The notes under the pieces: generated by a model
Told to the model about the DNA's origin: nothing
The model's input: only the letters and a program-made list of their open reading frames with translations
Database searches by the model: none
In this document: positions 1 through 64,000 of the stretch, one piece after another
How positions within the stretch are numbered: position 1 is the stretch's first letter
How the letters are laid out: each line of letters opens with the position of its first letter
Translations under genes and position numbers: made by a program
Assembly: GCF_034347385.1 (NCBI RefSeq)
Contig: NZ_CP133777.1
Span: 3,410,001-3,474,000, forward strand
Direction of reading: 5' to 3'
Length of the DNA stretch: 64,000 bases
From: Actimicrobium sp. CCC2.4
GTDB taxonomy: Bacteria; Pseudomonadota; Gammaproteobacteria; Burkholderiales; Burkholderiaceae_D

Positions 1-572
1 ATGACCGTCACCCAGCGAGCGGTGCTAATCAGTCCGCGTGCTGCGGCAGGTTGTGAATCGATCGATTTTTTCAGGCCGACAAACAGGTCATAGACAATGA
101 TCAGGAACGGGATCATGGCCAGGCTCCACCACATCCAGCGGGTGCCGCCGTCTGCCGAGATTTCACCTGGATAACCAAGCACGACCATCAACGCAGCCAG
201 CAAGCCGAGCTTGGTGCTTTTAGCGATGGTTTCGGCACGTGGCAAACGCATCACAAGGATCAGTTCGATCAGCAACAGTGGCACGGTGAGCAGCCAGTCA
301 ACGTAGCGATAGGCATCATTGAACTTGATACCGGAGGCTTTGATCTGGTCGCCGGTAATCACGAAAGCGGCTTCCCACGAATTGAAAATCCGCAGGTAGT
401 GGTAAGCCGCGATCAAGGTGACCAGGCCGGTGATGGTAAGAGCGGTGCGGTAAGCCGAAGCGACTTGCGAACGGCCCAGAAAGAAAAATATTGTTGCCGC
501 TCCCATGACGGCGATTGCAAATGAAAAGGCGTTGTAGACCAATTCGTACTGACCAAGTGTGACTGCTTCCAT
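1..572 (-). CDS. Xanthorhodopsin-like light-driven proton pump (partial, 3' end outside window)
   Basis: The first 190 codons of a seven-helix microbial rhodopsin are present; the retinal-lysine helix lies beyond the left edge. The helix C segment YRYVDWLLTVPLLLIE gives the proton acceptor Asp92, Thr96 and the proton donor Glu103, the D-T-E set of proteorhodopsin/xanthorhodopsin outward H+ pumps. His58 (AAYHYL) matches the acceptor-coupled His. Leu100 sits at the spectral tuning position (Leu in green-absorbing forms). The overall run GQYELVYNAFSF, FNDAYRYVDWLLTVP, LGYPGEIS closely follows Salinibacter xanthorhodopsin as I remember it. Where that protein has Gly156, which opens a carotenoid antenna pocket, this one appears to have Trp149 (TRWMWW), so no bound antenna is expected. 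A GGAG Shine-Dalgarno precedes the ATG. It lies 79 bp downstream of an anti-sigma-like gene and may be cotranscribed with the sigma pair. Confidence 0.93.
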   Translation of the reverse strand, partial: MEAVTLGQYELVYNAFSFAIAVMGAATIFFFLGRSQVASAYRTALTITGLVTLIAAYHYLRIFNSWEAAFVITGDQIKASGIKFNDAYRYVDWLLTVPLLLIELILVMRLPRAETIAKSTKLGLLAALMVVLGYPGEISADGGTRWMWWSLAMIPFLIIVYDLFVGLKKSIDSQPAAARGLISTARWVTV

Positions 573-609
573 GAACGATTCTCCGATGATCATGTTATTG
601 CTGACAGTT

Positions 610-636
610 CCGCACCTCACCAGTGGCGAAGTGCGG
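610..636. other. Small inverted repeat between anti-sigma gene and rhodopsin
   Basis: CCGCAC and GTGCGG pair across a 15-nt loop in the 79-bp gap before the rhodopsin gene. No T-run follows on the minus strand, so it is not a convincing terminator; it could slow or process the transcript. Function unknown. Confidence 0.35.
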
Positions 637-651
637 AGTTTTCAGACACCG

Positions 652-921
652 CTACCCGGGGCCGGATTCGTCGTCAGACTGTGCAAGCCGCTCTGCCTCA
701 CTCGCTGCAATGTACTGCATGATTCTTGCAGTGAAATTGTTGTCGAGGCAAAGATGACCTTGCAGCGCATCGTTGACGAACTGAGATGCTGCCAGCGCGG
801 TCATCATGGCCGGATCGGCCTTGACGACTGCGAGGGCGGCATCGAACTCTGATTGGCTCATCTCGTCGTCGAGAAGCATTGAAGCAGTTACCTGGCTGTC
901 GATACGTGATGTCAAAATCAA
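652..921 (-). CDS. Short anti-sigma-factor-like protein (RseA N-terminal type)
   Basis: This is an 89-residue protein whose ATG overlaps the sigma factor stop by 4 bp (ATGA), so the two are translationally coupled. The segment DDEMSQSEFDAALAVVKADPAMMTALAASQFVNDALQG followed by NNFTARIMQYIA has the layout of the sigma-binding N-terminal domain of RseA-type anti-sigma factors: an acidic start, a helix with DP, then a V.DALQG helix and an F..R.M..IA helix. There is no transmembrane segment and no cysteine-based zinc site, so, unlike RseA, it would be soluble and could not be controlled by regulated membrane proteolysis. The role is inferred from gene order and the weak domain resemblance; it might instead be an unrelated partner protein. 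Confidence 0.6.
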   Translation of the reverse strand: MILTSRIDSQVTASMLLDDEMSQSEFDAALAVVKADPAMMTALAASQFVNDALQGHLCLDNNFTARIMQYIAASEAERLAQSDDESGPG

Positions 922-1583
922 AGAAATCTCTGGGTAATGGTCCTGTCCAGCAAAGGACGAATAGCATCGGCAATAGTTGCACGTGCACGAAAAATATTTG
1001 AGCGAACTGTGTTGAGCGGCATATCCATCGACTCGGCGATCTGGGCATAGCTCAAACCCTCCTCCTCGCGCAGCATCAACGCATCCTTCATTGGCGTTGA
1101 CAAACCATCGATCGAGCGCCGGATACCGGCAGCCAGTTGCTGCTCCGCCAGCAACTCCTCGGGACCGTCGACGGTCCCTTGCAAACGCTCGGTGGCCGCC
1201 AGACCAAGTGACTCTGCCATATCGTCGAGCGAAACGCGATTATCGGCTTTGCCGTGCCCGTCGCGATGATACGAGATCATCAGGTTGCGGGCAATCGCAT
1301 ACAGCCAGGTCGCAAACCCGCTCTCGAAACGAAACCCCGGCAGGCTGCGATAGGCCCGCAAAAAAGTCTCCTGGGTGAGCTCTTCCGCCACGCCATTGTT
1401 GTGGACCGACGCATTGATAACGGCGGCTACACGGCGTTGATATTTGATGACCAGCACTTCGAAGGCGCGCAATTCACCGTCACAAAAGCTACGGATCAGC
1501 ATATCGTCGGCCTTGCTGGTATCGGATTGTTCCGGGCGTGGCCGCGGCTCCGGCGGCGGGACTACTGGGCTGCTATCTGACAT
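918..1583 (-). CDS. RpoE-like ECF sigma factor
   Basis: The protein has about 221 residues. After a proline-rich N-terminus (PPPEPRPRPEQ), region 2 is seen in LIRSFCDGELRAFEVLVIKYQRRV and ELTQETFLRAYRSLPGFRFESGFATWLYAIARNLMISYHR. Region 4 is seen in MKDALMLREEEGLSYAQIAESMDMPLNTVRSNIFRARATIADAI, a helix-turn-helix that reads the -35 element. It would direct RNA polymerase to a small regulon. I chose the ATG at 1583; a GTG three codons upstream (1592) is possible. It heads a minus-strand set with the anti-sigma-like gene and the rhodopsin, suggesting that the rhodopsin or its light or oxidative consequences belong to its regulon. That link is inference. The 1584-1787 gap is shared with the divergent ycaO. 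Confidence 0.92.
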   Translation of the reverse strand: MSDSSPVVPPPEPRPRPEQSDTSKADDMLIRSFCDGELRAFEVLVIKYQRRVAAVINASVHNNGVAEELTQETFLRAYRSLPGFRFESGFATWLYAIARNLMISYHRDGHGKADNRVSLDDMAESLGLAATERLQGTVDGPEELLAEQQLAAGIRRSIDGLSTPMKDALMLREEEGLSYAQIAESMDMPLNTVRSNIFRARATIADAIRPLLDRTITQRFL

Positions 1584-1787
1584 GGGGAGCACCGCTTCTC
1601 TGTAGTACTACTTTTTTAGTTATCGCTGAGTGCGCCGAGTGTACCAACTTAGTAGCACCTTCACAGGCAACCAATCGTTTTTTTCCTAAGACCGAAACCA
1701 TGCGGCCGCCCACGGAGTTTGCGGTAGCATATCAGCCTCCGCAAAATCGCTGCACTCCCGCCCCCAACAACCCACCGATTGCCCGCC

Positions 1788-3509
1788 ATGCACACAGAAA
1801 GCTTCATCCCCGGCAAAGACGCCTCCCTCGAATCGACGATCCGCACGATGCAGGCCAAGCTTGCCGGACGCGGTTTCCATCTGGACGAATCCTCGCTGCT
1901 CAACCCGGTCGAGGCGATCTGGTCGGTGCATATGAAAGACCACGAATGCCCGATGCTGTTTTCGAACGGCAAAGGCGCCACCGAACTGGCTGCACGTGCC
2001 AGTGCACTGGGCGAATTTTTCGAGCGTCTGGGTACGCATTATTTCTGGACCCATTTTTATCTTGGTGCGACCCGTGCCAACCGTCCGTTCGTCCACTATC
2101 CGCAGGAACGCTGGTTTGCGCCGACCGAAGACGGTCGCTGGCCGGTCGAGATGATGAATCCGGCATTGCACAGCTTTTATAATCCCAACGGCGAAATCGA
2201 CAGCCAGGTGCTGGTCGACCTGAACTCGGGCAATATCGCACGCGGCATCTGCACATTGCCGTACACCCGCCTGCGCGATGGCGAGCAGACCTGGATCCCG
2301 GTCAACATCATCGGCAATCTGTATGTCAGCAATGGCATGGCCGCCGGCAATACGATGATGGAAGCGCGCAGCCAGGCGCTGTCCGAAATTTTCGAGCGTC
2401 ATATCAAGTACCGCATCATCAGCGAAGGGCTGTGCCTGCCGGAAGTACCGGACGAGGTGATTGCCCGCTATCCCGGCATTGCTGCCGGCATCAAGGGCCT
2501 GCGTGACGCCGGTTTCGGCATCCTGGTGCGCGATGCGTCGCTCGGTGGCCGCTATCCGGTCATGTGCGTGACGCTGCTGCATCCGGGCGACCAGGGCTTG
2601 TTCGCCAGCTTCGGCGCGCATCCGCGCTTTGAGATTGCGCTTGAGCGGGCGCTGACCGAACTACTGCAAGGCCGCGCGCTGGCCTCGCTCGAAGGCTTCC
2701 CGGAACCGGGCTTCGACATGGATGAAATCACCGCCGTGGCCAACCTCGAAATCCACTTCGTTGATTCCAGCGGCGTGGTCAGCTGGGACTTCCTCGGTGA
2801 CACGCCCGACTTTCCGTTCGCCGACTGGAACTTCAGCAACACCACCGAAGAGGACTACAACTGGCTCTGCGCAGCCGTCGCTGCCGAAGACAAGGACATC
2901 TACGTATCGGACTTCAGCGAGCAAGGCGCCTACAGCTGCCGCATCCTGGTGCCGGGCATGTCGGAAATCTACCCGGTCGAAGATCTCGAATGGGAAAACA
3001 ATAGCGTCGGCAATGACATCCGTCCGGCGCTGGTACGGCTTGACTCCCTCAACGAAGAAGAATGCGCCGACCTGCTGGCCTACCTGCAGACCTCGAACCT
3101 CAACGACGAGCGCCCGTTATGGGAAATCCTCGGGCTGGCAATCCCGGCCGGCACGACCTGGAAAGAACTGCGCATCGGCGAACTGAAAACCCTGCTGGCG
3201 CTGGCCATCGGCGACGACGAAGCGATCCGCGAAGGCTGCGACTGGATTCACCAGTACAAGCAGATGAACCCGGCACGCCGGCTGGTCTATCGCTGCATCG
3301 ACAGTCTGGTGCAACTCGGACAGGACGAGGACTACCAGCGCGCCCTGGTGCTGCTGTACGGTGCCGACACCGTCCGCCAGGCCACCGCCCTGCTCGACCG
3401 CAGCGAATACTTTTTCGGACTGGCCACGCTGGGTCCCGACATGGAAGGCAGCGCGATGCACCAGACCTTGCTGGCGGCCTACGACAAGCTATTCGCAACA
3501 GCCGCGTAA
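1788..3509 (+). CDS. ycaO: YcaO-type accessory protein for ribosomal protein S12 methylthiolation
   Basis: The protein has 573 residues, against about 586 for E. coli YcaO. The N-terminus (ESFIPGKDASLESTIRTMQAKL, LNPVEAIWSVHMKD, FSNGKGATELAARASALGEFFERLGTHYF) follows E. coli YcaO nearly residue for residue. The family is an ATP-grasp-like fold; E. coli YcaO assists RimO-dependent beta-methylthiolation of Asp88 in ribosomal protein S12. The ATP/Mg acidic patches (ALGEFFERL, ALSEIFERHIKYR) are intact. The ATG at 1788 is preferred over an in-frame TTG at 1779 because it aligns with the E. coli start; no strong Shine-Dalgarno is seen. It is a single gene divergent from the ECF sigma factor, and its 3' flank is filled with family A palindromes. 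Confidence 0.93.
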   Translation: MHTESFIPGKDASLESTIRTMQAKLAGRGFHLDESSLLNPVEAIWSVHMKDHECPMLFSNGKGATELAARASALGEFFERLGTHYFWTHFYLGATRANRPFVHYPQERWFAPTEDGRWPVEMMNPALHSFYNPNGEIDSQVLVDLNSGNIARGICTLPYTRLRDGEQTWIPVNIIGNLYVSNGMAAGNTMMEARSQALSEIFERHIKYRIISEGLCLPEVPDEVIARYPGIAAGIKGLRDAGFGILVRDASLGGRYPVMCVTLLHPGDQGLFASFGAHPRFEIALERALTELLQGRALASLEGFPEPGFDMDEITAVANLEIHFVDSSGVVSWDFLGDTPDFPFADWNFSNTTEEDYNWLCAAVAAEDKDIYVSDFSEQGAYSCRILVPGMSEIYPVEDLEWENNSVGNDIRPALVRLDSLNEEECADLLAYLQTSNLNDERPLWEILGLAIPAGTTWKELRIGELKTLLALAIGDDEAIREGCDWIHQYKQMNPARRLVYRCIDSLVQLGQDEDYQRALVLLYGADTVRQATALLDRSEYFFGLATLGPDMEGSAMHQTLLAAYDKLFATAA

Positions 3510-3523
3510 GCCCGAAGCCCGGT

Positions 3524-3763
3524 GCGTGGGCACGGCTGTACCGTGCCCACGCGAATGCACCACCGAACCAGCAGAATTGACCGGTATCTCCGATGCGCGC
3601 GCGTGGGCACAAGCAGCCGTGCCCACCCTGTTGGAGCAAAATAGAAATGTCCGGTTTGGGGGTGCGGCGCACAGCCTCACCGTGCCCACGCGAATGCACC
3701 GCCAAAGTCCGAATTAACCAGCACCGTCGTTCCGCGCACGTGAGCACAAAAAGCCGTGCTCAC
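3524..3763. repeat. Cluster of four family A palindromes (GTGGGCAC ... GTGCCCAC)
   Basis: The 356-bp gap after ycaO holds four related units. At 3524-3552, GCGTGGGCACGG and CCGTGCCCACGC pair perfectly over 12 bp with a 5-nt loop. At 3603-3626, GTGGGCAC pairs with GTGCCCAC. At 3664-3702 there is a half-degenerate copy, also followed by GCGAATGCACC as in the first. At 3740-3763 the stem reads GTGAGCAC/GTGCTCAC, a paired change that keeps the stem. The same family recurs at 12809, 31495, 43883 and 45572. These are REP-like intergenic palindromes; they may form terminators or mRNA-stabilising hairpins. No gene is seen here. Confidence 0.85.
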
Positions 3764-3865
3764 CTAACTTGCAGCCTCATCAGACACTTGCCCCCCCCCG
3801 CAAAATAAATCCTTCAAACGAAATATAAATCCATATAATGTGTTTTTAAATTTCGTCACCTCTCC

Positions 3866-4195
3866 ATGTCCGCTCCCCCCATTCCGCTAGACCAGCTGCA
3901 AGCCTCCGCTGTCCAGGCGGCGGCCTTGCTCAAGGCGCTCTCCAATCCGACCCGCTTGCTGTTGCTGTGCCAGATCGGCCAGGGCGAATACTGCGTCGGC
4001 GAGCTCGAAACCCTGACCGGGATACGCCAGCCGACGCTATCGCAGCAACTCACCATCCTGCGTGCCGAAGCGCTGGTCAGCACGCGGCGTGAGGGCAAGC
4101 AAATCTTTTACCGCATCGCCAGCACGCAGGCGCTGGCGGTGATGCAAGTACTGATCGAACAATTTTGCCAATCTGAAAACGGAACGACACCATGA
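3866..4195 (+). CDS. ArsR-family sulfur-responsive repressor (BigR/SqrR-like)
   Basis: The protein is a 109-residue winged-helix regulator. ALLKALSNPTRLLLLCQI, VGELETLTGIRQPTLSQQLTILRAEALVSTRREGKQIFYRI is the ArsR HTH and wing. Cys35 (LLLLCQI) and Cys101 (EQFCQSE) fall where BigR and SqrR carry the two cysteines that form a disulfide or polysulfide bridge in response to sulfane sulfur or H2S; a third, Cys43, is extra. The canonical metal-binding ELCVCDL box of arsenic sensors is absent. Its stop overlaps the start of a YeeE/YedE gene by 4 bp, the usual BigR-operon layout, so it probably represses its own operon until persulfide appears. AT-rich sequence just upstream (3800-3865) likely holds promoter and operator. 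Confidence 0.87.
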   Translation: MSAPPIPLDQLQASAVQAAALLKALSNPTRLLLLCQIGQGEYCVGELETLTGIRQPTLSQQLTILRAEALVSTRREGKQIFYRIASTQALAVMQVLIEQFCQSENGTTP

Positions 4196-4623
4196 CCATA
4201 GACTGGATACATTTCACCCCGTGGACCTCGCTGGCCGGCGGGGTATTGATCGGGATCGCTGCAGCGATGCTGCTGTTTTTCAATGGCCGGATCGCCGGCA
4301 TCAGCGGCATCCTCGGTGGCCTGTTGCGGCCCGTGCGTGGCGATATCGGATGGCGTGCGGTGTTCGTGCTCGGGCTGCTTGCCGCACCGTTGGTTTGGCG
4401 TCTGTTCGCACCGTTACCTGAAGTACACGTCGAGGCCGGCAATCTCACGCTAATCGTCGCCGGCCTGCTGGTCGGACTCGGCACCCGCTATGGCGCGGGC
4501 TGCACCAGCGGTCATGGTGTGTGCGGACTGGCGCGCCTGTCGCCACGCTCGATGGTGGCAACGGCGGCCTTCATGCTGGCCGGGTTTGCCTGTGTTTATA
4601 TTGTTCGCCACGTGCTGGCTTGA
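4192..4623 (+). CDS. YeeE/YedE family sulfur-transport membrane protein, first half
   Basis: A 143-residue integral membrane protein with about four hydrophobic helices. It carries the family signature GTRYGAGCTSGHGVCGLARLS, in which the Cys of GCTSGHGVCG and the following Cys line the thiosulfate pathway in the characterised full-length YeeE/TsuA transporters. Here the transporter is split in two small proteins, as in PmpA/PmpB; this gene supplies the first half. It is coupled by ATGA overlap to the BigR-like repressor and followed after 10 bp by the second half. The likely role is movement of thiosulfate or another sulfane-sulfur species across the inner membrane; the substrate is inferred from the family and the regulator. 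Confidence 0.88.
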   Translation: MTIDWIHFTPWTSLAGGVLIGIAAAMLLFFNGRIAGISGILGGLLRPVRGDIGWRAVFVLGLLAAPLVWRLFAPLPEVHVEAGNLTLIVAGLLVGLGTRYGAGCTSGHGVCGLARLSPRSMVATAAFMLAGFACVYIVRHVLA

Positions 4624-4633
4624 GGAAATGATG

Positions 4634-5044
4634 ATGAAACTGCTACTGGCATTGCTGGCCGGCCTAGTGTTCGGCCTTGGCCTGATCCTGTCGGGCATGA
4701 CCGACCCTGCAAAAGTGATCGGCTTTCTTGACATCACCGGCAACTGGGACCCGTCGCTCGGACTGGTCATGGGCGGTGCGATCCTGGTCGGACTGTTGAC
4801 GTTCCGCCTGACCGCAAGCCGGGCGAAGGCCTACTTCGGCGACGCATTGCAGATCCCGACCTCGCGCGACATCGATCGCCGGCTGGTGCTGGGCTCGCTC
4901 ACGTTTGGCGTCGGTTGGGGACTAGCCGGTTACTGCCCGGGTCCGGCACTGGCTTCGCTGGCCGGCGGCGGGCAGCAGGCGTTGCTGTTTGTCGCGGCGA
5001 TGCTGGCCGGGATGATGCTATTTACGGTGCTCGAGAAACGCTGA
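4634..5044 (+). CDS. YeeE/YedE family sulfur-transport membrane protein, second half (DUF6691-type)
   Basis: About 136 residues. It begins MKLLLALLAGLVFGLGLILSGMTDPAKVIGFLDITGNWDPSLGLVMGGA and later has the conserved GWGLAGYCPGPALASLAGG, with a Cys in the GYCPGP motif typical of the second YeeE/YedE half. Three ATGs follow one another at 4628, 4631 and 4634; the GAGGA at 4622-4626 is best spaced for the third. The gene completes a repressor plus two-subunit transporter operon. The ensuing 83-bp gap leads to fnr. Confidence 0.88.
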   Translation: MKLLLALLAGLVFGLGLILSGMTDPAKVIGFLDITGNWDPSLGLVMGGAILVGLLTFRLTASRAKAYFGDALQIPTSRDIDRRLVLGSLTFGVGWGLAGYCPGPALASLAGGGQQALLFVAAMLAGMMLFTVLEKR

Positions 5045-5127
5045 TTTGATCCCATCCGGTCTGCTTGATGTCGTCATTTGCAGCCAAGATCGGTCTTTGA
5101 CCGTGCTTTTGTGATACATACAAAGCC

Positions 5128-5892
5128 ATGACCCAACCACTGACCTACTCTCCCACGCCCGCGCAAACCATTCATGCCATCAAGGCTAGTTGCGCGAGCT
5201 GCAGCCTGCACCAGTTGTGCCTGCCGATGGGCCTCGACGAAGGCGACATCAACCGGCTCGACCAGATCATCGGACGGCGTCGCCGCATCCAGCGCGACGA
5301 AGCCCTGTACCGGATGGAGGATCCGTTTCGCAACCTGTACGCGATCCGCTTCGGCCACTTCAAGACCTTTCAGATCAATCCCGGCGGCGACACCCATATC
5401 ACCGGATTCCAGATGGCCGGCGAGCTGCTCGGCATGGATGCGATCAGTACCGAGCGACATCATTGCGATGCAGTGGCGCTCGAAGACAGCGAAGTGTGCG
5501 AGATTCCGTTTGCCCGGCTCGAAGAATTGTTCGGCGAAATCCCGCGCCTGCTGCATCACTTTCATCGCATCATGAGTCAGGAAATCATGCGCGAGCAGAA
5601 CGTGATGCTACTGCTCGGTAACATGCGCGCCGAGCAGCGCTTCGCGGCTTTCCTCGTGAACCTGTCGTCGCGTTATGCGACGCGCGGTTATTCGGCGACC
5701 AGCTTCCAGTTGCGCATGTCGCGCGAAGATATCGGCAATTACCTCGGCCTGACCATCGAGAGCATCAGCCGCTTGCTGTCGCGCTTCAAGAAACAGGGCT
5801 GGCTGGAAGTCGACAAGCGCGAAGTCCGGCTCACCGATGCGACAACACTCAGGGCGCTGGCAGCCGGGACGACGCATTGCACACCGATGTAA
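5128..5892 (+). CDS. fnr: FNR-type oxygen-sensing transcription regulator
   Basis: A 254-residue CRP/FNR-family protein. N-terminal Cys22-x2-Cys25-x5-Cys31 (SCASCSLHQLC) plus an internal Cys (ERHHCDAV) provide the four ligands of the oxygen-labile [4Fe-4S] cluster. The cyclic-nucleotide-like beta roll follows (AIRFGHFKTFQINPGGDTHITGFQMAGELLGMDAI). The C-terminal HTH reads MSREDIGNYLGLTIESISRLLSRFKKQGWLEV; E..S.R is the FNR-specific recognition pattern for TTGAT-N4-ATCAA. Such boxes lie upstream of ccoN (11451-11464) and hemN (20412-20425), so this regulator probably controls the adjacent cbb3 oxidase and anaerobic haem synthesis. It is convergent with the cco cluster. Confidence 0.95.
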   Translation: MTQPLTYSPTPAQTIHAIKASCASCSLHQLCLPMGLDEGDINRLDQIIGRRRRIQRDEALYRMEDPFRNLYAIRFGHFKTFQINPGGDTHITGFQMAGELLGMDAISTERHHCDAVALEDSEVCEIPFARLEELFGEIPRLLHHFHRIMSQEIMREQNVMLLLGNMRAEQRFAAFLVNLSSRYATRGYSATSFQLRMSREDIGNYLGLTIESISRLLSRFKKQGWLEVDKREVRLTDATTLRALAAGTTHCTPM

Positions 5893-5901
5893 CTATCGGC
5901 C

Positions 5902-6144
5902 TCAGAACGGCAGGGTCCGGTCATCCGGCACCTGCATCAGATAGAGCGTCAGCAAGCTCGACAACGCACAGAACAGCCAGCTTGAAAAAAAGCCGATCGT
6001 GTACCAGGCAATGTCGGGCAAGCCGGTTGCAACACTGAAGCGCAGCAGCAATTCAGACGGATCAAACAGCGAAAAAAACAGCCCGGTCGCGGCAATCGCG
6101 GCGAGGAATGCGGGCCACAAAATCGTCATCACTAGTCGCAACAT
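5902..6144 (-). CDS. Small two-helix membrane protein at the end of the cco cluster
   Basis: An 80-residue protein with two hydrophobic segments (about residues 5-27 and 45-68) joined by DPSELLLRFSVATGLPD. It lies 12 bp after ccoH in the same direction, probably in the same transcript. I recognise no named domain. Position suggests a minor role in oxidase assembly or membrane insertion, but that is inference only. Confidence 0.7.
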   Translation of the reverse strand: MLRLVMTILWPAFLAAIAATGLFFSLFDPSELLLRFSVATGLPDIAWYTIGFFSSWLFCALSSLLTLYLMQVPDDRTLPF

Positions 6145-6156
6145 GGTCTGGCCTTT

Positions 6157-6684
6157 TTATTGGTGCGGCGGCACGTCGGCGCTCAACATCATGATTTTTT
6201 GCTCCGGCCATGTCAATTCACCATTGAGACGCCAGTCACGCTGTTGGCTCTCGATCAGGATCTGCCAGACGGCGCGGTCCAGCAGCGGCAGCGCTACCTG
6301 AAAATGTCCGCTGTCATCCAGCGCAGTGATCAGCCGGATATCCTTTTCCGGCAGGGTCGGATGGGCCAGATGCACGCGGATTTTTCCGGCCGGTGGCGGG
6401 CCGGCGGCGAACAGAGTACCGCTCAGCGTATCGGTGGCCGCATCGATCTGGCCAATGAATGACAAACCCATCGCCGTCGCCACGCGATCGCGCCGCAAGT
6501 CCAGGTTGATGGCCTTACCCTGCTGGTAGTAGTCGTCGACAACCAGCGCATCCTGATGGGTCACGGCAAGCCAGATCGTCACCGAACCGGCAACAATGAC
6601 CAGGAAGGGGCCGAGCATCAGCAGCCACGGCCAGCGGTGCTTGTACCAGGGAGCGGGTTTGTGGATCAGGGTTGAGGCATGCAT
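6157..6684 (-). CDS. ccoH: FixH/CcoH family cbb3 oxidase assembly protein
   Basis: A 175-residue protein with a single N-terminal membrane anchor (WPWLLMLGPFLVIVAGSVTIWLAVT) and a periplasmic domain. The conserved juxtamembrane segment DALVVDDYYQQGKAINLDLRRDR is the FixH hallmark. FixH/CcoH is needed for stable assembly of cbb3-type cytochrome oxidase and interacts with the CcoP subunit. It follows ccoG by 12 bp, in the standard cco gene order. Confidence 0.93.
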   Translation of the reverse strand: MHASTLIHKPAPWYKHRWPWLLMLGPFLVIVAGSVTIWLAVTHQDALVVDDYYQQGKAINLDLRRDRVATAMGLSFIGQIDAATDTLSGTLFAAGPPPAGKIRVHLAHPTLPEKDIRLITALDDSGHFQVALPLLDRAVWQILIESQQRDWRLNGELTWPEQKIMMLSADVPPHQ

Positions 6685-6696
6685 GGTGTTCTCCTG

Positions 6697-8127
6697 TTAA
6701 TGATGGTCGTCGTGCTCATCGTGACCGGCACCGCGCGGCACAAAAAAAACTGCTTTTTCGGTGACCTTCTGGTTGATGTGGTCGGTCGCAACCAGCGTGA
6801 AGCTGATCTTGTTCGAGCCCGGCCTGCCCTCGCCTGCCGCCACCCGGACCCGCACCGGCACCGCGCGCGAACCGGTGCCTTCGAGGTCGAGTTCGTCGGG
6901 CGACGCCAGCGCAATGCCATCGATGCCGGCAACCGAAATCTTGAAGTGATGGCGGGCTTCGTCGGTGTTCATGATCTGCAGCCGGTAGACGTTTTCGATC
7001 ATGCCGTCCTCGACTTCCCGACCCATGCTGCCGCGGTCGCGGATCACATCCATTTTCAGCGGCGTGCGCATGAACAGCGAGACAAAAAACGCGCTGATGA
7101 TCAATGCCAGGATCGCGGTGTAGATCAGCACGCGCGGTCGTAGCACGCGGGCCTGCATCTGCGCGAACGACCATTTTTTGGTGATCGCATGGTCAGTCGA
7201 ATAGCGGATCAGGCCGGCCGGCAAATCGATCTTTGCCATCACCGAATTGCAGGCATCAATGCAGGCCGCGCAACCGATACATTCGTATTGCAAGCCATCG
7301 CGGATATCGATGCCGGTCGGGCAGACCTGCACGCACATCGAACAATCGATGCAGTCGCCTTGTGCCTTGGCGGCGGGCGCGATGGTTTTCTTGCTGCGCG
7401 GACCACGCGGCTCGCCACGATCGGTGTCGTAGGTGATGATCAGCGTGTCCTTGTCGAACATCGAACTCTGGAAGCGCGCATACGGACACATGTACTTGCA
7501 GACCTGCTCGCGCATCCAGCCGGCATTGCCGTAAGTCGCCAGTGAATAGAACAGGATCCAGAACCATTCCCATGGACCGAGACCGAGACTGGCGACGGCA
7601 CCGATGAGCGAACGCACCGGCGTGAAGTAACCGACAAAGGTCAGCCCGGTCCAGAGCGCGACCGCGCCCCAGACCAGATGCTTGGCCGACTTGCGCCAGA
7701 GCTTGTCGATGCCCCAGGCTTGTTTGTCGAGGCGCATGCGGGCGCTGCGTGTGCCTTCGATCCGGCGTTCTATCCACAGGAAGATTTCGGTGTAGACGGT
7801 TTGCGGACAGGCAAAGCCGCACCAGACCCGCCCGGCTACCGCGGTCACGAGAAACAGCCCGTAGGCACAGATGATCAGCAGCACGGCCAGGTAAATGAAA
7901 TCCTGCGGCCACAGCACGATGCCGAAGATGTAGAACTTGCGCGCGCCCAGGTCAAACAGCAAAGCCTGCCGGTCATTCCATTGCAGCCACGGCAAACCGT
8001 AAAACACCAGCTGCGTGAGCCACACGCACAGCCAGCGCAAGGTCGCGTATCGACCTTTGATTTCTCGCGGGTAGATTTCTTCGCGGGCGGCGTACATCTT
8101 GATGACCGAGACTTCGGGGGTGCTCAT
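6697..8127 (-). CDS. ccoG: CcoG/RdxA/FixG polyferredoxin for cbb3 oxidase maturation
   Basis: A 476-residue inner-membrane protein. Transmembrane helices at the start (LCVWLTQLVFYGLPWL, FGIVLWPQDFIYLAVLLIICAYGLFLVTAVAGRVWCGFACPQTVYTEIF) precede two [4Fe-4S] motifs: CIDCSMCVQVCP and CIGCAACIDACN. Additional membrane CxxxC pairs (WCGFACP, CKYMCP) are those implicated in copper reduction. The C-terminal periplasmic Ig-like domain ends in a His-rich tail (GAGHDEHDDHH) that could bind metal. CcoG reduces Cu(II) to Cu(I) for insertion into the CuB site of CcoN. It lies downstream of ccoP, separated by a strong hairpin (8170-8199). Confidence 0.95.
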   Translation of the reverse strand: MSTPEVSVIKMYAAREEIYPREIKGRYATLRWLCVWLTQLVFYGLPWLQWNDRQALLFDLGARKFYIFGIVLWPQDFIYLAVLLIICAYGLFLVTAVAGRVWCGFACPQTVYTEIFLWIERRIEGTRSARMRLDKQAWGIDKLWRKSAKHLVWGAVALWTGLTFVGYFTPVRSLIGAVASLGLGPWEWFWILFYSLATYGNAGWMREQVCKYMCPYARFQSSMFDKDTLIITYDTDRGEPRGPRSKKTIAPAAKAQGDCIDCSMCVQVCPTGIDIRDGLQYECIGCAACIDACNSVMAKIDLPAGLIRYSTDHAITKKWSFAQMQARVLRPRVLIYTAILALIISAFFVSLFMRTPLKMDVIRDRGSMGREVEDGMIENVYRLQIMNTDEARHHFKISVAGIDGIALASPDELDLEGTGSRAVPVRVRVAAGEGRPGSNKISFTLVATDHINQKVTEKAVFFVPRGAGHDEHDDHH

Positions 8128-8169
8128 AAGCGACTACTTTTTCCTGAAAACGGGTTGACCGGAAGCGCG

Positions 8170-8199
8170 CGGGTCGGGCGCGCCATCGCGCCCGACCCG
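8170..8199. other. Perfect 13-bp hairpin between ccoP and ccoG
   Basis: CGGGTCGGGCGCG pairs perfectly with CGCGCCCGACCCG around a CCAT loop. No T-run follows on the minus strand, so it is more likely an mRNA-processing or stability element, or a partly active attenuator, that sets ccoNOQP above ccoGH. It shares GTCGGGCGCG with the palindrome at 14251-14292. Confidence 0.6.
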
Positions 8200-8203
8200 G
8201 TCA

Positions 8204-9133
8204 TTACTTCTGCGCCACCGGATCGTTCGACAAGCTCCAGACATACGCGGCCAGCACATGCACCTTGGCTTCGCCAAGAAAATCCTGGAACGCCGGCATC
8301 ACGTTGTTGCGACCCTTGCGGATGGTTTCCATGATGGTGTCGGCGCTGCCGCCATAGAGCCAGATCTTGTCGGTCAGGTTGGGCGACCCGAGTGCCTGAT
8401 TGCCTTTTGCATCAGCCCCGTGGCAGGCTGCGCAGACCGCGAATTTCGACTGGCCCAGCACGCGCTTGATCGGATCCGATGGCGCGTCCGACAGGCTCAG
8501 TACGTACTGCGCGACATTCGCGACATCCGCGTCCGATCCCAGCGCAGCACCCATGGGCGGCATGATGCCGTTACGGCCATGCAGCAGCGTGGTCTTGATG
8601 GTCTCGGGATCGCCGCCATACAACCAGTCCCTGTCGGTCAGGTTCGGAAAGCCCTTGCTGCCGTGGGCATCCGAGCCGTGACATTGCGCGCAATACGTCA
8701 GGAACAGGCGCTCGCCAATCGCATGCGCTTGCGGATCGGCAGCGACCACCTTCAGGTCTTTTTTCAGGTAACCGTCGAACAGCGGGCCGTATTCGGCGTC
8801 GGCTTTTTTCAGTTCTTCGGTGTACTGGCCGGTCGAGGTCCAGCCGAGCTTGCCGGGGTAGGAACCCAATCCCGGATACAGGTACAGGTAGACCAGTGCG
8901 AAGACGATCGTGATGGTGAACAGCCACATCCACCAGCGTGGCATCGGCGTGTTCAGCTCGGTCAGGTTTTCATCCCAGACATGGCCGGTGGTACCGATCC
9001 CGCCGTCCGCGCCGGGCTTGACGACAATCTGCTGGCGCGACTGCGCCCACAACAGCAAGCCGCAACCGAACACGCCCAGCAGGGTCAGCACGGTGATGAA
9101 GATGTTCCAGAAACCGCTGGTAAAGTCAGCCAT
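8204..9133 (-). CDS. ccoP: cbb3-type cytochrome c oxidase dihaem subunit CcoP
   Basis: A 309-residue membrane-anchored cytochrome c. It begins MADFTSGFWNIFITVLTLLGVFGCGLLLW; this start overlaps the end of ccoQ by 8 bp and is preferred to longer in-frame starts. Two transmembrane segments are followed by two c-type haem sites, CAQCHGSDAHG and CAACHGADAKG. The segment WDENLTELNTPMPRWWMWLF between the helices is characteristic of CcoP. The subunit takes electrons from soluble cytochrome c and passes them to CcoO. It is the last structural gene of ccoNOQP. Confidence 0.96.
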   Translation of the reverse strand: MADFTSGFWNIFITVLTLLGVFGCGLLLWAQSRQQIVVKPGADGGIGTTGHVWDENLTELNTPMPRWWMWLFTITIVFALVYLYLYPGLGSYPGKLGWTSTGQYTEELKKADAEYGPLFDGYLKKDLKVVAADPQAHAIGERLFLTYCAQCHGSDAHGSKGFPNLTDRDWLYGGDPETIKTTLLHGRNGIMPPMGAALGSDADVANVAQYVLSLSDAPSDPIKRVLGQSKFAVCAACHGADAKGNQALGSPNLTDKIWLYGGSADTIMETIRKGRNNVMPAFQDFLGEAKVHVLAAYVWSLSNDPVAQK

Positions 9134-9317
9134 GTTTGTTCTCCGTCGAAGTGGGTGGACCGCCGTCGGCGTCATCAGCAAACGGCAGGTGGGCGGCCTC
9201 GTCGAAATCGGCGCTGCGGTTGAGTACAAAGGTCCACCAGACAATGCCGACAAAGGTGGTCAGGCTAACCACGGTCATGACACTGCTGAGGTCGTTAAAA
9301 ATAAAGGCGATGGCCAT
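9126..9317 (-). CDS. ccoQ: cbb3 oxidase small subunit CcoQ
   Basis: A 63-residue single-helix protein (VMTVVSLTTFVGIVWWTFVLNRSADFDEAAHLPFAD). The W.FVLNR and acidic tail are typical of CcoQ, which stabilises the CcoP-CcoNO interaction. It sits exactly between ccoO and ccoP and overlaps the ccoP start. Confidence 0.93.
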   Translation of the reverse strand: MAIAFIFNDLSSVMTVVSLTTFVGIVWWTFVLNRSADFDEAAHLPFADDADGGPPTSTENKHG

Positions 9318-9318
9318 C

Positions 9319-9933
9319 TCAGTTCCTTGTCTTGATCAATGTACCCAGCCCTTGCAGGTAGGCGATCAGGGCGTCCTGTTCGGTCTTGCCTTCCAGCGTG
9401 CCGGGACCGTCGCTAACTTCCTGTTCGGTGTACGGCGTGCCGAGGCGCTGCAAGGCACGCATCTTGGCGGTGACGTCGCCCGGCACCAGCTTGGTCGTGG
9501 CCAGCCACGGGTAACCGGGCATGTTTGATTCCGGCACCAGATCGCGCGGGTTATTCAGATGGATCGCATGCCAGTCATCGCTGTAACGCGCGCCGACGCG
9601 GGCCAGATCCGGACCGGTACGTTTCGATCCCCACTGGAACGGACGGTCATAGACGAACTCGCCGGCCACCGAATAATGGCCATAGCGCTCGGTCTCGGCA
9701 CGCAGCGGCCGGATCATTTGCGAGTGGCAGTTGTAGCAGCCCTCGCGCACGTAAATGTCGCGCCCTGACAGTCGCAGGGCCGAGTACGGTTTCAGGCCGG
9801 TGATCGGCTCGGTGGTCGAGCTCTGAAAAAACAGCGGCACGATTTCAACCAGGCCACCGATGCTGATAACCACCAGCACCAGCGCGATCAGCAACCACGG
9901 GTTCTTTTCAATCCACGCATGGGAAAACTTCAT
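9319..9933 (-). CDS. ccoO: cbb3-type cytochrome c oxidase monohaem subunit CcoO
   Basis: A 204-residue protein with an N-terminal anchor ([26 protein letters not shown]), one haem c motif [11 protein letters not shown] and a distal Met in NMPGYPWL. The sequence [26 protein letters not shown] is strongly conserved in CcoO. It transfers electrons from CcoP to the haem-copper centre in CcoN. It begins 13 bp after ccoN. Confidence 0.96.
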
Positions 9934-9946
9934 TGATGACTCCTGA

Positions 9947-11386
9947 TCAGGCTTGGCTAGGTAAATGGGAAGCAGCGAGGGAAGGAATGCGCGCCTCGAC
10001 GGCCGTGCCGTCGCGCATCGTCATGAAGGTATTGACCGCCATCATCACCATCCCCGAGAAGTACAGCAGGCCACCGCTGACACGGATCACGTAGTACGGA
10101 TAAGTGGCCTTGACGCTCTCGACAAAACTGTAGGTCAGCGTGCCGTCGGCATTGACTGCGCGCCACATCAGGCCCTGCATCACGCCGGCAATCCACATCG
10201 ACGAGATGTACAGAACGACGCCGATGGTGGCGACCCAGAAGTGGGTGTCGACCAGGCGCGGGCTCCACATCGCGTTCTTGCCGGACAGGCGCGGAATCAG
10301 GTAATAGATTGAGCCCATCGTGATGAAGCCGACCCAGCCCAGCGCGCCGGAATGGACATGGGCGATCGTCCAGTCGGTGTAGTGCGACAGCGAATTGATG
10401 GTCTTGATCGACATCATCGGACCTTCGAAGGTCGACATGCCGTAGAACGACAGCGACACGATCATGAACTTCAGAATCGGGTCCGACCGCAATTTGTGCC
10501 AGGCGCCGGACAAGGTCATGATGCCGTTGATCATCCCGCCCCACGACGGTGCCAGCAGGATCAGCGAGAACACCACGGCCAGCGATTGGGTCCAGTCAGG
10601 CAAGGCGGTGTAATGCAGGTGATGCGGACCGGCCCACATGTAGGTAAAGATCAGCGCCCAGAAATGGACGATCGACAACCGGTACGAATAGACCGGACGT
10701 TCTGCCTGTTTGGGAATGAAGTAATAGACCATGCCGAGGTAGCCGGCGGTCAGGATGAAGCCCACGGCGTTATGGCCGTACCACCACTGGATCATCGCGT
10801 CCTGCACGCCCGAATAAGCGGAATACGATTTGGTGAACGAGGCCGGCATGCTGGCGCCATTGACGATATGCAGGATCGCAACAGCCAGGATGAAGGCGCC
10901 GAAGAACCAGTTCGCGACGTAGATATGCTTGACCTTGCGCTTGACCAGTGTGCCGAAGAACACCACCGCATACGCGACCCAGACCACCGTGATCAGCAGC
11001 GCGATAGGCCATTCGAGCTCGGCGTATTCCTTGCCGCGCGTGAAGCCCAGCGGCAGCGAAATCGTCGCGCAGATCAGCACCAGCTGCCAGCCCCAGAACG
11101 TGAACGCCGCCAGTCCATCCGAAAAAAGCCGGACCTGACAGGTGCGCTGGACTACGTAATACGAAGTCGCAAACAGACCGCAAATACCGAACGCAAAAAT
11201 CACTGCATTGGTATGTAAAGGGCGCAGCCGGCCATAGGTCAGCCACGCAATATCGAAGTTCAACGCCGGCCACGCCAGCTGCGCCGCGATGATCACGCCG
11301 ACCAGCATGCCGATCACTCCCCACACCACCGTGGCGATCGTGAACTGCTTGACGACCTTGTAGTTATAGTTCAGTTCAGTTCCCAC
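9947..11386 (-). CDS. ccoN: cbb3-type cytochrome c oxidase catalytic subunit CcoN
   Basis: The catalytic haem-copper subunit, about 479 residues and 12 membrane helices. I place the start at a GTG (11386) giving [31 protein letters not shown], because GGGAGAG lies about 7 bp upstream and homologues begin here; a longer in-frame extension exists but would read through the promoter. Conserved His sites are visible in [36 protein letters not shown] and [12 protein letters not shown]. It reduces O2 to water with high affinity and pumps protons. An FNR box and a -10 element lie 37-78 bp upstream, so the operon is expected to be induced at low oxygen. Confidence 0.96.
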
Positions 11387-11422
11387 AAATGCTCTCCCGA
11401 AATAACAACGTTGACGGGAGGG

Positions 11423-11464
11423 AGAGTAAGAGTCGGGAGGGTAAAAATCCTTGATGTGAATCAA
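11423..11464 (-). promoter_or_regulatory. FNR-dependent promoter of ccoNOQP
   Basis: TTGATGTGAATCAA at 11451-11464 is a perfect FNR box (TTGAT-N4-ATCAA). The minus-strand -10 hexamer TACTCT at 11423-11428 starts 29.5 bp from the box centre, the class II (-41.5) arrangement. The hemN promoter has the same geometry. Confidence 0.85.
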
Positions 11465-11577
11465 ATTGGCAAGTTTGGACGCAGCTGTCTGCGGCAAACA
11501 CGGGCAAAGTGCCGGGGACGCCACCATAAGTAGCAATCCCGCTGCGCATCGGTTCGTCCTATTCTTCTATTCAAGCC

Positions 11578-12675
11578 ATGAGCAAACCTGTTTTTTTAGC
11601 GTCCGATTACGGCGCGGTGCATTCCGATATCGTTGTGCTGCTGGATGCCGCCCGAGGCAGCGCAGCGCGTAGCGTCAACGCCATCATGACAGCGACGTAT
11701 TGGGAAATCGGGCGTCGACTCGTCGAGTTCGAGCAAGGTGGTCAGGATCGCGCAGCTTATGGGGAAGCGTTGATCGTGCGTCTGGCTAGTGATCTTACTG
11801 CGCGCTTCGGGCGTGGTTTTAGCAGGCAGAATCTTTGGCAGATGAGAGCATTCCATCAGGCATGGTCCATGCCATCAATACTCCAGACAGTGTCTGGAGA
11901 ATCTGCCAGCCTCCCCGCACTTGCCGCCAATTTCCCGCTACCGTGGTCAGCCTACGTCCGTCTCCTGTCGGTAAAAAGTGACGCGGCCCGCCGGTTCTAC
12001 GAAACCGAAGCCCTGCGCTGCGGCTGGTCCGTGCGCCAGCTCGATCGCCAGGTCAACAGCCAGTTTTATGAACGCATTGCCTTGTCACGCAACAAGACAG
12101 CGATGCTGCAGCAGGCCGAACAACCTTTACAGGACGACGTCGTTACTCCGGAGCAGGCATTCAAGGATCCGTTCGTGCTGGAATTCCTGAGCCTCAAGGA
12201 CGACTATTCCGAGTCGGACCTCGAAGGCGCATTGACGCAGCACCTGGCCGACTTTCTGATGGAGTTGGGCGACGACTTCGCCTTCGTTGGCAGGCAACGT
12301 CGCTTGCGCCTGGACGATAACTGGTTCCGGATCGATTTGCTGTTCTTTCACCGCCGGCTCACCTGCCTGATCGTCATCGATCTGAAGGTCGGAAAATTCA
12401 GCCATGCCGATGCCGGCCAGATGCACATGTATCTGAATTACGCCAAAGAACACTGGATGAAGCCGGGCGAGAACCCGCCTGTCGGCTTGATCCTGTGTAC
12501 CGACAAAGGAGCCGCAGAAGCACGCTACGCGCTCGATGGACTGTCAAACAAGGTGCTGGCGGCCGAGTACCAGATGGTTTTGCCCGACGAAAAACTGCTC
12601 GCCGACGAAATCGGGAAAACGCAGCAGGCATTGGACGCTCGCCGGAAAGAGGTCACCGGGAGAGGGGAAGCATGA
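11578..12675 (+). CDS. DUF1016 / YhcG-type PDDEXK nuclease-family protein
   Basis: A 365-residue protein. The N-terminal DUF1016 domain is visible in ATYWEIGRRLVEFEQGGQDRAAYGEALIVRLASDLTARFGRGFSRQNLWQMRAFH. The C-terminal half has the predicted PDDEXK fold: FVGRQRRLRLDDNWFRIDLLFFHRRLTCLIVIDLKVGKFSHADAGQMHMYL, with D, the IDLK catalytic strand and a following Q. Family members are scattered, often mobile, and associated with restriction-like or defence islands; the exact function is unsettled. It is alone on the plus strand inside a patch that separates ccoS from ccoN, consistent with insertion by horizontal transfer. Confidence 0.87.
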   Translation: MSKPVFLASDYGAVHSDIVVLLDAARGSAARSVNAIMTATYWEIGRRLVEFEQGGQDRAAYGEALIVRLASDLTARFGRGFSRQNLWQMRAFHQAWSMPSILQTVSGESASLPALAANFPLPWSAYVRLLSVKSDAARRFYETEALRCGWSVRQLDRQVNSQFYERIALSRNKTAMLQQAEQPLQDDVVTPEQAFKDPFVLEFLSLKDDYSESDLEGALTQHLADFLMELGDDFAFVGRQRRLRLDDNWFRIDLLFFHRRLTCLIVIDLKVGKFSHADAGQMHMYLNYAKEHWMKPGENPPVGLILCTDKGAAEARYALDGLSNKVLAAEYQMVLPDEKLLADEIGKTQQALDARRKEVTGRGEA

Positions 12676-12729
12676 GCCGTAACTGCCCTTCCGGTTCCCA
12701 CCACGACCCTGCACGCCCGGCCCGCAGTC

Positions 12730-12764
12730 GTAGGGGGCAATAACCGAAGGGCATTGCCCCCTAC
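12730..12764. repeat. Family B palindrome, copy 1
   Basis: GTAGGGGGCAAT and ATTGCCCCCTAC form a perfect 12-bp stem around an 11-nt loop (AACCGAAGGGC). The adjoining CGGCTTGACGAT is shared with the copy at 24982. Other copies are at 21708, 24982 and 31122. Confidence 0.85.
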
Positions 12765-12808
12765 GGCTTGACGATGCGCAGTAGTCACCGATCAGGTAAC
12801 TGCACCGC

Positions 12809-12833
12809 GTGGGCACGATGAGGCCGTGCCCAC
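12809..12833. repeat. Family A palindrome, copy 5
   Basis: GTGGGCAC and GTGCCCAC enclose 9 nt in the gap between the DUF1016 gene and the convergent lipoprotein gene. It may serve as a transcription-end hairpin for either gene. Confidence 0.8.
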
Positions 12834-12884
12834 TCTACGATACTGACCGAAGCCGAACGCCACTTCGACTTGGAGCAGGGCCGG

Positions 12885-13478
12885 TCAAGTCGCTGATACG
12901 CAGCTCACCTGCACCGACGTCACCGCCGCCGCGCCCATGACTGCCGTCCCGGTCCCCGCCACCACGCTGCAGGTCTGACCCGCAGGCTGCGTAAGCACGG
13001 CCACGCCATACACGGTGCCATCGGCTACTGTGGTCGGCAGCGTGAAAGACTGCGCACCAGCCGCAGGACTGACGGTATCGCTGCCATTGGTCAGTACCAG
13101 TCCGGCCCCGCTCAAGTTGGCGATGGTACCGCCCAGCGAATACTTGTTCGGCACGCACACGACATTGGCTGTCGTGATCGCAATCCCGCTGGCACTGCCG
13201 ATGGAATTGGTCACGCCGCAGGTCAGCCGGGCTGGCTGGGTCTGCACGGTGATGGCAAAGGCAGCGTTTACGTCGATCTGGCTGGGGAACGTGTAGATCG
13301 TCGCATTGGCCGGAATGCTGACGGTACTCGCAGTCCCGTTGGCAAGCACCAGTCCGTCAGTGGTCAGGCCATTGACCGCACCACCAAGGTTGACGGTGGT
13401 GTAACCGCCGCAGGCCGCCAGCGCGCAAGTCAGGAGCAGCGCAACAGGCAGGCGCAGGTGGGAAGTGAATGTGGTCAT
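12885..13478 (-). CDS. Putative lipoprotein with two tandem beta repeats (paralogue 2)
   Basis: A 197-residue protein with a lipoprotein signal peptide (LPVALLLTCALAACGG; lipobox LAAC, Cys23). The mature part contains two copies of a block of about 85 residues: LGGAVNGLTTDGLVLANG...V.QTQPARLTCGVTN and LGGTIANLSGAGLVLTNGSDTVS...VLTQPAGQTCSVVAGTGTA, each ending in a V.C strand. This looks like a small beta-sandwich repeat common in proteobacterial surface lipoproteins. It is the same length as, and clearly homologous to, the gene 37 bp upstream, so the pair arose by duplication. Function is unknown; probably exported to the outer membrane. Confidence 0.78.
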   Translation of the reverse strand: MTTFTSHLRLPVALLLTCALAACGGYTTVNLGGAVNGLTTDGLVLANGTASTVSIPANATIYTFPSQIDVNAAFAITVQTQPARLTCGVTNSIGSASGIAITTANVVCVPNKYSLGGTIANLSGAGLVLTNGSDTVSPAAGAQSFTLPTTVADGTVYGVAVLTQPAGQTCSVVAGTGTAVMGAAAVTSVQVSCVSAT

Positions 13479-13515
13479 CGGAGGCTTTCGGAAACAGGTA
13501 TGAAAATCGGGAGAA

Positions 13516-14109
13516 TCAGGCAGCGGGCTTCGATACGCAGTTGACCACCACGTTGCTGACGTTGGTGGTGCTCATCGTGCCAGCGCCATTTTGCACGGTG
13601 CAGTTCAGGCCGGCCGGTTGCGTCAGGACCGTCACACCATACGCGAAGCCATCACCGATCTTGGTCGGAAAAACAAAGGGAGCGGTATTGACCGGCACGC
13701 TGACGGTGTCGCTGCCATTGGCCAGAACCAGTCCGCTCGCGGTCAGTCCGTAGACATTGCCGCCTAGCGTCTGGTTCGGCACGCAGGCCACCAGCACATT
13801 GTTCACATCGTTGCTCGCCACGCCGCTGCCGTTGGTGACACGGCAGGTCAGGTCCGGCGACTTCGCTGTCACGACAGTGACAAAACTGTAGCCTCTCGGT
13901 ACGCGGGCCGTGAAGGCAAAGGTGCTGGTATTGGTCGGCAGCGTGACGCTGGAATAGCCATTGTTGAGGGACAGCGTGCCGGTCGTCAGACCGGTCACGG
14001 TACCGCCGACACTGATGTTGGAAACATTGCTGCCGCCACCGCAGGCTGCCAGGCCGGTGAGCGTCGCCAGCACCATCGCTGCACGGGAAATCAGGGTCAG
14101 TGTCTTCAT
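13516..14109 (-). CDS. Putative lipoprotein with two tandem beta repeats (paralogue 1)
   Basis: A 197-residue lipoprotein (signal AAMVLATLTGLAACGGG, lipobox LAAC). Two internal repeats are seen: VGGTVTGLTTGTLSLNNG...LTCRVTNGSGVASNDV and LGGNVYGLTASGLVLANGSDTVSV...VLTQPAGLNCTVQNGAGTMSTTNV. Each repeat carries one or two cysteines near its end (LTC, VAC; LNC, VNC), possibly forming disulfides outside the cell. It forms a two-gene unit with the downstream paralogue at 12885-13478. No known function. Confidence 0.78.
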   Translation of the reverse strand: MKTLTLISRAAMVLATLTGLAACGGGSNVSNISVGGTVTGLTTGTLSLNNGYSSVTLPTNTSTFAFTARVPRGYSFVTVVTAKSPDLTCRVTNGSGVASNDVNNVLVACVPNQTLGGNVYGLTASGLVLANGSDTVSVPVNTAPFVFPTKIGDGFAYGVTVLTQPAGLNCTVQNGAGTMSTTNVSNVVVNCVSKPAA

Positions 14110-14445
14110 GGATACTCTATAAAATTATTCGGGGACCGGTCATCGACGCGGATGAGTTCCGCAAGGTTATACCCCAATTCGGCTGCAGTACGACACTTGC
14201 GGAAATGAATTTTATAGTGCACTGACTGCGCGTAGCGGCAGGCCTGCGGTAGGTCGGGCGCGATTGAATTGCGCGCAAACCAATTGCACCCGACAAAAAA
14301 AATCCACGCGCTTGATCGCACGTGGATGAACCCACTAGTCAGTTGGGAGAGGAGAGACTTGATGCACGTCCTCACCATAAATGCGTAGCCGGCGATGCAC
14401 CCGTGTGCTTACAAACGCTTACGGTCACCGGCAGTCCTGTAGAAA
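14110..14445. other. Intergenic stretch with a family C palindrome (14251-14292)
   Basis: No convincing gene is present. At 14251-14292 GTCGGGCGCGATTG and CAATTGCACCCGAC form an imperfect stem that shares GTCGGGCGCG with the ccoP-ccoG hairpin. The remainder should carry the promoter of the lipoprotein pair. Short open frames here show no domain or Shine-Dalgarno support. Confidence 0.5.
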
Positions 14446-14697
<252 letters not shown>

Positions 14698-14880
14698 GCC
14701 ATCGCCGACCCCAGCAACGAACCGAACAGACCGACGATGCCACCCTGGATCAGAAAGATCTGCATCACCTGCCCGCGCGAACCGCCCATCGCGCGCAGGA
14801 TGCCGATCTCGTTCGAGCGCTGCACCACCGACACCACCAGCACGCTGGCGATGCCGGCGGCGACCGACAGGCCGGCGGAT
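14698..14880 (-). pseudogene. FtsX-like ABC permease remnant
   Basis: About 60 codons survive: [38 protein letters not shown]...[17 protein letters not shown], the conserved FtsX/MacB permease segment around [13 protein letters not shown]. Both ends are abrupt joins, to a membrane-fusion protein fragment at the 5' side and to the ATPase fragment at the 3' side. The helices and periplasmic domain expected on either side are gone. Confidence 0.85.
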
Positions 14881-15535
14881 CGGCCACGTCGAGCTTGACG
14901 ACCACCGAACCGCGCGCCGGATCGACCGACGGATTCAGATAGGCGACACGTGCCGCAAAGCGCCGCCCCGGATACGCATCGGCCGCGCCTAGCGCCGGCT
15001 GGCCGGGCCTTACCATGGCCAGGTTGCGCTCGTCAATCTGCACCACCAGCTGAGTCTTGCCGACCGGCGACAAGACCATCAGCACCTTGCCCGGCTGGAC
15101 CACGTCGCCCGGTTCGACATTGCGCGCGATCAGCGTGCCATCGGCCGGCGCGCTGATCGCGGTGTAACGCAAGCGCGCTTGCGCCAGATGCAGGCTGGCC
15201 CCGGCCTGCTGCAAGGCGGTACGTGCGAGCAGCGTGTCGCTGCCGTCGCTGCGGCTGGTGGCGACCTGCAACTGCGCGCTGCGCAACTGGCTGGCGGCGA
15301 TATCGAGATTGCGTTGCGCGTCATCAAGCGCGACCCGGCCGACGAAACCCCGGCCCTGCAAGTCACGGGTGCGGGCATGCTGTCTGGATCACATCGCTGC
15401 GTTCGACGGCGACCACCGGCACGACCGGACCGGCCAGCCAGCCAGCGCCAGCCACCCCACAAGATTACGACCAGCAGCAGCACTGCCCGCAGCCAGCTGC
15501 GCCGGGATAACTCAGGCAGCTTCGTCGCCCTCCTT
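14881..15535 (-). pseudogene. HlyD/MacA-like membrane-fusion protein remnant, frameshifted
   Basis: The N-terminal anchor LSRRSWLRAVLLLVVILWGGWRWLAG, then VVPVVAVERSDVIQT in a second frame, then GRGFVGRVALDDAQRNLDIAASQL...[59 protein letters not shown] in a third frame show a periplasmic adaptor broken by at least two frame changes and a deletion. It ends at VKLDVADPP, where it joins the permease piece. Its 5' end overlaps the last codons of ccoS. With the two neighbouring pieces it is the debris of one tripartite efflux operon. Confidence 0.85.
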
Positions 15536-15691
15536 GGGCTTGGCCGCAGGCCGGTCATCATCCTGCAGCACGCGCCAGCCGGGACTGACCAGATCATCAA
15601 ACTGGCCATTGTCGGACGCACCGAAAAAGAACCAGATCGCCGCGAACACGACACCGATACTCAGCGGAACCAGCAGAAAGAGGGCTTCCAT
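15512..15691 (-). CDS. ccoS: cbb3 oxidase maturation protein CcoS
   Basis: A 59-residue single-span protein, MEALFLLVPLSIGVVFAAIWFFFGASDNGQFDDLVSPGWRVLQDD. The core WxFFGASDNGQFDDLxxPGWRVL is the CcoS signature. CcoS is required for cofactor insertion into cbb3 oxidase. The ATG at 15691 lies 2 bp after the ccoI stop; longer frames reading into ccoI are artefacts. Confidence 0.95.
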   Translation of the reverse strand: MEALFLLVPLSIGVVFAAIWFFFGASDNGQFDDLVSPGWRVLQDDDRPAAKPKEGDEAA

Positions 15692-15693
15692 GA

Positions 15694-18156
15694 TCAGGCG
15701 TTCTTTCTCAAAAAAGAGCGCGCGCGGCGCAGGCGCAAGGCATTGAGCACCACCACCGCAGAACTGACCGACATGCCGATGCCGGTCATCCACGGATTGA
15801 GCCAGCCCAGCGCCGCCGCCGGGATCGCGACGAGGTTGTAGAGCGTGGCCCAACCGAGGTTTTGCCGGATCACGGCCAGCGTTTGCGCGGCCGTGATATC
15901 GACTTCGCACAGCGCCGACAAGCGCCCCGACAACAGCACGCAATCGGCATGCAGTTGCGCCAGCGCCGTGCCGCCGCCCATCGCGAACGACACGTCGGCG
16001 CCGCTCAGCACCGCCGCGTCGTTAATGCCATCGCCGACCATCGCGACGATCGCGCCCTCGCGTTGCAAAGCCTGCACGTAAGCCAGCTTCTGGTCGGGCA
16101 AAGTGTCGCCGAGCGCGGTGTCGATACCGAGTTCGGTGGCGACCTGCTGCGTGACGGCTTGCTGGTCGCCGCTGAGCAGGATGACGGTCTTGCCGCTGGC
16201 TTGGAAATGGGCAATGACGTCATGGGCATCGCTGCGCAAGCCATCGGCCAGATCAAAGCGCGCCAGCCAGCCCCCCGCGTTGCCAAGATAGACCGCGGTC
16301 ACATCGGGCATGGCGACATCATCGCAGTGACCGGCCAGCCCGGCGACGAACGCGGCCGAACCGAGCCGGTAAGTGCTGCCGTTGAGCGTGCCCTCCAGCC
16401 CGCGCCCGGTGATCTGGCGCACATCGGACATGGACAGCGTCGCGCCCGGTCCATCCTGCGCCGCTGCCACGAGCGCTGCCGCCAGCGGATGCGCGCTGAA
16501 TTTTTCCAGCGCCGCCGCCAGCTGCAGGCATCCGTCCAGCGACGCCGCACCGAGCAGCTCGACATGCCGCAGCACCGGCTTGCCGGCGGTCAGCGTGCCG
16601 GTCTTGTCGAAGATGACGTGGGTCGAGCGATGCAATGTTTCGAGTACATGCGCTTGCACGATCAGGATGCCGTTGCGCACCAGCCGGTCGGTGGCGGCGG
16701 CCAGCGCGGTCGGGGTCGCCAGCGACAGCGCGCACGGACACGACACCACCAGCACCGCAATCGCAATCGGCCACGCGCGCGCCGCATCGGCCCATTGCCA
16801 GTAGCCGAACACCGCCAGCGCAAACAGCAGCAGGATGCCGACGAACCACGCCGCCACATGGTCAGCCCACTGCGCCAATTGCGGCTTGCCCTGTCCGGCC
16901 CGCTCGATCAATTTGACGAGGATGGACAAGGTGCTGTCACGCGCGGCCTGCGTGATGCGCACGACGATGGGCTGGGTCGCATTGACCGCGCCGCCGGGCA
17001 GCGTCGCGCCGGCGCTCTTGCGCAGCGGCTGGCTTTCGCCGGTCAGCAGCGACAGGTCGACTGCGCTGTCACCTTCGAGCAGCACGCCGTCGGCGGCGAT
17101 CGCTTCGCCGGGCCGCACCAGGATCACGTCGCCTTCGCGCAGCTGGCCGGCGGCCATCAGTATCAGCGCGCGGTCCTCCGGATAACCGGGCATGGACCAG
17201 GCCGATGCCGGCAAAGCCGATTGCAGGTTGTTCAGCGCCGAAGCCGCCTTGCGCCGCGCGGCCAGCTCCAGATAGCGGCTGCACAGCAGCAAAAAAATGA
17301 ACATCGTGATCGAGTCGAAATACACGTCGCCACTACCGCGCAAGGTGGCCACGACGCTACCGATGAAAGCCGCGGCGATGCCGAGCGCCACCGGTACGTC
17401 CATCCCGAGCTGGAAGGTTTTCAGGTTGACCCACGCACCGCAAAAAAACGGCCGCGCCGAATACAGCACTGCCGGCAAGGTCAGCAGCAAACTGGCCCAG
17501 CGCATCAGGCTGGCGATGTCGGCATCCATCGTGCCATCGCTGGCCATGTAGACCGGCAGCACATACATCATCACCTGCATCATCGACAGGCCGGCGATGA
17601 AGAGCTGGCGGAACAGTGTCTTGCGGGCCTTGTCGAGTTGCGCGCCGTGGCGCACCGGATCGTACGGATAGGCGGCGTAACCGATTTCACGCAGCGCGAC
17701 GAGGATGTCGCTGGGCTTGCAGCGGTCGCGGTTCCAGCTGATCTGCAGGCGTTCGGTGGCCGCATTCATGGACACCGCCCGCACGCCGGGCAGGCGCGCC
17801 AGCCGGCGCTCAATCAGCCAGATACAGGCCGCGCAGCGGATGTCTTCGATCAGAAAAATTGCCTCGACGCTGTTGCCGTCGGCGCTGTTACCGTCGGCGC
17901 TGTTACCGTCAGTCTCAATGCCGGCGACGGCTTCGCTGTCATAGAGCGTCAGTTCGGGCGGGATCAAGCCGTCCTGTGCAGCGGTTGCGGCGTAGCCTTC
18001 GCGGGTACGGTAGTAATCGCTAAAGCCGTTGTCGACGATGCTGCGCGCGACCGCCGCGCAGCCGGGGCAGCACATCGGCTGCACGACGGCATCGATGCTG
18101 ACCTGCCAGTTGCTGCCGGCCGGCACCGGCAAACTGCAATGAAAGCAGCTGCTCAT
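15694..18156 (-). CDS. ccoI: CcoI/FixI copper-exporting P1B-type ATPase for cbb3 assembly
   Basis: An 820-residue protein. The N-terminal Cys-rich segment (CFHCSLPVPAG, MCCPGCAAVA) and a heavy-metal-associated domain with CAAC (IRCAACIWLIERRLARLPGV) precede eight predicted membrane helices. P1B hallmarks are the CPC membrane motif (VVSCPCALSLATPTAL), phosphorylation loop DKTGT, actuator TGES, and GDGIND. It exports Cu to the periplasmic side for the CuB centre of CcoN. It overlaps the upstream TauE/SafE-like gene by 4 bp (ATGA) and runs directly into ccoS. An in-frame triple repeat of GNSAD lies near residues 82-97. Confidence 0.95.
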   Translation of the reverse strand: MSSCFHCSLPVPAGSNWQVSIDAVVQPMCCPGCAAVARSIVDNGFSDYYRTREGYAATAAQDGLIPPELTLYDSEAVAGIETDGNSADGNSADGNSVEAIFLIEDIRCAACIWLIERRLARLPGVRAVSMNAATERLQISWNRDRCKPSDILVALREIGYAAYPYDPVRHGAQLDKARKTLFRQLFIAGLSMMQVMMYVLPVYMASDGTMDADIASLMRWASLLLTLPAVLYSARPFFCGAWVNLKTFQLGMDVPVALGIAAAFIGSVVATLRGSGDVYFDSITMFIFLLLCSRYLELAARRKAASALNNLQSALPASAWSMPGYPEDRALILMAAGQLREGDVILVRPGEAIAADGVLLEGDSAVDLSLLTGESQPLRKSAGATLPGGAVNATQPIVVRITQAARDSTLSILVKLIERAGQGKPQLAQWADHVAAWFVGILLLFALAVFGYWQWADAARAWPIAIAVLVVSCPCALSLATPTALAAATDRLVRNGILIVQAHVLETLHRSTHVIFDKTGTLTAGKPVLRHVELLGAASLDGCLQLAAALEKFSAHPLAAALVAAAQDGPGATLSMSDVRQITGRGLEGTLNGSTYRLGSAAFVAGLAGHCDDVAMPDVTAVYLGNAGGWLARFDLADGLRSDAHDVIAHFQASGKTVILLSGDQQAVTQQVATELGIDTALGDTLPDQKLAYVQALQREGAIVAMVGDGINDAAVLSGADVSFAMGGGTALAQLHADCVLLSGRLSALCEVDITAAQTLAVIRQNLGWATLYNLVAIPAAALGWLNPWMTGIGMSVSSAVVVLNALRLRRARSFLRKNA
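17866..17910. repeat. 15-bp tandem repeat inside ccoI (three units)
   Basis: Units at 17866, 17881 and 17896 read GACGCTGTTGCCGTC, then GGCGCTGTTACCGTC twice. On the coding strand they give the low-complexity segment TDGNSADGNSADGNSVE between the N-terminal Cys-rich part and the metal-binding domain. Copy number can change in 5-residue steps without a frameshift. Confidence 0.9.
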
Positions 18157-18899
18157 GGCACCATCGGCGTGATGCAGAGCGCATCCAGCCAGCTACCCGG
18201 CATGCCATGCGATATGCGCCACAAGCCGAGCAGACCAAAGGCCAGCACCAGCACGCCGCTGGCAATGCGCACGCCGCGCCGCTGCATCACCGCGCGCAAT
18301 TGCGTGCCGAGCAAACCCATCACCAGCAGCGTCGGCAAGGTGCCCAGCCCGAAGGCCAGCATCACGCTGGCACCCGACAGCGCCGAGCCGGTCAGCGTCG
18401 CGGTGAGCAGCACGCTGTAGACCATGCCGCACGGCAGCCAGCCCCACAGCCCGCCCATTGCGAACATTTTCAGCGGGCTGTCGAGCGGCAGCAGGCGGCG
18501 CGTCAGCGGTTCAATGTGCTTCCAGAGCGCCTGACCGAGCGACTCGATCCGCGCCAGTCCCTGCCACGCGCCGGTCAGGTACAAGCCCAGCGCGACCAGC
18601 ATCCCGTTGGCCAGCCAGTAGCCAACCAGCTGGAACGCCGACACGACGGTGAGCATGCGCGCGCCGTTCGCCACGCCGCCCATCACGGCACCGGCGATCG
18701 CGTAGCTGCCGATGCGCCCGGCGTTATACGACAGCACCCGCAGCAAGCGGTCGGCCGGTACCGCTGCAATCACGGCCACCGGAAAATTGCGCACCGGCGC
18801 CACCGACAGCGCCGCCACGATCCCGCCGCACATGCCGACGCAATGGACACTGCCGAGCAGGCCGATGACGAAAATGGGCAGGAGGGAAACGAAGGTCAT
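18153..18899 (-). CDS. TauE/SafE-like (DsbD-type) membrane protein linked to cbb3 assembly
   Basis: A 248-residue polytopic protein. The opening FVIGLLGSVHCVGMCGGIVAALS has the HCxxMCGG motif characteristic of the DsbD_2/SafE-like proteins found next to ccoI in many proteobacteria; later GWLPCGMVYSVLLTATLTGS repeats a Cys-containing half. The Cys residues suggest transport of reductant or a metal such as copper. It lies between hemN and ccoI and overlaps ccoI by 4 bp, so a role in oxidase maturation is likely. Automatic annotation would call it a sulfite exporter; I doubt that substrate here. Confidence 0.82.
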   Translation of the reverse strand: MTFVSLLPIFVIGLLGSVHCVGMCGGIVAALSVAPVRNFPVAVIAAVPADRLLRVLSYNAGRIGSYAIAGAVMGGVANGARMLTVVSAFQLVGYWLANGMLVALGLYLTGAWQGLARIESLGQALWKHIEPLTRRLLPLDSPLKMFAMGGLWGWLPCGMVYSVLLTATLTGSALSGASVMLAFGLGTLPTLLVMGLLGTQLRAVMQRRGVRIASGVLVLAFGLLGLWRISHGMPGSWLDALCITPMVP

Positions 18900-18911
18900 C
18901 GGGTATCCGGG

Positions 18912-20327
18912 TCAGATAGTTTTGGAATAGCGCAGCCGGTCAGGGACGGCATAGAGATAACGGTCGAACACCATGCAGATATTACGGATCAGCAGCCGGC
19001 CTTTCGGCGTGACGCTGATCCACTCGTCGTCGATGGTCAGCAAGCCGTCCTGTGCCAGTGTGTGCAACTGCGCCAGTTCGGTAGCGAAATAGGTCGCCAC
19101 GGTGATCGGATACGCCTGCTCGATGGATGCAATCGACATCTCGAAATTACACATCAGCGTCTGGATGATCGCGCGCCGCAGGATGTCATCCATGCCCAGC
19201 TTGATGCCGCGCGTAATCGGCAGTTCGTTCTTGTCGAGATGCGCGTAGTAGGCGTCCAGTGTCTTGACGTTCTGGCTGTAAGTCGCCGCCACCGCGCTGA
19301 TGGCCGAGACGCCGCACGACACCAGATCGAGCTCGGCATGGGTCGAGTAACCCTGAAAATTGCGATGCAGCCGGCCCTGCGCCTGCGCGATCGCGAGGTC
19401 ATCGGTCGGGCGGGCAAAGTGATCCATGCCGATGTAGACATAGCCGGCTTCGGTCAGGCGGCGGATGCACAGCGCCAGCATGTCGAGCTTGGTTTCGCCG
19501 GCGGGCAGCTCGGCCTCGGGAATGCGCCGCTGCGGCTTGAACACATGCGGTAAATGCGCATAGTTGTAGATCGCGATGCGGTCCGGATTGGCGGCGATGA
19601 CCTTGGCCAGCGTCTGCGCCATCGTCATCAGGTTCTGCTTCGGCAAGCCATAGATCAGGTCGATGCTGACCGAACGGAAATTGGCATCGCGCGCGGCCTG
19701 GATGATGGCCAGTGTTTCGCTTTCGGGCTGGATGCGGTTGACCGCTTTTTGTACCTCGGGATCGAAGTCCTGCACGCCCAGGCTGATACGGTTGAAGCCC
19801 TGCCCGCGCAGCGTGAAGACCCGTTCGCGCGAGACCGTGCGCGGATCGACTTCGATCGAATATTCGCCGACAACGTCCGGCGCCAGCTTGAACCAGCGCC
19901 GCACATGCGCCATCAGCTCGCCCATCTGCGCATCCGAAAAATAGGTCGGCGTGCCACCGCCCAGATGGACTTGCTCGACGTGGTTCATGTCGGCAAACAG
20001 CTGGCCCTGCATGTCGATTTCGCGCTTCAGGTAAGTCAGGTAGGTCGCGGCCTTCTCGACTTTTTTGGTGACAATCTTGTTGCAGGCGCAGTAGTAGCAA
20101 ACCGTATCGCAGAACGGAATATGCAGATACAGCGACAGCGGCTTGCGTCCGCCACGGGTGCGCAGGCCGGCGACGGCTTGCAGGTAATCGCGATAACGGA
20201 AGGCGTCCGTGAAACGGTCGGCGGTCGGATACGAGGTGTAGCGCGGGCCCTGCTGCCTGAATTTGCGGGTGAGTACCGCATCGAATTGCACCGACGGGAC
20301 AGACTGGACCGGAATAGGGAAAACCAT
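18912..20327 (-). CDS. hemN: Oxygen-independent coproporphyrinogen III oxidase
   Basis: A 471-residue radical SAM enzyme. FCDTVCYYCACNKI supplies the Cys-x3-Cys-x2-Cys of the [4Fe-4S] cluster; GGGTPTYF is the SAM-binding glycine motif. It decarboxylates coproporphyrinogen III to protoporphyrinogen IX without O2, supporting haem supply for the cbb3 oxidase at low oxygen. I place the start at 20327 (MVFPIPVQSVPSVQFDAVLTRKF), preceded by AGGAGC; the longer frame reads through the FNR promoter. A -10 element and FNR box lie 57-98 bp upstream. Confidence 0.95.
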   Translation of the reverse strand: MVFPIPVQSVPSVQFDAVLTRKFRQQGPRYTSYPTADRFTDAFRYRDYLQAVAGLRTRGGRKPLSLYLHIPFCDTVCYYCACNKIVTKKVEKAATYLTYLKREIDMQGQLFADMNHVEQVHLGGGTPTYFSDAQMGELMAHVRRWFKLAPDVVGEYSIEVDPRTVSRERVFTLRGQGFNRISLGVQDFDPEVQKAVNRIQPESETLAIIQAARDANFRSVSIDLIYGLPKQNLMTMAQTLAKVIAANPDRIAIYNYAHLPHVFKPQRRIPEAELPAGETKLDMLALCIRRLTEAGYVYIGMDHFARPTDDLAIAQAQGRLHRNFQGYSTHAELDLVSCGVSAISAVAATYSQNVKTLDAYYAHLDKNELPITRGIKLGMDDILRRAIIQTLMCNFEMSIASIEQAYPITVATYFATELAQLHTLAQDGLLTIDDEWISVTPKGRLLIRNICMVFDRYLYAVPDRLRYSKTI

Positions 20328-20383
20328 CAATGTGCTCCTGCTGCCAGTCACGCCGAGGCTGGGTACGTGACTTGATGCGACGG

Positions 20384-20425
20384 AGTGTAGGGAGCATGCC
20401 TCCCGAAAACTTTGACTCACATCAA
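20384..20425 (-). promoter_or_regulatory. FNR-dependent promoter of hemN
   Basis: TTGACTCACATCAA at 20412-20425 matches the FNR consensus in 9 of 10 positions. The minus-strand -10 hexamer TACACT lies at 20384-20389, 29.5 bp from the box centre, the same geometry as at ccoN. Confidence 0.82.
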
Positions 20426-20493
20426 AAACGGCGGAGACATTAGATGTTTGTAAAAACGTATTTACAAAAATCCCGACGGCAGGTCAAGACCGG

Positions 20494-20880
20494 TTACAAC
20501 CCGTCCGGCATCGTCATCCCTGCGCGCAGCGCGGCGTCCCTGAGCGATTTCAGCACGGTGGATTCATTGAATGGCTTGATGATGAATCCGCTGGCACCGA
20601 GCGACAGGCACTGCTTGATGGTGTCCACGTTGCGTTCGCCGCTGACCATCAGCACGATCATCTTGTCGAGCTCGGCGCGCAGCTGCTTGAGGACGTCGAT
20701 GCCGCTGATGTCCGGCATCACGATATCCAGACAGACCACTTGCGGCTTGAGTTTCATGATCAGCTCGTAGCCGTTGTTGCCGTTGCTGGCTTCGCCAATG
20801 ACCTGCAAGCCGCTACGAACCAGCATCGCGCGCAGGACGGTGCGGGTCATTTCATTGTCATCGATGATCAGTGCGTTCAA
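20494..20880 (-). CDS. Stand-alone response-regulator receiver (CheY-like)
   Basis: A 128-residue single receiver domain. The acidic pair is in ALIIDDNEMTR, the phospho-acceptor Asp in VVCLDIVMPD, the switch Ser in VLMVSGERN and the Lys in GFIIKPF. No output domain is attached, so it would act by protein contact or phosphotransfer. It is closely related to the next gene (shared DDNEMTRTVLRAML, SGI.VLKQL, GASGFIIKPFN..TVLK.L.DAALRAG), a recent duplication. No kinase lies nearby. Confidence 0.9.
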   Translation of the reverse strand: MNALIIDDNEMTRTVLRAMLVRSGLQVIGEASNGNNGYELIMKLKPQVVCLDIVMPDISGIDVLKQLRAELDKMIVLMVSGERNVDTIKQCLSLGASGFIIKPFNESTVLKSLRDAALRAGMTMPDGL

Positions 20881-20950
20881 CGCGATTCCTTGCAGCGAAT
20901 GGAGAACTCAAAGCTACCATAAGTTATAAAATTACCGCAAAGAACTTTTT

Positions 20951-21355
20951 CTAATGCGCCGGCTTATGCCCCGCCCGCAGCGCCGCATCGGCAAGTGCCT
21001 TGAGCACGGTCGCGGCATTGAACGGCTTGATGATGAAGCCGCTGGCACCGGCGGCCACGCACTGCCTGATCGTGTCGGTATCCCGCTCTCCGGTGACCAT
21101 CAGCACGACGACTTGCGGCATCGCTTCCTTGAGCTGTTTGAGCACCTCGATACCGCTCAGATCGGGCATCAGGATGTCGAGGAACACAATGTCGGGCAGC
21201 AGCTTGAGTGCCAGTTCGAGCCCGGTTTTGCCGTTGCCCGCTTCCCCGCACACATGATGAACGGTGCCGAACAGCATCGCCCGCAACACCGTGCGGGTCA
21301 TCTCATTGTCGTCAACGATCAATACGTTCAATGGGGTTGTCCAAGTTACCACCAT
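20951..21355 (-). CDS. Stand-alone response-regulator receiver (CheY-like), paralogue
   Basis: A 134-residue receiver: NVLIVDDNEMTRTVLRAMLFG, acceptor Asp in IVFLDILMPD, switch Thr in VLMVTGERD, Lys in GFIIKPF. It lies 70 bp upstream of the other receiver in the same direction. The pair differs at the switch residue (Thr here, Ser there), so kinetics or partners may differ. Function unknown; a motility or phosphorelay role is only a guess. Confidence 0.9.
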   Translation of the reverse strand: MVVTWTTPLNVLIVDDNEMTRTVLRAMLFGTVHHVCGEAGNGKTGLELALKLLPDIVFLDILMPDLSGIEVLKQLKEAMPQVVVLMVTGERDTDTIRQCVAAGASGFIIKPFNAATVLKALADAALRAGHKPAH

Positions 21356-21742
21356 GCGCCAGCCAGCACCCGGATCAGGGCTGGCACTAACTCATGGAAG
21401 CTACCTTACCATCAGGACTTCGGTCACTATCCAATCGCAACATGAAGTCACCTCTGGCTACCGTAAAAAGAACGTCAGCGGCTGCGGCCTGCTCCACCTG
21501 TTCGACGATCGCGCCTTCCTTGCCGGCCACGACCGCCGCTGCGCAGGCTAACGGGTTGGCTTTCGTGGTCTAGCCGATCTGCCCGACGTTGCTGCGCACC
21601 ACACCGACAAGCGAATGGGAACTCGCACGCATTTGCGGCCGCGAGCACACCAACCGGTCGCCATCACCCTTGCGGGTGGTGGTGGTGATCTGAGTCAGAT
21701 CGCGTTGGGTGCAAGAACCGCAGGGCATTGCACCGCCTCACC
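21356..21742. other. Degenerate intergenic stretch with family B palindrome at 21708-21734
   Basis: No intact gene. The minus strand has short protein-like runs in different frames, for example LACAAAVVAGKEGAIVEQVEQAAAADVLF near 21470-21550 and LVGVVRSNVGQIG near 21575-21615, interrupted by stops, which looks like a decayed gene I cannot identify. At 21708-21734 GGTGCAAG-N11-ATTGCACC is a family B copy with one mismatch in the stem. Confidence 0.45.
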
Positions 21743-22729
21743 TCACACCGGCCAATTCCCCGACTGCCAGGCGCGCCCCTGCTTGTCGATCAACAGCACA
21801 TCCACTTCCGTCAACGTCGCCACCAGCGCCATCGCCCGCTGCGCGCCTAACACCATCAACGTGGTCGATAAACCATCGGCCTGCAACCCGGTCGGTGCCA
21901 CCACCGTCACGCTGGCCAATTCAAGCGGTGAGTCACCACTGGCCGGATCAAAAATATGGTGATGCACAAAGTCGGGCGTAAAGACCGTCTGGTAATCGCC
22001 CGACGTGGCCACGCAGCGCTGCTGCATCGGTAGCACGCCAGCCAATTGCTGCGCATCGCGCGGCTCACGGATGCCGATGGTCCAGGCCTGTTGCGCGGTC
22101 TTGCGGCCACGCGCGCCGAACTCGCCGGTGTCAATCAACGCATGTCGGATGCCGTGCGCATCCAGCACGGCGCGGGCGCGGTCGACTGCAAAGCCCTGCG
22201 CGATGCCATTGAGCGTGATTGCCATGCCGGGTCGCGCCAGGCGGACACGCTGCGACGTGACCTGCACTTGCCGCCAATCGACCAGCGCCATCGCAGCGCG
22301 ACGTTCTGCATCCGTCGGCAAACGGTTTTGCTGCGACGCCGCACTAAAGGCCTGCCACAGCGATTGCACGGTAATGTCAAAAGCGCCCTCGCTGCTACGC
22401 GACAAGTCGTCCGCGTAAGCCAGCACGCGCAGCAGCCACGGATGCGCTTGCTCCAGCACGCCGGTGCGGTTGAGGATCGCAATCTGGCTGTCGGTCCGGT
22501 GCAGCGTCATCAGCCGGTCGACCTGGCGCGCGGCAGCAAGCGCTGCGGTGATGGCCAGCTCGGCCTGCGGCCGGTCAGCATGCACGACCTCAATCGAAAT
22601 CGTGGTGCCGAACGCCAGCGCGGCACCGCTGACACTGTGCAGCGGTACACCGCCATTGGCACCCGAGGAATTGGCCAGCGCCAGCCCGAGTCCGAGCCCG
22701 CCTGCCATGAATGTTCGCCTGTCCATCAT
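21743..22729 (-). CDS. ApbE/NosX-type FAD:protein FMN transferase
   Basis: A 328-residue exported protein. The N-terminus DRRTFMAGGLGLGLALANSSG carries a twin-Arg-like motif and hydrophobic stretch. ApbE signatures are present: TLNGIAQGFAVDRARAVLDAHGIRHALIDTGEFGARG, CVATSGDYQTVF and HIFDPASGDSP. The enzyme covalently attaches FMN to a Thr/Ser of partner proteins on the periplasmic side. Its ATG overlaps the stop of the NosR-like gene by 4 bp, so the NosR-like FMN-binding domain (Asp160-x5-Thr166) is the obvious substrate. NosX is the name used when the pair serves nitrous oxide reductase; no nosZ is in this window. Confidence 0.9.
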   Translation of the reverse strand: MMDRRTFMAGGLGLGLALANSSGANGGVPLHSVSGAALAFGTTISIEVVHADRPQAELAITAALAAARQVDRLMTLHRTDSQIAILNRTGVLEQAHPWLLRVLAYADDLSRSSEGAFDITVQSLWQAFSAASQQNRLPTDAERRAAMALVDWRQVQVTSQRVRLARPGMAITLNGIAQGFAVDRARAVLDAHGIRHALIDTGEFGARGRKTAQQAWTIGIREPRDAQQLAGVLPMQQRCVATSGDYQTVFTPDFVHHHIFDPASGDSPLELASVTVVAPTGLQADGLSTTLMVLGAQRAMALVATLTEVDVLLIDKQGRAWQSGNWPV

Positions 22730-24843
22730 TTTTCCTCTGCCGGTGCAACGTCGATCGGGATGATGCGGGCGCGCTTTTTTTCCATGATCAGCGGCGCGCA
22801 TTTCTCGTCGCTCTCGTGGATCACGACGCAATCAAGACACTGAAAACATTCGTCGTACTGGATCACACCACTGGGCTTGATGGCCTTGTATTCGCAGCTG
22901 TGCCGGCAGGTCTGGCACGGCGTGCCGCAGGCCGCGCGACGCGGCAGCCAGTCCAGAATGCGGAAGCGTCCGAGCACCGCCAGCCCGGCCCCGAACGGAC
23001 ACAGATAGCGGCAGAAAAATTTATAGCTGAACATCGACAACAGCAGCAAGCCGACCGCATACGCGACATACGGCCACGAGCGCACGAAGTTGAGCGTGAT
23101 GGCGGTCTTGAACGGTTCGAATTCGACCAGCTTGTCGGTCAGCGTCGCCGAAAAAAATGCGCTACCGATGATCGCTGCCAGCAGCACGTACTTGAGCAGT
23201 TTCAGGCGGCCATCGAGGCCCGGCCGGATCATCAATTGCGGAAATTTCAGCCACTGGCCGAGCTTGCCGGTGAACTCCTGCAGCGCGCCGAACGGACACA
23301 GCCACCCGCAAAACGTACCGCGTCCCCACACCACCAGCGACACCAGCACGAAGGCCCACAGGCTCACACTCATCGGGTCGTACAACAGGAACTCCAGACT
23401 GCGTCCGGCCATCAGCGATTGCACGACGCTGGTCAGGTTGACGATCGATAGCTGGCCTTGCGCGTACCAGCCGATGAACCCCGCCGTGAAGACCAGAAAG
23501 GCACGCCGGAACCAGATAAACCTGCGCTCGTGCGCGACCAGTTTTTTCTGCAGCAGTAGCGCCACTGACAGCACCGCCAGCGCCACGGCTAATATCGCCA
23601 GCTCCCACCAGCGCTGCCACCAGATCGCGCGCCAGGTCTTGTTGTCGGGTTCGGCTGCGACATAAAATTCGGCCGGCAGATTGACCGAGAAGCGCAGGTC
23701 ACGGCTGATTTTTTCGGGATAGAGAATGCCTTTGCTGCGCGTCACATGCAGAAAAAATTCCAGCGGCAGCGACGGATCGAGTCCCGACTGGCTGATCACG
23801 CGAAAGATCTTGAAGCCATTTTCCGGCACGCCAGCGACCTCGATATCGAGATCGAGGTCGCGGATTTCGATCGGCAGCGTGCCCTGCTTGAGCGCCAGCC
23901 GATCCGGTACCGCACCGCGCGTGAAGTCGTCGCCGACCACGCCGTAGCGTCCGGTCGACACCAGCATGATGGCGTGATCACCCGGTTCCAGCCGGGCCTT
24001 CAATTTAGCCCAGCCAGCCTCGCCGAGCAGGTTGCGACCGATCGCCGGCACCGACACGTAACTGGCTTCCATGTCGATGAACGGCGCGTCGGGTTGCGCC
24101 AGCGCGATCGGATCCAGCCCCTCGCCGGCGCTGCCGGCGAAGGCCGCTTCGATCTCGCGGTTGCGCATGACGACCGGCTGGATCAGGCCGCGCTGGCGCA
24201 GCGTCGCGGGGCTGATCACGGTACCGGCATCGGGCCGGATGCGGGCGATCAGGTCAGGGTCGCGGCCCTCGGCGAAACCGAGTTTTTTGCGCGCAACGTT
24301 CAACGCAGCTGACAGCGCGCTCTGGTTCAGGATGCGTACCGACGCGGTCGCCTTCGAGACGCCGTCGATGTAGACATTGGCCGCTTCCTTGTTCGAGCGG
24401 CTCATGTTGCCGGTACTGATCTTGATGTTCTGCTTGAGCGAGATGCCCTGGTACTGGCTGACGAACTTGAACAGCGGCGCTTCGCCGAGGCCGTCGAGGA
24501 AGACCGGTTCGTGATGCGACAGCACTTTCACGTCGACAAAACTGCCGGCCGGATCGAGCGCGATCAGCAGGTTCATCGGCACGCCGGAAAAGCCGGGGAT
24601 AGGCGCAAAGTCGATGGACTCGAAGACATACGCAACGAGTTCGGTCGAGGTCATGTTCTTCTTGAAAATCGGCCAGACGGGCAAAGCGGAGTCCTTGTCA
24701 CCCACAAGGTAAGGAGCCGGAAAGCGGCGCGCGAGTTCGGCCTGCGTCATCGTGCCGGCGCTGGCGGGCAGCGCGATCAACACCCACGGGAGCAGCACTG
24801 AGCAGAACAGCAGACGGCGTAATGACAGGATTATTTTTTCCAT
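22726..24843 (-). CDS. NosR/NirI-like flavin and iron-sulfur transmembrane electron-transfer protein
   Basis: A 705-residue protein. A signal/anchor helix leads to a periplasmic FMN-binding domain with DGVSKATAS (Asp160, probable flavinylated Thr166; the usual Gly of the SGAT motif is Lys). A long beta-rich periplasmic part and about six membrane helices follow. Two membrane motifs, CGWLCPFG and CRYLCPFG, and cytoplasmic Cys clusters CGTPCQTCRHSC and CFQCLDC complete the NosR plan. Such proteins pass electrons across the inner membrane between quinol or cytoplasmic carriers and periplasmic redox enzymes. Here the neighbours are PQQ-dehydrogenase genes, so it probably serves alcohol oxidation or its cytochrome rather than N2O reduction. 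That assignment is inference from context. Confidence 0.88.
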   Translation of the reverse strand: MEKIILSLRRLLFCSVLLPWVLIALPASAGTMTQAELARRFPAPYLVGDKDSALPVWPIFKKNMTSTELVAYVFESIDFAPIPGFSGVPMNLLIALDPAGSFVDVKVLSHHEPVFLDGLGEAPLFKFVSQYQGISLKQNIKISTGNMSRSNKEAANVYIDGVSKATASVRILNQSALSAALNVARKKLGFAEGRDPDLIARIRPDAGTVISPATLRQRGLIQPVVMRNREIEAAFAGSAGEGLDPIALAQPDAPFIDMEASYVSVPAIGRNLLGEAGWAKLKARLEPGDHAIMLVSTGRYGVVGDDFTRGAVPDRLALKQGTLPIEIRDLDLDIEVAGVPENGFKIFRVISQSGLDPSLPLEFFLHVTRSKGILYPEKISRDLRFSVNLPAEFYVAAEPDNKTWRAIWWQRWWELAILAVALAVLSVALLLQKKLVAHERRFIWFRRAFLVFTAGFIGWYAQGQLSIVNLTSVVQSLMAGRSLEFLLYDPMSVSLWAFVLVSLVVWGRGTFCGWLCPFGALQEFTGKLGQWLKFPQLMIRPGLDGRLKLLKYVLLAAIIGSAFFSATLTDKLVEFEPFKTAITLNFVRSWPYVAYAVGLLLLSMFSYKFFCRYLCPFGAGLAVLGRFRILDWLPRRAACGTPCQTCRHSCEYKAIKPSGVIQYDECFQCLDCVVIHESDEKCAPLIMEKKRARIIPIDVAPAEEK

Positions 24844-24867
24844 CGGAGACCGGTAATCAGAAATGAA

Positions 24868-24896
24868 AAAACGCCGCGTGCTCAGGCACGCAGCGC
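24868..24896 (-). terminator. Rho-independent terminator after the MoxJ-like gene
   Basis: On the minus strand GCGTGC-CTGA-GCACGC, extended by CGC/GCG beyond a mismatch, is followed by six T residues. It separates the pedF/moxJ-like transcript from the NosR-apbE unit, so the latter may have its own promoter or depend on read-through. Confidence 0.6.
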
Positions 24897-24981
24897 AAAA
24901 CTATCAGCAGACGCTTCAAAAGAACAGCGTGCCGCCGCACCAGGCGCCATTGCTGCGTGTGCCCGTGAAGTAGTTGCAACC

Positions 24982-25008
24982 GGTGCAATGCCCTGCGGTT
25001 ATTGCACC
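24982..25008. repeat. Family B palindrome, copy supplying the 3' end of the MoxJ-like gene
   Basis: GGTGCAAT-N11-ATTGCACC abuts CCTACGGCTTGACGAT, which on the minus strand encodes the final IVKP and the TAG stop of the MoxJ-like gene. The same flank occurs, without any coding role, at the 12730 copy. Confidence 0.8.
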
Positions 25009-25860
25009 CTACGGCTTGACGATCTGCACACCATGCTTGGCAAAAATACGCAGCATCTCGCCCGATGCGAACAGGGAATCCATCGCCTCTTTCAACGCAC
25101 TAGCCAACTCCGGATTGTCCTTCTTGACCGCCAGCCCTGCGGTCCAGCCCTTGCGCGGCAAGCGCTGAAAAGTCACTTCGCGCATCTCGAAACGCGGATC
25201 ATCGCGCAGCACCGATTCGATTTCGGAGCGGCTGGCCAGTACGCCATCGAGCTCGCCCGCCTTGAGTTTTTCAAGCGCATCGACGCCGGTCGGGAAGATG
25301 CGCACATCATCCCGGTAGCGACCGTTTTCTTCACCCAGCAGGACCATCGCCGAGATCGAGATTTTTTCGACGCCGATCTTTTTTCCTGCCATCGATGCGA
25401 TGCCATTGAACTGCGGCACCGAGGCCACGCTGCGCACCAGCCGGACCGAGTCCGTGTGGTACGGCGCAAAGATCGTCACTTGCGGATTCTGGTTCATCAG
25501 TAGCGGGTCGACCGGCACATGCAGCATCACGTCGGCCGGACCATAGCCGAGGTAGTGACCTTTCCAGACCATATTGCGCAAGTCGTCACCGAGATTTTCG
25601 CCGGCCGGAAACGGCAGGAAGGACACCTTCAATCCCATCTTCCTGCCGAGCGCTTCGGCCACGTCGACGTCGATGCCACTGAGTGCCTTGCTGCCGCCGG
25701 CTTTTTTCGAGTACGGCAGATTGTCGTCATAAACACCGACACTGAGCGACCCCAGCGTGCGGATCTTGTCGAGATCAGCGTGCGCCGGCCAGCTCAGCAG
25801 CATGCCGGACCACGCGATAGCAGCCAGTAGCGCAGTACGTCTTTTCAGATAAACCATCAT
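25009..25860 (-). CDS. MoxJ/XoxJ-like periplasmic binding protein of PQQ-dehydrogenase systems
   Basis: A 283-residue protein with a signal peptide (RTALLAAIAWSGMLLSWPAHAD). It has the fold of a family 3 solute-binding protein: LGSLSVGVYDDNLPYSKK, LSGIDVDVAEALGRKMGLKVSF, LKAGELDGVLASRSEIESVL. The quinoprotein-associated subgroup (MoxJ/XoxJ) binds or helps mature the PQQ alcohol dehydrogenase rather than importing a nutrient; no ABC permease is nearby. An AAGGT Shine-Dalgarno favours the ATG at 25860. It follows pedF by 37 bp in one transcript. The last codons (IVKP, TAG) lie in a family B repeat flank, so the C-terminus may have been altered. Confidence 0.87.
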   Translation of the reverse strand: MMVYLKRRTALLAAIAWSGMLLSWPAHADLDKIRTLGSLSVGVYDDNLPYSKKAGGSKALSGIDVDVAEALGRKMGLKVSFLPFPAGENLGDDLRNMVWKGHYLGYGPADVMLHVPVDPLLMNQNPQVTIFAPYHTDSVRLVRSVASVPQFNGIASMAGKKIGVEKISISAMVLLGEENGRYRDDVRIFPTGVDALEKLKAGELDGVLASRSEIESVLRDDPRFEMREVTFQRLPRKGWTAGLAVKKDNPELASALKEAMDSLFASGEMLRIFAKHGVQIVKP

Positions 25861-25897
25861 CAAGTGACCTTTCAGATTGAACGGAAAAACGGCCTGA

Positions 25898-26389
25898 CTA
25901 CTTCGCCGCGGTTACTGCCGGCATCACGCGCAGAGTTTCGAGGTAAGCCTTGATCGACCACATGCCTTCCTGGTTCATGATGCCTTCGAACGGCGGCATG
26001 TAGACGGCGCCGTTGCGGGTCTTGCCGTGCCGGATCGAGGTCAGGTAGTAGGCGTCGTTTTCCTTGTAACAGGCTTGCTTTTTCTTTTCATCTTTTTGCG
26101 AGACGCAGTCGCGATCAAGCTGACGCAGGTCCGGTGCAATGCCGCCGGAGACTGCTTCGAGGCCATGGCAGCGGGCGCAATTCTGGCCATACGCCGATGA
26201 GCCGATACGGATCGCTTCCTTGTCGCCGCGATACGGATTTTCTTCGCGCCAGACTTCACCCAGCGCCTTCAGCGTGGTGGTATCGACGGCTTGCGGTGTC
26301 ACGTCGCCGTGTGCCAGCGCTGGCAAGCACAGCAAGGCAGATGCAGCGATCAGAAGTTGGGCTGCGATGCGGCCTGTGCGCGTTTTCAT
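25898..26389 (-). CDS. pedF: PedF/XoxG-like periplasmic cytochrome c (PQQ-dehydrogenase electron acceptor)
   Basis: A 163-residue exported cytochrome (signal IAAQLLIAASALLCLPALAHG). It has a single haem site CARCHGLEAVSGG with a distal Met candidate in YMPPFEGIM. A Cys pair (RDCVSQKDEKKKQACYKEN) may form an extra disulfide, as in the c550 PedF family. It would take electrons from the PQQ alcohol dehydrogenase encoded at 28699-30465. GAGGTGA precedes the start. A perfect sigma-54 promoter lies 38-52 bp upstream, with a palindromic activator site beyond it. Confidence 0.9.
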   Translation of the reverse strand: MKTRTGRIAAQLLIAASALLCLPALAHGDVTPQAVDTTTLKALGEVWREENPYRGDKEAIRIGSSAYGQNCARCHGLEAVSGGIAPDLRQLDRDCVSQKDEKKKQACYKENDAYYLTSIRHGKTRNGAVYMPPFEGIMNQEGMWSIKAYLETLRVMPAVTAAK

Positions 26390-26426
26390 GGGGATGTCAC
26401 CTCGGTGGAATAGATGCCTTCTCTAC

Positions 26427-26441
26427 GCAAAGTACGTGCCA
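26427..26441 (-). promoter_or_regulatory. Sigma-54 promoter of pedF
   Basis: The minus strand reads TGGCACGTACTTTGC, an exact TGGCAC-N5-TTGC -24/-12 element. The adjacent divergent gene encodes an AcoR-type sigma-54 activator. Confidence 0.85.
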
Positions 26442-26482
26442 TGCGATCACTCGCCGCCCTGTACCGATCAGTGAGAAACCCG

Positions 26483-26501
26483 CTGTTTCAAATCGGAACA
26501 G
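26483..26501. promoter_or_regulatory. Palindrome in the pedF-activator gap, candidate AcoR-type binding site
   Basis: CTGTTTC-AAATC-GGAACAG is a near-perfect inverted repeat 42-61 bp upstream of the pedF -24 element. Its left part resembles the TGTTCCAAATTGG half of the larger palindrome at 33216-33252. Confidence 0.6.
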
Positions 26502-26561
26502 TGCTACATTAAAGGACAAGCCGGGCTGCAGTCACGCCCACAAAACAGCTGGAGACAACAG

Positions 26562-28535
26562 ATGCAGCCCCTCATCACTACGCGCTCGCAAAGTCATTCC
26601 CGTTTCACGTCCACGGGCACCGCAGTTGGCACGATTTCTGCTGAATGCGATATCACCATGATCGAAGAATCCCATCAGCGTTCCGCCAACTACGGCGTCC
26701 CGAGAACCGCCTCGCCGGATTACGATCCGCTTGGCCGCGCCGACATGGCCCTCGTGCTAGAACAGAACCGGCTATTGCACAGCCACGCCGCACCCGTGAT
26801 GGAAACGCTCTACGAGCAAATCATCAACACCCACAACATGGTGATCCTGACCGATGTCACCGGCCTGATCATCCACACGCTGGGCGACGCCGACTTCCTC
26901 GAAAAAGCCGATCGTGTCGCCCTGACGCCCGGCGTGGCGTGGTCGGAGCAAAGCAAGGGCACCAATGCGATCGGCACCGCCATCGCCGAAAAAGTGCCGA
27001 CCAGTATTCACGCCGATCAGCACTACCTCGATGCGAACCGCTTCCTGACCTGTTCAGCCGCCCCGATCTTCGACGTGATGGGTAATGTGGTCGGCGTGCT
27101 TGATGTCACCGGCGACCAGCATAATTTTCACAAGCACACGATGGCGCTGGTGCGGATGTCGGCGCAGATGATAGAGAACCAGCTGTTCGCCGCAGCCTTT
27201 GAAGAGTCGATCAAACTGAGCTTTCATAGCCGGCCGGAATTCCTTGGCACGCTGATGGAAGGGATTGCCAGCTTCACGCCGGGCGGTCGCTTTTTGTCGG
27301 CCAGCCGCAGCGGCCTGTTCCAGCTCGGCTTGCCGATGTCGGCCCTGCAGACGCATACCTTCAGCTCGCTGTTCGGTATGCCGATCTCGGCCCTGATGGA
27401 TCATTACCGGACCGCGTCACCAGGCCCGCTCCAACTGTGCCTGCACAGCGGCGTGCGGGTGTATGCGAAGTGCGCCGACCTGCGTCTGCCCACCACCAGT
27501 TTCCAGCACACGACCAGCAATGCACGCAGTACCGAGGCCGAGCCTGCCGCCGCGCCGCTGAGCAGCCACGAACAAAGCAAGGCGCGTCTGTCCAGCCTGC
27601 GCTACCTCAACACCGGCGACGAGCAGGTCGCCGTCGTCATCGACAAACTGAAAAAAGTCATCGGCCGCGATATCTCTATCCTGATCACCGGCGAGACCGG
27701 CACCGGCAAAGAATTGCTGGCGCAGGCGATTCACAATGATTCGCCGCGCAAGGCCGGCCCGTTCGTGGCAGTCAATTGCGCCTCGATTCCCGAGACGCTG
27801 ATCGAGTCCGAACTGTTCGGCTACGAAGACGGCGCCTTCACCGGCGCCCGCAAAAAAGGCAGCATCGGCAAGATCCTGCAAGCCAACGGCGGCTCGCTGT
27901 TTCTCGATGAAATCGGCGACATGCCGCTGAACTTGCAGGCGCGGCTGTTGCGCGTACTGCAGGAGCGCATGGTGACGCCGCTGGGCAGCACCAAGTCGAT
28001 CCCGGTGAACGTGGCGCTGACCTGCGCGACCAATCGCAACTTGCGCGATATGATTGCGCGCAATCTATTTCGTGATGACTTGTACTACCGCTTGAACGGG
28101 CTGGTGGTACGCCTGCCGCCGCTGCGCGAACGCACCGACCTTGACGTGGTCATCGACAAGCTGCTGGCCGCTGAAGGCAATGGCGTGCGCTATACGGTTG
28201 CGCCAGCCATCATGGCCATGTTCCGCTCGCATGGCTGGCCGGGTAATTTCCGCCAGCTAACCAACCTGATGCGCACCGCCATGGTGATGGCCGGTGACGA
28301 CCATGAAATCCGCATCGAGCATTTGCCGGACGACTTCCTGGACGATATCGCGACCACCGTCCCGGCGGCCGGCAAGTCCGTCAATCCGACGACCCATGAC
28401 GATCTGGCCACGCTCGAAGATGTCGAACTGTCGGTGATCCAGCAATCGCTGGCCGCGCATGATGGCAATGTATCTGCCACGGCGCGCGCGCTGGGTGTGT
28501 CGCGCAATACGATATATCGCAAGATTCATCCGTAG
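26562..28535 (+). CDS. AcoR-family sigma-54-dependent transcriptional activator
   Basis: A 657-residue protein. The N-terminal sensory part has a GAF domain (about residues 75-215: VILTDVTGLIIHTLGDADFLEKAD, WSEQSKGTNAIGTAIAEK, CSAAPIFDVMGNVVGVLDVTGD). The AAA+ domain has Walker A GETGTGKE, the sigma-54 contact loop GAFTGA, Walker B (GSLFLDEIGD) and the arginine-finger region. The C-terminal Fis-type HTH reads GNVSATARALGVSRNTIYRKI. AcoR-type activators respond to alcohols, aldehydes or ketones. GGAGA precedes the ATG. It diverges from pedF and is surrounded by four sigma-54 promoters, so it is the likely master activator of the alcohol-oxidation genes. The inducer cannot be read from the sequence. 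Confidence 0.93.
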   Translation: MQPLITTRSQSHSRFTSTGTAVGTISAECDITMIEESHQRSANYGVPRTASPDYDPLGRADMALVLEQNRLLHSHAAPVMETLYEQIINTHNMVILTDVTGLIIHTLGDADFLEKADRVALTPGVAWSEQSKGTNAIGTAIAEKVPTSIHADQHYLDANRFLTCSAAPIFDVMGNVVGVLDVTGDQHNFHKHTMALVRMSAQMIENQLFAAAFEESIKLSFHSRPEFLGTLMEGIASFTPGGRFLSASRSGLFQLGLPMSALQTHTFSSLFGMPISALMDHYRTASPGPLQLCLHSGVRVYAKCADLRLPTTSFQHTTSNARSTEAEPAAAPLSSHEQSKARLSSLRYLNTGDEQVAVVIDKLKKVIGRDISILITGETGTGKELLAQAIHNDSPRKAGPFVAVNCASIPETLIESELFGYEDGAFTGARKKGSIGKILQANGGSLFLDEIGDMPLNLQARLLRVLQERMVTPLGSTKSIPVNVALTCATNRNLRDMIARNLFRDDLYYRLNGLVVRLPPLRERTDLDVVIDKLLAAEGNGVRYTVAPAIMAMFRSHGWPGNFRQLTNLMRTAMVMAGDDHEIRIEHLPDDFLDDIATTVPAAGKSVNPTTHDDLATLEDVELSVIQQSLAAHDGNVSATARALGVSRNTIYRKIHP

Positions 28536-28612
28536 ACGGCAGCACGAATGGCCGCAGAAGACACGGACTGCGACGCCAAGCCAGTCGGTCGATATGACTG
28601 CCCGTCCAATAC

Positions 28613-28634
28613 AAAAGGCCAGCGCATCAGAGCG
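28613..28634. terminator. Bidirectional terminator between the activator gene and the PQQ dehydrogenase gene
   Basis: AAAAGGCCAGCGC-ATCAGA-GCGCTGGCCTTTT is a strong stem with A and T tracts on both sides, serving both convergent genes. Confidence 0.88.
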
Positions 28635-28698
28635 CTGGCCTTTTCTTTCGCGACTACTGCATACCGGGTCACCCGACACCGGTAGGTCGATTACATGC

Positions 28699-30465
28699 TT
28701 ACTTCGATGCAACCGCCGTCGATCCCGCCAGCTTGAAGACCCAGACCGATCCGCCTTGCTCAAGGTAGCTGACCTTGGCCGCCACGTCGCCACCCCACAG
28801 CGGCACGGCACCACCCCAACCCGAGACTACCGCCACGTATTGCACGCCGCCATCCATCCAGGTGATCGGTGGTGCCACGACGCCGGAGCCGGTCTGGAAT
28901 TTCCAGAGTTCCTTGCCGGTGCGGGCATCAAGTGCTTTCAGGAAGCCTTCCGGCGTACCGTAAAACACCAGGTCGCCAGCGGTGGTCATCACGCCACCCC
29001 ACAATGGCGCGACGTTCTTGTTCTCCCAGACGATCTTGCCGGTCTTCGGATCCATCGCGCGCAAGGCACCGATGTAGTCGTCATTGATGGTCCGGATGGC
29101 AAAGCCGGCACCCAGGAAGGCCGCGCCTTTTTTGTAGCCGACCGGCTCATTCCAGATTTCCATGGCCCATTCGTTGGCAGGCACATAGAACAGGTTGGTC
29201 TTCGGACTGTAGGCCATCGGCATCTGGTTTTTACCGCCGAGGAAAGATGGCGCGGCGTACACGGTCGTGCCTTTCTTGCCGTCCGCCCCTTTGGTCGGAT
29301 CGCCGGGACGACCTGCTTCGATGTAGTTCGGACGACCGGTTTTCAGGTCGATGCTGGAGGCCCAGGTAATTTTCTTGACGAACGGGAAGGCGTTTTCCAG
29401 CTTGCCGCTTTTGGCATCAAGCACGTAGAAAAAGCCGTTGCGGTCAGCCTTGCCGCCCATGCGCTTACCGCCCATGTCGAAGGTGATCAGTTCATTGACG
29501 CCGTCGTAGTCCCAGCCATCATGCGGCGTGGTCTGGTAATGCCACTTGATGTCGCCGGTCATGACGTCGAGGGCGACCGTCGAGGAGGAATACAGGTTGT
29601 CGCCAGGACGCAGATGGCTGTTCCAGGGCGACGGATTGCCGGTGCCGAAATACGCGAGGCCGGTGGTGGCGTCATAAGTGCCGCCCAGCCAGGTCGCTGC
29701 GCCGCCGGTTTTCCAGAGTTCGCCGGGCCAGGTTTTGTTGAGCGTGCCGGAAATCCCGAGTTCGGTTTTCTTGCCATCCTTGTCGTACTTGTAGCCCATG
29801 TGACCTTCGACGGTCGGACGCATCCAGATCAGCCTGCCGGTCATCGGGTCGCGTGCTTCGACCCGGCCGACCACGCCGAATTCGCCACCGGAGACGCCAG
29901 TCAGCAACATGCCTTTGGCGATCAGCGGCGCGGCGGTGTTCGAATAGCCGGCGGCGTAATCATCGATCTTTTCTTTCCAGACGAGGTTGCCGGTGGCTTG
30001 ATCCAGCGCGACCAGCTGGGCATCGAGGGTACTGAAAATGACGAGGTTACCGAACAGCGCAGCGCCGCGGTTGACCACGTCGCAACAAGGCATGATGCCT
30101 TCCGGCAGACGGTGCTCGTACTTCCAGATCTTCGCGCCGGTCTTCACGTCCAGCGCGTAAATACGCGAGTACGAACCGGTGACGAACATACGGCCGTCGT
30201 GGACCACCGGTTGCGATTCCTGGCCGCGCTGCTTCTCGCCGCCAAATGAAAACGACCATGCCGGTACCAGGCCGCTAATGGTTTTAGTGTTGAGCTGGGT
30301 CAGCGTCGAATAGCGCTGACCCTGCGTGCCCATGCCGTAAGACAGCACGTCGTTGCCTGATTTTTCATCATTGGCAATCATCGCGTCCGTCACGTCGACG
30401 GCATGCGCCGGCAACGCGCCGGCTAGCGCGCTCACAATCAGTGTCCCCAACAATTTTTTGTACAT
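28699..30465 (-). CDS. PQQ-dependent alcohol dehydrogenase, lanthanide-type (ExaF/PedH/XoxF-like)
   Basis: A 588-residue periplasmic quinoprotein with signal peptide ([18 protein letters not shown]) and an eight-bladed W-motif propeller. The vicinal disulfide Cys127-Cys128 (GIMPCCDV) is the hallmark of this family. Metal/PQQ residues seen: Glu195 (SGGEFG), Asn277 (GTGNPSPWN), catalytic Asp319 and Asp321 in DGWDYDG. The extra Asp two residues after the catalytic Asp is the established mark of lanthanide-dependent enzymes (XoxF, ExaF, PedH); calcium enzymes have Ala or Ser there. It oxidises primary alcohols to aldehydes and hands electrons to cytochrome c. The start at 30465 has a GGAGGGG Shine-Dalgarno. 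A sigma-54 promoter lies 79-93 bp upstream. Confidence 0.93.
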
Positions 30466-30543
30466 AGTCCCCTCCGGTTGAATGAAATGCGCTTCAGGCT
30501 GTGATCGGTCTGGGCCGGGCAATGCAGTCCTGATGCTCTATAG

Positions 30544-30558
30544 GCAATCGGCGTGCCA
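30544..30558 (-). promoter_or_regulatory. Sigma-54 promoter of the PQQ alcohol dehydrogenase
   Basis: The minus strand reads TGGCACGCCGATTGC, an exact -24/-12 match. It differs from the aldehyde dehydrogenase and cytochrome b561 promoters by one base. A possible activator half-site GGTGTACCAG lies upstream, near 30597-30606. Confidence 0.85.
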
Positions 30559-30660
30559 TCGGTATCCGGCCGTTTCGAGCGGTAAAACCGTCCGTCTGGT
30601 ACACCGTTGTTGCGTCAAAAAAGTTCACTGTCACAAAACACCACAGCACAACGGCAGTTA

Positions 30661-31047
30661 TTACGGGCGCGCCAGCACTATCGTTTCGAGCGCCAGGTTT
30701 TCGGCATCGGTGAACAGGCGCGAGCGGGTCAGGAAGCGCTTGCCGGTGCCGTTATCGAGCGAGAACATGCCGCCCATGCCGGCCACCACGTCGATGATTA
30801 GCTGGGTGTGTTTCCAGTAGACGAACTGGTCGTGGCCCATGAAAAATGGCGTGCCATCGAGGCTGCCGAGATAGACATCGTCGTCACTGACCTGGAACTC
30901 GCCTTGCGCGTAGCACAGCGGCGAGCTGCCGTCGCAGCAACCGCCGGACTGGAAGAACATCAACTTGCCGTATTTTTGCTGCAGCGTGGCCAGGAAGGCG
31001 TGGGCGCTGTCGGTGGCAATCACGCGCGGGACTGAATCGGTAGTCAT
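30661..31047 (-). CDS. DUF779 family protein linked to aldehyde dehydrogenase
   Basis: A 128-residue protein. KLMFFQSGGCCDGSSPLCYAQGEF and LGSLDGTPFFMGHDQFVYWKHTQLIIDVVAGMGGMFSLDNGTGKRFLTRSR match the DUF779 pattern, including the vicinal Cys-Cys and a third Cys nearby. Genes of this family are habitually next to acetaldehyde/aldehyde dehydrogenase genes, as here (31538-33058, same strand), but the biochemical role is not established; the Cys and His residues hint at metal binding. I chose the second of two adjacent ATGs because AAGGA is better spaced. It sits between the aldehyde dehydrogenase and alcohol dehydrogenase genes. Confidence 0.85.
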   Translation of the reverse strand: MTTDSVPRVIATDSAHAFLATLQQKYGKLMFFQSGGCCDGSSPLCYAQGEFQVSDDDVYLGSLDGTPFFMGHDQFVYWKHTQLIIDVVAGMGGMFSLDNGTGKRFLTRSRLFTDAENLALETIVLARP

Positions 31048-31121
31048 CATTTCTTCCTTGAAAAAAGGTCGGGGGGATGAGCGCGTGGGACCCATGACGC
31101 ATCCATCCTACCGACTGGTAG

Positions 31122-31148
31122 GGTGCAATAACCGTAGGGCATTGCACC
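31122..31148. repeat. Family B palindrome, copy 4
   Basis: GGTGCAAT-N11-ATTGCACC with loop AACCGTAGGGC, in the gap upstream of the DUF779 gene. Confidence 0.85.
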
Positions 31149-31179
31149 GAATGCACTGTCTGCGGTAGCTGATTCTGTC

Positions 31180-31420
31180 TGTGCTCCGCCACGACCAAGC
31201 CGGGGGCGGCCCGGCAGCCGGTCCCTTCTTTTTGCTTCGCCAAAAAGAAGTCACCAAGAAAAAGGCGACCGCGAGACTGCTGCCCTTCGGGTTCCCAAAA
31301 ACGGTAGCCAGTCAGGGGGAGGGCCGCAAACTCGCTTCGCTCAAACAGTGCGGCAATCTGATCCCCTGCCTGACTCCGGCTTTTGGCAGCTGCCTCAATG
31401 CGGGGCACTTCAAAAGCCAC
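31180..31420. other. Non-coding dispersed-element-like stretch with a strong hairpin (31225-31250)
   Basis: CTTCTTTTTG-CTTCGC-CAAAAAGAAG is a perfect 10-bp stem. The following sequence gives the translated pattern FFLLRQKEVTKKKATARLLPFG, which I know from spurious intergenic frames in many Burkholderiales; it is likely a dispersed non-coding repeat rather than a gene. Confidence 0.5.
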
Positions 31421-31480
31421 GTCAACGTCAACGTCAACGTCAACGTCAACGTCAACGTCAACTTCAACTTCAACTTCAAA
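31421..31480. repeat. Hexanucleotide tandem repeat (GTCAAC)7 then TTCAAC units
   Basis: Seven perfect GTCAAC units from 31421 to 31462 are followed by TTCAAC, TTCAAC and TTCAAA. The tract lies between the DUF779 and aldehyde dehydrogenase genes, is a multiple of three long, and is probably variable in copy number. I see no gene that uses it. Confidence 0.9.
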
Positions 31481-31494
31481 ACCAGCTTCGTCGC

Positions 31495-31514
31495 GTGAGC
31501 ACGGCTGTGCCCAC
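31495..31514. repeat. Family A palindrome, copy 6
   Basis: GTGAGCAC-GGCT-GTGCCCAC directly downstream of the aldehyde dehydrogenase stop; one stem pair is G-A-type unpaired (A opposite C). Confidence 0.7.
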
Positions 31515-31537
31515 ACGTGCCTGCAACAACGGGGTTG

Positions 31538-33058
31538 TTAGAAAAACCCCATCGCGTTCGGGCTATAACTCACCAGCAGATTCTTGGTCTGCTGATAATG
31601 CTCGAGCATCATCTTGTGATTTTCGCGGCCGATACCGGATTGCTTGTAGCCACCGAACGCGGCATGGGCCGGATACAGGTGATAGCAGTTGGTCCAGACG
31701 CGACCGGCCTGAATGCCACGCCCGACCCGGAATGCACGCGACCCGTCGCGGGTCCACAAGCCCGAACCAAGACCATACAAGGTGTCGTTGGCGATCTCGA
31801 GCGCTTCGTCTTCGTCCTTGAAAGTCGTCACCGACACCACCGGCCCGAAGATCTCTTCCTGGAAAATACGCATCTTGTTATTGCCCTGAAAGATAGTCGG
31901 CTGGACGTAGTACCCGCCGGCCAGATCGCCTTCGAGCATCTTGCGTTCGCCGCCGATGAGGCACTTGGCGCCTTCCTGTTTGCCGATGTCCAGATAGGAC
32001 AGGATTTTTTCGAGCTGCTCATGCGAGGCCTGCGCACCGATCTGCGTCGACATCTCGAACGGGTTGCCTTGCTTGATGGCGGCGACGCGTTTGACGGCGC
32101 GCTCGATGAAGCGCTCGTAGATCGATTCCTGGATCAGCACGCGCGACGGGCAGGTGCAGACTTCCCCCTGGTTCAGCGCAAACATCGCAAAGCCTTCGAG
32201 GCACTTGTCAAAGAAGGCATCGTCCTGGTCCATCACGTCGGCAAAGAAAATGTTCGGCGATTTGCCGCCTAGTTCCAGCGTCACCGGGATGATGTTCTGT
32301 GCGGCGTATTGCATGATCAGGCGACCGGTACCGGTTTCGCCGGTGAAGGCGATCTTGGCGATGCGCTTGTTCGAGGCCAGCGGTTTGCCGGCTTCGAGGC
32401 CGAAACCGTTGACGATGTTGAGCACGCCCGGTGGCAGCAAATCCTTGATCAGGTCAACCCAGACCATGATCGACGCCGGCGTCTGTTCGGCCGGTTTCAG
32501 GACGATGCAGTTACCGGCAGCCAGTGCCGGCGCCATTTTCCAGACCGCCATCAGGATAGGAAAATTCCACGGAATGATCTGGCCGACCACGCCCAGCGGC
32601 TCATGAAAATGATAGGCGTAGGTTTCGGCATCGATCTGCGAGACGCTGCCTTCCTGGGCGCGGATGCAACCGGCGAAGTAGCGGAAATGATCGATCGCCA
32701 GCGGGATATCAGCCAGCGTGGTTTCGCGGATCGGCTTGCCGTTATCGATGGTTTCGGCCAGCGCCAGCAAGCCCAGATTGGCTTCCATGCGATCGGCGAT
32801 TTTGTTGAGGATATTGGAGCGATCGGCCAGCGATGTTTTGCCCCATGCCGTCTTGGCAGCATGCGCGGCGTCGAGGGCGAGTTCGATGTCTTCGGCCGTG
32901 GAACGGGCGATTTCGCAAAATGCCTTGCCGACGATCGGACTGACATTCTCGAAATATTCGCCTTTGACCGGCGGGACAAATTTGCCGCCGATGAAGTTGT
33001 CGTAGCGGGCTGCGAAAGGATTTTTTACGCCGAGCTTGCTGAAGTCTGCCATGTCCAT
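31538..33058 (-). CDS. NAD-dependent aldehyde dehydrogenase (ExaC/AcoD type)
   Basis: A 506-residue cytoplasmic enzyme. The catalytic Cys lies in [18 protein letters not shown] and the general-base Glu in [14 protein letters not shown]; the Rossmann segment is [14 protein letters not shown] and [45 protein letters not shown] is the typical C-terminus of the acetaldehyde dehydrogenase-2 group. It oxidises the aldehyde produced by the periplasmic alcohol dehydrogenase to the acid. The ATG at 33058 follows AGGAGCAGGA. A sigma-54 promoter lies 73-87 bp upstream. DUF779 follows 490 bp downstream across repeats. Confidence 0.94.
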
Positions 33059-33130
33059 TTTCCTGCTCCTCGTTGTGATGATGATGTCTCTGGTTGTTTG
33101 TCCGGGTGCCTGGTGCACGCATCACAATGA

Positions 33131-33145
33131 GCAATCGGCATGCCA
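33131..33145 (-). promoter_or_regulatory. Sigma-54 promoter of the aldehyde dehydrogenase
   Basis: The minus strand reads TGGCATGCCGATTGC. The same 15 bases recur on the plus strand at 33275-33289, giving a divergent promoter pair. Confidence 0.82.
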
Positions 33146-33215
33146 ACAGGTCCGTACCCGTGGCACGCCATGACAACGGTGCCTTGTGTTTTTTTTTCGA
33201 ACAGGTCAGCACGCG

Positions 33216-33252
33216 AGGTGTTCCAAATTGGCTCAGTCAGTCTGGAACACCT
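33216..33252. promoter_or_regulatory. Palindromic activator site between two divergent sigma-54 promoters
   Basis: AGGTGTTCCA and TGGAACACCT are perfect 10-bp inverted arms separated by 17 bp, roughly 70 bp from the -24 of the leftward promoter and 23 bp from the rightward one. It is the best candidate binding site for the AcoR-type activator. Confidence 0.75.
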
Positions 33253-33274
33253 GCCTTGCGCCCGGTCGCTGCAA

Positions 33275-33289
33275 TGGCATGCCGATTGC
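33275..33289 (+). promoter_or_regulatory. Sigma-54 promoter of the cytochrome b561 gene
   Basis: TGGCATGCCGATTGC on the plus strand, identical to the divergent aldehyde dehydrogenase promoter. It would transcribe cytochrome b561, the YVTN protein and perhaps pqqU. Confidence 0.8.
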
Positions 33290-33394
33290 TCACCGTCCGG
33301 GCCGCTACTGAAAATTCGGTGATACCCTCGCACTCCAGACGCAGGGACTTCGATCCCGATGATGCGCAATCAGAGACGAAGGAAACCCGCCACG

Positions 33395-33952
33395 ATGCCC
33401 GACCATGTCACCCGCTCCGCCCGTTACAATCGCACCGCCGTCACGCTGCACTGGCTCATTGCCGCACTGCTGCTCGGCCAGTTCCTGTTCGGCTGGTACC
33501 TCGGCGACGTGCCGCGCAACACACCCGAACGGGGCATCTTCATCAACCTGCACAAGAGCACCGGCATCCTGATTGGCCTGCTGATCCTGCTACGTATTGT
33601 CTGGCGCCTGACCCATACACCGCCGGCGCTGCCGGACGCGACACCACGCTGGCAGCGCCACGCCGCGCGCATCAGCCATGGCGTGCTGTATGCCTGCATG
33701 CTGCTGATGCCGCTGTCGGGCTATATCGCCTCGAACTTTAGCAAGCATGGCGTGAAGCTGTTCAACATGGTCCGGCTCGCGCCATGGGGCAGCGATGACA
33801 AAGTGATCTACGCCTTCTTCAACCAGACCCACAAACTCACTGCGCTCGTGCTGGCGGCCTTCGTCGTTCTGCATATCCTCGCGGTCATCAAGCATCAGCT
33901 GATCGACCGCGATAACCTGATTTCGCGGATGTGGCCACGCGCCTCCCGTTAA
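33395..33952 (+). CDS. Cytochrome b561 family membrane protein
   Basis: A 185-residue protein with four membrane helices. His residues at RTAVTLHWLIAALLLGQFLFGW, INLHKSTGILIGLLILLRIVWRL, ISHGVLYACMLLMPLSGY and TLVLAAFVVLHILAVIKHQ-like positions are the di-haem b ligands of the bacterial b561 family. It would move electrons between periplasmic carriers and the quinone pool. I use the ATG at 33395 (MPDHVTRSARYNRTAVTLHW); an ATG at 33359 lacks a Shine-Dalgarno. Its sigma-54 promoter puts it in the alcohol-oxidation regulon, where it may return electrons to quinone. Confidence 0.9.
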   Translation: MPDHVTRSARYNRTAVTLHWLIAALLLGQFLFGWYLGDVPRNTPERGIFINLHKSTGILIGLLILLRIVWRLTHTPPALPDATPRWQRHAARISHGVLYACMLLMPLSGYIASNFSKHGVKLFNMVRLAPWGSDDKVIYAFFNQTHKLTALVLAAFVVLHILAVIKHQLIDRDNLISRMWPRASR

Positions 33953-33972
33953 TTTTTTCTGATTGGAATGCC

Positions 33973-34932
33973 ATGTTGATTCGTCGCTTGCTCGCCATCG
34001 CTTCTCTTGCTGCTGCGGTCGCCGCCACCCTCCCCGCTGCCGTCATCGCCGCGCCGTTTGCGTATGTGCCCAATGAAGGATCGGGCACGGTCTCGGTGAT
34101 CGATACCGCGACCGATCTGGTCGTCGCCGACATCCCGGCCGGCAAGAAGCCGCGCGGCATCGCCGCCGGTACCGACGGCCACTGGCTGTATGTCAGCGAC
34201 CAGCCCAACAACAGCCTGCAACTGATCGATCTGCGCGCGCGCAAACCGGCCGGCACCGTCGACCTCGGTGAATCGCCGGAAGGCGTGTCGATCTCGGCGG
34301 ATGGCCGCTGGGTGGTCGCGGCCGTCGAAGAGAAAAATGCGATTGCGGTCACTGATACGCGCACCAACAAGCTGGCCTTTTCGATCCAGGTCAAGGGCAA
34401 GAATCCCGAGCATGCGGTGTTCAGCCCGGACGGCAAACTGATCTTCGTCAGTGCCGAAGAAGGTGACGCCGTCGACGTGATCGACTTCGCCACGCGCAAG
34501 GAAGTCACGCAGATTGCGGTCGGCGCACGCCCGCGCGGCATCGGCTTTTTGCCCGATAGCAGCCGCGCCTATGTCGCCACCGAAAACAGCAATGAAGTCT
34601 TCGTCATCGATGCGCGCACCTTCAAGATCATCACCAAGGTCAAGGCCGGCCTGCGTGCCAATGGCATCACCGTGCATCCGGATGGCAGCCGCGTCTACAT
34701 CTCCAATGGCGGGGACGCCAGCGTATCGGTACTCGATACCGCCACCAATACCGTCATCGCCACCGTGCCGGTCGGCCAGCGCCCGTGGAACATGGCGATC
34801 ACGCCTGATGGCAAAAAACTGTATGTCGCCAATGGCCGCTCGGGCACCGTCTCGGTGATCGATACGGTGGCCAATACCAAATTGCGTGATGTCGCTACCG
34901 GCAAATTGCCATGGGGCGTGGTGATCCGCTGA
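33973..34932 (+). CDS. YVTN beta-propeller protein of PQQ-dependent catabolism
   Basis: A 319-residue exported protein (signal LLAIASLAAAVAATLPAAVIAAP). About seven repeats of the YVTN blade are visible: FAYVPNEGSGTVSVIDTATDLVVADIPAGKKPRGIA, WLYVSDQPNNSLQLIDLRARKPAGTV, through LYVANGRSGTVSVIDTVANTKLRDVATGKLPWGVVI. A YVTN subgroup is consistently encoded in PQQ-dehydrogenase clusters; its role is unproven, perhaps a scaffold or cofactor handler. It begins 21 bp after cytochrome b561 and precedes pqqU by 61 bp, suggesting one operon. Confidence 0.9.
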   Translation: MLIRRLLAIASLAAAVAATLPAAVIAAPFAYVPNEGSGTVSVIDTATDLVVADIPAGKKPRGIAAGTDGHWLYVSDQPNNSLQLIDLRARKPAGTVDLGESPEGVSISADGRWVVAAVEEKNAIAVTDTRTNKLAFSIQVKGKNPEHAVFSPDGKLIFVSAEEGDAVDVIDFATRKEVTQIAVGARPRGIGFLPDSSRAYVATENSNEVFVIDARTFKIITKVKAGLRANGITVHPDGSRVYISNGGDASVSVLDTATNTVIATVPVGQRPWNMAITPDGKKLYVANGRSGTVSVIDTVANTKLRDVATGKLPWGVVIR

Positions 34933-34992
34933 GCCTGACCACCGGCCCGGCTATGCCGTATTTTTTTCTTTTTAATTGAACCTGAATCTGCC

Positions 34993-37083
34993 ATGACGAA
35001 TCGCTCCAAGCTGTGTAATTCCTTTCTGTTTGACCGCCGCACAATCGCCGCCCTTGCCGGTACGCTGGCCATGCCTTTTGTGCTGGCACAATCGGTCACG
35101 CCGGTCGAAGCTGTCGTGGTCAGTGCCAGCCGTTCGGCACAGACCCGTTTCGATGCGCCGGCTGCCATCGACGTGATCCAGGTCGATCCGTTTACCACCA
35201 TGTCGCCGCTGGTGAACCTGTCCGAACTGCTGGGATCGGTGCCCGGCCTGCAAGTGCGCGAGCGGCAGAATTTTGCCCAGGACTTGCAGATTTCGGTACG
35301 CGGTTTTGGTACCCGTTCGACCTTCGGCGTGCGCGGTGTGCGCATCCTGGTCGATGGCATTCCGGCGACAATGCCGGACGGCCAGGGCCAGGCGGCCACA
35401 GCCAATCTGGCCGCTGCGTCGCGCATCGAAGTCTTGCGCGGACCGATGGCGCAGCTGTACGGCAATGCTGCCGGCGGCGTGGTCCAGATCTTCACCAAAA
35501 ATCCGCCACGCGGCGCTGAACCGATGACCGGCTCGGTCACTGCCGGCGTCGGCGCGGATGGCCAGCGCCAGCTCGGCGCGGCGATCGCCGGTGGCAATGA
35601 CGTCATCGGCGGCACCTTCGATGTGTCGACCTATTCGACCGATGGCTATCGCGATCACAGTGCGGCGGAGCGCACGCAATTTTCCGGCAAGGTGGTCGTG
35701 CGACCGTCGGCGGCCACCACCATCACCGGGCTGGTCGGTTACTTCAACCAGCCGGAATCGCAGGATCCGCTTGGCCTCACGCGCGCGGCCTTCGAACAGA
35801 ATCCGCGCCAGGTCATCCCCGGCGCGCTGTTGTTCGACACCCGCAAGACCATCGAACAACAACAGGTCGGCGTCGTCGTCGAACACAAACTGGGCGGGAA
35901 CGACACGCTCAATGCGCGCGTCTATTCGGGCACGCGGCAGGTGTTCCAGACGCTGTCGTTCAAGGGCGATGGCGCGACCCAGTCCGGCGGCGTGATCGAC
36001 CTCGACCGCAACTATGCCGGCCTCGGCCTGAACTGGAATCACACAATGAAGGTCAATGACCTGCCACTGAGCTGGACGCTGGGTGTCGAAGCCGACAACC
36101 TGCGCGAACTGCGACGCGGCTTCGTCAACAACAACGGCACACCGGGTGCCTTGAAACGCGATGAAAAGGATACCGCCCGCAACCTGGATTTCTTTGGCCA
36201 GCTGGACTGGACTTTTTCGCCGCAATGGCGTGCCACGGCAGGCGTGCGCGCGAGCCGGGTGCGACTTGGTGTCGATGACCATTTTGGCGCGGATGACAGC
36301 GGCAAGGTCGAGTTCAACAAGACCAGCCCGGTCGCCGGTCTGGTCTGGAGTGTCGCCGACAACATCAACCTGTACGCCAATCTGGGCAAGGGTTTCGAAA
36401 CCCCGACGCTGGCCGAATCGGCCTACAGCACCGGCGGTGCCGGCCCGAACCTGAGCTTGCGCCCGTCGACCAGCACGCAAGTTGAACTCGGCGCCAAGAT
36501 CAAGAGCGGCCGGCATGCGATTGATCTGGCGGTATTCGATGCCCGCAGCAACGATGAAATCGTGCCGACCCAGACCAGCAATGGCCGTTCGATTTTCCAG
36601 AACGTCGATGGCGTACAGCGTCGCGGTATCGAGTCCTCGTGGCAGGCCCGCTGGGACAACAAGCTGACGACGCGCGTGGCCTACACTTGGCTCGATGCCA
36701 GTTTCCGCAAGGCGTACAGCACCAGTCCGGACACCCGCATCGCTGCCGGCAATCGCCTGCCGGGTGCACCGGAACATAGCCTATACACCGAAGCGGCCTA
36801 CCAGTGGAACGACGCCGTCAGTGCTGCGGTCGAGATGCGTGCCGAATCGAAGGTCTATGTCAACGATGTCAACAGCGCTGCCGCACCCGGCTATGCGGTG
36901 CTCAATGCGCGCACCGGTTACGCCTTCAAGGCCGGCGCCGCCAAGCTGTTCCTGTTCGGGCGCATCGACAACCTGCTCGACAAGCAATACGCCGGCTCGG
37001 TGATTGTCAATGACAGCAATGGTCGGTTCTATGAAGCAGCGGCGGGACGACGCTTGTTCGTTGGCTTGCGGGTGGCGTTGTAA
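34993..37083 (+). CDS. pqqU: TonB-dependent outer-membrane receptor for PQQ (PqqU/YncD-like)
   Basis: A 696-residue receptor with signal peptide (IAALAGTLAMPFVLAQS). The plug NLSELLGSVPGLQVRERQNFAQDLQISVRGFGTRSTFGVRGVRILVDGIPATMPDGQGQ and the C-terminus NLLDKQYAGSVIVNDSNGRFYEAAAGR parallel E. coli YncD, as I remember it, almost phrase by phrase. E. coli YncD was shown to import the cofactor pyrroloquinoline quinone and is now PqqU. The context, directly after PQQ-dehydrogenase accessory genes, fits this substrate. No pqq biosynthesis gene is present in the window, so the cell may scavenge PQQ, or the genes are elsewhere. It could alternatively take up a lanthanide chelate. Confidence 0.87.
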   Translation: MTNRSKLCNSFLFDRRTIAALAGTLAMPFVLAQSVTPVEAVVVSASRSAQTRFDAPAAIDVIQVDPFTTMSPLVNLSELLGSVPGLQVRERQNFAQDLQISVRGFGTRSTFGVRGVRILVDGIPATMPDGQGQAATANLAAASRIEVLRGPMAQLYGNAAGGVVQIFTKNPPRGAEPMTGSVTAGVGADGQRQLGAAIAGGNDVIGGTFDVSTYSTDGYRDHSAAERTQFSGKVVVRPSAATTITGLVGYFNQPESQDPLGLTRAAFEQNPRQVIPGALLFDTRKTIEQQQVGVVVEHKLGGNDTLNARVYSGTRQVFQTLSFKGDGATQSGGVIDLDRNYAGLGLNWNHTMKVNDLPLSWTLGVEADNLRELRRGFVNNNGTPGALKRDEKDTARNLDFFGQLDWTFSPQWRATAGVRASRVRLGVDDHFGADDSGKVEFNKTSPVAGLVWSVADNINLYANLGKGFETPTLAESAYSTGGAGPNLSLRPSTSTQVELGAKIKSGRHAIDLAVFDARSNDEIVPTQTSNGRSIFQNVDGVQRRGIESSWQARWDNKLTTRVAYTWLDASFRKAYSTSPDTRIAAGNRLPGAPEHSLYTEAAYQWNDAVSAAVEMRAESKVYVNDVNSAAAPGYAVLNARTGYAFKAGAAKLFLFGRIDNLLDKQYAGSVIVNDSNGRFYEAAAGRRLFVGLRVAL

Positions 37084-37150
37084 GAATTGGGTAATGCGGT
37101 GCCGGATAGGCCTTAAGTACAAACAAGTTGCGGATCCGTCTGCACAAATG

Positions 37151-37176
37151 AAAAGAGCGCCAGGCGCTCTTTTTTT
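37151..37176. terminator. Bidirectional terminator between pqqU and bfr
   Basis: AAAAGAGCG-CCAGG-CGCTCTTTT plus further T residues. It serves pqqU on the plus strand and abuts the bfr stop on the minus strand. Confidence 0.85.
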
Positions 37177-37642
37177 ATGCCATCTGCGACTGCAGATAGT
37201 TCGGCAAACCAATTTTATCAATCAGGTCGATCTGCGTTTCGAGCCAGTCGAGATGCTCTTCGGTATCGTCCAGGATGGTCTGGAAAATGGTGCGCGAAAC
37301 GAAGTCGCCAGCGGCTTCGCTGATGACGATGCCTTCCTTGACGGTTTTCTGCGAAATCACTTCGAGATCAAAATCGCACTTCAGCATTTCGGGCGTGTCC
37401 TCGCCAATCATCAGCTTGTGCAAAGCCTGCAAATTCGGCAAACCATCGAGCATCAGGATCCGGTCGATCAGCAGGTCGGCATGCTTCATTTCCCCGATCG
37501 ATTCTTCGTATTCTTTCTTGGCGATTTTTTCGAAACCCCAGTGGCGGTACATGCGGGAATGCAGGAAGTACTGGTTAATCGCGGTCAGCTCATTGGTCAG
37601 TTGCGCATTGAGCATGCGGATAACGTTGGCGTCACCTTTCAT
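37175..37642 (-). CDS. bfr: Bacterioferritin
   Basis: A 155-residue iron-storage protein (E. coli Bfr 158). Ferroxidase ligands Glu18, Glu51, His54, Glu94 and His130 and the haem ligand Met52 (EMKHAD) are in place. The position of E. coli Glu127 is Thr (DDTEEH), with Glu128 and Glu129 adjacent, so one metal ligand may be shifted. Twenty-four subunits form a shell that oxidises and stores iron. The companion ferredoxin Bfd, which releases the iron, is encoded at 42400-42615. Confidence 0.95.
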   Translation of the reverse strand: MKGDANVIRMLNAQLTNELTAINQYFLHSRMYRHWGFEKIAKKEYEESIGEMKHADLLIDRILMLDGLPNLQALHKLMIGEDTPEMLKCDFDLEVISQKTVKEGIVISEAAGDFVSRTIFQTILDDTEEHLDWLETQIDLIDKIGLPNYLQSQMA

Positions 37643-37694
37643 GGTGGTCCTTGGGTGGATTGATCGTGCTCGCAGGATAGCGTAGATAGTTGGT

Positions 37695-38390
37695 TCAAGG
37701 GTCTATCCACATGCGCAATAAATTGTGATAACAGCCCGTCAGCTGCACGACCTCCTGCGGATCGGGCTGGCCGGCGGGAACTGCGCTGCGCAGCGACAGG
37801 ATGGCCATGTCGAGATCGAACAGCAACTGGCGGCGAGCATCTTCGCGCACCATGCTTTCGATCCAGAAAAAACAGGCCAGCCGCGTGCCACGCGTCACCG
37901 GCATGACCTGGTGCCGGCTTGATGCCGGATACAGGATCAGGTCGCCGGCGGCGAGCTTAACCTCCTGCGTGCCGAAACTGCCTTCGATGACCAGTTCGCC
38001 GCCGTCATAGGTGGCCGGATCCGACAGGAACAGCGTGGCCGACAGGTCGGTGCGGACCCAGCTGCCGGTGACCACCGAGGTGCGCACCGCGTTGTCGATG
38101 TGGCTGCCGAAGGCATTGGCCGATCCGTCATACCGGTTGAACAGCGGCGGATAGGTTTTCTTGGGCAACGCACCGGTCATGAACAGCGCACTTTTGCCGA
38201 GCGCCTCGATGACGATGGCGCGCGCGGCGCGCGATGCCACGTCGTCTTCCGGCAGTTGCCGGTTGTTCTTGACGCGGGCCGATTGCGAGCCGGCGGTCAG
38301 CTTGCCGTCGGCCCAGTCGGCACGATCAATCAGTTTGCGACAGCTTGCCAGCGCCTCCGGAGAGAGCAATTCAGGTATGCGCAACAGCAT
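37695..38390 (-). CDS. piuC: PKHD-type Fe(II)/2-oxoglutarate hydroxylase (PiuC/YbiX)
   Basis: A 231-residue dioxygenase. The iron triad is seen in FGSHIDNAVR (His, Asp) and PASSRHQVMPVTRGTRLACFFWIES (His, with Arg for 2-oxoglutarate). The N-terminus MLLRIPELLSPEALASCRKLI is typical of PiuC/YbiX. These enzymes are encoded with catecholate siderophore receptors and are Fur-regulated; the substrate is unknown but linked to siderophore use. It begins 12 bp after the receptor gene, the last gene of the iron operon. Confidence 0.93.
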   Translation of the reverse strand: MLLRIPELLSPEALASCRKLIDRADWADGKLTAGSQSARVKNNRQLPEDDVASRAARAIVIEALGKSALFMTGALPKKTYPPLFNRYDGSANAFGSHIDNAVRTSVVTGSWVRTDLSATLFLSDPATYDGGELVIEGSFGTQEVKLAAGDLILYPASSRHQVMPVTRGTRLACFFWIESMVREDARRQLLFDLDMAILSLRSAVPAGQPDPQEVVQLTGCYHNLLRMWIDP

Positions 38391-38402
38391 GGGCGGCTTT
38401 CG

Positions 38403-40499
38403 TCAGAACTTGGTGGACATCGACAACTGGAAAGTGCGGCTGGTGCCGGGTACGGCGTGACCGGCGTACACGCCCTCGTAATAATCCCTGTCCAGCAGGT
38501 TGAAGATGTTGAGCTTGAGCGCGACCTTGTCGAGCTGGTATTCGAGCAAGCCATCCCAGCGCGCATAGGCCGGCGCGGCATTGAGGTTGGTGGCGTTGCC
38601 GTAGCGCTTGCCGACTGCCTCGACCCCGCCGCCGATTTTCCAGTGACTGTCCAGCTTGTAGGTACTCCAGACATTGGCGGTGTATTTCGGCGTGTTGACC
38701 GGGGCCTTGCCGAGCGTATTGGCTTGGTCGCCGGTGGCTGCGTCGATACGGGCATTCATCAGCGCGAGACCGCCGAAGATATCCCAACGCGAGGTGATCT
38801 TGCCGGCGGTTTCGAACTCGATACCGTCGGTATGGCGCTTGCCCGACAACAGGTTCTGGGTCAGATTGGTTTCGGCCAGGTCGGTGTTGCGCTCGTTGGT
38901 TTTTTCGGAGCGAAACAGCGCGGTACGCAGCATCAGGTTGCCCTCCAGCAGATCCCACTTGGCACCGATTTCAAGGTTGCGGCTTTTTTCCGGTGGCGTG
39001 TTGGTGGTGCGGTCATCGAGCGCATACAACTCGCCCGACGGATTGAACGAAGTGCCATACGAGGCATAGTACGAGGCCGTTTCGGAGGGCTGGAAAATCA
39101 GTCCGGTGCGATAACTCCAGACATTGTCATTGCGCTCGAGCGGCCCGCCGGTGGCGCGGGCGTAGTCGGCGCTGAAGCTGTCATGGCGCGCGCCGCCGAT
39201 GACTTTCCACTGCGCATTGAGTGACATCGTGTCCTGCGCATATACGCCGACGGTGCGGGCACTGTAGCTGACCGGATTGATGCGGTTACGCACGCCGTAG
39301 CCGGCCGGCAGCACCGGATACGGATCCGGATTGCCGACCGTGGTGGAAGGATTACCGGGTGTCGTGGCGACATTCCAGCGATTGGCATCTTCCTGCACCA
39401 GCTCGACACCGGTCAGCAAGGCGTGTTTAAAACCAAGTGCATTGACCGTCGTGGTGAAGTCGGTCTGGCTGGTCAGTGTGTGCTCGACGCCGCCGCGACG
39501 CTGGGCCTGACGATTGATGACCGTGTCCGGATTGATGCTGGTGGTACCACGCGTCAGCCTGGGCGCGATGGCCCACAGGTCGCGCTCGTAATCAGCCTTG
39601 CGCAGGATGGAGCGCAGTTCGGTGTCCTTGTCGAAGCGGTGGAGCCAGCTGGCTGTCAGGACATTGGTTTCTTCTTTCTGACTATCCTCGCCGGGCAGAC
39701 CGTAGAAGGTATTCACCGGCACATTGAGCGGTTTGCCCTCGAAGTACGGCACGCCGAAGTCGGGCACGCTGTCGCCTTTCAAGTAGTAGTACGACAGATT
39801 GAATTCATTGCGGGTGCCGATGCCCCAGCTGACCGAGGGCGCAATGCCGAGTCGATCATTGCCGACGCCATTGCGGAAGCTGTTGGTGTCGGTCTTCATC
39901 ACATTGAGTCTGACTGCGGCGTTCTCGCCGATGACCTTGTTGAGGTCGAGCGTGCCGCGCTTGTAGTCATCGCTACCGACGGTGACGCTGGCTTCGTTGG
40001 TGTCGAACAGGAACGGCTTCTTGCTGACCTGGTTGACGACACCGCCGGTCGAGCCACGGCCGAACAGCATCGAGGCTGATCCGCGCAAGACGTCGACCTG
40101 CTCGATGTTAAAAATCTCGCGGTTGTACTGGGCGATGTCGCGCATGCCATCGAGGTACAGGTCGCCGACCAGCGAGTAACCGCGCAACGTGACGTTGTCG
40201 CCAATGCGGCCGCCCTCGCCGGCATTGAAGGTCAGGCCGGCGACATTGCGCAATGCCTCCTTGAGCGTATCGGCGCTGCGGTCCTCGATCAGTTTTCTGG
40301 TCACCACGGTGACCGCTTGCGGGATATCGCGCAACGGTTGCGCCGTCTTGCCGACGCGGGACTTGAGGCCCTGATAGCCGGTCTCTTCACGGCTGGCATT
40401 GACGTCGATGGTGGGCAGGGCTTCCTGAGCTTGAACATTGCCAAACGAGAAGGCGGCAAGCATCGCGCCCAGCGGCAGCAGGCGGGGGGAATGGGACAT
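38403..40499 (-). CDS. TonB-dependent catecholate-type siderophore receptor (Fiu/PiuA-like)
   Basis: A 698-residue outer-membrane receptor (signal LLPLGAMLAAFSFGNVQAQ). The TonB-box/plug region is LPTIDVNASREETGYQGLKSRVGKTAQPLRDIPQAVTVVTRKLIED, then TLRGYSLVGDLYLDGMRDIAQYNREIFNIEQVDVLRGSASMLFGRGSTGGVVN. The final residue is Phe, as in beta-barrel proteins recognised by BAM. The pairing with piuC and the Fiu-like plug indicate monomeric catechol or catecholate siderophores as substrate. It is energised by the ExbB-ExbD-TonB proteins encoded just upstream. Confidence 0.93.
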   Translation of the reverse strand: MSHSPRLLPLGAMLAAFSFGNVQAQEALPTIDVNASREETGYQGLKSRVGKTAQPLRDIPQAVTVVTRKLIEDRSADTLKEALRNVAGLTFNAGEGGRIGDNVTLRGYSLVGDLYLDGMRDIAQYNREIFNIEQVDVLRGSASMLFGRGSTGGVVNQVSKKPFLFDTNEASVTVGSDDYKRGTLDLNKVIGENAAVRLNVMKTDTNSFRNGVGNDRLGIAPSVSWGIGTRNEFNLSYYYLKGDSVPDFGVPYFEGKPLNVPVNTFYGLPGEDSQKEETNVLTASWLHRFDKDTELRSILRKADYERDLWAIAPRLTRGTTSINPDTVINRQAQRRGGVEHTLTSQTDFTTTVNALGFKHALLTGVELVQEDANRWNVATTPGNPSTTVGNPDPYPVLPAGYGVRNRINPVSYSARTVGVYAQDTMSLNAQWKVIGGARHDSFSADYARATGGPLERNDNVWSYRTGLIFQPSETASYYASYGTSFNPSGELYALDDRTTNTPPEKSRNLEIGAKWDLLEGNLMLRTALFRSEKTNERNTDLAETNLTQNLLSGKRHTDGIEFETAGKITSRWDIFGGLALMNARIDAATGDQANTLGKAPVNTPKYTANVWSTYKLDSHWKIGGGVEAVGKRYGNATNLNAAPAYARWDGLLEYQLDKVALKLNIFNLLDRDYYEGVYAGHAVPGTSRTFQLSMSTKF

Positions 40500-40592
40500 G
40501 TGTTTCTCCGGAAAATAAACGTGGTCTGCAGCAGGCTGCAGGAGTTGGCTGGCTATCCGGACAAACAGGAATGGCTTGCTGTGAATGGGAAA

Positions 40593-41009
40593 TTATTTGA
40601 CCAGCGGCTCGGTCACGAAACCGATCTTGCTCAGGCCACCGGCTTGCGCCGCCGCCATCACTTGCGCGACTTTTTCATATCGGGTAGTACGTTCGGCACG
40701 CAGATGCAGCTCGGGTTGCGGCTGTGCTTGCGCAGCCGTAGCGATGCGCGCTTGTAATTGGCGATCATCGATGACTTCGGCATTCCAGTACACCTGGCCG
40801 GCTGCATCGATCGCCAGGTTGATGCTCTCCGGCCTGGCGACATCGGGCTGGCTGCTGGCGCGCGGCAAATCGATTTTCACGCTGTGGTTCATCACCGGTA
40901 TCGTCATGATAAAAATCACCAGCAGCACCAGCATCACGTCGACCAGCGGCGTGGTGTTGATCTCGGGATTAAAGTCATCGTCCTGGTCGGACAGCGAGCC
41001 CATGGCCAT
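40593..41009 (-). CDS. exbD: ExbD energy-transducing protein
   Basis: A 138-residue protein with one membrane helix containing the proton-pathway Asp (FNPEINTTPLVDVMLVLLVIFIMTIPV). The periplasmic domain follows (SINLAIDAAGQVYWNAEVIDD). The ATG at 41009 overlaps the exbB stop by one base (TGATGG). It forms the proton-driven complex with ExbB that powers TonB. Confidence 0.94.
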   Translation of the reverse strand: MAMGSLSDQDDDFNPEINTTPLVDVMLVLLVIFIMTIPVMNHSVKIDLPRASSQPDVARPESINLAIDAAGQVYWNAEVIDDRQLQARIATAAQAQPQPELHLRAERTTRYEKVAQVMAAAQAGGLSKIGFVTEPLVK

Positions 41010-41725
41010 CAGGCACTCCTGGCCAGTGCCAGTCCGGCCGCCGGCGTATCCTGTCCCGAACGGGCACCGGTGACAAACCACGCATGCAGATCGAAGCCGA
41101 ACTTATTGAGTTGCGCCAGCGTCGATTTGTTGCCGCGCACCAGTGCGTTGTAGCCGAAGGTGGCCGGAATTGCCACCGCCAGCCCGAGCGCCGTCATGAT
41201 CAGCGATTCGCCCACCGGTCCGGCGACCTTTTCGATGCCAGCCTGGCCACTGGTGCCAATGGCAACCAGCGCATGGTAAATCCCCCAGACTGTCCCGAAC
41301 AGACCCACGAAGGGCGCGGTCGATCCGACCGAGGCAAGTACCGCCATACCCTGCTGCAAACGGCCGGCAGCGTCATCAATCCCCTGCCGCAGTGACATCG
41401 TGACCCAGTCGGATTTTGATAGCTGGTCATGCAGATGACCTTGATGTGTCGCGTGATGCGCCATCGCAGCACTACCCGCTTGCGCCAGTTCGGCAAACGG
41501 ATTGTCGCGACCGAGCCGTGCGACGCCCTGCTCCATCGAACTGGCGTCCCAGAACTGCAAGCCAACCAGTGCAGCCGAGCGACGCAGTCGCAGCAGTTGC
41601 ACCCCGCGCGTGATGATCACAAACCATGAGGCCACCGACATCGCCATCAGCAGCAATGCCACGCCCTTGATGACAATATCTCCCTGTTGCCACAGGCTTT
41701 CCAGTCCGTACGGGCTGACTTCCAT
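41009..41725 (-). CDS. exbB: ExbB (MotA/TolQ/ExbB proton channel) protein
   Basis: A 238-residue protein with three membrane helices: IVIKGVALLLMAMSVASWFVIITRGVQLL, then GMAVLASVGSTAPFVGLFGTVWGIYHALVAI and ESLIMTALGLAVAIPATFGYNALV. The GSTAPFVGLFGTVWGI motif is the family hallmark. AAGGACA precedes the ATG. It sits 12 bp after tonB in the Fur-controlled operon. Confidence 0.94.
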   Translation of the reverse strand: MEVSPYGLESLWQQGDIVIKGVALLLMAMSVASWFVIITRGVQLLRLRRSAALVGLQFWDASSMEQGVARLGRDNPFAELAQAGSAAMAHHATHQGHLHDQLSKSDWVTMSLRQGIDDAAGRLQQGMAVLASVGSTAPFVGLFGTVWGIYHALVAIGTSGQAGIEKVAGPVGESLIMTALGLAVAIPATFGYNALVRGNKSTLAQLNKFGFDLHAWFVTGARSGQDTPAAGLALARSA

Positions 41726-41736
41726 GATGTGTCCTT

Positions 41737-42399
41737 TTATTGAATTGAAAAATTGATCGAGACCAGCGCATACACCGCGACGGCAATGCCGTCTTCGAGG
41801 TGCGGCTGGAAGCGCGCTTTCAGCACCGACTGGCGGGCCGATTCGTCGAGCCGGTCGTAGCCGGACGAACTGCGTAGCTCGACCTGTTCGGCGCGCCCCT
41901 GCTGGTTAACCAGCACACGTAAAGTGACCTTGCCTTCTTCGGCAGCACGTCTGGCAAGCGGCGGATAGACCGGTTGCGGCGCTTCCAGGTATTGCACGCC
42001 GGAGACGGTTTTCGGCGGAGCCGGAGTGACTGCTTGCGCGACGACGGCCGGTGCCGGACTCGATGACATGTGCGGCACGGACGGCACAACGACCGGTGCA
42101 CTGGTTTCTTGCGACGCGGGAGCCGGTGCGGCTGTCCTGACTTGCATCGCCGGTGGCGAAGGCGACGGGGTTTTTACTGAGGGGACAATTTTCGGAACCG
42201 GTGTCCTGACTGGCTCGGCTGCCGCTGCAGGCCTTGGCACGGGCGCTGGCGCAATCAGGCTGGCGATCAGTTCGCGTGGTGCGGCCAGTGCCACTGTCTG
42301 CGGCGAGCGACTTTGCAGCACAAACAAAAATCCGCCATGTGCCAGCAGAATAAGTAGCAGCAATCCGCTACGGTGCCACCGGATCAGCGATAACTGCAA
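41737..42399 (-). CDS. tonB: TonB family energy-transducing protein
   Basis: A 220-residue protein: an N-terminal membrane anchor (SGLLLLILLAHGGFLFVLQ), a Pro/Ala/Val-rich periplasm-spanning linker (residues about 55-135) and a C-terminal TonB domain (PQPVYPPLARRAAEEGKVTLRVLVNQQGRAEQVELRSSSGYDRLDESARQSVLKARFQP). The start is a TTG immediately after the bfd stop (TGATTG), suggesting translational coupling. It couples ExbBD to the receptor at 38403-40499 and possibly to PqqU. Confidence 0.92.
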   Translation of the reverse strand: MQLSLIRWHRSGLLLLILLAHGGFLFVLQSRSPQTVALAAPRELIASLIAPAPVPRPAAAAEPVRTPVPKIVPSVKTPSPSPPAMQVRTAAPAPASQETSAPVVVPSVPHMSSSPAPAVVAQAVTPAPPKTVSGVQYLEAPQPVYPPLARRAAEEGKVTLRVLVNQQGRAEQVELRSSSGYDRLDESARQSVLKARFQPHLEDGIAVAVYALVSINFSIQ

Positions 42400-42615
42400 T
42401 CAGGCCGCCATCATCGACGGATGGAACACCATCGGCTGCGCTGGGACTGCCTGGCTCAGGCACTCGCGCAAAACCCGCTTGGCGCAGCCATGACATTTGC
42501 CGCAACACGTGCCGACCTGGAGGCTGGTACGCAGCGCGACCATCGACGTCACACCTTCACTGACTGCCTGGCGAATGGCCCGGTCGGAGACATTGTTGCA
42601 GATGCAAACAATCAT
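42400..42615 (-). CDS. bfd: Bacterioferritin-associated ferredoxin
   Basis: A 71-residue [2Fe-2S] protein: MIVCICNNVSDRAIRQAVSEGVTSMVALRTSLQVGTCCGKC carries CxC near the N-terminus and CCGKC, the BFD ligand set (C-x-C ... C-x2-C). It reduces ferric iron in bacterioferritin to release it. It is the first gene of the iron operon, directly behind the Fur box, which fits iron starvation induction. Confidence 0.94.
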   Translation of the reverse strand: MIVCICNNVSDRAIRQAVSEGVTSMVALRTSLQVGTCCGKCHGCAKRVLRECLSQAVPAQPMVFHPSMMAA

Positions 42616-42681
42616 TCGATACCTCGTGAAAGACAATAAAAAAGCGGAGCAGCATTCAACCGATCCGGCTCGGCCCTCATC

Positions 42682-42700
42682 AATGAGAACGATTCTTGTT
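42682..42700. promoter_or_regulatory. Fur box of the bfd-tonB-exbBD-receptor-piuC operon
   Basis: AATGAGAACGATTCTTGTT is a 19-bp near-palindrome of the Fur type (relative to GATAATGATAATCATTATC), 67-85 bp upstream of bfd in an AT-rich promoter segment. Confidence 0.82.
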
Positions 42701-42837
42701 TAGATTATTAAGCATCGGCGGATAAAATGCAAGAATTTATCCGCCATGCAAAAAGAGAGAGCACAGGCCCGGCACTTGGGTAAGCCGGACATTGCCGCGT
42801 AGCGCAACAGGAAAGCAGGGCCTGCAGCGTAGACAAC

Positions 42838-42866
42838 AAAAAGCCGGCTATAGAGCCGGCGTTTTT
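42838..42866. terminator. Bidirectional terminator downstream of the 49-residue gene
   Basis: AAAAA-GCCGGCT-ATAG-AGCCGGC-GTTTTT: 7-bp perfect stem with A and T tracts on both sides, just beyond the stop of the small minus-strand gene. Confidence 0.87.
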
Positions 42867-42870
42867 GGGC

Positions 42871-43020
42871 TTAGCGCGGTGTCTTGCGCTGCAATTCCGC
42901 CAGATCCCAACCTAGCTGGCGGCGGACTTCATGTGGATCAGGAGGTGGTTTGCGTGCGCGCTGGCGACGCCCCATGTATTGGCGGACTTGCTCTTTGGTT
43001 GGTTGTTTTGAATCCGACAT
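42871..43020 (-). CDS. Small basic protein of unknown function (49 residues)
   Basis: Reads MSDSKQPTKEQVRQYMGRR...PPPDPHEVRRQLGWDL ending ELQRKTPR. GAGGTG lies 5-6 bp before the ATG, and a strong terminator follows the stop, so it looks like a genuine monocistronic gene. It is rich in Arg, Lys and Gln, has no membrane segment or cysteine, and its PHEVRRQLGWDL core looks helical. I recognise no family; nucleic-acid or protein binding is possible. Confidence 0.7.
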   Translation of the reverse strand: MSDSKQPTKEQVRQYMGRRQRARKPPPDPHEVRRQLGWDLAELQRKTPR

Positions 43021-43143
43021 GTCACACCTCGCACATTCAACATGGACCTGGAGGAACTCGTGCGTCCACTGTCACGACCTGCGTTGTTAAACGTGAATGG
43101 CGTGTTGGTAGTTGACGGTTCCACAAGATGCCGGAGGCAGGTA

Positions 43144-43221
43144 ATGACGGAGAACAAAGACTTGAATCCGATGCAGGAAAGCAACCGTAGAAGGACAGGT
43201 AAGCCTCCTCTAACTCAATAA
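43144..43221 (+). CDS. Candidate 25-residue small ORF ahead of the fasciclin gene
   Basis: MTENKDLNPMQESNRRRTGK continues to PPLTQ and stops 9 bp before the fasciclin ATG. GGAGG is ideally placed 7 bp upstream of its ATG. It could be a leader peptide that couples translation, or a small protein in its own right. No homologue known to me. Confidence 0.35.
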   Translation: MTENKDLNPMQESNRRRTGKPPLTQ

Positions 43222-43230
43222 GGAATCATC

Positions 43231-43779
43231 ATGCGTTCACTTCGTACTGCTCTCGTTTTCACTGCGTTGCTCGCGACAGCCAGCGTTTCTTTTGCCGACG
43301 TCATGGTCGGTGGCCAAAGCATGATGCCAAGTAAGGACATCATCGACAATGCCGTCAATTCAGCTGACCACACCACGCTGGTCGCCGCTGTCAAGGCCGC
43401 TGGTCTCGTCGAGACACTCAAGGGCAAAGGTCCGTTCACCGTCTTTGCACCGACCAATGCGGCCTTCGGCAAACTGCCGGCCGGCACCGTCGAGACGCTG
43501 GTCAAGCCGGAGAACAAAGCCACGCTGACCAAAATCCTGACCTATCACGTGGTCCCCGGTAAATACGACTTCATGGCACTTGCCGCCGAAATCAAGAAGC
43601 ACAACGGCAAGGCAGAACTGGCCACGGCCAGCGGCGGCAAACTGAGTTTTGCAATGAACGGCATGCACAACATCAGCGTCATGGACGAGACCGGCCACAC
43701 CGCCAGCATCAGCACCTATGACGTCACCCAATCGAACGGCGTAATCAATGTGATCGATACGGTCCTGATGCCGAAATAA
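43231..43779 (+). CDS. Secreted fasciclin (FAS1) domain protein
   Basis: A 182-residue exported protein (signal RTALVFTALLATASVSFAD). One FAS1 domain fills the rest: DHTTLVAAVKAAGLVETLKGKGPFTVFAPTNAAFGKLPAGTVETLV (H1 box), then LTYHVVPGKYDF and GVINVIDTVLMPK (H2 region). Single FAS1 proteins of bacteria occur in the periplasm or medium and are implicated in adhesion. A terminator follows at 43818-43846, so it is a single gene or paired with the preceding small ORF. Confidence 0.93.
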   Translation: MRSLRTALVFTALLATASVSFADVMVGGQSMMPSKDIIDNAVNSADHTTLVAAVKAAGLVETLKGKGPFTVFAPTNAAFGKLPAGTVETLVKPENKATLTKILTYHVVPGKYDFMALAAEIKKHNGKAELATASGGKLSFAMNGMHNISVMDETGHTASISTYDVTQSNGVINVIDTVLMPK

Positions 43780-43817
43780 GCGTTACACGATCCCTGTGGA
43801 CTGGTGCACTGCACCGC

Positions 43818-43846
43818 AACCCGGAGAAGTTTCCGGGTTTTTTTTC
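43818..43846 (+). terminator. Rho-independent terminator of the fasciclin gene
   Basis: AACCCGGA-GAAGTT-TCCGGGTT followed by a run of T residues. Confidence 0.9.
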
Positions 43847-43882
43847 GTCCGGAAAACCGTCAAAAGGCGGGATTCAAGCAGG

Positions 43883-43906
43883 GTGGGCGCAGCCCTTCGT
43901 GCCCAC
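43883..43906. repeat. Family A palindrome, copy 7
   Basis: GTGGGCGC-N8-GTGCCCAC, with one G-T-type weakening of the stem. Confidence 0.7.
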
Positions 43907-43972
43907 GCAAGCAAACCACCCATCGCTGCCAATACACCCTCCAACAGCCGGGCATGCCTTCCTATAATCCCA

Positions 43973-44226
43973 TCAAGGCCACGGCGCCGGAGCGACATTG
44001 ACATACTGCTCTCCGCCATCAGATGGTGTCGGGCCTGCGTTGTAAGGCATCCCGGCGTTTAACCGCGCGCCCAGCAACAAGGCGATTTCCCGCCGCGACG
44101 CACTGAAATCTTCCGGAACCAGCGGCTGGTTTTTTCCGGCCAATGCACTTTGGCCCAGTCAATCAAGGCGTCGAAACGCTGGTTGAATTCATCGGCAAAC
44201 TGCGCATTACGGCTTGGTTCGGACAT
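43973..44226 (-). pseudogene. Small conserved-looking gene broken by a 1-nt deletion in a homopolymer
   Basis: The first frame reads MSEPSRNAQFADEFNQRFD...DWAKVHWPEK; after the A6 run (T6 at 44130-44135) a second frame continues NQPLVPEDFSASRREIALLL then GARLNAGMPYNAGPTP and ends GEQYVNVAPAPWP. Restoring one A would give an uninterrupted 84-residue protein of sensible composition. As given, the first frame ends early after an Arg-rich nonsense tail. Either the gene is inactivated, phase-variable, or the run was under-called. Function unknown. Confidence 0.65.
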
Positions 44227-44699
44227 GGTGGCATCCCCATTCATGGAGTCAGTAAGACTTCAGATCCTAGCAGACGCCCGCGTGGACCACGATGACTGCG
44301 GACAGATGCGAAGCAATCAATCGTTCCGGCATCGTGCACTGCCTGCTATTTTGCGTAAATCAATCACCAACACTCAAAAGCGGGCGTGCTTCCCCATCCG
44401 GGCCAATCCGGCCTCTCGTTACTGATGTCGTTATGGCTGAGCCGGGTGCTTGCCGGTTTCAAGGGCATGTCCGATATTTATCGCTCTATCCAAGAGCGGC
44501 GTGGTGCCGACCGTCGGTTGAGGTGGATCAAGTGACAACCAATCAAACCGGGGGTCGTCAAGGCATGGGTCGACTTGCCAGCCCTGCGGGCCTACACTGA
44601 GCGGCAAGCATTTGTCATTCTGCTATGCAGTTTGCCGGTTGCCCGCCCAGAGAAAACCATTCTCTGCGAAGCGGCGCCATCCGTTACCAGGAGCTCTTC
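44227..44699. other. Upstream region of the universal stress gene, no firm gene
   Basis: I find no supported gene. A 36-codon plus-strand frame (44425-44535) lacks a Shine-Dalgarno. TTGAGGTGGATCAA at 44518-44531 resembles an FNR box (9 of 10), but there is no -10 at the spacing used by ccoN and hemN. A normal promoter for the downstream gene should lie here. Confidence 0.4.
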
Positions 44700-45539
44700 A
44701 TGTCTTACAAGACCATCCTCATCCATCTCGACGAATCCCCGAACATCGACTCCCGCATCGACCTCGCGGCACAGTTGGCCAATACCCACGAAGCGCATCT
44801 GATCGGACTGGCCACCACCGGCGTCTCGCGCTACTTCTACGAATCAATGGCTACCGGTGCCGGCGATGCCGGTATCGGTCCCTACCTTGAGACGCTGCGC
44901 GAACAGGCACGCGGACGGCTTCAGCATTTTGAAGACAAAGTGCGCCGGCTAGGCGTCAGTTCCTACGAAAAACACCTGGCGGACGACGAAGCCGAGAGCT
45001 GCCTGGCCATGCGTGCCCGTTATTGCGATCTCGTCATCCTCGGCCAGTACGATCCCGAGGGCACCATCCCGTCGATCTACGCCGACCTGCCCGAATACGT
45101 CACCCTCAACGGCGGCTGTCCGGTCCTCATCATTCCGTACATCGGCACCTATCCACTGAAACCGGGGCATATTCTGATTGCCTGGGATGGCGGTCAGGAA
45201 GCGGCAAAAGCGGTGCGCAACGCACTACCTTTCCTGCAAGCTGCGAAGTCCGTCGAAGTCGCCGTATTCAATGCGCAGCAACGGCCCGACAGCCACGGCG
45301 AAGAACCCGGTGCCGACATCGCCCTGTACCTGACACGCCACCACGTGAAAGCCAACGTACGTCAGGAGCAGTCCGAGATCCCGGTCGGCGAAGCCTTGCT
45401 ATCGCTGGCGGCAGACCTCAATGCCGATCTGCTGGTGATGGGCTGCTACGGTCATTCGCGTTTCCGCGAAGTCTTGATGGGCGGCGTCAGCCGCACCATC
45501 CTCGATTCGATCACGCTACCGGTGCTGATGTCGCACTAA
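44700..45539 (+). CDS. Tandem universal stress protein (two Usp domains)
   Basis: A 279-residue protein made of two UspA domains: MSYKTILIHLDESPNIDSRIDLAAQLA...YCDLVILGQYDPEGTI and HILIAWDGGQEAAKAVRNALPFL...ADLLVMGCYGHSRFREVLMGGVSRTIL. The second domain has the ATP-binding pattern G-x2-G-x9-G-[ST] (MGCYGHSRFREVLMGGVS); the first domain is less canonical. Such proteins bind ATP and respond to starvation or oxygen limitation. AGGAG precedes the ATG at 44700. Confidence 0.92.
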   Translation: MSYKTILIHLDESPNIDSRIDLAAQLANTHEAHLIGLATTGVSRYFYESMATGAGDAGIGPYLETLREQARGRLQHFEDKVRRLGVSSYEKHLADDEAESCLAMRARYCDLVILGQYDPEGTIPSIYADLPEYVTLNGGCPVLIIPYIGTYPLKPGHILIAWDGGQEAAKAVRNALPFLQAAKSVEVAVFNAQQRPDSHGEEPGADIALYLTRHHVKANVRQEQSEIPVGEALLSLAADLNADLLVMGCYGHSRFREVLMGGVSRTILDSITLPVLMSH

Positions 45540-45571
45540 GCGACCACGGCAAAACCCGCCGCACCGTAGCT

Positions 45572-45596
45572 GTGGGCACAGCGTCATCGTGCCCAC
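45572..45596. repeat. Family A palindrome, copy 8
   Basis: GTGGGCAC-N9-GTGCCCAC in the gap between the convergent stress protein gene and cheB; may end both transcripts. Confidence 0.8.
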
Positions 45597-45645
45597 GCTA
45601 CAAAACCTCCGCGCGGGTCGATCGCATTTAGCTTCGGCACACGGC

Positions 45646-46737
45646 TCAGCCGCGCTGGTAGAACCGCACCATCTCTGCGGCGATCCGGTCCAGCGGCATT
45701 TCGATATCGACCGCGCCCAGCTTGACCGCCTCGCGCGGCATGCCGTAGACCACACAACTGGCTTCGTCCTGGCCGATTGTCGGCGCACCGGCGTCATGCA
45801 TATCACGCAAGCCGCGCGCGCCGTCGTCGCCCATGCCGGTCATGATGATGCCCAGCGCGTTGCGACCCGCCACCTGCGCGACCGACTTGAACAGGACATC
45901 GACCGAGGGCTTGTGGCGGTTCACCGGCGGCCCGTCAAGCACCTCTACCTGGTAGTAAGCGCCACTACGGGTCAGTCGCATGTGCAGGCCACCGGGAGCG
46001 ATCAGCGCGCGGCCCGGCATGACGCGGTCGCCGTGACGGGCTTCGCGCACTTCGATGGCACACAATGTATTGAGCCGGTTCGCAAACAGCGCAGTGAATT
46101 TCTCGGGCATGTGCTGGACTACGATGATGCCGGCCGAAACCCGCGGCAAGGCGGTCAGGATGGCTTCCAGCGCCTGCGTGCCGCCCGTCGAGGTGCCGAT
46201 GGCGATGACCTTGTCGGTGGTCTGTGCCAGCGCGCCGGGAGGCAATGGCTTGTCGTTGCGCGCGCTCGCCGGGCTGGCCGCGCCCATTCCCGCTGCACCG
46301 GATGGAGCCGCACCGCGCACGATACGCTTCGGCTTGGAGAGCGCCGCCTGCTTGACGTTACGGATCAACTCGGCCGCCGACTCCGACAAAAAGTCCTTCA
46401 GCCCGAGCCGGGGCTTGGTCACATAACTGACGGCGCCTGCCGCCAGGGCCTGCATCGTCGTCTCGGCACCTTTCTCGGTCAACGTCGAACAAATCACGAC
46501 CGGTGTAGGCCGCTCGCTCATGATTTTTTTCAGGAACGTGATGCCATCCATACGCGGCATCTCGACATCGAGGATGATCACATCGGGCCATTCCACGGCC
46601 ATTTTTTCCTGCGCCAGAATCGGATCTGCTGCCGATGGCAATACCTGGATCTGCGGATCTTTCGACAACAGCGCCGTCAGGACCTGGCGTACTACGGCCG
46701 AGTCATCGACGATCATTACCTTGATTACATTTGTCAT
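45646..46737 (-). CDS. cheB: Chemotaxis methylesterase/glutamine deamidase CheB
   Basis: A 363-residue protein. An N-terminal receiver ([15 protein letters not shown], acceptor Asp in [17 protein letters not shown], Thr/Ser CST, Lys TKPRLG) is joined by a linker to the methylesterase domain with the catalytic Ser in [12 protein letters not shown], His in [10 protein letters not shown] and Asp in [11 protein letters not shown]. It demethylates receptors when phosphorylated by CheA. The start overlaps the cheD stop by 4 bp. Last gene of the chemosensory operon. Confidence 0.95.
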
Positions 46738-47252
46738 AGGACCACATCTTTTTGATCAGAATCTATCCAGTCGAACTTCAACCAGACGTCGCCGGTGGCG
46801 ACATCGAAATACAAACGCCGGTAGCCATCGCTACCGACATGTTCGGCCGCAATAGCCAACCCGGCTTGCTGCACCACTTTCCGGGCCATCGTGATATTAC
46901 GCTCACCGATATCGTTGATCAGAAAGCCGGCCCCGAACATGCGGCCGCCACCAAAAATCTTGGCGATGCATTCGCTCGGACGCACGCCGTTGCGCAGCAG
47001 CTCAGCCTGCATCAACGCGAAAGCACTTTCGCCATACCGGCCGCCGGCCCGCCGTTCTCTGGCACCGGCCGCATCGGCCGGCAAAATGAAATGGCAGATG
47101 CAACCCAGCTTGCGCGTCGGATGCCAGAGCGTGATCGCGACACAGGACCCCAGCAGCGTGCCGAAGACTTCGTGCCGGCAGCCCACACCCAGGTCCCCCG
47201 GATTGAGAAAAATTTCGCGCTCCGCCAGACTCGAAAAAGGGATTTGCTTCAT
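46734..47252 (-). CDS. cheD: Chemoreceptor glutamine deamidase CheD
   Basis: A 172-residue protein. The catalytic Cys is in [15 protein letters not shown]; His is in CICHFILP, and the conserved [10 protein letters not shown] and [13 protein letters not shown] follow. CheD deamidates receptor glutamines. The ATG at 47252 overlaps the cheR stop by 4 bp, which decides the start over an upstream in-frame Met. It overlaps cheB by 4 bp. Confidence 0.94.
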
Positions 47253-48070
47253 TGCCGCCGCTCCATGCAATACGCGCCGGGACCAAAAGAAATCAAGCCA
47301 TCAATGAGACCGTTGAGGCTCTCGGCCATCCCGACAAACAGCATGCCGCCCGGCACCAGCGTCGACAGCAATTGGCCGACCACCTTGCGCTTGACCGGTG
47401 GGTCAAAATAAATCAGGACATTGCGCAGGAAGATCACGTCGAACGGTACCAGATCAGGCAAGGGTTCGATCAGATTGATCTGCGCAAATTCCGTCTTGTC
47501 ACGCAAGGCCCGGTCAATCAGCAAGGAGCCTTCGTACGGTCCAAAACCGCGCAGGCAATACCGGCGCAGGAAATCCGGCGGGATTTCGTGGGTCCGGTCA
47601 ACACTGTAATTGGCGCGCCGTGCGGTGTCGAGCACGCGCGTACTGATGTCGGAACCACGTATTTCCCAGTTCGGTGCCCGACCGACGCGACCCAGTTCGG
47701 CCAATGTCATCGCCATCGTATAGACCTCTTCGCCGGTCGAACAGGCTGCGCTCCAGACCCGGAAAGTCCGGTTGCGCGGTGCCGCTTCGGCCACCGTCGA
47801 CAGCATCGAAAAATGCTTGGCTTCGCGAAAAAAATAGGTCTCGTTGGTGGTCAGCAAATCGATCGCCGTCTGCAGTTCGACCGGCTGCCTGCCCGACAGC
47901 AGAAGCTCGAAATAGGCGCCGTACGAAGCCAGGCCGAGGACCTGAATGCGCTTGAACAGGCGACCGCAAATCAGTGCTTTCTTGGCCGGTGTCAGCGCAA
48001 TGCCGGTTTCGCGAAACAGCAGGTCGCGGATGGTGGCAAACTCCCGCTCGCTCAGGGCGTTTAATTCCAT
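47249..48070 (-). CDS. cheR: Chemoreceptor methyltransferase CheR
   Basis: A 273-residue S-adenosylmethionine-dependent enzyme. N-terminal CheR domain: MELNALSEREFATIRDLLFRETGIALTPAKKALICGRL. SAM-binding segment: FRVWSAACSTGEEVYTMAMTLAE, then GSDISTRVLDTARRANY and FDVIFLRNVLIYFDPPVKRKVV. It methylates receptor glutamates. The internal Met at 48070 is chosen because it begins the conserved domain. Confidence 0.95.
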   Translation of the reverse strand: MELNALSEREFATIRDLLFRETGIALTPAKKALICGRLFKRIQVLGLASYGAYFELLLSGRQPVELQTAIDLLTTNETYFFREAKHFSMLSTVAEAAPRNRTFRVWSAACSTGEEVYTMAMTLAELGRVGRAPNWEIRGSDISTRVLDTARRANYSVDRTHEIPPDFLRRYCLRGFGPYEGSLLIDRALRDKTEFAQINLIEPLPDLVPFDVIFLRNVLIYFDPPVKRKVVGQLLSTLVPGGMLFVGMAESLNGLIDGLISFGPGAYCMERRQ

Positions 48071-48128
48071 AAAAAACCAGTCAACAAAAAATAGCCTCCC
48101 CATGTGCCGGCAGGCAGGATGTCAGCGC

Positions 48129-48650
48129 CTACGCTACCACATCGATGCTGGCCAATTCCGTCAGTGAAAAAGTGCGACCGACATCCAGAATGATCACGAA
48201 ATGTCCATCGATCCTGCCCAGGCCTTCGATGAATTCGGCGCGCACTTCGGTACCGAAATCGGGTGCCGCTTCGATCTCGGCTAGCGCAATATCGACGACC
48301 GCCGAGACCGCATCGACCAGCATGCCGATGTCGTGCGATTCGCCGTCATGGCTGATTTCCAGCACCACGATACAACTGCGTTTGCCGACCTGCGCCGCCG
48401 CGCCGCCGAAACGCAAGGCCAGGTCGATCACCGGCACCACTGCGCCACGCAGGTTGATGACGCCCCGGATGAAGGCCGGCATCAACGGCACCGTGGTCAA
48501 CTGGCCGTACTGGATGATTTCCTTGATCACCAGAATGCCGACCGCAAACAAGTCCCGACCGAGCGAAAATGTCAGGTACTGCTTCGCCTGGACATTGGCG
48601 TCACCGGCCACCGGGGGCGCGCCTTGCAACAGGGAGGTTTGCATGCGCAC
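48129..48650 (-). CDS. cheW: Chemotaxis coupling protein CheW
   Basis: A 173-residue SH3-like coupling protein: YLTFSLGRDLFAVGILVIKEIIQYGQLTTVPLMPAFIRGVINLRGAVVPVIDLALRFG is the CheW core, linking receptors to CheA. A second possible ATG lies two codons downstream (48644). It is followed by cheR after about 58 bp. Confidence 0.94.
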   Translation of the reverse strand: MRMQTSLLQGAPPVAGDANVQAKQYLTFSLGRDLFAVGILVIKEIIQYGQLTTVPLMPAFIRGVINLRGAVVPVIDLALRFGGAAAQVGKRSCIVVLEISHDGESHDIGMLVDAVSAVVDIALAEIEAAPDFGTEVRAEFIEGLGRIDGHFVIILDVGRTFSLTELASIDVVA

Positions 48651-48658
48651 GGCTCCGG

Positions 48659-50727
48659 TCAGAAACGTTTGAAATGGGATTCATCGACCAGCGCGGCTGA
48701 CTTGCGTGCGGCGCTGGCACCACTCAATTTGCGAATCGGTTCTTTCGATGGCCGCTCCTTGGCAAGGCTAGCGGCACTGGCGACCTGGAAAAATTCCATC
48801 AATTGCTGCAATTGTTCGGCCTGGCCCGACATCTCTTCGGCGGTCGCCGCCAGCTCTTCGGAGGCCGAGGCGTTCTGTTGCGTGGCTTGATTGAGCTGGC
48901 TCATGGCGGTGCTGATCTGCGACAGGCCCGTGGTCTGCTCTTCGGAAGCGGCGGTGATTTCCTGCACCAGATCGGAGGTCTTGCGGATCGATGGAATCAT
49001 CGCATCGAGCAGTTTGCCGGCACGCTCGGACATCGTCACGCTGGTGACGGCCAGTTCGCCGATTTCCTTCGAAGCGACCTGGCTGCGCTCGGCCAGCTTG
49101 CGCACCTCGGCGGCTACCACCGCAAAACCCTTGCCGTGCTCGCCAGCACGCGCGGCTTCGATGGCCGCATTGAGTGCCAGCAGATTGGTCTGGTAAGCGA
49201 TGTCGTCGATGATGCCGATCTTGGCCGCGATCTGTTTCATGGCTTCAGCGGTGCGCGTGACGGCGTCGCCGCCCTCGACCGCTTCCTTGGCCGAGGTCGA
49301 GGCAATGCCATCGGTGACTTTGGCGTTCTCGGTATTTTGCGCGACCGAGGCCGACATCTGCTCGACCGAACTGCTGGTGCGCTCGACGCCGGCGGCTTGT
49401 TCGGACGCCGATTGCGACAGGCTTTGCGCGGTCGAACTGACTTGCTCGGAGGCCGAGGTCAGCGCATCGGCGGCATTGCGGACATCGCCGATGATGCTGG
49501 CCAGCTGCTCGCTGGTGGTGTTCGAGTATTCCTTGAGTTCGCCGAAAGTGCCCGAATAGTCGCGGGTAATGCGCTGCGACAGATCGCCGGTCGACAAGGC
49601 CTTGAGCATGCGTACCACCTCATTGAGTCCGACTTCGCTGGTATCCATCAGCTTGTTCATGCCGCCGGCCAGCACCGCAAAAAACCATCCTTGCCGGTGG
49701 CATCGATCCGATGCTTGAAGTTGCCCTCGGCCGCGCCTTGCACCACGTTCGCGATCTCGCCCTCGACCACCACCTCGGCGGTGCGGTCCTTCCATTCCAC
49801 CACAGTACCCAGACGTTCATTGGCGGCATTGATAATCGGACTGGCCACCAGCGCCATCGTGCGTCCGCCAATCTTGATCTCGGTATGGTAAGTGTTGCGC
49901 AAGGCGCCGAGCATGTTGCGCTGATACGAAGGATTCTTGTGGAAACGGTCGAAACTGCCGCCGACGATTTCGCGCACACGGAACTGCGGCAAGTCCTTGC
50001 GGATGTCGTTTTCGGCGCTGTTCATCATGCTGGTCACCGATTCATTCATGTAGATGATATTGCCCTCGTTATTGGCGATCATCACCGAGGTCGTGCATTT
50101 GTCGAGTGCCTGCTTGATGCGGGCATTGATCACCGCATCTCGGACGCTCTCGCGCATCTGATCACGCACCAGATCGATGGCAGCGGTGATCGTCGCTTTC
50201 TTGCCCCGTAACCGGTCCATATCGCGCGAGAAATCCCCCGTCGCATAAGCGGTGATAAGGCCGACGATCTGCATTTTGACGTCGATATGCGAACGCACCA
50301 AGTGGTTGATCAGGTCGGCGATGGCCTTGTAATTGCCAGCCAGTGTGCTGCTGTCGATCTGTTCATCGATCCATCCTTCGGCATGCTTGTTGGCCATGAC
50401 TTGCTGGCCGGACTGCAAGCGCTTGAGCGATTGGCCGACGTCATTGAGTGCCTTGCCCAGTACTCCGACCGCGTCCTCACCGGCGCTGGCAATGACGGAA
50501 AAATCGCCTTGTGCCAGCGCCTGCGCCACCGCGACCGATTCCTTGAGTTCGTCGCGCTGAGCACTATTAAGCCAGGCGAACAGCAAGGCAGCCGCCAGTA
50601 CCAACACGATTTGCGGCATGCCGAAGGCGGCTGCACCTGCCGCCATGAAGCCCGGCGCCAGCCCGAGCACCACCAGCACCACCAATGCCACGCCTGTTTT
50701 TTCTGCCATACCGAATCGATTGAACAT
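48659..50727 (-). pseudogene. Methyl-accepting chemotaxis protein, frameshifted as given
   Basis: Frame one (from 50727) gives two membrane helices (TGVALVVLVVLGLAPGF, MPQIVLVLAAALLFAWL), HAMP-like segments and a PAS-like domain (TTSVMIANNEGNIIYMNESVTSMM) to [10 protein letters not shown]. Frame two continues [23 protein letters not shown] with the signalling domain, including [44 protein letters not shown]. The switch is at A6 (49679-49684): one more A would give [17 protein letters not shown] and a continuous protein of about 689 residues. All functional parts are present, so this is either an under-called homopolymer or a very recent or phase-variable mutation. It lies within the che operon between cheA and cheW. 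Confidence 0.85.
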
Positions 50728-50785
50728 CCTGTTCCCCTGTTGAATTGTGATTCCTGACCCGCACCCGACCACCTTGCTCACTGCG

Positions 50786-52939
50786 CTACTTCACGACGAC
50801 TTCTTCCTTCTTTTTGACCGATGCCAGCTTCACCATCGCGCCCACATCGAGGATCAATGCCACTTCGCCGGAACCCAGCACGGTCGAACCGCTGATACCA
50901 CGCAGGTTCTGGAACAGCTTGCCGAGCGGCTTGATGACGGTCTGGTATTCGCCCAGCAACTGGTCGACCAGCAAACCGGAACGGCCGCTTTCGCTCTGGA
51001 CGACGACGATGCTGCGCTTGCCGGAACGCGTCCCGGCGATCGAAAACACTGCCCGTAAATCGAGAAAGGGCAGCACGCCACCGCGCAGTTCGATGCGACC
51101 GGCCGCGCCATGGTGCAGCTGCAGACGCGACTCGTCGGCATCGATGCACTCGACCACCGCGTTAAGCGGAATGACGAACGAACTGCCGCCGATACGCACC
51201 AGAAATCCATCGATGATGGCCAGCGTCAAGGGCAAGCGGATTTCGATCAGCGTGCCCTCCCCGATGACGCTGTGAAGGCGGATCGCGCCGCGCAGCGCCT
51301 CGATGTTCTTGCGCACCACATCCATGCCGACGCCGCGGCCGGACAGATTGGTGACGGCTTCGGCGGTCGACAATCCGGGTGCAAAAATCAGGTTCAGCTT
51401 GTCGGCCTCGGTCAGCACCTGGCCGGGCGCGACCAGACCGGACTGCAGCGCCTTGGCCAGCAGTTTTTCGCCGTCGAGACCACGGCCATCATCGCTGACG
51501 CGGATCAGGATATTGCCCGACTCGTGTCGGGCCGAGAGCCGGATGGTGCCGCCGGCCGGTTTGCCGGCAGCCAGCCTTAGCTGCGGCGATTCGATGCCGT
51601 GGTCGAGTGCATTGCGCACCAGATGCATCAGCGGGTCGCCGATTTTTTCGACCACGGACTTGTCGAGTTCGGTCTCGGCACCTTCGATCTCCAGTTGCAC
51701 CTGCTTGCCCAGCTCACCGGAGACATCACGCACGACGCGCCGGTAACGGGCGAAGGTTTCGCCGATCTGCACCATGCGCAAGGACAGTGCGCCGTTGCGG
51801 ATCTCTTCGACCAGCCCGCTCATTTGCTGGGTGGTCCCGATCAGGTCGATATCGTTCAGATTCAGCGCCTGCAGGCTGGCACTCGATCCGCAGATGACCA
51901 GTTCGCCCACCAGATTGATCAGTTCATCGAGCTTGTCGGCCGGCACCCTGACAAAGCGCGCATCGTCGCTGCGCGCATCACGCGACTTTGACTGCCGCGA
52001 CAGCGCCGCATCGACCACTTCGGGTGCGACCTGATGTTGCGCAATCAGGATTTCGCCCAGCGGCGCGGGCGCACCGGACTCCTGCCGCAGCAGCGCTTCG
52101 TCGAGCGCCTGGCGCGTCACGGCACCGCAATCGATCAGGATGTCGCCCAGCCTGCGCTCCTGCGGCAAGGCCTGGATCAGCGCGACAAAATCGGGCATGC
52201 GGCACCCCGGCGCGATGACCCGCACCATGCAATCGTCGTGGACAAATTCAAAGGCGCCATCGATGTCGGCCCGTGATGCAGACGAGCGCAGCGATAGTTC
52301 GAAACCGAGGTGGCAGGACTCCGGATCGAACATCGCCCAGTCGGGGATGGCGTCGTCGATGGTCACCAGCGCCACGATGTCGCCCAGGGTCTTCAGATAA
52401 CGGATCACGGCCAGCGGATCGAAGCCGTTGCGAAAGGCGTCTTTGCCGAAGCGCAGCGAGATATGCCAGAGGTTTTCGGTACGGTCCGCAGCAAGGTCGG
52501 CCGGTCCGCCTGCAACTGGCTGATCCACCAGATAAACGGCGATCTGGCCAGCCAGTGTGGCGGCATCCAAATCGAGTCGCGCCAGCGCTTCGGGCTGGTG
52601 AAGCGGGTGTTCGGCTTCGGCCAATAATGCCGCCATCATGTCGCAACTTTTGAAGAGCAATTCGCTGAGCGTGGCATCGATGTTCAGTGCATTTTTGCGC
52701 ACGCGGTCGAGCACGCTTTCGACCTGATGGGTGAAGCGTACAACGCGGTCGAGACTGAATATGCCGGCAGACCCCTTGATCGTGTGCGCCGCCCGGAACA
52801 ACGCATTGATGGTTTCCGGATTGGCCGCTTCCTGCTCCAGCTCCAGCGCCAGCAGCGCATCTTCGATTTGCTGCACCATCTCGCGCGCTTCATCAAAAAA
52901 CAGCGTCAGCGCTTCGTCGTAGATCCCCGCCGTACTCAT
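50786..52939 (-). CDS. cheA: Chemotaxis histidine kinase CheA with an MshEN-like segment
   Basis: A 717-residue kinase. Hpt domain with phospho-His52 (AAHTIKGSAG). A second region (about 155-250) resembles the CheY-binding part of this CheA subgroup. Residues 263-316 carry two consecutive 24-residue motifs, RLGDILIDCG...LLRQ and PLGEILIAQH...LSRQ, like the c-di-GMP-binding MshEN domain; the second is degenerate. Dimerisation, ATPase (NALDHGIE, SDDGRGLDGEKL, APGLSTAEAVTNLSGRGVGMDVV) and CheW-like domains follow. The start at 52939 overlaps the STAS gene stop by 4 bp. It phosphorylates the CheY and CheB encoded nearby. Confidence 0.95.
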   Translation of the reverse strand: MSTAGIYDEALTLFFDEAREMVQQIEDALLALELEQEAANPETINALFRAAHTIKGSAGIFSLDRVVRFTHQVESVLDRVRKNALNIDATLSELLFKSCDMMAALLAEAEHPLHQPEALARLDLDAATLAGQIAVYLVDQPVAGGPADLAADRTENLWHISLRFGKDAFRNGFDPLAVIRYLKTLGDIVALVTIDDAIPDWAMFDPESCHLGFELSLRSSASRADIDGAFEFVHDDCMVRVIAPGCRMPDFVALIQALPQERRLGDILIDCGAVTRQALDEALLRQESGAPAPLGEILIAQHQVAPEVVDAALSRQSKSRDARSDDARFVRVPADKLDELINLVGELVICGSSASLQALNLNDIDLIGTTQQMSGLVEEIRNGALSLRMVQIGETFARYRRVVRDVSGELGKQVQLEIEGAETELDKSVVEKIGDPLMHLVRNALDHGIESPQLRLAAGKPAGGTIRLSARHESGNILIRVSDDGRGLDGEKLLAKALQSGLVAPGQVLTEADKLNLIFAPGLSTAEAVTNLSGRGVGMDVVRKNIEALRGAIRLHSVIGEGTLIEIRLPLTLAIIDGFLVRIGGSSFVIPLNAVVECIDADESRLQLHHGAAGRIELRGGVLPFLDLRAVFSIAGTRSGKRSIVVVQSESGRSGLLVDQLLGEYQTVIKPLGKLFQNLRGISGSTVLGSGEVALILDVGAMVKLASVKKKEEVVVK

Positions 52940-53241
52940 GCTGCGACTGCCGGTGCACATTCCGCAAACCGGCTGCCGAGTCCGAACTCGCGCAACAGCT
53001 CCGCAAGAAACGGTGCGACGTAGCACAACACCAGATCAGTGCCGCCGGCCGATACCGCTTGCGAAAAGGCCAGCAGCAATTGCACGCCGGCGCCGTCGCA
53101 TTCGGTCACGCCCGCCAGGTCGAGCATTAGTTGATCGCTGCCATCATGGCCGGTCAGTGCGCGCTGCAACAGCGCGCGGGTTTCTGCCACCTGATAAATC
53201 GTCAATTCGCCGCTAATCGTGATCATCACCGGTTTCATCAT
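52936..53241 (-). CDS. STAS-domain protein of the chemosensory operon
   Basis: A 101-residue STAS protein of the MlaB/lipid-asymmetry or anti-anti-sigma type: ISGELTIYQVAETRALLQRAL, LMLDLAGVTECDGAGVQLLLAFSQA. The position expected for the phospho-accepting Ser of SpoIIAA is within TECDGAG, with Asp where many members have Ser, so phospho-control is doubtful. STAS genes recur next to cheA in alternative chemosensory operons. It is coupled to cheA by ATGA overlap and follows cheY by 12 bp. Confidence 0.87.
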   Translation of the reverse strand: MMKPVMITISGELTIYQVAETRALLQRALTGHDGSDQLMLDLAGVTECDGAGVQLLLAFSQAVSAGGTDLVLCYVAPFLAELLREFGLGSRFAECAPAVAA

Positions 53242-53253
53242 CGCTCCTCGGAG

Positions 53254-53631
53254 TCAAGGAGGAATCAGTTTGGCAACCGCGTTGAGCATTTGCGGCGGAT
53301 TGAACGGCTTGAGAATCCAGGCTTTGGCACCGGCGGCGCGCCCCTGCTCTTTTATGGCGTCCTGGCCCTCGGTGGTGAGCATGATCACCGGGGTAAATCT
53401 GTAGGCCGCGTTGTTCTTGACCTGGCGGACAAATTCCAGTCCTCCCATGCGCGGCATGTTGACGTCGCTGATGATCAGGTGGACCTTCTTTCCCGCCAGC
53501 CCGGCCAGCTTGTCGAGGGCATCGAGTCCATCGCCGGCCTCGATGACCTCATAGCCGGCACCGGTCAGTGCAATCGCCACGACTTTGCGCAGACTCACCG
53601 AATCATCAACAATCAATATGGTCTTTGCCAT
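53254..53631 (-). CDS. cheY: CheY-like response regulator
   Basis: A 125-residue receiver: MAKTILIVDDSVSLRKVVAIAL, acceptor Asp in LIISDVNMPRMGGLEF, switch Thr in VIMLTTEGQ, Lys in WILKPFNPPQML. It belongs to the CheY group usually adjacent to STAS and cheA. The internal ATG at 53631 fits the family start. Confidence 0.94.
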   Translation of the reverse strand: MAKTILIVDDSVSLRKVVAIALTGAGYEVIEAGDGLDALDKLAGLAGKKVHLIISDVNMPRMGGLEFVRQVKNNAAYRFTPVIMLTTEGQDAIKEQGRAAGAKAWILKPFNPPQMLNAVAKLIPP

Positions 53632-53656
53632 TGCTTGCACCCCAAGTCGTTGCTGT

Positions 53657-54862
53657 CTAAAAAAAGGTCACGTCATCATCCGCGCTGGCGACCGCTTGAC
53701 CGATCGCCTTGCGCTTGGCCGGCACGTAGCCGTGTCGCTCTTCTTCCATCGTGTAAGTACTGTCGAGCACGGCCATCCAGGCTTGCGGCGTTGGCAAGGC
53801 CGCCTGTTCATCCTCGACCGCTTGTCGCAGACGCAGCATGTCATCGTCGAGTACCGACAGAATCTGTGAAATGCGGTCCTGGTACTGCAGGCTGACCAGC
53901 AGGTTCTCGACATCGGCGCGGATGATCGCGCCCTGGCGGCGCATGCTTTCGGCCGATTCGCCGAGCTTGCGGACATGGTCGAGGACGTCGCGGATCTTGT
54001 CGCCCGCAGCCGTGATGCGCTGCGCATCGCTGTCGGCTGCGGCCGCCGCACCCTGCAGGGTCTGGTTGGTGATGACAGCAATCTTGCGCACGCGGTCGCC
54101 GATGCTCTTGCCGGTCTCGGCCGACATCAGCGACAGCTTGCGCACTTCGGTAGCGACCACCGCAAAGCCGCGTCCGGCCGAACCGGCACGCGCCGCTTCG
54201 ATGGCAGCGTTGATCGCCAGCAAATTGGTTTGGGCGGCGATCACGCTGACCTGCTCGGCCATGTCGCGCAACTGATGGGTCTCGCCAGCCAGCGCTCTGA
54301 CGCTGTTGAGCAGCGTGTCCTTGCTGGCGATGACGTGCTCGAGCGTCACGACCACCGGGGTCAGCTCCTGTTCGCACAGCGCCAGCAAATTGATCGAGGA
54401 CGGGTCACGCTTGCCGGCGCGCTGCTGCTCGCCAAAACCGGCCTTGTCGAACTGCGTGACGATCGATGAAAAACTGTCAACCAGTTGCACCACGGCGTCT
54501 TCGGTCTGGGATTTGACCGATACCACATGGCGTTGCCAGACCGGCACGACGGCACCGGCCAACTCGCGCAACCGGGTGGCGGATTGCTCCGTAGCATCGC
54601 GCTCTATGGTGCTATCCCGGCTGGCACCGGCCAGACAGGCGGCGAACCAGCAGCTACCGCCAGCAGTAAAAAGCACCCCCGTTGCCGCCACGATTTGCCA
54701 CGTCCCGAACCGCTGGAACAAAGGCAGGCAGGCAAAACAAAACGCCAGAAATGACATGCCGTAGCAAGCCGGCAGCGCCTGGCGGAGGGGGATAGCCGAG
54801 CGTCGACCTGACGCGGCAGGCGAGCTGAAGGACGATGAATCGGCGTGGCGCATATTTGGCAT
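53657..54862 (-). CDS. Membrane-bound MCP-like signalling protein
   Basis: A 401-residue protein with two N-terminal hydrophobic helices ([43 protein letters not shown]) and almost no periplasmic loop. A coiled-coil part leads to the receptor hairpin core [38 protein letters not shown]. The signalling arm is short and the C-terminus ends VTFF. It would sense something at or inside the membrane and signal to the CheA below. First gene of the operon, bordering the AT-rich gap. Confidence 0.88.
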
Positions 54863-55490
54863 GGTGATAAAGCGGCTTCATTGCCTTATAACGGGAAAAC
54901 CCAATAAAATTGGATTGGACGTTACACCATTTCACGCGGAGGGCTACTATTAATTTTGAATAATTATTTTAACTGCCAAAAAAAAGAAAAGTGATTTACC
55001 GAAAAAAGTTTATATACGTACAATTAAGAATAAAAGGTGACTGATGTTTCATTTTATTTTATTTTTCATCGTTCACTCAACGCATATAATGCTTTTAGGA
55101 AATAAAATTTAAAATCGGCACTCATGTATCTAGATGGGCGTTAAATGCTGAAATCCTGCGATAATTCCGTCTTATTCTTCTATTTGCATTGTTTTAGCGT
55201 AAAAAATTAAAACACGTCTGTATTCGGAAAATAAAAAAATATCGCATACGGACACAAACAGTTAATGAAGTTCATGGAGTAAGTCTAGGTTAATTAATAA
55301 ATTAATAAAATAAATTACTTCTCTAATATTATTAAGATGGCAGGCACTTTTCGTCACTATGACTATTCGATAAAGATTTACGTCAAGAGAAGGTAGTTAT
55401 GATTACAACTCATAAAAAACACTTTTTGATGACTTCCCGTTTATAAGAAATTCACTTTTTTAATCCAATCCGACCACATGAATTTACGAC
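54863..55490. other. AT-rich intergenic island
   Basis: The stretch, especially 54940-55460, is dominated by A and T runs (for example TTAATTAATAAATTAATAAAATAAATTA near 55290-55315, quoted in part), in sharp contrast to the GC-rich flanks. No credible gene is seen on either strand. It lies between the chemosensory operon promoter and the 3' end of the Tad locus, and could be a regulatory or xenogeneic-silencer-bound region or a relic of inserted DNA. Confidence 0.7.
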
Positions 55491-56381
55491 TCATTGGCTC
55501 GACAACTCCGGCATTGCGCAGAGAGCCGGCGGCTTGCAAACCGGATCACACTGGATATCGCCCGGTCGGCATCGTGACGGCAAACAACCGTCCGGATGGT
55601 TGATCGCAATGCAATCGTTGGCGCCCGGGTGCGGAACGGTCAAACGCTCGATTGCATCCGATTGCATTTGCAGCGTGACCGTGGCCACCAGCGGGATCAG
55701 GCCCCTACCGAGTAAATCGGTATAAGTCGTGTCGCTGTCATCGTCCTGCCTGGCGAGGTATCGGTTGTAAAGCCGCCCCATCCAGGGGATGGTCGGCTGA
55801 TATCCCTGAGTGATGCGCAAGCTGATCAGATTGGCTTCCTGAAAACTTTGGCCGAACCCGTCTCGACGCCCCGCGGCACGCAGCGCCGGAGCGCTGTGTG
55901 GGATCACACGACTGCCGGCACCGACGGTGTATTGCAATAACGGACTATTCCAATCCGAAAAACTCTGTCGGGTAGGATTTTCCAGAACGATGCGGGCGTA
56001 ACTGCGTCGCGGATTTTCGCCCCCGTCATTACTACCGGTAACAACATCCTTTGCCCTGATCTTCGCATCGAAGAGCTCATCACCACTTAGGCTATCAACA
56101 TAACGTGGCACCAGTGCCTGGACATAGGCTTGCTGGATGGTTTCGAGATTCGCGTGTGCCACTGCCCCGGCCCGCGCAGCCATGAGGACCGCATGATTGA
56201 AGTTGTCACGGACGATATACAGCATGCCGAATTGCACGATCGCCATACCGGACAAAATGAACAACGGAACCGCAATGACCATGCCGAGCAGGCTGGCGCC
56301 TCGCTGACGATCCGGCGTCGCAAAGCCGATGCGGCAACTGACGATCCGGGTCATGCGGGCAATGAGCAAGAGCAAAGCCAT
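55491..56381 (-). CDS. TadE/TadG-like pilus assembly pseudopilin-type protein
   Basis: A 296-residue protein. The N-terminal RQRGASLLGMVIAVPLFILSGMAIVQFGMLYIVRDNFNHAVLMAARAGAVAHA is a TadE-like hydrophobic segment followed by the A..AARAGA helix. The large C-terminal part is exported and Cys-rich at the end (NDC, GCLPSRCRPGDIQCDPVCKPPALC), likely disulfide-bonded. It follows tadC and is the last gene of the Tad locus seen here. AGGAG lies 9 bp before the ATG. Confidence 0.82.
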   Translation of the reverse strand: MALLLLIARMTRIVSCRIGFATPDRQRGASLLGMVIAVPLFILSGMAIVQFGMLYIVRDNFNHAVLMAARAGAVAHANLETIQQAYVQALVPRYVDSLSGDELFDAKIRAKDVVTGSNDGGENPRRSYARIVLENPTRQSFSDWNSPLLQYTVGAGSRVIPHSAPALRAAGRRDGFGQSFQEANLISLRITQGYQPTIPWMGRLYNRYLARQDDDSDTTYTDLLGRGLIPLVATVTLQMQSDAIERLTVPHPGANDCIAINHPDGCLPSRCRPGDIQCDPVCKPPALCAMPELSSQ

Positions 56382-56417
56382 TCAAGTCAACTCCTGGAAA
56401 ATTTGCACGGCCGGACA

Positions 56418-57356
56418 TTACGATCCCGCATGTAAGAACTGCATCGCGATAGGGAAAAATAGCACGATGAACGTACATGGAAAGATGAAAACGATCAGCG
56501 GCAGCAGCAGCTTGACCGGCGCTTCCAGGGCTTTTTTCTCGGCGCGCTGGAAGCGCTCGGTACGACGTTGATCGGCCTGGGCGCGCAACACCGGGCCGAG
56601 ATTCATGCCCATGCTTTCGGCCTGAATGACAGACGTGACGAAGCTGGTGATGCCGGGTTCGCGCAAGCGTTCGGCCATTGCCCGCAAAGCTTCGGCGCGG
56701 GCCTTGCCGGCGCGCACGTCGCGCAACACGCGCTGGCATTCGTCGCGAAACGCGCCCGGTGGTCCTTTATCGACGGACTGGCTCAGCGCCCCCTGCAAAT
56801 TTAGACCGGCTTCGACGCACAAGGTGACGATATCGAGAAAAAACGGCAGGCTCTTAAGGATCTCGCGCTGGCGCAACGCGATGCGGTCATGCAACCAGAA
56901 GCGCAGCATGACCCAGCCAAACACCATGCCGGACAAGGCAGCTTCGCCGTAGGCGACCGTGCTCAACGGTGCTGATCCGACCCGTGCCTGCATCAGCGCA
57001 TACAGCAGCCAGCAAAACAGGACCGCTGTCACGCTCATGCACAACAGACATCCGGCGAGGAACTGGCTTGGCGTGAGCATGTAATCGAGTCCGGCGCGAC
57101 GCATCCGCAACCACGACTTATCGTCGGACGGCGCGATACCGAGCAGGGCGAGGTAATAACTGATCCACTGAATCGGCCACCACGCCAAGCGGAAAGCCAG
57201 CGGCGGGGCATCCTTGTAGTCGCGGTTTTCGGTCGGCACTTCCGCGACGGACCGTCCCAGCAGCCAGCCAATCAGCGCGACCGATAAGCCGATGGCAAGC
57301 GCCAGCAGGAAGATCAGCGTCGAATGCGATAGCGGAGTCATCGTGGCAGCTTCCAT
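56418..57356 (-). CDS. tadC: TadC inner-membrane platform protein
   Basis: A 312-residue type II secretion F-domain protein: LPFFLDIVTLCVEAGLNLQGALSQSVDKGP, LREPGITSFVTSVIQAESMGMNLGPVLRAQADQRRTERFQRAEKKALEAPVKLLLPLIVFIFPCTFIVLFFPI. It pairs with TadB as the membrane platform for Flp pilus extension. The start overlaps the tadB stop by one base. Confidence 0.94.
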   Translation of the reverse strand: MEAATMTPLSHSTLIFLLALAIGLSVALIGWLLGRSVAEVPTENRDYKDAPPLAFRLAWWPIQWISYYLALLGIAPSDDKSWLRMRRAGLDYMLTPSQFLAGCLLCMSVTAVLFCWLLYALMQARVGSAPLSTVAYGEAALSGMVFGWVMLRFWLHDRIALRQREILKSLPFFLDIVTLCVEAGLNLQGALSQSVDKGPPGAFRDECQRVLRDVRAGKARAEALRAMAERLREPGITSFVTSVIQAESMGMNLGPVLRAQADQRRTERFQRAEKKALEAPVKLLLPLIVFIFPCTFIVLFFPIAMQFLHAGS

Positions 57357-58224
57357 CAGACGTCAATCGCCACGATCTTGCGGATCAAAACGACACCCAT
57401 GATTTCAAGGAAGGCGATCACCGCCAGGGTGGCCCAGCCGACCTGGCTGTGCCACAGGTAGCTCATCGACTCCGGCTCCATTTTATTGAGCACTGCCATC
57501 AATGCCAGCGGCAACATGCCGACCACCCAGGCTTGCAGCTTGCCTTGCGCAGTCAGTGCACCGATCTTGCCTTCCATTTGCAGCCGGCTGCGTACCGTGT
57601 GCGAAGTGCGCTCGAGCGCTTCGGCCAAGCCGCCGCCGGTTTCGGCAGCGATCCGCATGGCCGATACCACCAGCGTGGTGGTGACGGTAGGGATGCGTCG
57701 GCTGAGATTGGTCAGGCTTTGTTCGAGCGTGACGCCAAGGCGCTGTTCGCGCAGCATCAGCGAAAACTCCTGCGCCAGCGGCGGCTGGGATTCGGCCACC
57801 AGTTGCTGGGTCGCGGCATTGAGACCGACGCCGGCACGCAAGCCGCCGGACAGCATCAGCAGGGCATCCGGCAACTGCGCATCGAACTGTTGCAGGCGGC
57901 GCTCGCGCAACCAGCGATACAGCGCGCGCGGCAGCAATCCCAGCCCGAAAAATACCGGCAATGCCAGCAAGGCGCTACCGGTCAGCGCCCATGCCAGCAC
58001 GCCGCCCAGCAGCATCACGGCGAGATTAGCAACGAACAGCTTGGCCGGATCAATGAACAGAAAAAATTCGCGCGCCTGAAAGCGCGTCCTGTCCGTAAAA
58101 CTGGCGCGATAGCGCTGCATTGCCGCGCCGCCCTGCTCGATGATCACCCAGCTCAGCAAGCCGACTGCCAGGCACACCACGACACTGATACCGGCCACCA
58201 GCAAGCCCTGACTGGATGCGGTAT

Positions 58225-58228
<4 letters not shown>
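57356..58228 (-). CDS. tadB: TadB inner-membrane platform protein
   Basis: A 290-residue F-domain protein: an N-terminal helix, then QLPDALLMLSGGLRAGVGLNAATQQLVAESQPPLAQEFSLMLREQRLGVTLEQSLTNLSRRIPT and AMRIAAETGGGLAEALERTSHTVRSRLQMEGKIGALTAQGKLQAWVVGMLPL. Coupled to tadA by 4-bp overlap. Confidence 0.94.
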
Positions 58229-59958
<1,730 letters not shown>

Positions 59959-59971
59959 GATCGATCCGGGC

Positions 59972-61801
59972 TCAGTGGGATGACATGCCGAACGGGACAA
60001 AATCAGTGGTCCCGGCAGGTGCGGCATCGGCGGATGACGGAGCGGATGGCTCCGTTGCAGAGGCTTGCTTTGGCAACACGGCGGGAACTGCTGCGGGCAT
60101 CGTTGCGGGTGTAGGTGCAGGTGCGGGCGGAGCAAGCTGCGCCGGCACAGGTCCCGTCGCCAACCCGGACGCCTTCGTGTTGTCTTGTGCGGGCAAGCGT
60201 ATCGTCGCGGGTGTCTCCAGGTAAGGCTGTTTGCCGAGGTTGTTTTTCAGCTGACCGGTGGTGCGCTCGATGCGCTCGATCAGCGCCGGACTGCGGCTGT
60301 CGACGATGGTTGGCGTGACGAAGACGACCAGCTCGGTTTCCTTGTTCTCGAACCGCTTGGAGCGGAACAATGCACCGAGCACTGGCACGTCGCCGAGTAA
60401 CGGCACTTTGTCGATGCTGGTGCTGTTATCGGCTTGCAGCATGCCGGCCAGTACGATGGTGTCGCCGGCCAGCACATTGAATTCGGTCTTGGTCTTGCGC
60501 GTCTGCAGTGCCGGACCGGCGGCGGTACTCAGCGAGGCATCGATCTTGCTGACTTCGGCATCGATGGTGGCGCGAATGACGCCATTACGGTCGACCTTCG
60601 GCAGGATGTCGAGCTTGATACCGTAGGGCTTGAACTGGACCGTCACGCCATTGATGGTCGCCACCGAATACGGAAATTCGCCGCCAGCCAGGAAACTGGC
60701 CTTGGTGCCGCTGCGCGCCGACAACTGCGGTTGTGCCAGCAGGCTGGCCTTGCCTTGCTGTGCCAGCAAATTGAGTTGCGCATTCAGGCCGAGATTGAGC
60801 ACACTGAGCACGTTGAGTCCGCCCGGTACCCGCACCGGACTGCCGCTACCTTCCGGCGAGGTGATCGGTGCGGCATTGGTACCCTGGATATTGACCTGGT
60901 AAGGCCCATCGGTGCCGCGTCGTCCCGGCGACCAGATCGCACCGATCGCAGCACCGCCGACACTGCCCCACTTGAGGCCGATATCGCGCAATTCGTTGGT
61001 CGGAAATTCGACCACTTTCACATCCAGCATCACCATTGGTTCCCAACCGAGCTGGTTGGTGAAGTTGATGATTTGCGGGTAGCGCTTTTCGAGCATGTCG
61101 ATTTTGGCCAGCTCGACATCGGACAGGTTGTCGCCTTCGATGATGACCTTGTCGCCGATGATCGAGGTGCGTGTGCCGGGCATCGACTTCAGGAACGCCA
61201 TCACGTCACGGGCAATACGCGTGGTGTCGCCAGGGACGATGCTGACCTTGACGCGCTGGTAGCGGCCATCGGCATTCCAGACAAACAACGACGAGGTCCC
61301 GACCCCGTTGGCAAACACGATGACTTCTTTTTCGTCGAGCGCTGCCGCCGACATGATTTGGCCGTTGCCGACCGCGATACGCGCCACGCCGGGCGTCGGG
61401 AATACCCGCGACTCACCGACGAACATTTCGATTTCGGGAATCATGCCCTGGTCGTTTTGCGGCGAGATCGGTGCATACGGACGTGACGCCGCTGGCGGAC
61501 GACGCACTGTGGGCTTCAGTTGTACGGCGTAGCCATTGAGCGGTGGTGCGGACGCTGCGGCGGTGTCTGCAGCTTGACCCGCTGGCGGACTGGCAGGCGC
61601 AGGAACCGGGGCCGGAGGGGGTGATGTCACTGCCGGCACCGCCGCTGGCGGACGCGCTGCCACGCGGTTGGCGGGTGCTACCGGTGCCGCTGCCGGTGCC
61701 GGCGCAACCGGTGCCACTCCCTGCGCATGCACCTGCAGCAATGTCAGGCCCGCACACAGGCTGACCACCCCCGCGCTGATGCGCCAGCGTGAAAACGTCA
61801 T
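59972..61801 (-). CDS. cpaC: CpaC/RcpA outer-membrane secretin of the Tad pilus
   Basis: A 609-residue secretin. Signal peptide RISAGVVSLCAGLTLLQVHAQG, then a long Pro/Ala-rich segment (about 28-105), the pilus N-terminal domain (EIEMFVGESRVFPTPGVARIAVGNGQIMSAAAL), a BON-like domain (IEGDNLSDVELAKIDMLEKRYPQI) and the secretin core (VMLDVKVVEFPTNELRDIGLKWG; PLLGDVPVLGALFRSKRFENKETELVVFVTPTIV). The C-terminus is again Pro/Ala-rich. AAGGA favours the ATG at 61801 over an upstream in-frame ATG without a Shine-Dalgarno. Confidence 0.94.
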   Translation of the reverse strand: MTFSRWRISAGVVSLCAGLTLLQVHAQGVAPVAPAPAAAPVAPANRVAARPPAAVPAVTSPPPAPVPAPASPPAGQAADTAAASAPPLNGYAVQLKPTVRRPPAASRPYAPISPQNDQGMIPEIEMFVGESRVFPTPGVARIAVGNGQIMSAAALDEKEVIVFANGVGTSSLFVWNADGRYQRVKVSIVPGDTTRIARDVMAFLKSMPGTRTSIIGDKVIIEGDNLSDVELAKIDMLEKRYPQIINFTNQLGWEPMVMLDVKVVEFPTNELRDIGLKWGSVGGAAIGAIWSPGRRGTDGPYQVNIQGTNAAPITSPEGSGSPVRVPGGLNVLSVLNLGLNAQLNLLAQQGKASLLAQPQLSARSGTKASFLAGGEFPYSVATINGVTVQFKPYGIKLDILPKVDRNGVIRATIDAEVSKIDASLSTAAGPALQTRKTKTEFNVLAGDTIVLAGMLQADNSTSIDKVPLLGDVPVLGALFRSKRFENKETELVVFVTPTIVDSRSPALIERIERTTGQLKNNLGKQPYLETPATIRLPAQDNTKASGLATGPVPAQLAPPAPAPTPATMPAAVPAVLPKQASATEPSAPSSADAAPAGTTDFVPFGMSSH

Positions 61802-61967
61802 CACATCCTTGCGGGCGCGAACAGACGATGGAGCGCGGGCAGCGCGACGAGGCGACGCGCGCAGCGCGTCCCGGCCCATATGGTGGGAACTGGTCATGGC
61901 AATTGGTTTTTGTTATGAGGTTAAATAAGAACGTCGGGAAAAATCACTGGCTGGGTAATCGGATTCG

Positions 61968-62948
61968 TCAGGGATATGGCGGCGGTGCTGGCGGTCTCGC
62001 TGCCGGCGCTGCTGGTACTGCTGGTACTACTGGCATGACCGGCGGCTGCTTCATTTTTTGTAGCGTATCGAGGCCAGCCTGCATCGGGTCGGACACCGGA
62101 TTGGCCTCTGCCCTGGACTGTCCGCCCAATTGCAACGACTCCGGCACCAGCTTGCCGCTCCCGCCGTAGAGCACCGGGATCACCCGGTCCGGACGCAATC
62201 GTCCGGTCTGCAAACCGAGCAATGCCGCAAGGTCGCCGCGGGTACCCGCCATCGGTGCCTGATCCGCGGGATTGCGCAGCAAGGCGGTGATCTTGCCTGC
62301 TTCACGCGCGACGATGACGTTCTGTGCCTGCTCGGGTGTCGTATTGAGCGTTACCGTACTGAATTGCCGGCGCTCGCCGGTGCGCGGGTCGTCAACGGCA
62401 CGTTGGCCGGTGGCCATCACCTGCACCGCTTGCAGCAGCGGGAATGTGATCTTCTTGCCGCTATGGTCGACGGTGACGATCAGGTCGATGCTGTCGCCGG
62501 GTTCGAGCAGGCCGGAGATCGAATTGATTTCATCGACCGGCACCGTCATGGCACGATGGCCGGCCTCCAGACGGGCTGAAAACGTCGGCACCTTCTTGCC
62601 TTCCATCAGCCCCCACATCACCGATTCGCCGGACTTCAGCCCGTAAGCAATGGGCTGACCGTCGATGCGGGCAAACTGATCCGGGAACACCGACGCCGAA
62701 TGCGCAAACTCACGGGGGATCTCGCGTACGGCGACGTTATCGGCGCTGAGCACCGTCCCCTTGGTCAGATCGCCCTTGGCAACAACAACCGGTGTCGTCG
62801 GCCCCTTGCTGCGCGCTTCGATGCTGGCGATCTGGTCACTCAGAAAACTGCGTGCCAGCAAGGCTGCGCCTACGCCGATGGTCAGGGCGACGCCAAGGAC
62901 CAGCCAGGTTTTTTCGGGTTTGAAGTTGCCGAGGGAAGGGACGTTCAT
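61968..62948 (-). CDS. cpaB: CpaB/RcpC pilus assembly protein
   Basis: A 326-residue protein with an N-terminal anchor (KTWLVLGVALTIGVGAALLARSFL). An SAF domain follows (TTPVVVAKGDLTKGTVLSADNVAVREIPREFA) and then the RcpC domain (HRAMTVPVDEINSISGLLEPGDSIDLIVTVDH). The C-terminus is a Pro/Ala tail. It works with the secretin at the outer membrane. Its start is placed at 62948 by homology; the Shine-Dalgarno is weak. Confidence 0.93.
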   Translation of the reverse strand: MNVPSLGNFKPEKTWLVLGVALTIGVGAALLARSFLSDQIASIEARSKGPTTPVVVAKGDLTKGTVLSADNVAVREIPREFAHSASVFPDQFARIDGQPIAYGLKSGESVMWGLMEGKKVPTFSARLEAGHRAMTVPVDEINSISGLLEPGDSIDLIVTVDHSGKKITFPLLQAVQVMATGQRAVDDPRTGERRQFSTVTLNTTPEQAQNVIVAREAGKITALLRNPADQAPMAGTRGDLAALLGLQTGRLRPDRVIPVLYGGSGKLVPESLQLGGQSRAEANPVSDPMQAGLDTLQKMKQPPVMPVVPAVPAAPAARPPAPPPYP

Positions 62949-63018
62949 GGTTAGGCGGATAGGGTTGAAAAAAAAGGGTTTCGTGAAAATAGAGAGAGAA
63001 GGTCGCGCCAACGATCAC

Positions 63019-63294
63019 TTAGCGTGCAACACCGTCATTGCCGTATTTTTCCAAACCCTTCTTGACACGTTCACCCCCGGTTGCTGTTGCTGAGGCTTTA
63101 GCTGCGTCCAAGGCATCTTTCGAGTCCTGCCCCGAGAGCTCCAGCGCAATACCCGAGGTTTGGCTACGGATGGTTTGCCCAAAAAACTGATAAACCGCAA
63201 TCGCTGCAACTGCCACAAGAGCAACGATAACAATGTATTCCGTCATTCCCTGGCCGGTTGCGCGGTGGATAGTGGGGGTGGTGTGGTGTTTCAT
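63019..63294 (-). CDS. flp: Flp-type major pilin
   Basis: A 91-residue prepilin: short basic leader, cleavage site GQG-MTEYIVIVALVAVAAIAVYQFFG with Glu at +5 region, then a hydrophilic tail (ASATATGGERVKKGLEKYGNDGVAR) longer than in the classical Aggregatibacter Flp. Processed by a TadV-type peptidase, not encoded in this window. AGGAG lies 8 bp upstream of the ATG. First gene of the pilus locus. Confidence 0.93.
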   Translation of the reverse strand: MKHHTTPTIHRATGQGMTEYIVIVALVAVAAIAVYQFFGQTIRSQTSGIALELSGQDSKDALDAAKASATATGGERVKKGLEKYGNDGVAR

Positions 63295-63316
63295 CGGAGA
63301 GCTCCTGACTGGTTGG

Positions 63317-63338
63317 ATTGACAAGGAAAGATGTCAAT
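63317..63338. promoter_or_regulatory. Palindrome upstream of flp, candidate operator
   Basis: ATTGACA-N8-TGTCAAT is a perfect 7-bp inverted repeat 23-44 bp before the flp ATG; its minus-strand arm also offers a TTGACA-like -35. Regulator unknown. Confidence 0.5.
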
Positions 63339-63683
63339 TTACCTAACTTTTTTAACCAACTAGCAGGGAGTTTGCTTTGCAGTTGTGTAGTTGCTCATGG
63401 CGACATTCAACGGGAAATGGATCGAAATGGATGCCATCAGCAGCAGTCATTTCAATCCCCCTCTATCCGCCGGCAGCAACCCAGCGCAGACCGGCATCAA
63501 AAAAGTGAACGCGCGATGCCAGTCGTCATCAAGCAGCAAATGGCCATTTCGATCTGCCATGCGCGCAAGCCAAAAAGACCGTCGTTACGGAGACAAATTA
63601 TCGTTGCAATCAGACCATAGCCAGATCAACAAATTGGCAAAACCGGGGGACAAAGCGGAGACGAAGCAAGGAAGAAGAAACAA
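63339..63683. other. Intergenic region upstream of the pilus locus
   Basis: No supported gene. The part next to flp is AT-rich (63335-63365) and likely holds the promoter. An open plus-strand frame through 63620 has no domain, no Shine-Dalgarno and an unlikely composition. Confidence 0.5.
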
Positions 63684-63708
63684 CAACGCCAGGTCATGCC
63701 TGGCGTTG
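63684..63708 (-). terminator. Terminator of the partial gene at the right edge
   Basis: CAACGCCAGG-TCATG-CCTGGCGTTG is a perfect 10-bp stem; on the minus strand it is followed by a T-rich stretch. It lies 45 bp after the stop at 63753. Confidence 0.75.
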
Positions 63709-63752
63709 GAAAATCAGGTGTCCGGCGTTGCACCGGCCACGCTCAACAATCA

Positions 63753-64000
63753 TTACTTGGCAAATTTGGCGGCCAACTGGCTCAGCTTTTCGGTATGCAG
63801 ACGCGCTGCCTCGTCGGCCAGGCGCGCTTCTTCTTCTTTGGCGCGCACTGCCTTGCGCTGGTCGGCTTCTTTCTTGAAGCGTTCCTTGAGCAAGGTGGTC
63901 GCCCGCAGACGGTGTTCATCGGTCAGCGCATCACCGGGCAAGCCGTCGAGGTCGTGGCGGTGGGTGGCCTTTTCGACTGTCTTGAGATACCGCAATGAGT
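63753..64000 (-). CDS. Unknown charged protein (partial, 5' end outside window)
   Basis: The frame is open to the right edge; 82 C-terminal codons are visible, reading LRYLKTVEKATHRHDLDGLPGD...TLLKERFKKEADQRKAVRAKEEEARLADEAARLHTEKLSQLAAKFAK. It is rich in Lys, Glu, Ala and Arg and predicted to be a long charged helix or coiled coil. No family recognised. A terminator follows. Confidence 0.7.
   Translation of the reverse strand, partial: SLRYLKTVEKATHRHDLDGLPGDALTDEHRLRATTLLKERFKKEADQRKAVRAKEEEARLADEAARLHTEKLSQLAAKFAK

Follow-up and report, generated by a model that had tools for sequence, protein, structure and literature searches.

A NosR-like flavo-iron-sulfur protein encoded with an ApbE partner belongs to a clade tied to PedF and PQQ alcohol dehydrogenases

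The NosR-like protein encoded beside the alcohol-oxidation genes of Actimicrobium sp. CCC2.4 is not a misplaced NosR of nitrous oxide respiration: it belongs to a PQQ-linked clade that stands apart from every nosZ-adjacent NosR and is tied near-obligately to the cytochrome PedF. Judged from motifs and gene context, the protein and the ApbE-type transferase encoded with it probably form a membrane flavo-iron-sulfur conduit dedicated to the PQQ dehydrogenase/PedF system, a reading that we hold with reasonable confidence as long as the direction of electron flow is set apart. The window is the whole stretch of 64,000 nucleotides that was analysed, and on its minus strand the genes run in the order PQQ alcohol dehydrogenase, pedF, family-3 binding protein, NosR-like gene and apbE. 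The features of the locus are as follows.

21743..22729, minus strand: ApbE/NosX-type FAD:protein FMN transferase, 328 aa (PF02424, 232 bits; ATGA overlap; LNGIAQG)
22726..24843, minus strand: NosR-like transmembrane flavo-iron-sulfur protein, 705 aa (NF046105, PF12801 twice, PF04205, AF2 model)
25009..25863, minus strand: MoxJ/PedG-like family-3 periplasmic binding protein (PF00497; a conserved neighbour in 28/30 well-flanked relatives)
25898..26389, minus strand: PedF cytochrome c550, haem motif CARCH (TIGR04494, 196 bits, cut-off 122)
26562..28535, plus strand: AcoR-like sigma-54-dependent activator, between the dehydrogenase gene and pedF (GAF, PF00158 and HTH_8)
28699..30465, minus strand: PQQ alcohol dehydrogenase, PedH-like (TIGR03075, 750 bits; nearest solved relatives 6zcv/6zcw)
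31538..33118, minus strand: ExaC-type acetaldehyde dehydrogenase (NF050026, 942 bits, cut-off 900); the real start is probably nearer 33060

The TTG start listed for apbE at 22831 is probably wrong. The preferred ATG at 22729 gives a protein of 328 aa with a Tat-like RRTF start, and overlaps the stop of the NosR-like gene by 4 nt. An earlier note on this DNA had claimed such an overlap, which holds, and had placed pedF and a MoxJ-like gene beside the NosR-like gene, where both are found on the same strand. Elsewhere in the window, we observed a TonB-dependent receptor gene (34993-37083, plus strand) whose best match is the PQQ uptake receptor PqqU (588 bits, cut-off 1200), and homologues of which (39-40%) adjoin the cluster at four other loci (L075, L077, L081 and L084). 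A beta-propeller protein resembling the PQQ-associated family TIGR03866 (219 bits, cut-off 287) is encoded at 33931-34932 on the plus strand, GTTGAC tandem repeats at 31421-31462 occupy the gap that separates the acetaldehyde dehydrogenase gene from a DUF779 gene, and a tandem pair of similar stand-alone response-regulator receiver proteins (20494-20880 and 20951-21355, minus strand) lies directly downstream of apbE.

The complete 4.15-Mb source genome encodes only one NosR-family protein. As the earlier note had remarked of the locus, no nos structural gene accompanies it, and a profile search for the canonical nosZ propeller family was negative across the whole genome, the same model being positive in 6 of 14 other genomes. 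In a tree of 73 proteins, a branch with an SH-aLRT value of 99 splits the proteins into two sets. One, of 36, contains 22 with PQQ-gene neighbours and none next to nosZ; in the other, of 37, 30 are next to nosZ and none has PQQ-gene neighbours. The same split was recovered in a bootstrapped tree of 36 proteins with full support (100/100), and was present in all 200 sampled bootstrap trees. Four gammaproteobacterial genomes (G321, G433, G467 and G578) carry one copy each of the clade protein and of the NosR kind. The window protein scores 582 bits against the NosR model NF046105, under its 1000-bit equivalog cut-off; this score is a weak divider, as two nosZ-adjacent NosRs also fall below 1000 bits (802 and 809). 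We also observed a further branch of the NosR family (L056-L060, from genomes G070, G065, G148, G039 and G216), encoded next to ApbE with the motif DGISSATVS, with no nosZ and no PedF above cut-off, which we read as a third partner system.

The protein shares with NosR of the Pseudomonas and Paracoccus nos clusters its domain order, the threonine of the FMN site, two CxxxCP motifs, eight C-terminal cysteines and a NosX/ApbE-type partner; it differs in its separate clade, the lack of nosZ, a Lys or Arg in place of Gly in the flavinylation motif, its linkage to PedF and a PQQ dehydrogenase, and an identity of only about 31-41%. Its redox sites, all encoded on the minus strand, are listed below.

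24346..24366: flavinylation motif D160-G-V-S-K-A-T166 (alignment; Lys where NosR has Gly)
23296..23310: first membrane CxxxCP motif, C512 and C516 (invariant in the clade and NosR)
22999..23013: second membrane CxxxCP motif, C611 and C615 (invariant in the clade and NosR)
22798..22929: C-terminal ferredoxin-like region, Cys 639/643/646/650/666/669/672/682 (alignment)

The flavinylation site, the CxxxCP motifs and the cysteine clusters described in the earlier note are thus all present by alignment, the domain matches being 57 bits for Fer4_5 and a marginal 22.0 bits for FMN_bind (cut-off 22). The twelve cysteines of the two CxxxCP motifs and the C-terminal region are invariant in 68/68 clade members and 35/35 nosZ-adjacent NosRs, and by analogy with NosR the eight C-terminal residues are expected to hold two [4Fe-4S] clusters. 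By homology with NosR (PMC7660919), the N-terminal domain would be periplasmic and the iron-sulfur domain cytoplasmic. A sequence search among solved structures returned no NosR relative. In the AF2 model, which is of moderate quality (mean pLDDT 71), the FMN domain appears to resemble RnfG, the FMN subunit of Rnf: Foldseek ranked RnfG chains highest (probability 0.99-1.00, E 0.004-0.05).

Thr166 is kept in all 51 scored clade members. At position 5 of the motif, 64/68 clade members carry a basic residue (Lys in 57, Arg in 7), in contrast to the Gly of 35/35 nosZ-adjacent NosRs. Against the review consensus for ApbE targets, D-x-x-[S/T]-G-A-[S/T] (PMC12052999), every position of the window motif agrees except this one. 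A Gly-to-Ala change in the motif of one other test protein lowered flavinylation by about half (PMC12052999), which counts against taking modification of the clade motif for granted. We describe the clade variant as D-G-x-[S/T]-K/R-A-T, a putative site for covalent FMN. Looking for a matching change in the transferase, we found none: the ApbE signature LNGIAQG is also common to the nosZ-linked transferases. The most altered motifs belong to L051, L052 and L110, which make up a side branch with no PQQ genes nearby. The first two (8868-10994 in L051 and 8728-10638 in L052) are extra clade paralogues in one genome of the same family, G141; their motifs are degraded (HGVQAGT and RGIHTGT), with all 12 cysteines kept.

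The tie to PedF was quantified in 398 Pseudomonadota genomes, counting PedF above the TIGR04494 cut-off. PedF occurs in 34 of the 398 genomes and in all 16 that carry the clade (Fisher 1.6e-19, or 1.8e-18 when the window's genome is left out). Counting every genome as independent, as all the tests here do, overstates significance, but the clade genomes of this sample span eight families. Genomes with other NosR-family proteins have PedF at no more than background frequency (2/50). An order-level sample, which shares some genomes with the first, gave PedF in 4/4 clade genomes vs 22/300 overall (p 2e-5). In several clade genomes the gene lies away from the ped genes, and the two occur together though unlinked in G111, G356, G321, G578, G433, G467 and G368, and probably also in G170, where they are on separate contigs. 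The implication runs one way: 18/34 PedF genomes are without a clade protein, so the core pathway can do without it.

Neighbourhoods were compared in 30 relatives from named genomes whose loci have flanks of 6.5 kb or more on either side; they had been collected for their similarity to the window protein and are thus near relatives only. PedF and the binding protein are nearby in 28 of them and ApbE is within 1 kb in 27; no PedF, binding-protein or dehydrogenase gene occurs at any of 24 nosZ loci. The earlier note had proposed this tabulation, and had said that a nosZ cluster elsewhere in the genome that depends on this gene, or a lack both of an alcohol phenotype and of co-occurrence with PQQ dehydrogenases, would speak against its reading; the neighbour table favours that reading, canonical nosZ is absent and PedF accompanies the clade in every sampled genome.

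The nearest solved relatives of the dehydrogenase, 6zcv and 6zcw, are structures of what we take to be PedH of Pseudomonas putida. It carries the lanthanide-type signature WDYDG, in which one residue separates the catalytic Asp from a second Asp (WDxD), and an adjacent Cys pair at residue 146 of the ORF; WDxD is found in 17/17 linked relatives with a readable motif. By this signature the enzyme fits the PedH/ExaF lanthanide type and is predicted to use lanthanides, and pqqE is present in the genome. We considered whether a lanthanide-type enzyme predicts the NosR-like protein and rejected the idea: PedF clusters without the protein are mostly WDxD too, and the clade genome G321 has a Ca-type (WDFSG) enzyme beside pedF.

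In the mechanism that we propose, the NosX-type ApbE would attach FMN to the periplasmic domain at Thr166, as the motif and the gene pairing suggest, and electrons would run between FMN and the cytoplasmic iron-sulfur domain through the CxxxCP membrane segment, as homology implies. We cautiously prefer an outward flow, in which a quinol or a cytoplasmic donor would supply the periplasmic dehydrogenase/cytochrome module with electrons so that it stays redox-competent. NosR is believed to pass electrons on to NosZ (PMC7660919), and PceC has been proposed to donate them to a reductive dehalogenase (PMC5928378); we lean towards the outward direction because these relatives are believed to run outward, because PedF already serves to reoxidize PQQ (PMC12997753) and because the cytoplasmic iron-sulfur domain is fully conserved, which would suit a low-potential cytoplasmic donor better than an acceptor chain fed by PQQ. 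More speculatively, and with some doubt on our part, the NosR-derived conduit with its variant motif may spend cellular electrons to maintain or reactivate the PQQ dehydrogenase/cytochrome module.

An inward flow, in which the flavoprotein would draw on the PQQ dehydrogenase or PedF for electrons, feed them into the quinone pool and so do the job of a cytochrome c, seems to us less likely, though it is the strongest of the alternatives. Such a role has been proposed for clusters that pair a flavinylated NapH-like protein with ExaA (PMC8238504), and the downstream acceptor of PedF in P. putida is not yet known (PMC12997753). However, PedF, the known acceptor that reoxidizes PQQ (PMC12997753), is also present in every sampled clade genome, so the NosR-like protein would be a partner of the cytochrome rather than its replacement. 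The known relatives are thought to run the other way, and free FMN, at about -205 mV, is low for an acceptor from PQQH2, although protein-bound values vary widely. Of the flavin-based conduit for alcohol oxidation suggested in the earlier note, the link to PQQ alcohol oxidation stands (PedF in 16/16 clade genomes), while its sense as an electron outlet fits less well with the constant presence of PedF and the outward flow thought to occur in relatives.

A role as a redox sensor or regulator of the alcohol regulon, as was first proposed for NosR and nosZ, is improbable. In P. denitrificans, nosZ is no longer transcribed normally when NosR is lost (PMC7660919), and in Celeribacter (L101, 5585-9033) a FIST protein and a PAS/histidine kinase/receiver gene lie upstream of the NosR-like gene. 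However, a domain search found no DNA-binding or signalling domain in the NosR-like protein, and regulation is already accounted for by the sigma-54 activator and by sigma-54-like sites, of which the window holds 9 vs 3.3 expected. Three of these sites, together with a hairpin in the 165-nt gap between the stop of the binding-protein gene and the start of the NosR-like gene, bear on the transcription units.

26426..26441, minus strand: sigma-54 -24/-12-like site, 37 nt upstream of pedF (one mismatch)
30543..30558, minus strand: sigma-54-like site upstream of the PQQ alcohol dehydrogenase gene (one mismatch)
33130-33145: sigma-54-like site before the acetaldehyde dehydrogenase gene (one mismatch)
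24871..24896, minus strand: terminator-like hairpin between the binding-protein and NosR-like genes (11-bp stem, T6 tail, fold z -2.4)

Because of this hairpin, co-transcription of the NosR-like gene with pedF is not assured, and the NosR-like gene and apbE may form a separate or attenuated unit. The hairpin also offers some support to the idea that chance or common descent put the pair next to the ped genes, which is very improbable given that the gene order is conserved in beta- and alphaproteobacteria and that co-occurrence persists when the genes are unlinked. It is equally improbable that the protein serves a non-canonical nitrous oxide reductase encoded at another site in this genome: it is a NosR-family member and a lactonase-type NosZ (NF052460) is now in NCBIfam, outside the canonical family covered by our genome-wide search, but that search was negative here and worked on its positive controls, the beta-propeller protein of the window reaches only 94 bits against the lactonase-type cut-off of 700, and the clade tracks PedF, not nosZ.

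Parts of this picture are already known. In 172 genomes, Meheust et al. (2021) counted clusters that combine a flavinylated NapH-like protein and an ethanol oxidase, and they proposed a cytochrome c role for the flavin, with several independent origins (PMC8238504). An FMN-domain NapH-like protein near ApbE and an ExaA-type dehydrogenase is also what we find here, with the dehydrogenase gene a few genes upstream and pedF, the binding-protein gene and the activator gene between, so the locus is most likely of the same kind. Our findings differ in that PedF is always also present and that a single branch sets off the sampled PQQ-linked proteins together. RdhC/PceC of organohalide respiration shares the periplasmic FMN domain and membrane CxxxCP motifs; unlike the NosR-like protein, RdhC is without the C-terminal iron-sulfur region (PMC5928378), and its partner enzyme differs. 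PedF, a PedG-like binding protein and a PedH-type dehydrogenase are common to the Pseudomonas ped/exa cluster, a review of which does not mention a NosR-like gene (PMC12997753). Our literature search, which covered few subscription journals, found no publication on NosR-like proteins with PedF. The 'little-described branch' of the earlier note is a separate branch indeed, on the 100/100 split, though an association of flavinylated NapH-like proteins with ethanol oxidases has been published (PMC8238504). What is new here is the single well-supported clade, the motif variant, the near-obligate link to PedF, which extends to genomes where the genes are unlinked, and the finding that the cytochrome is there alongside the flavoprotein.

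Proteins of this clade will probably carry the annotation NosR and so give a false hint of nitrous oxide respiration; clade membership, the motif and the tie to PedF together provide a rule for telling them from NosR. The Lys/Arg motif puts the published consensus for ApbE targets to the test, and the NosR-like protein offers a genetic handle on the electron route beyond PedF. If the proposed outward flow is true, it would represent an electron-donating accessory inside an oxidation pathway.
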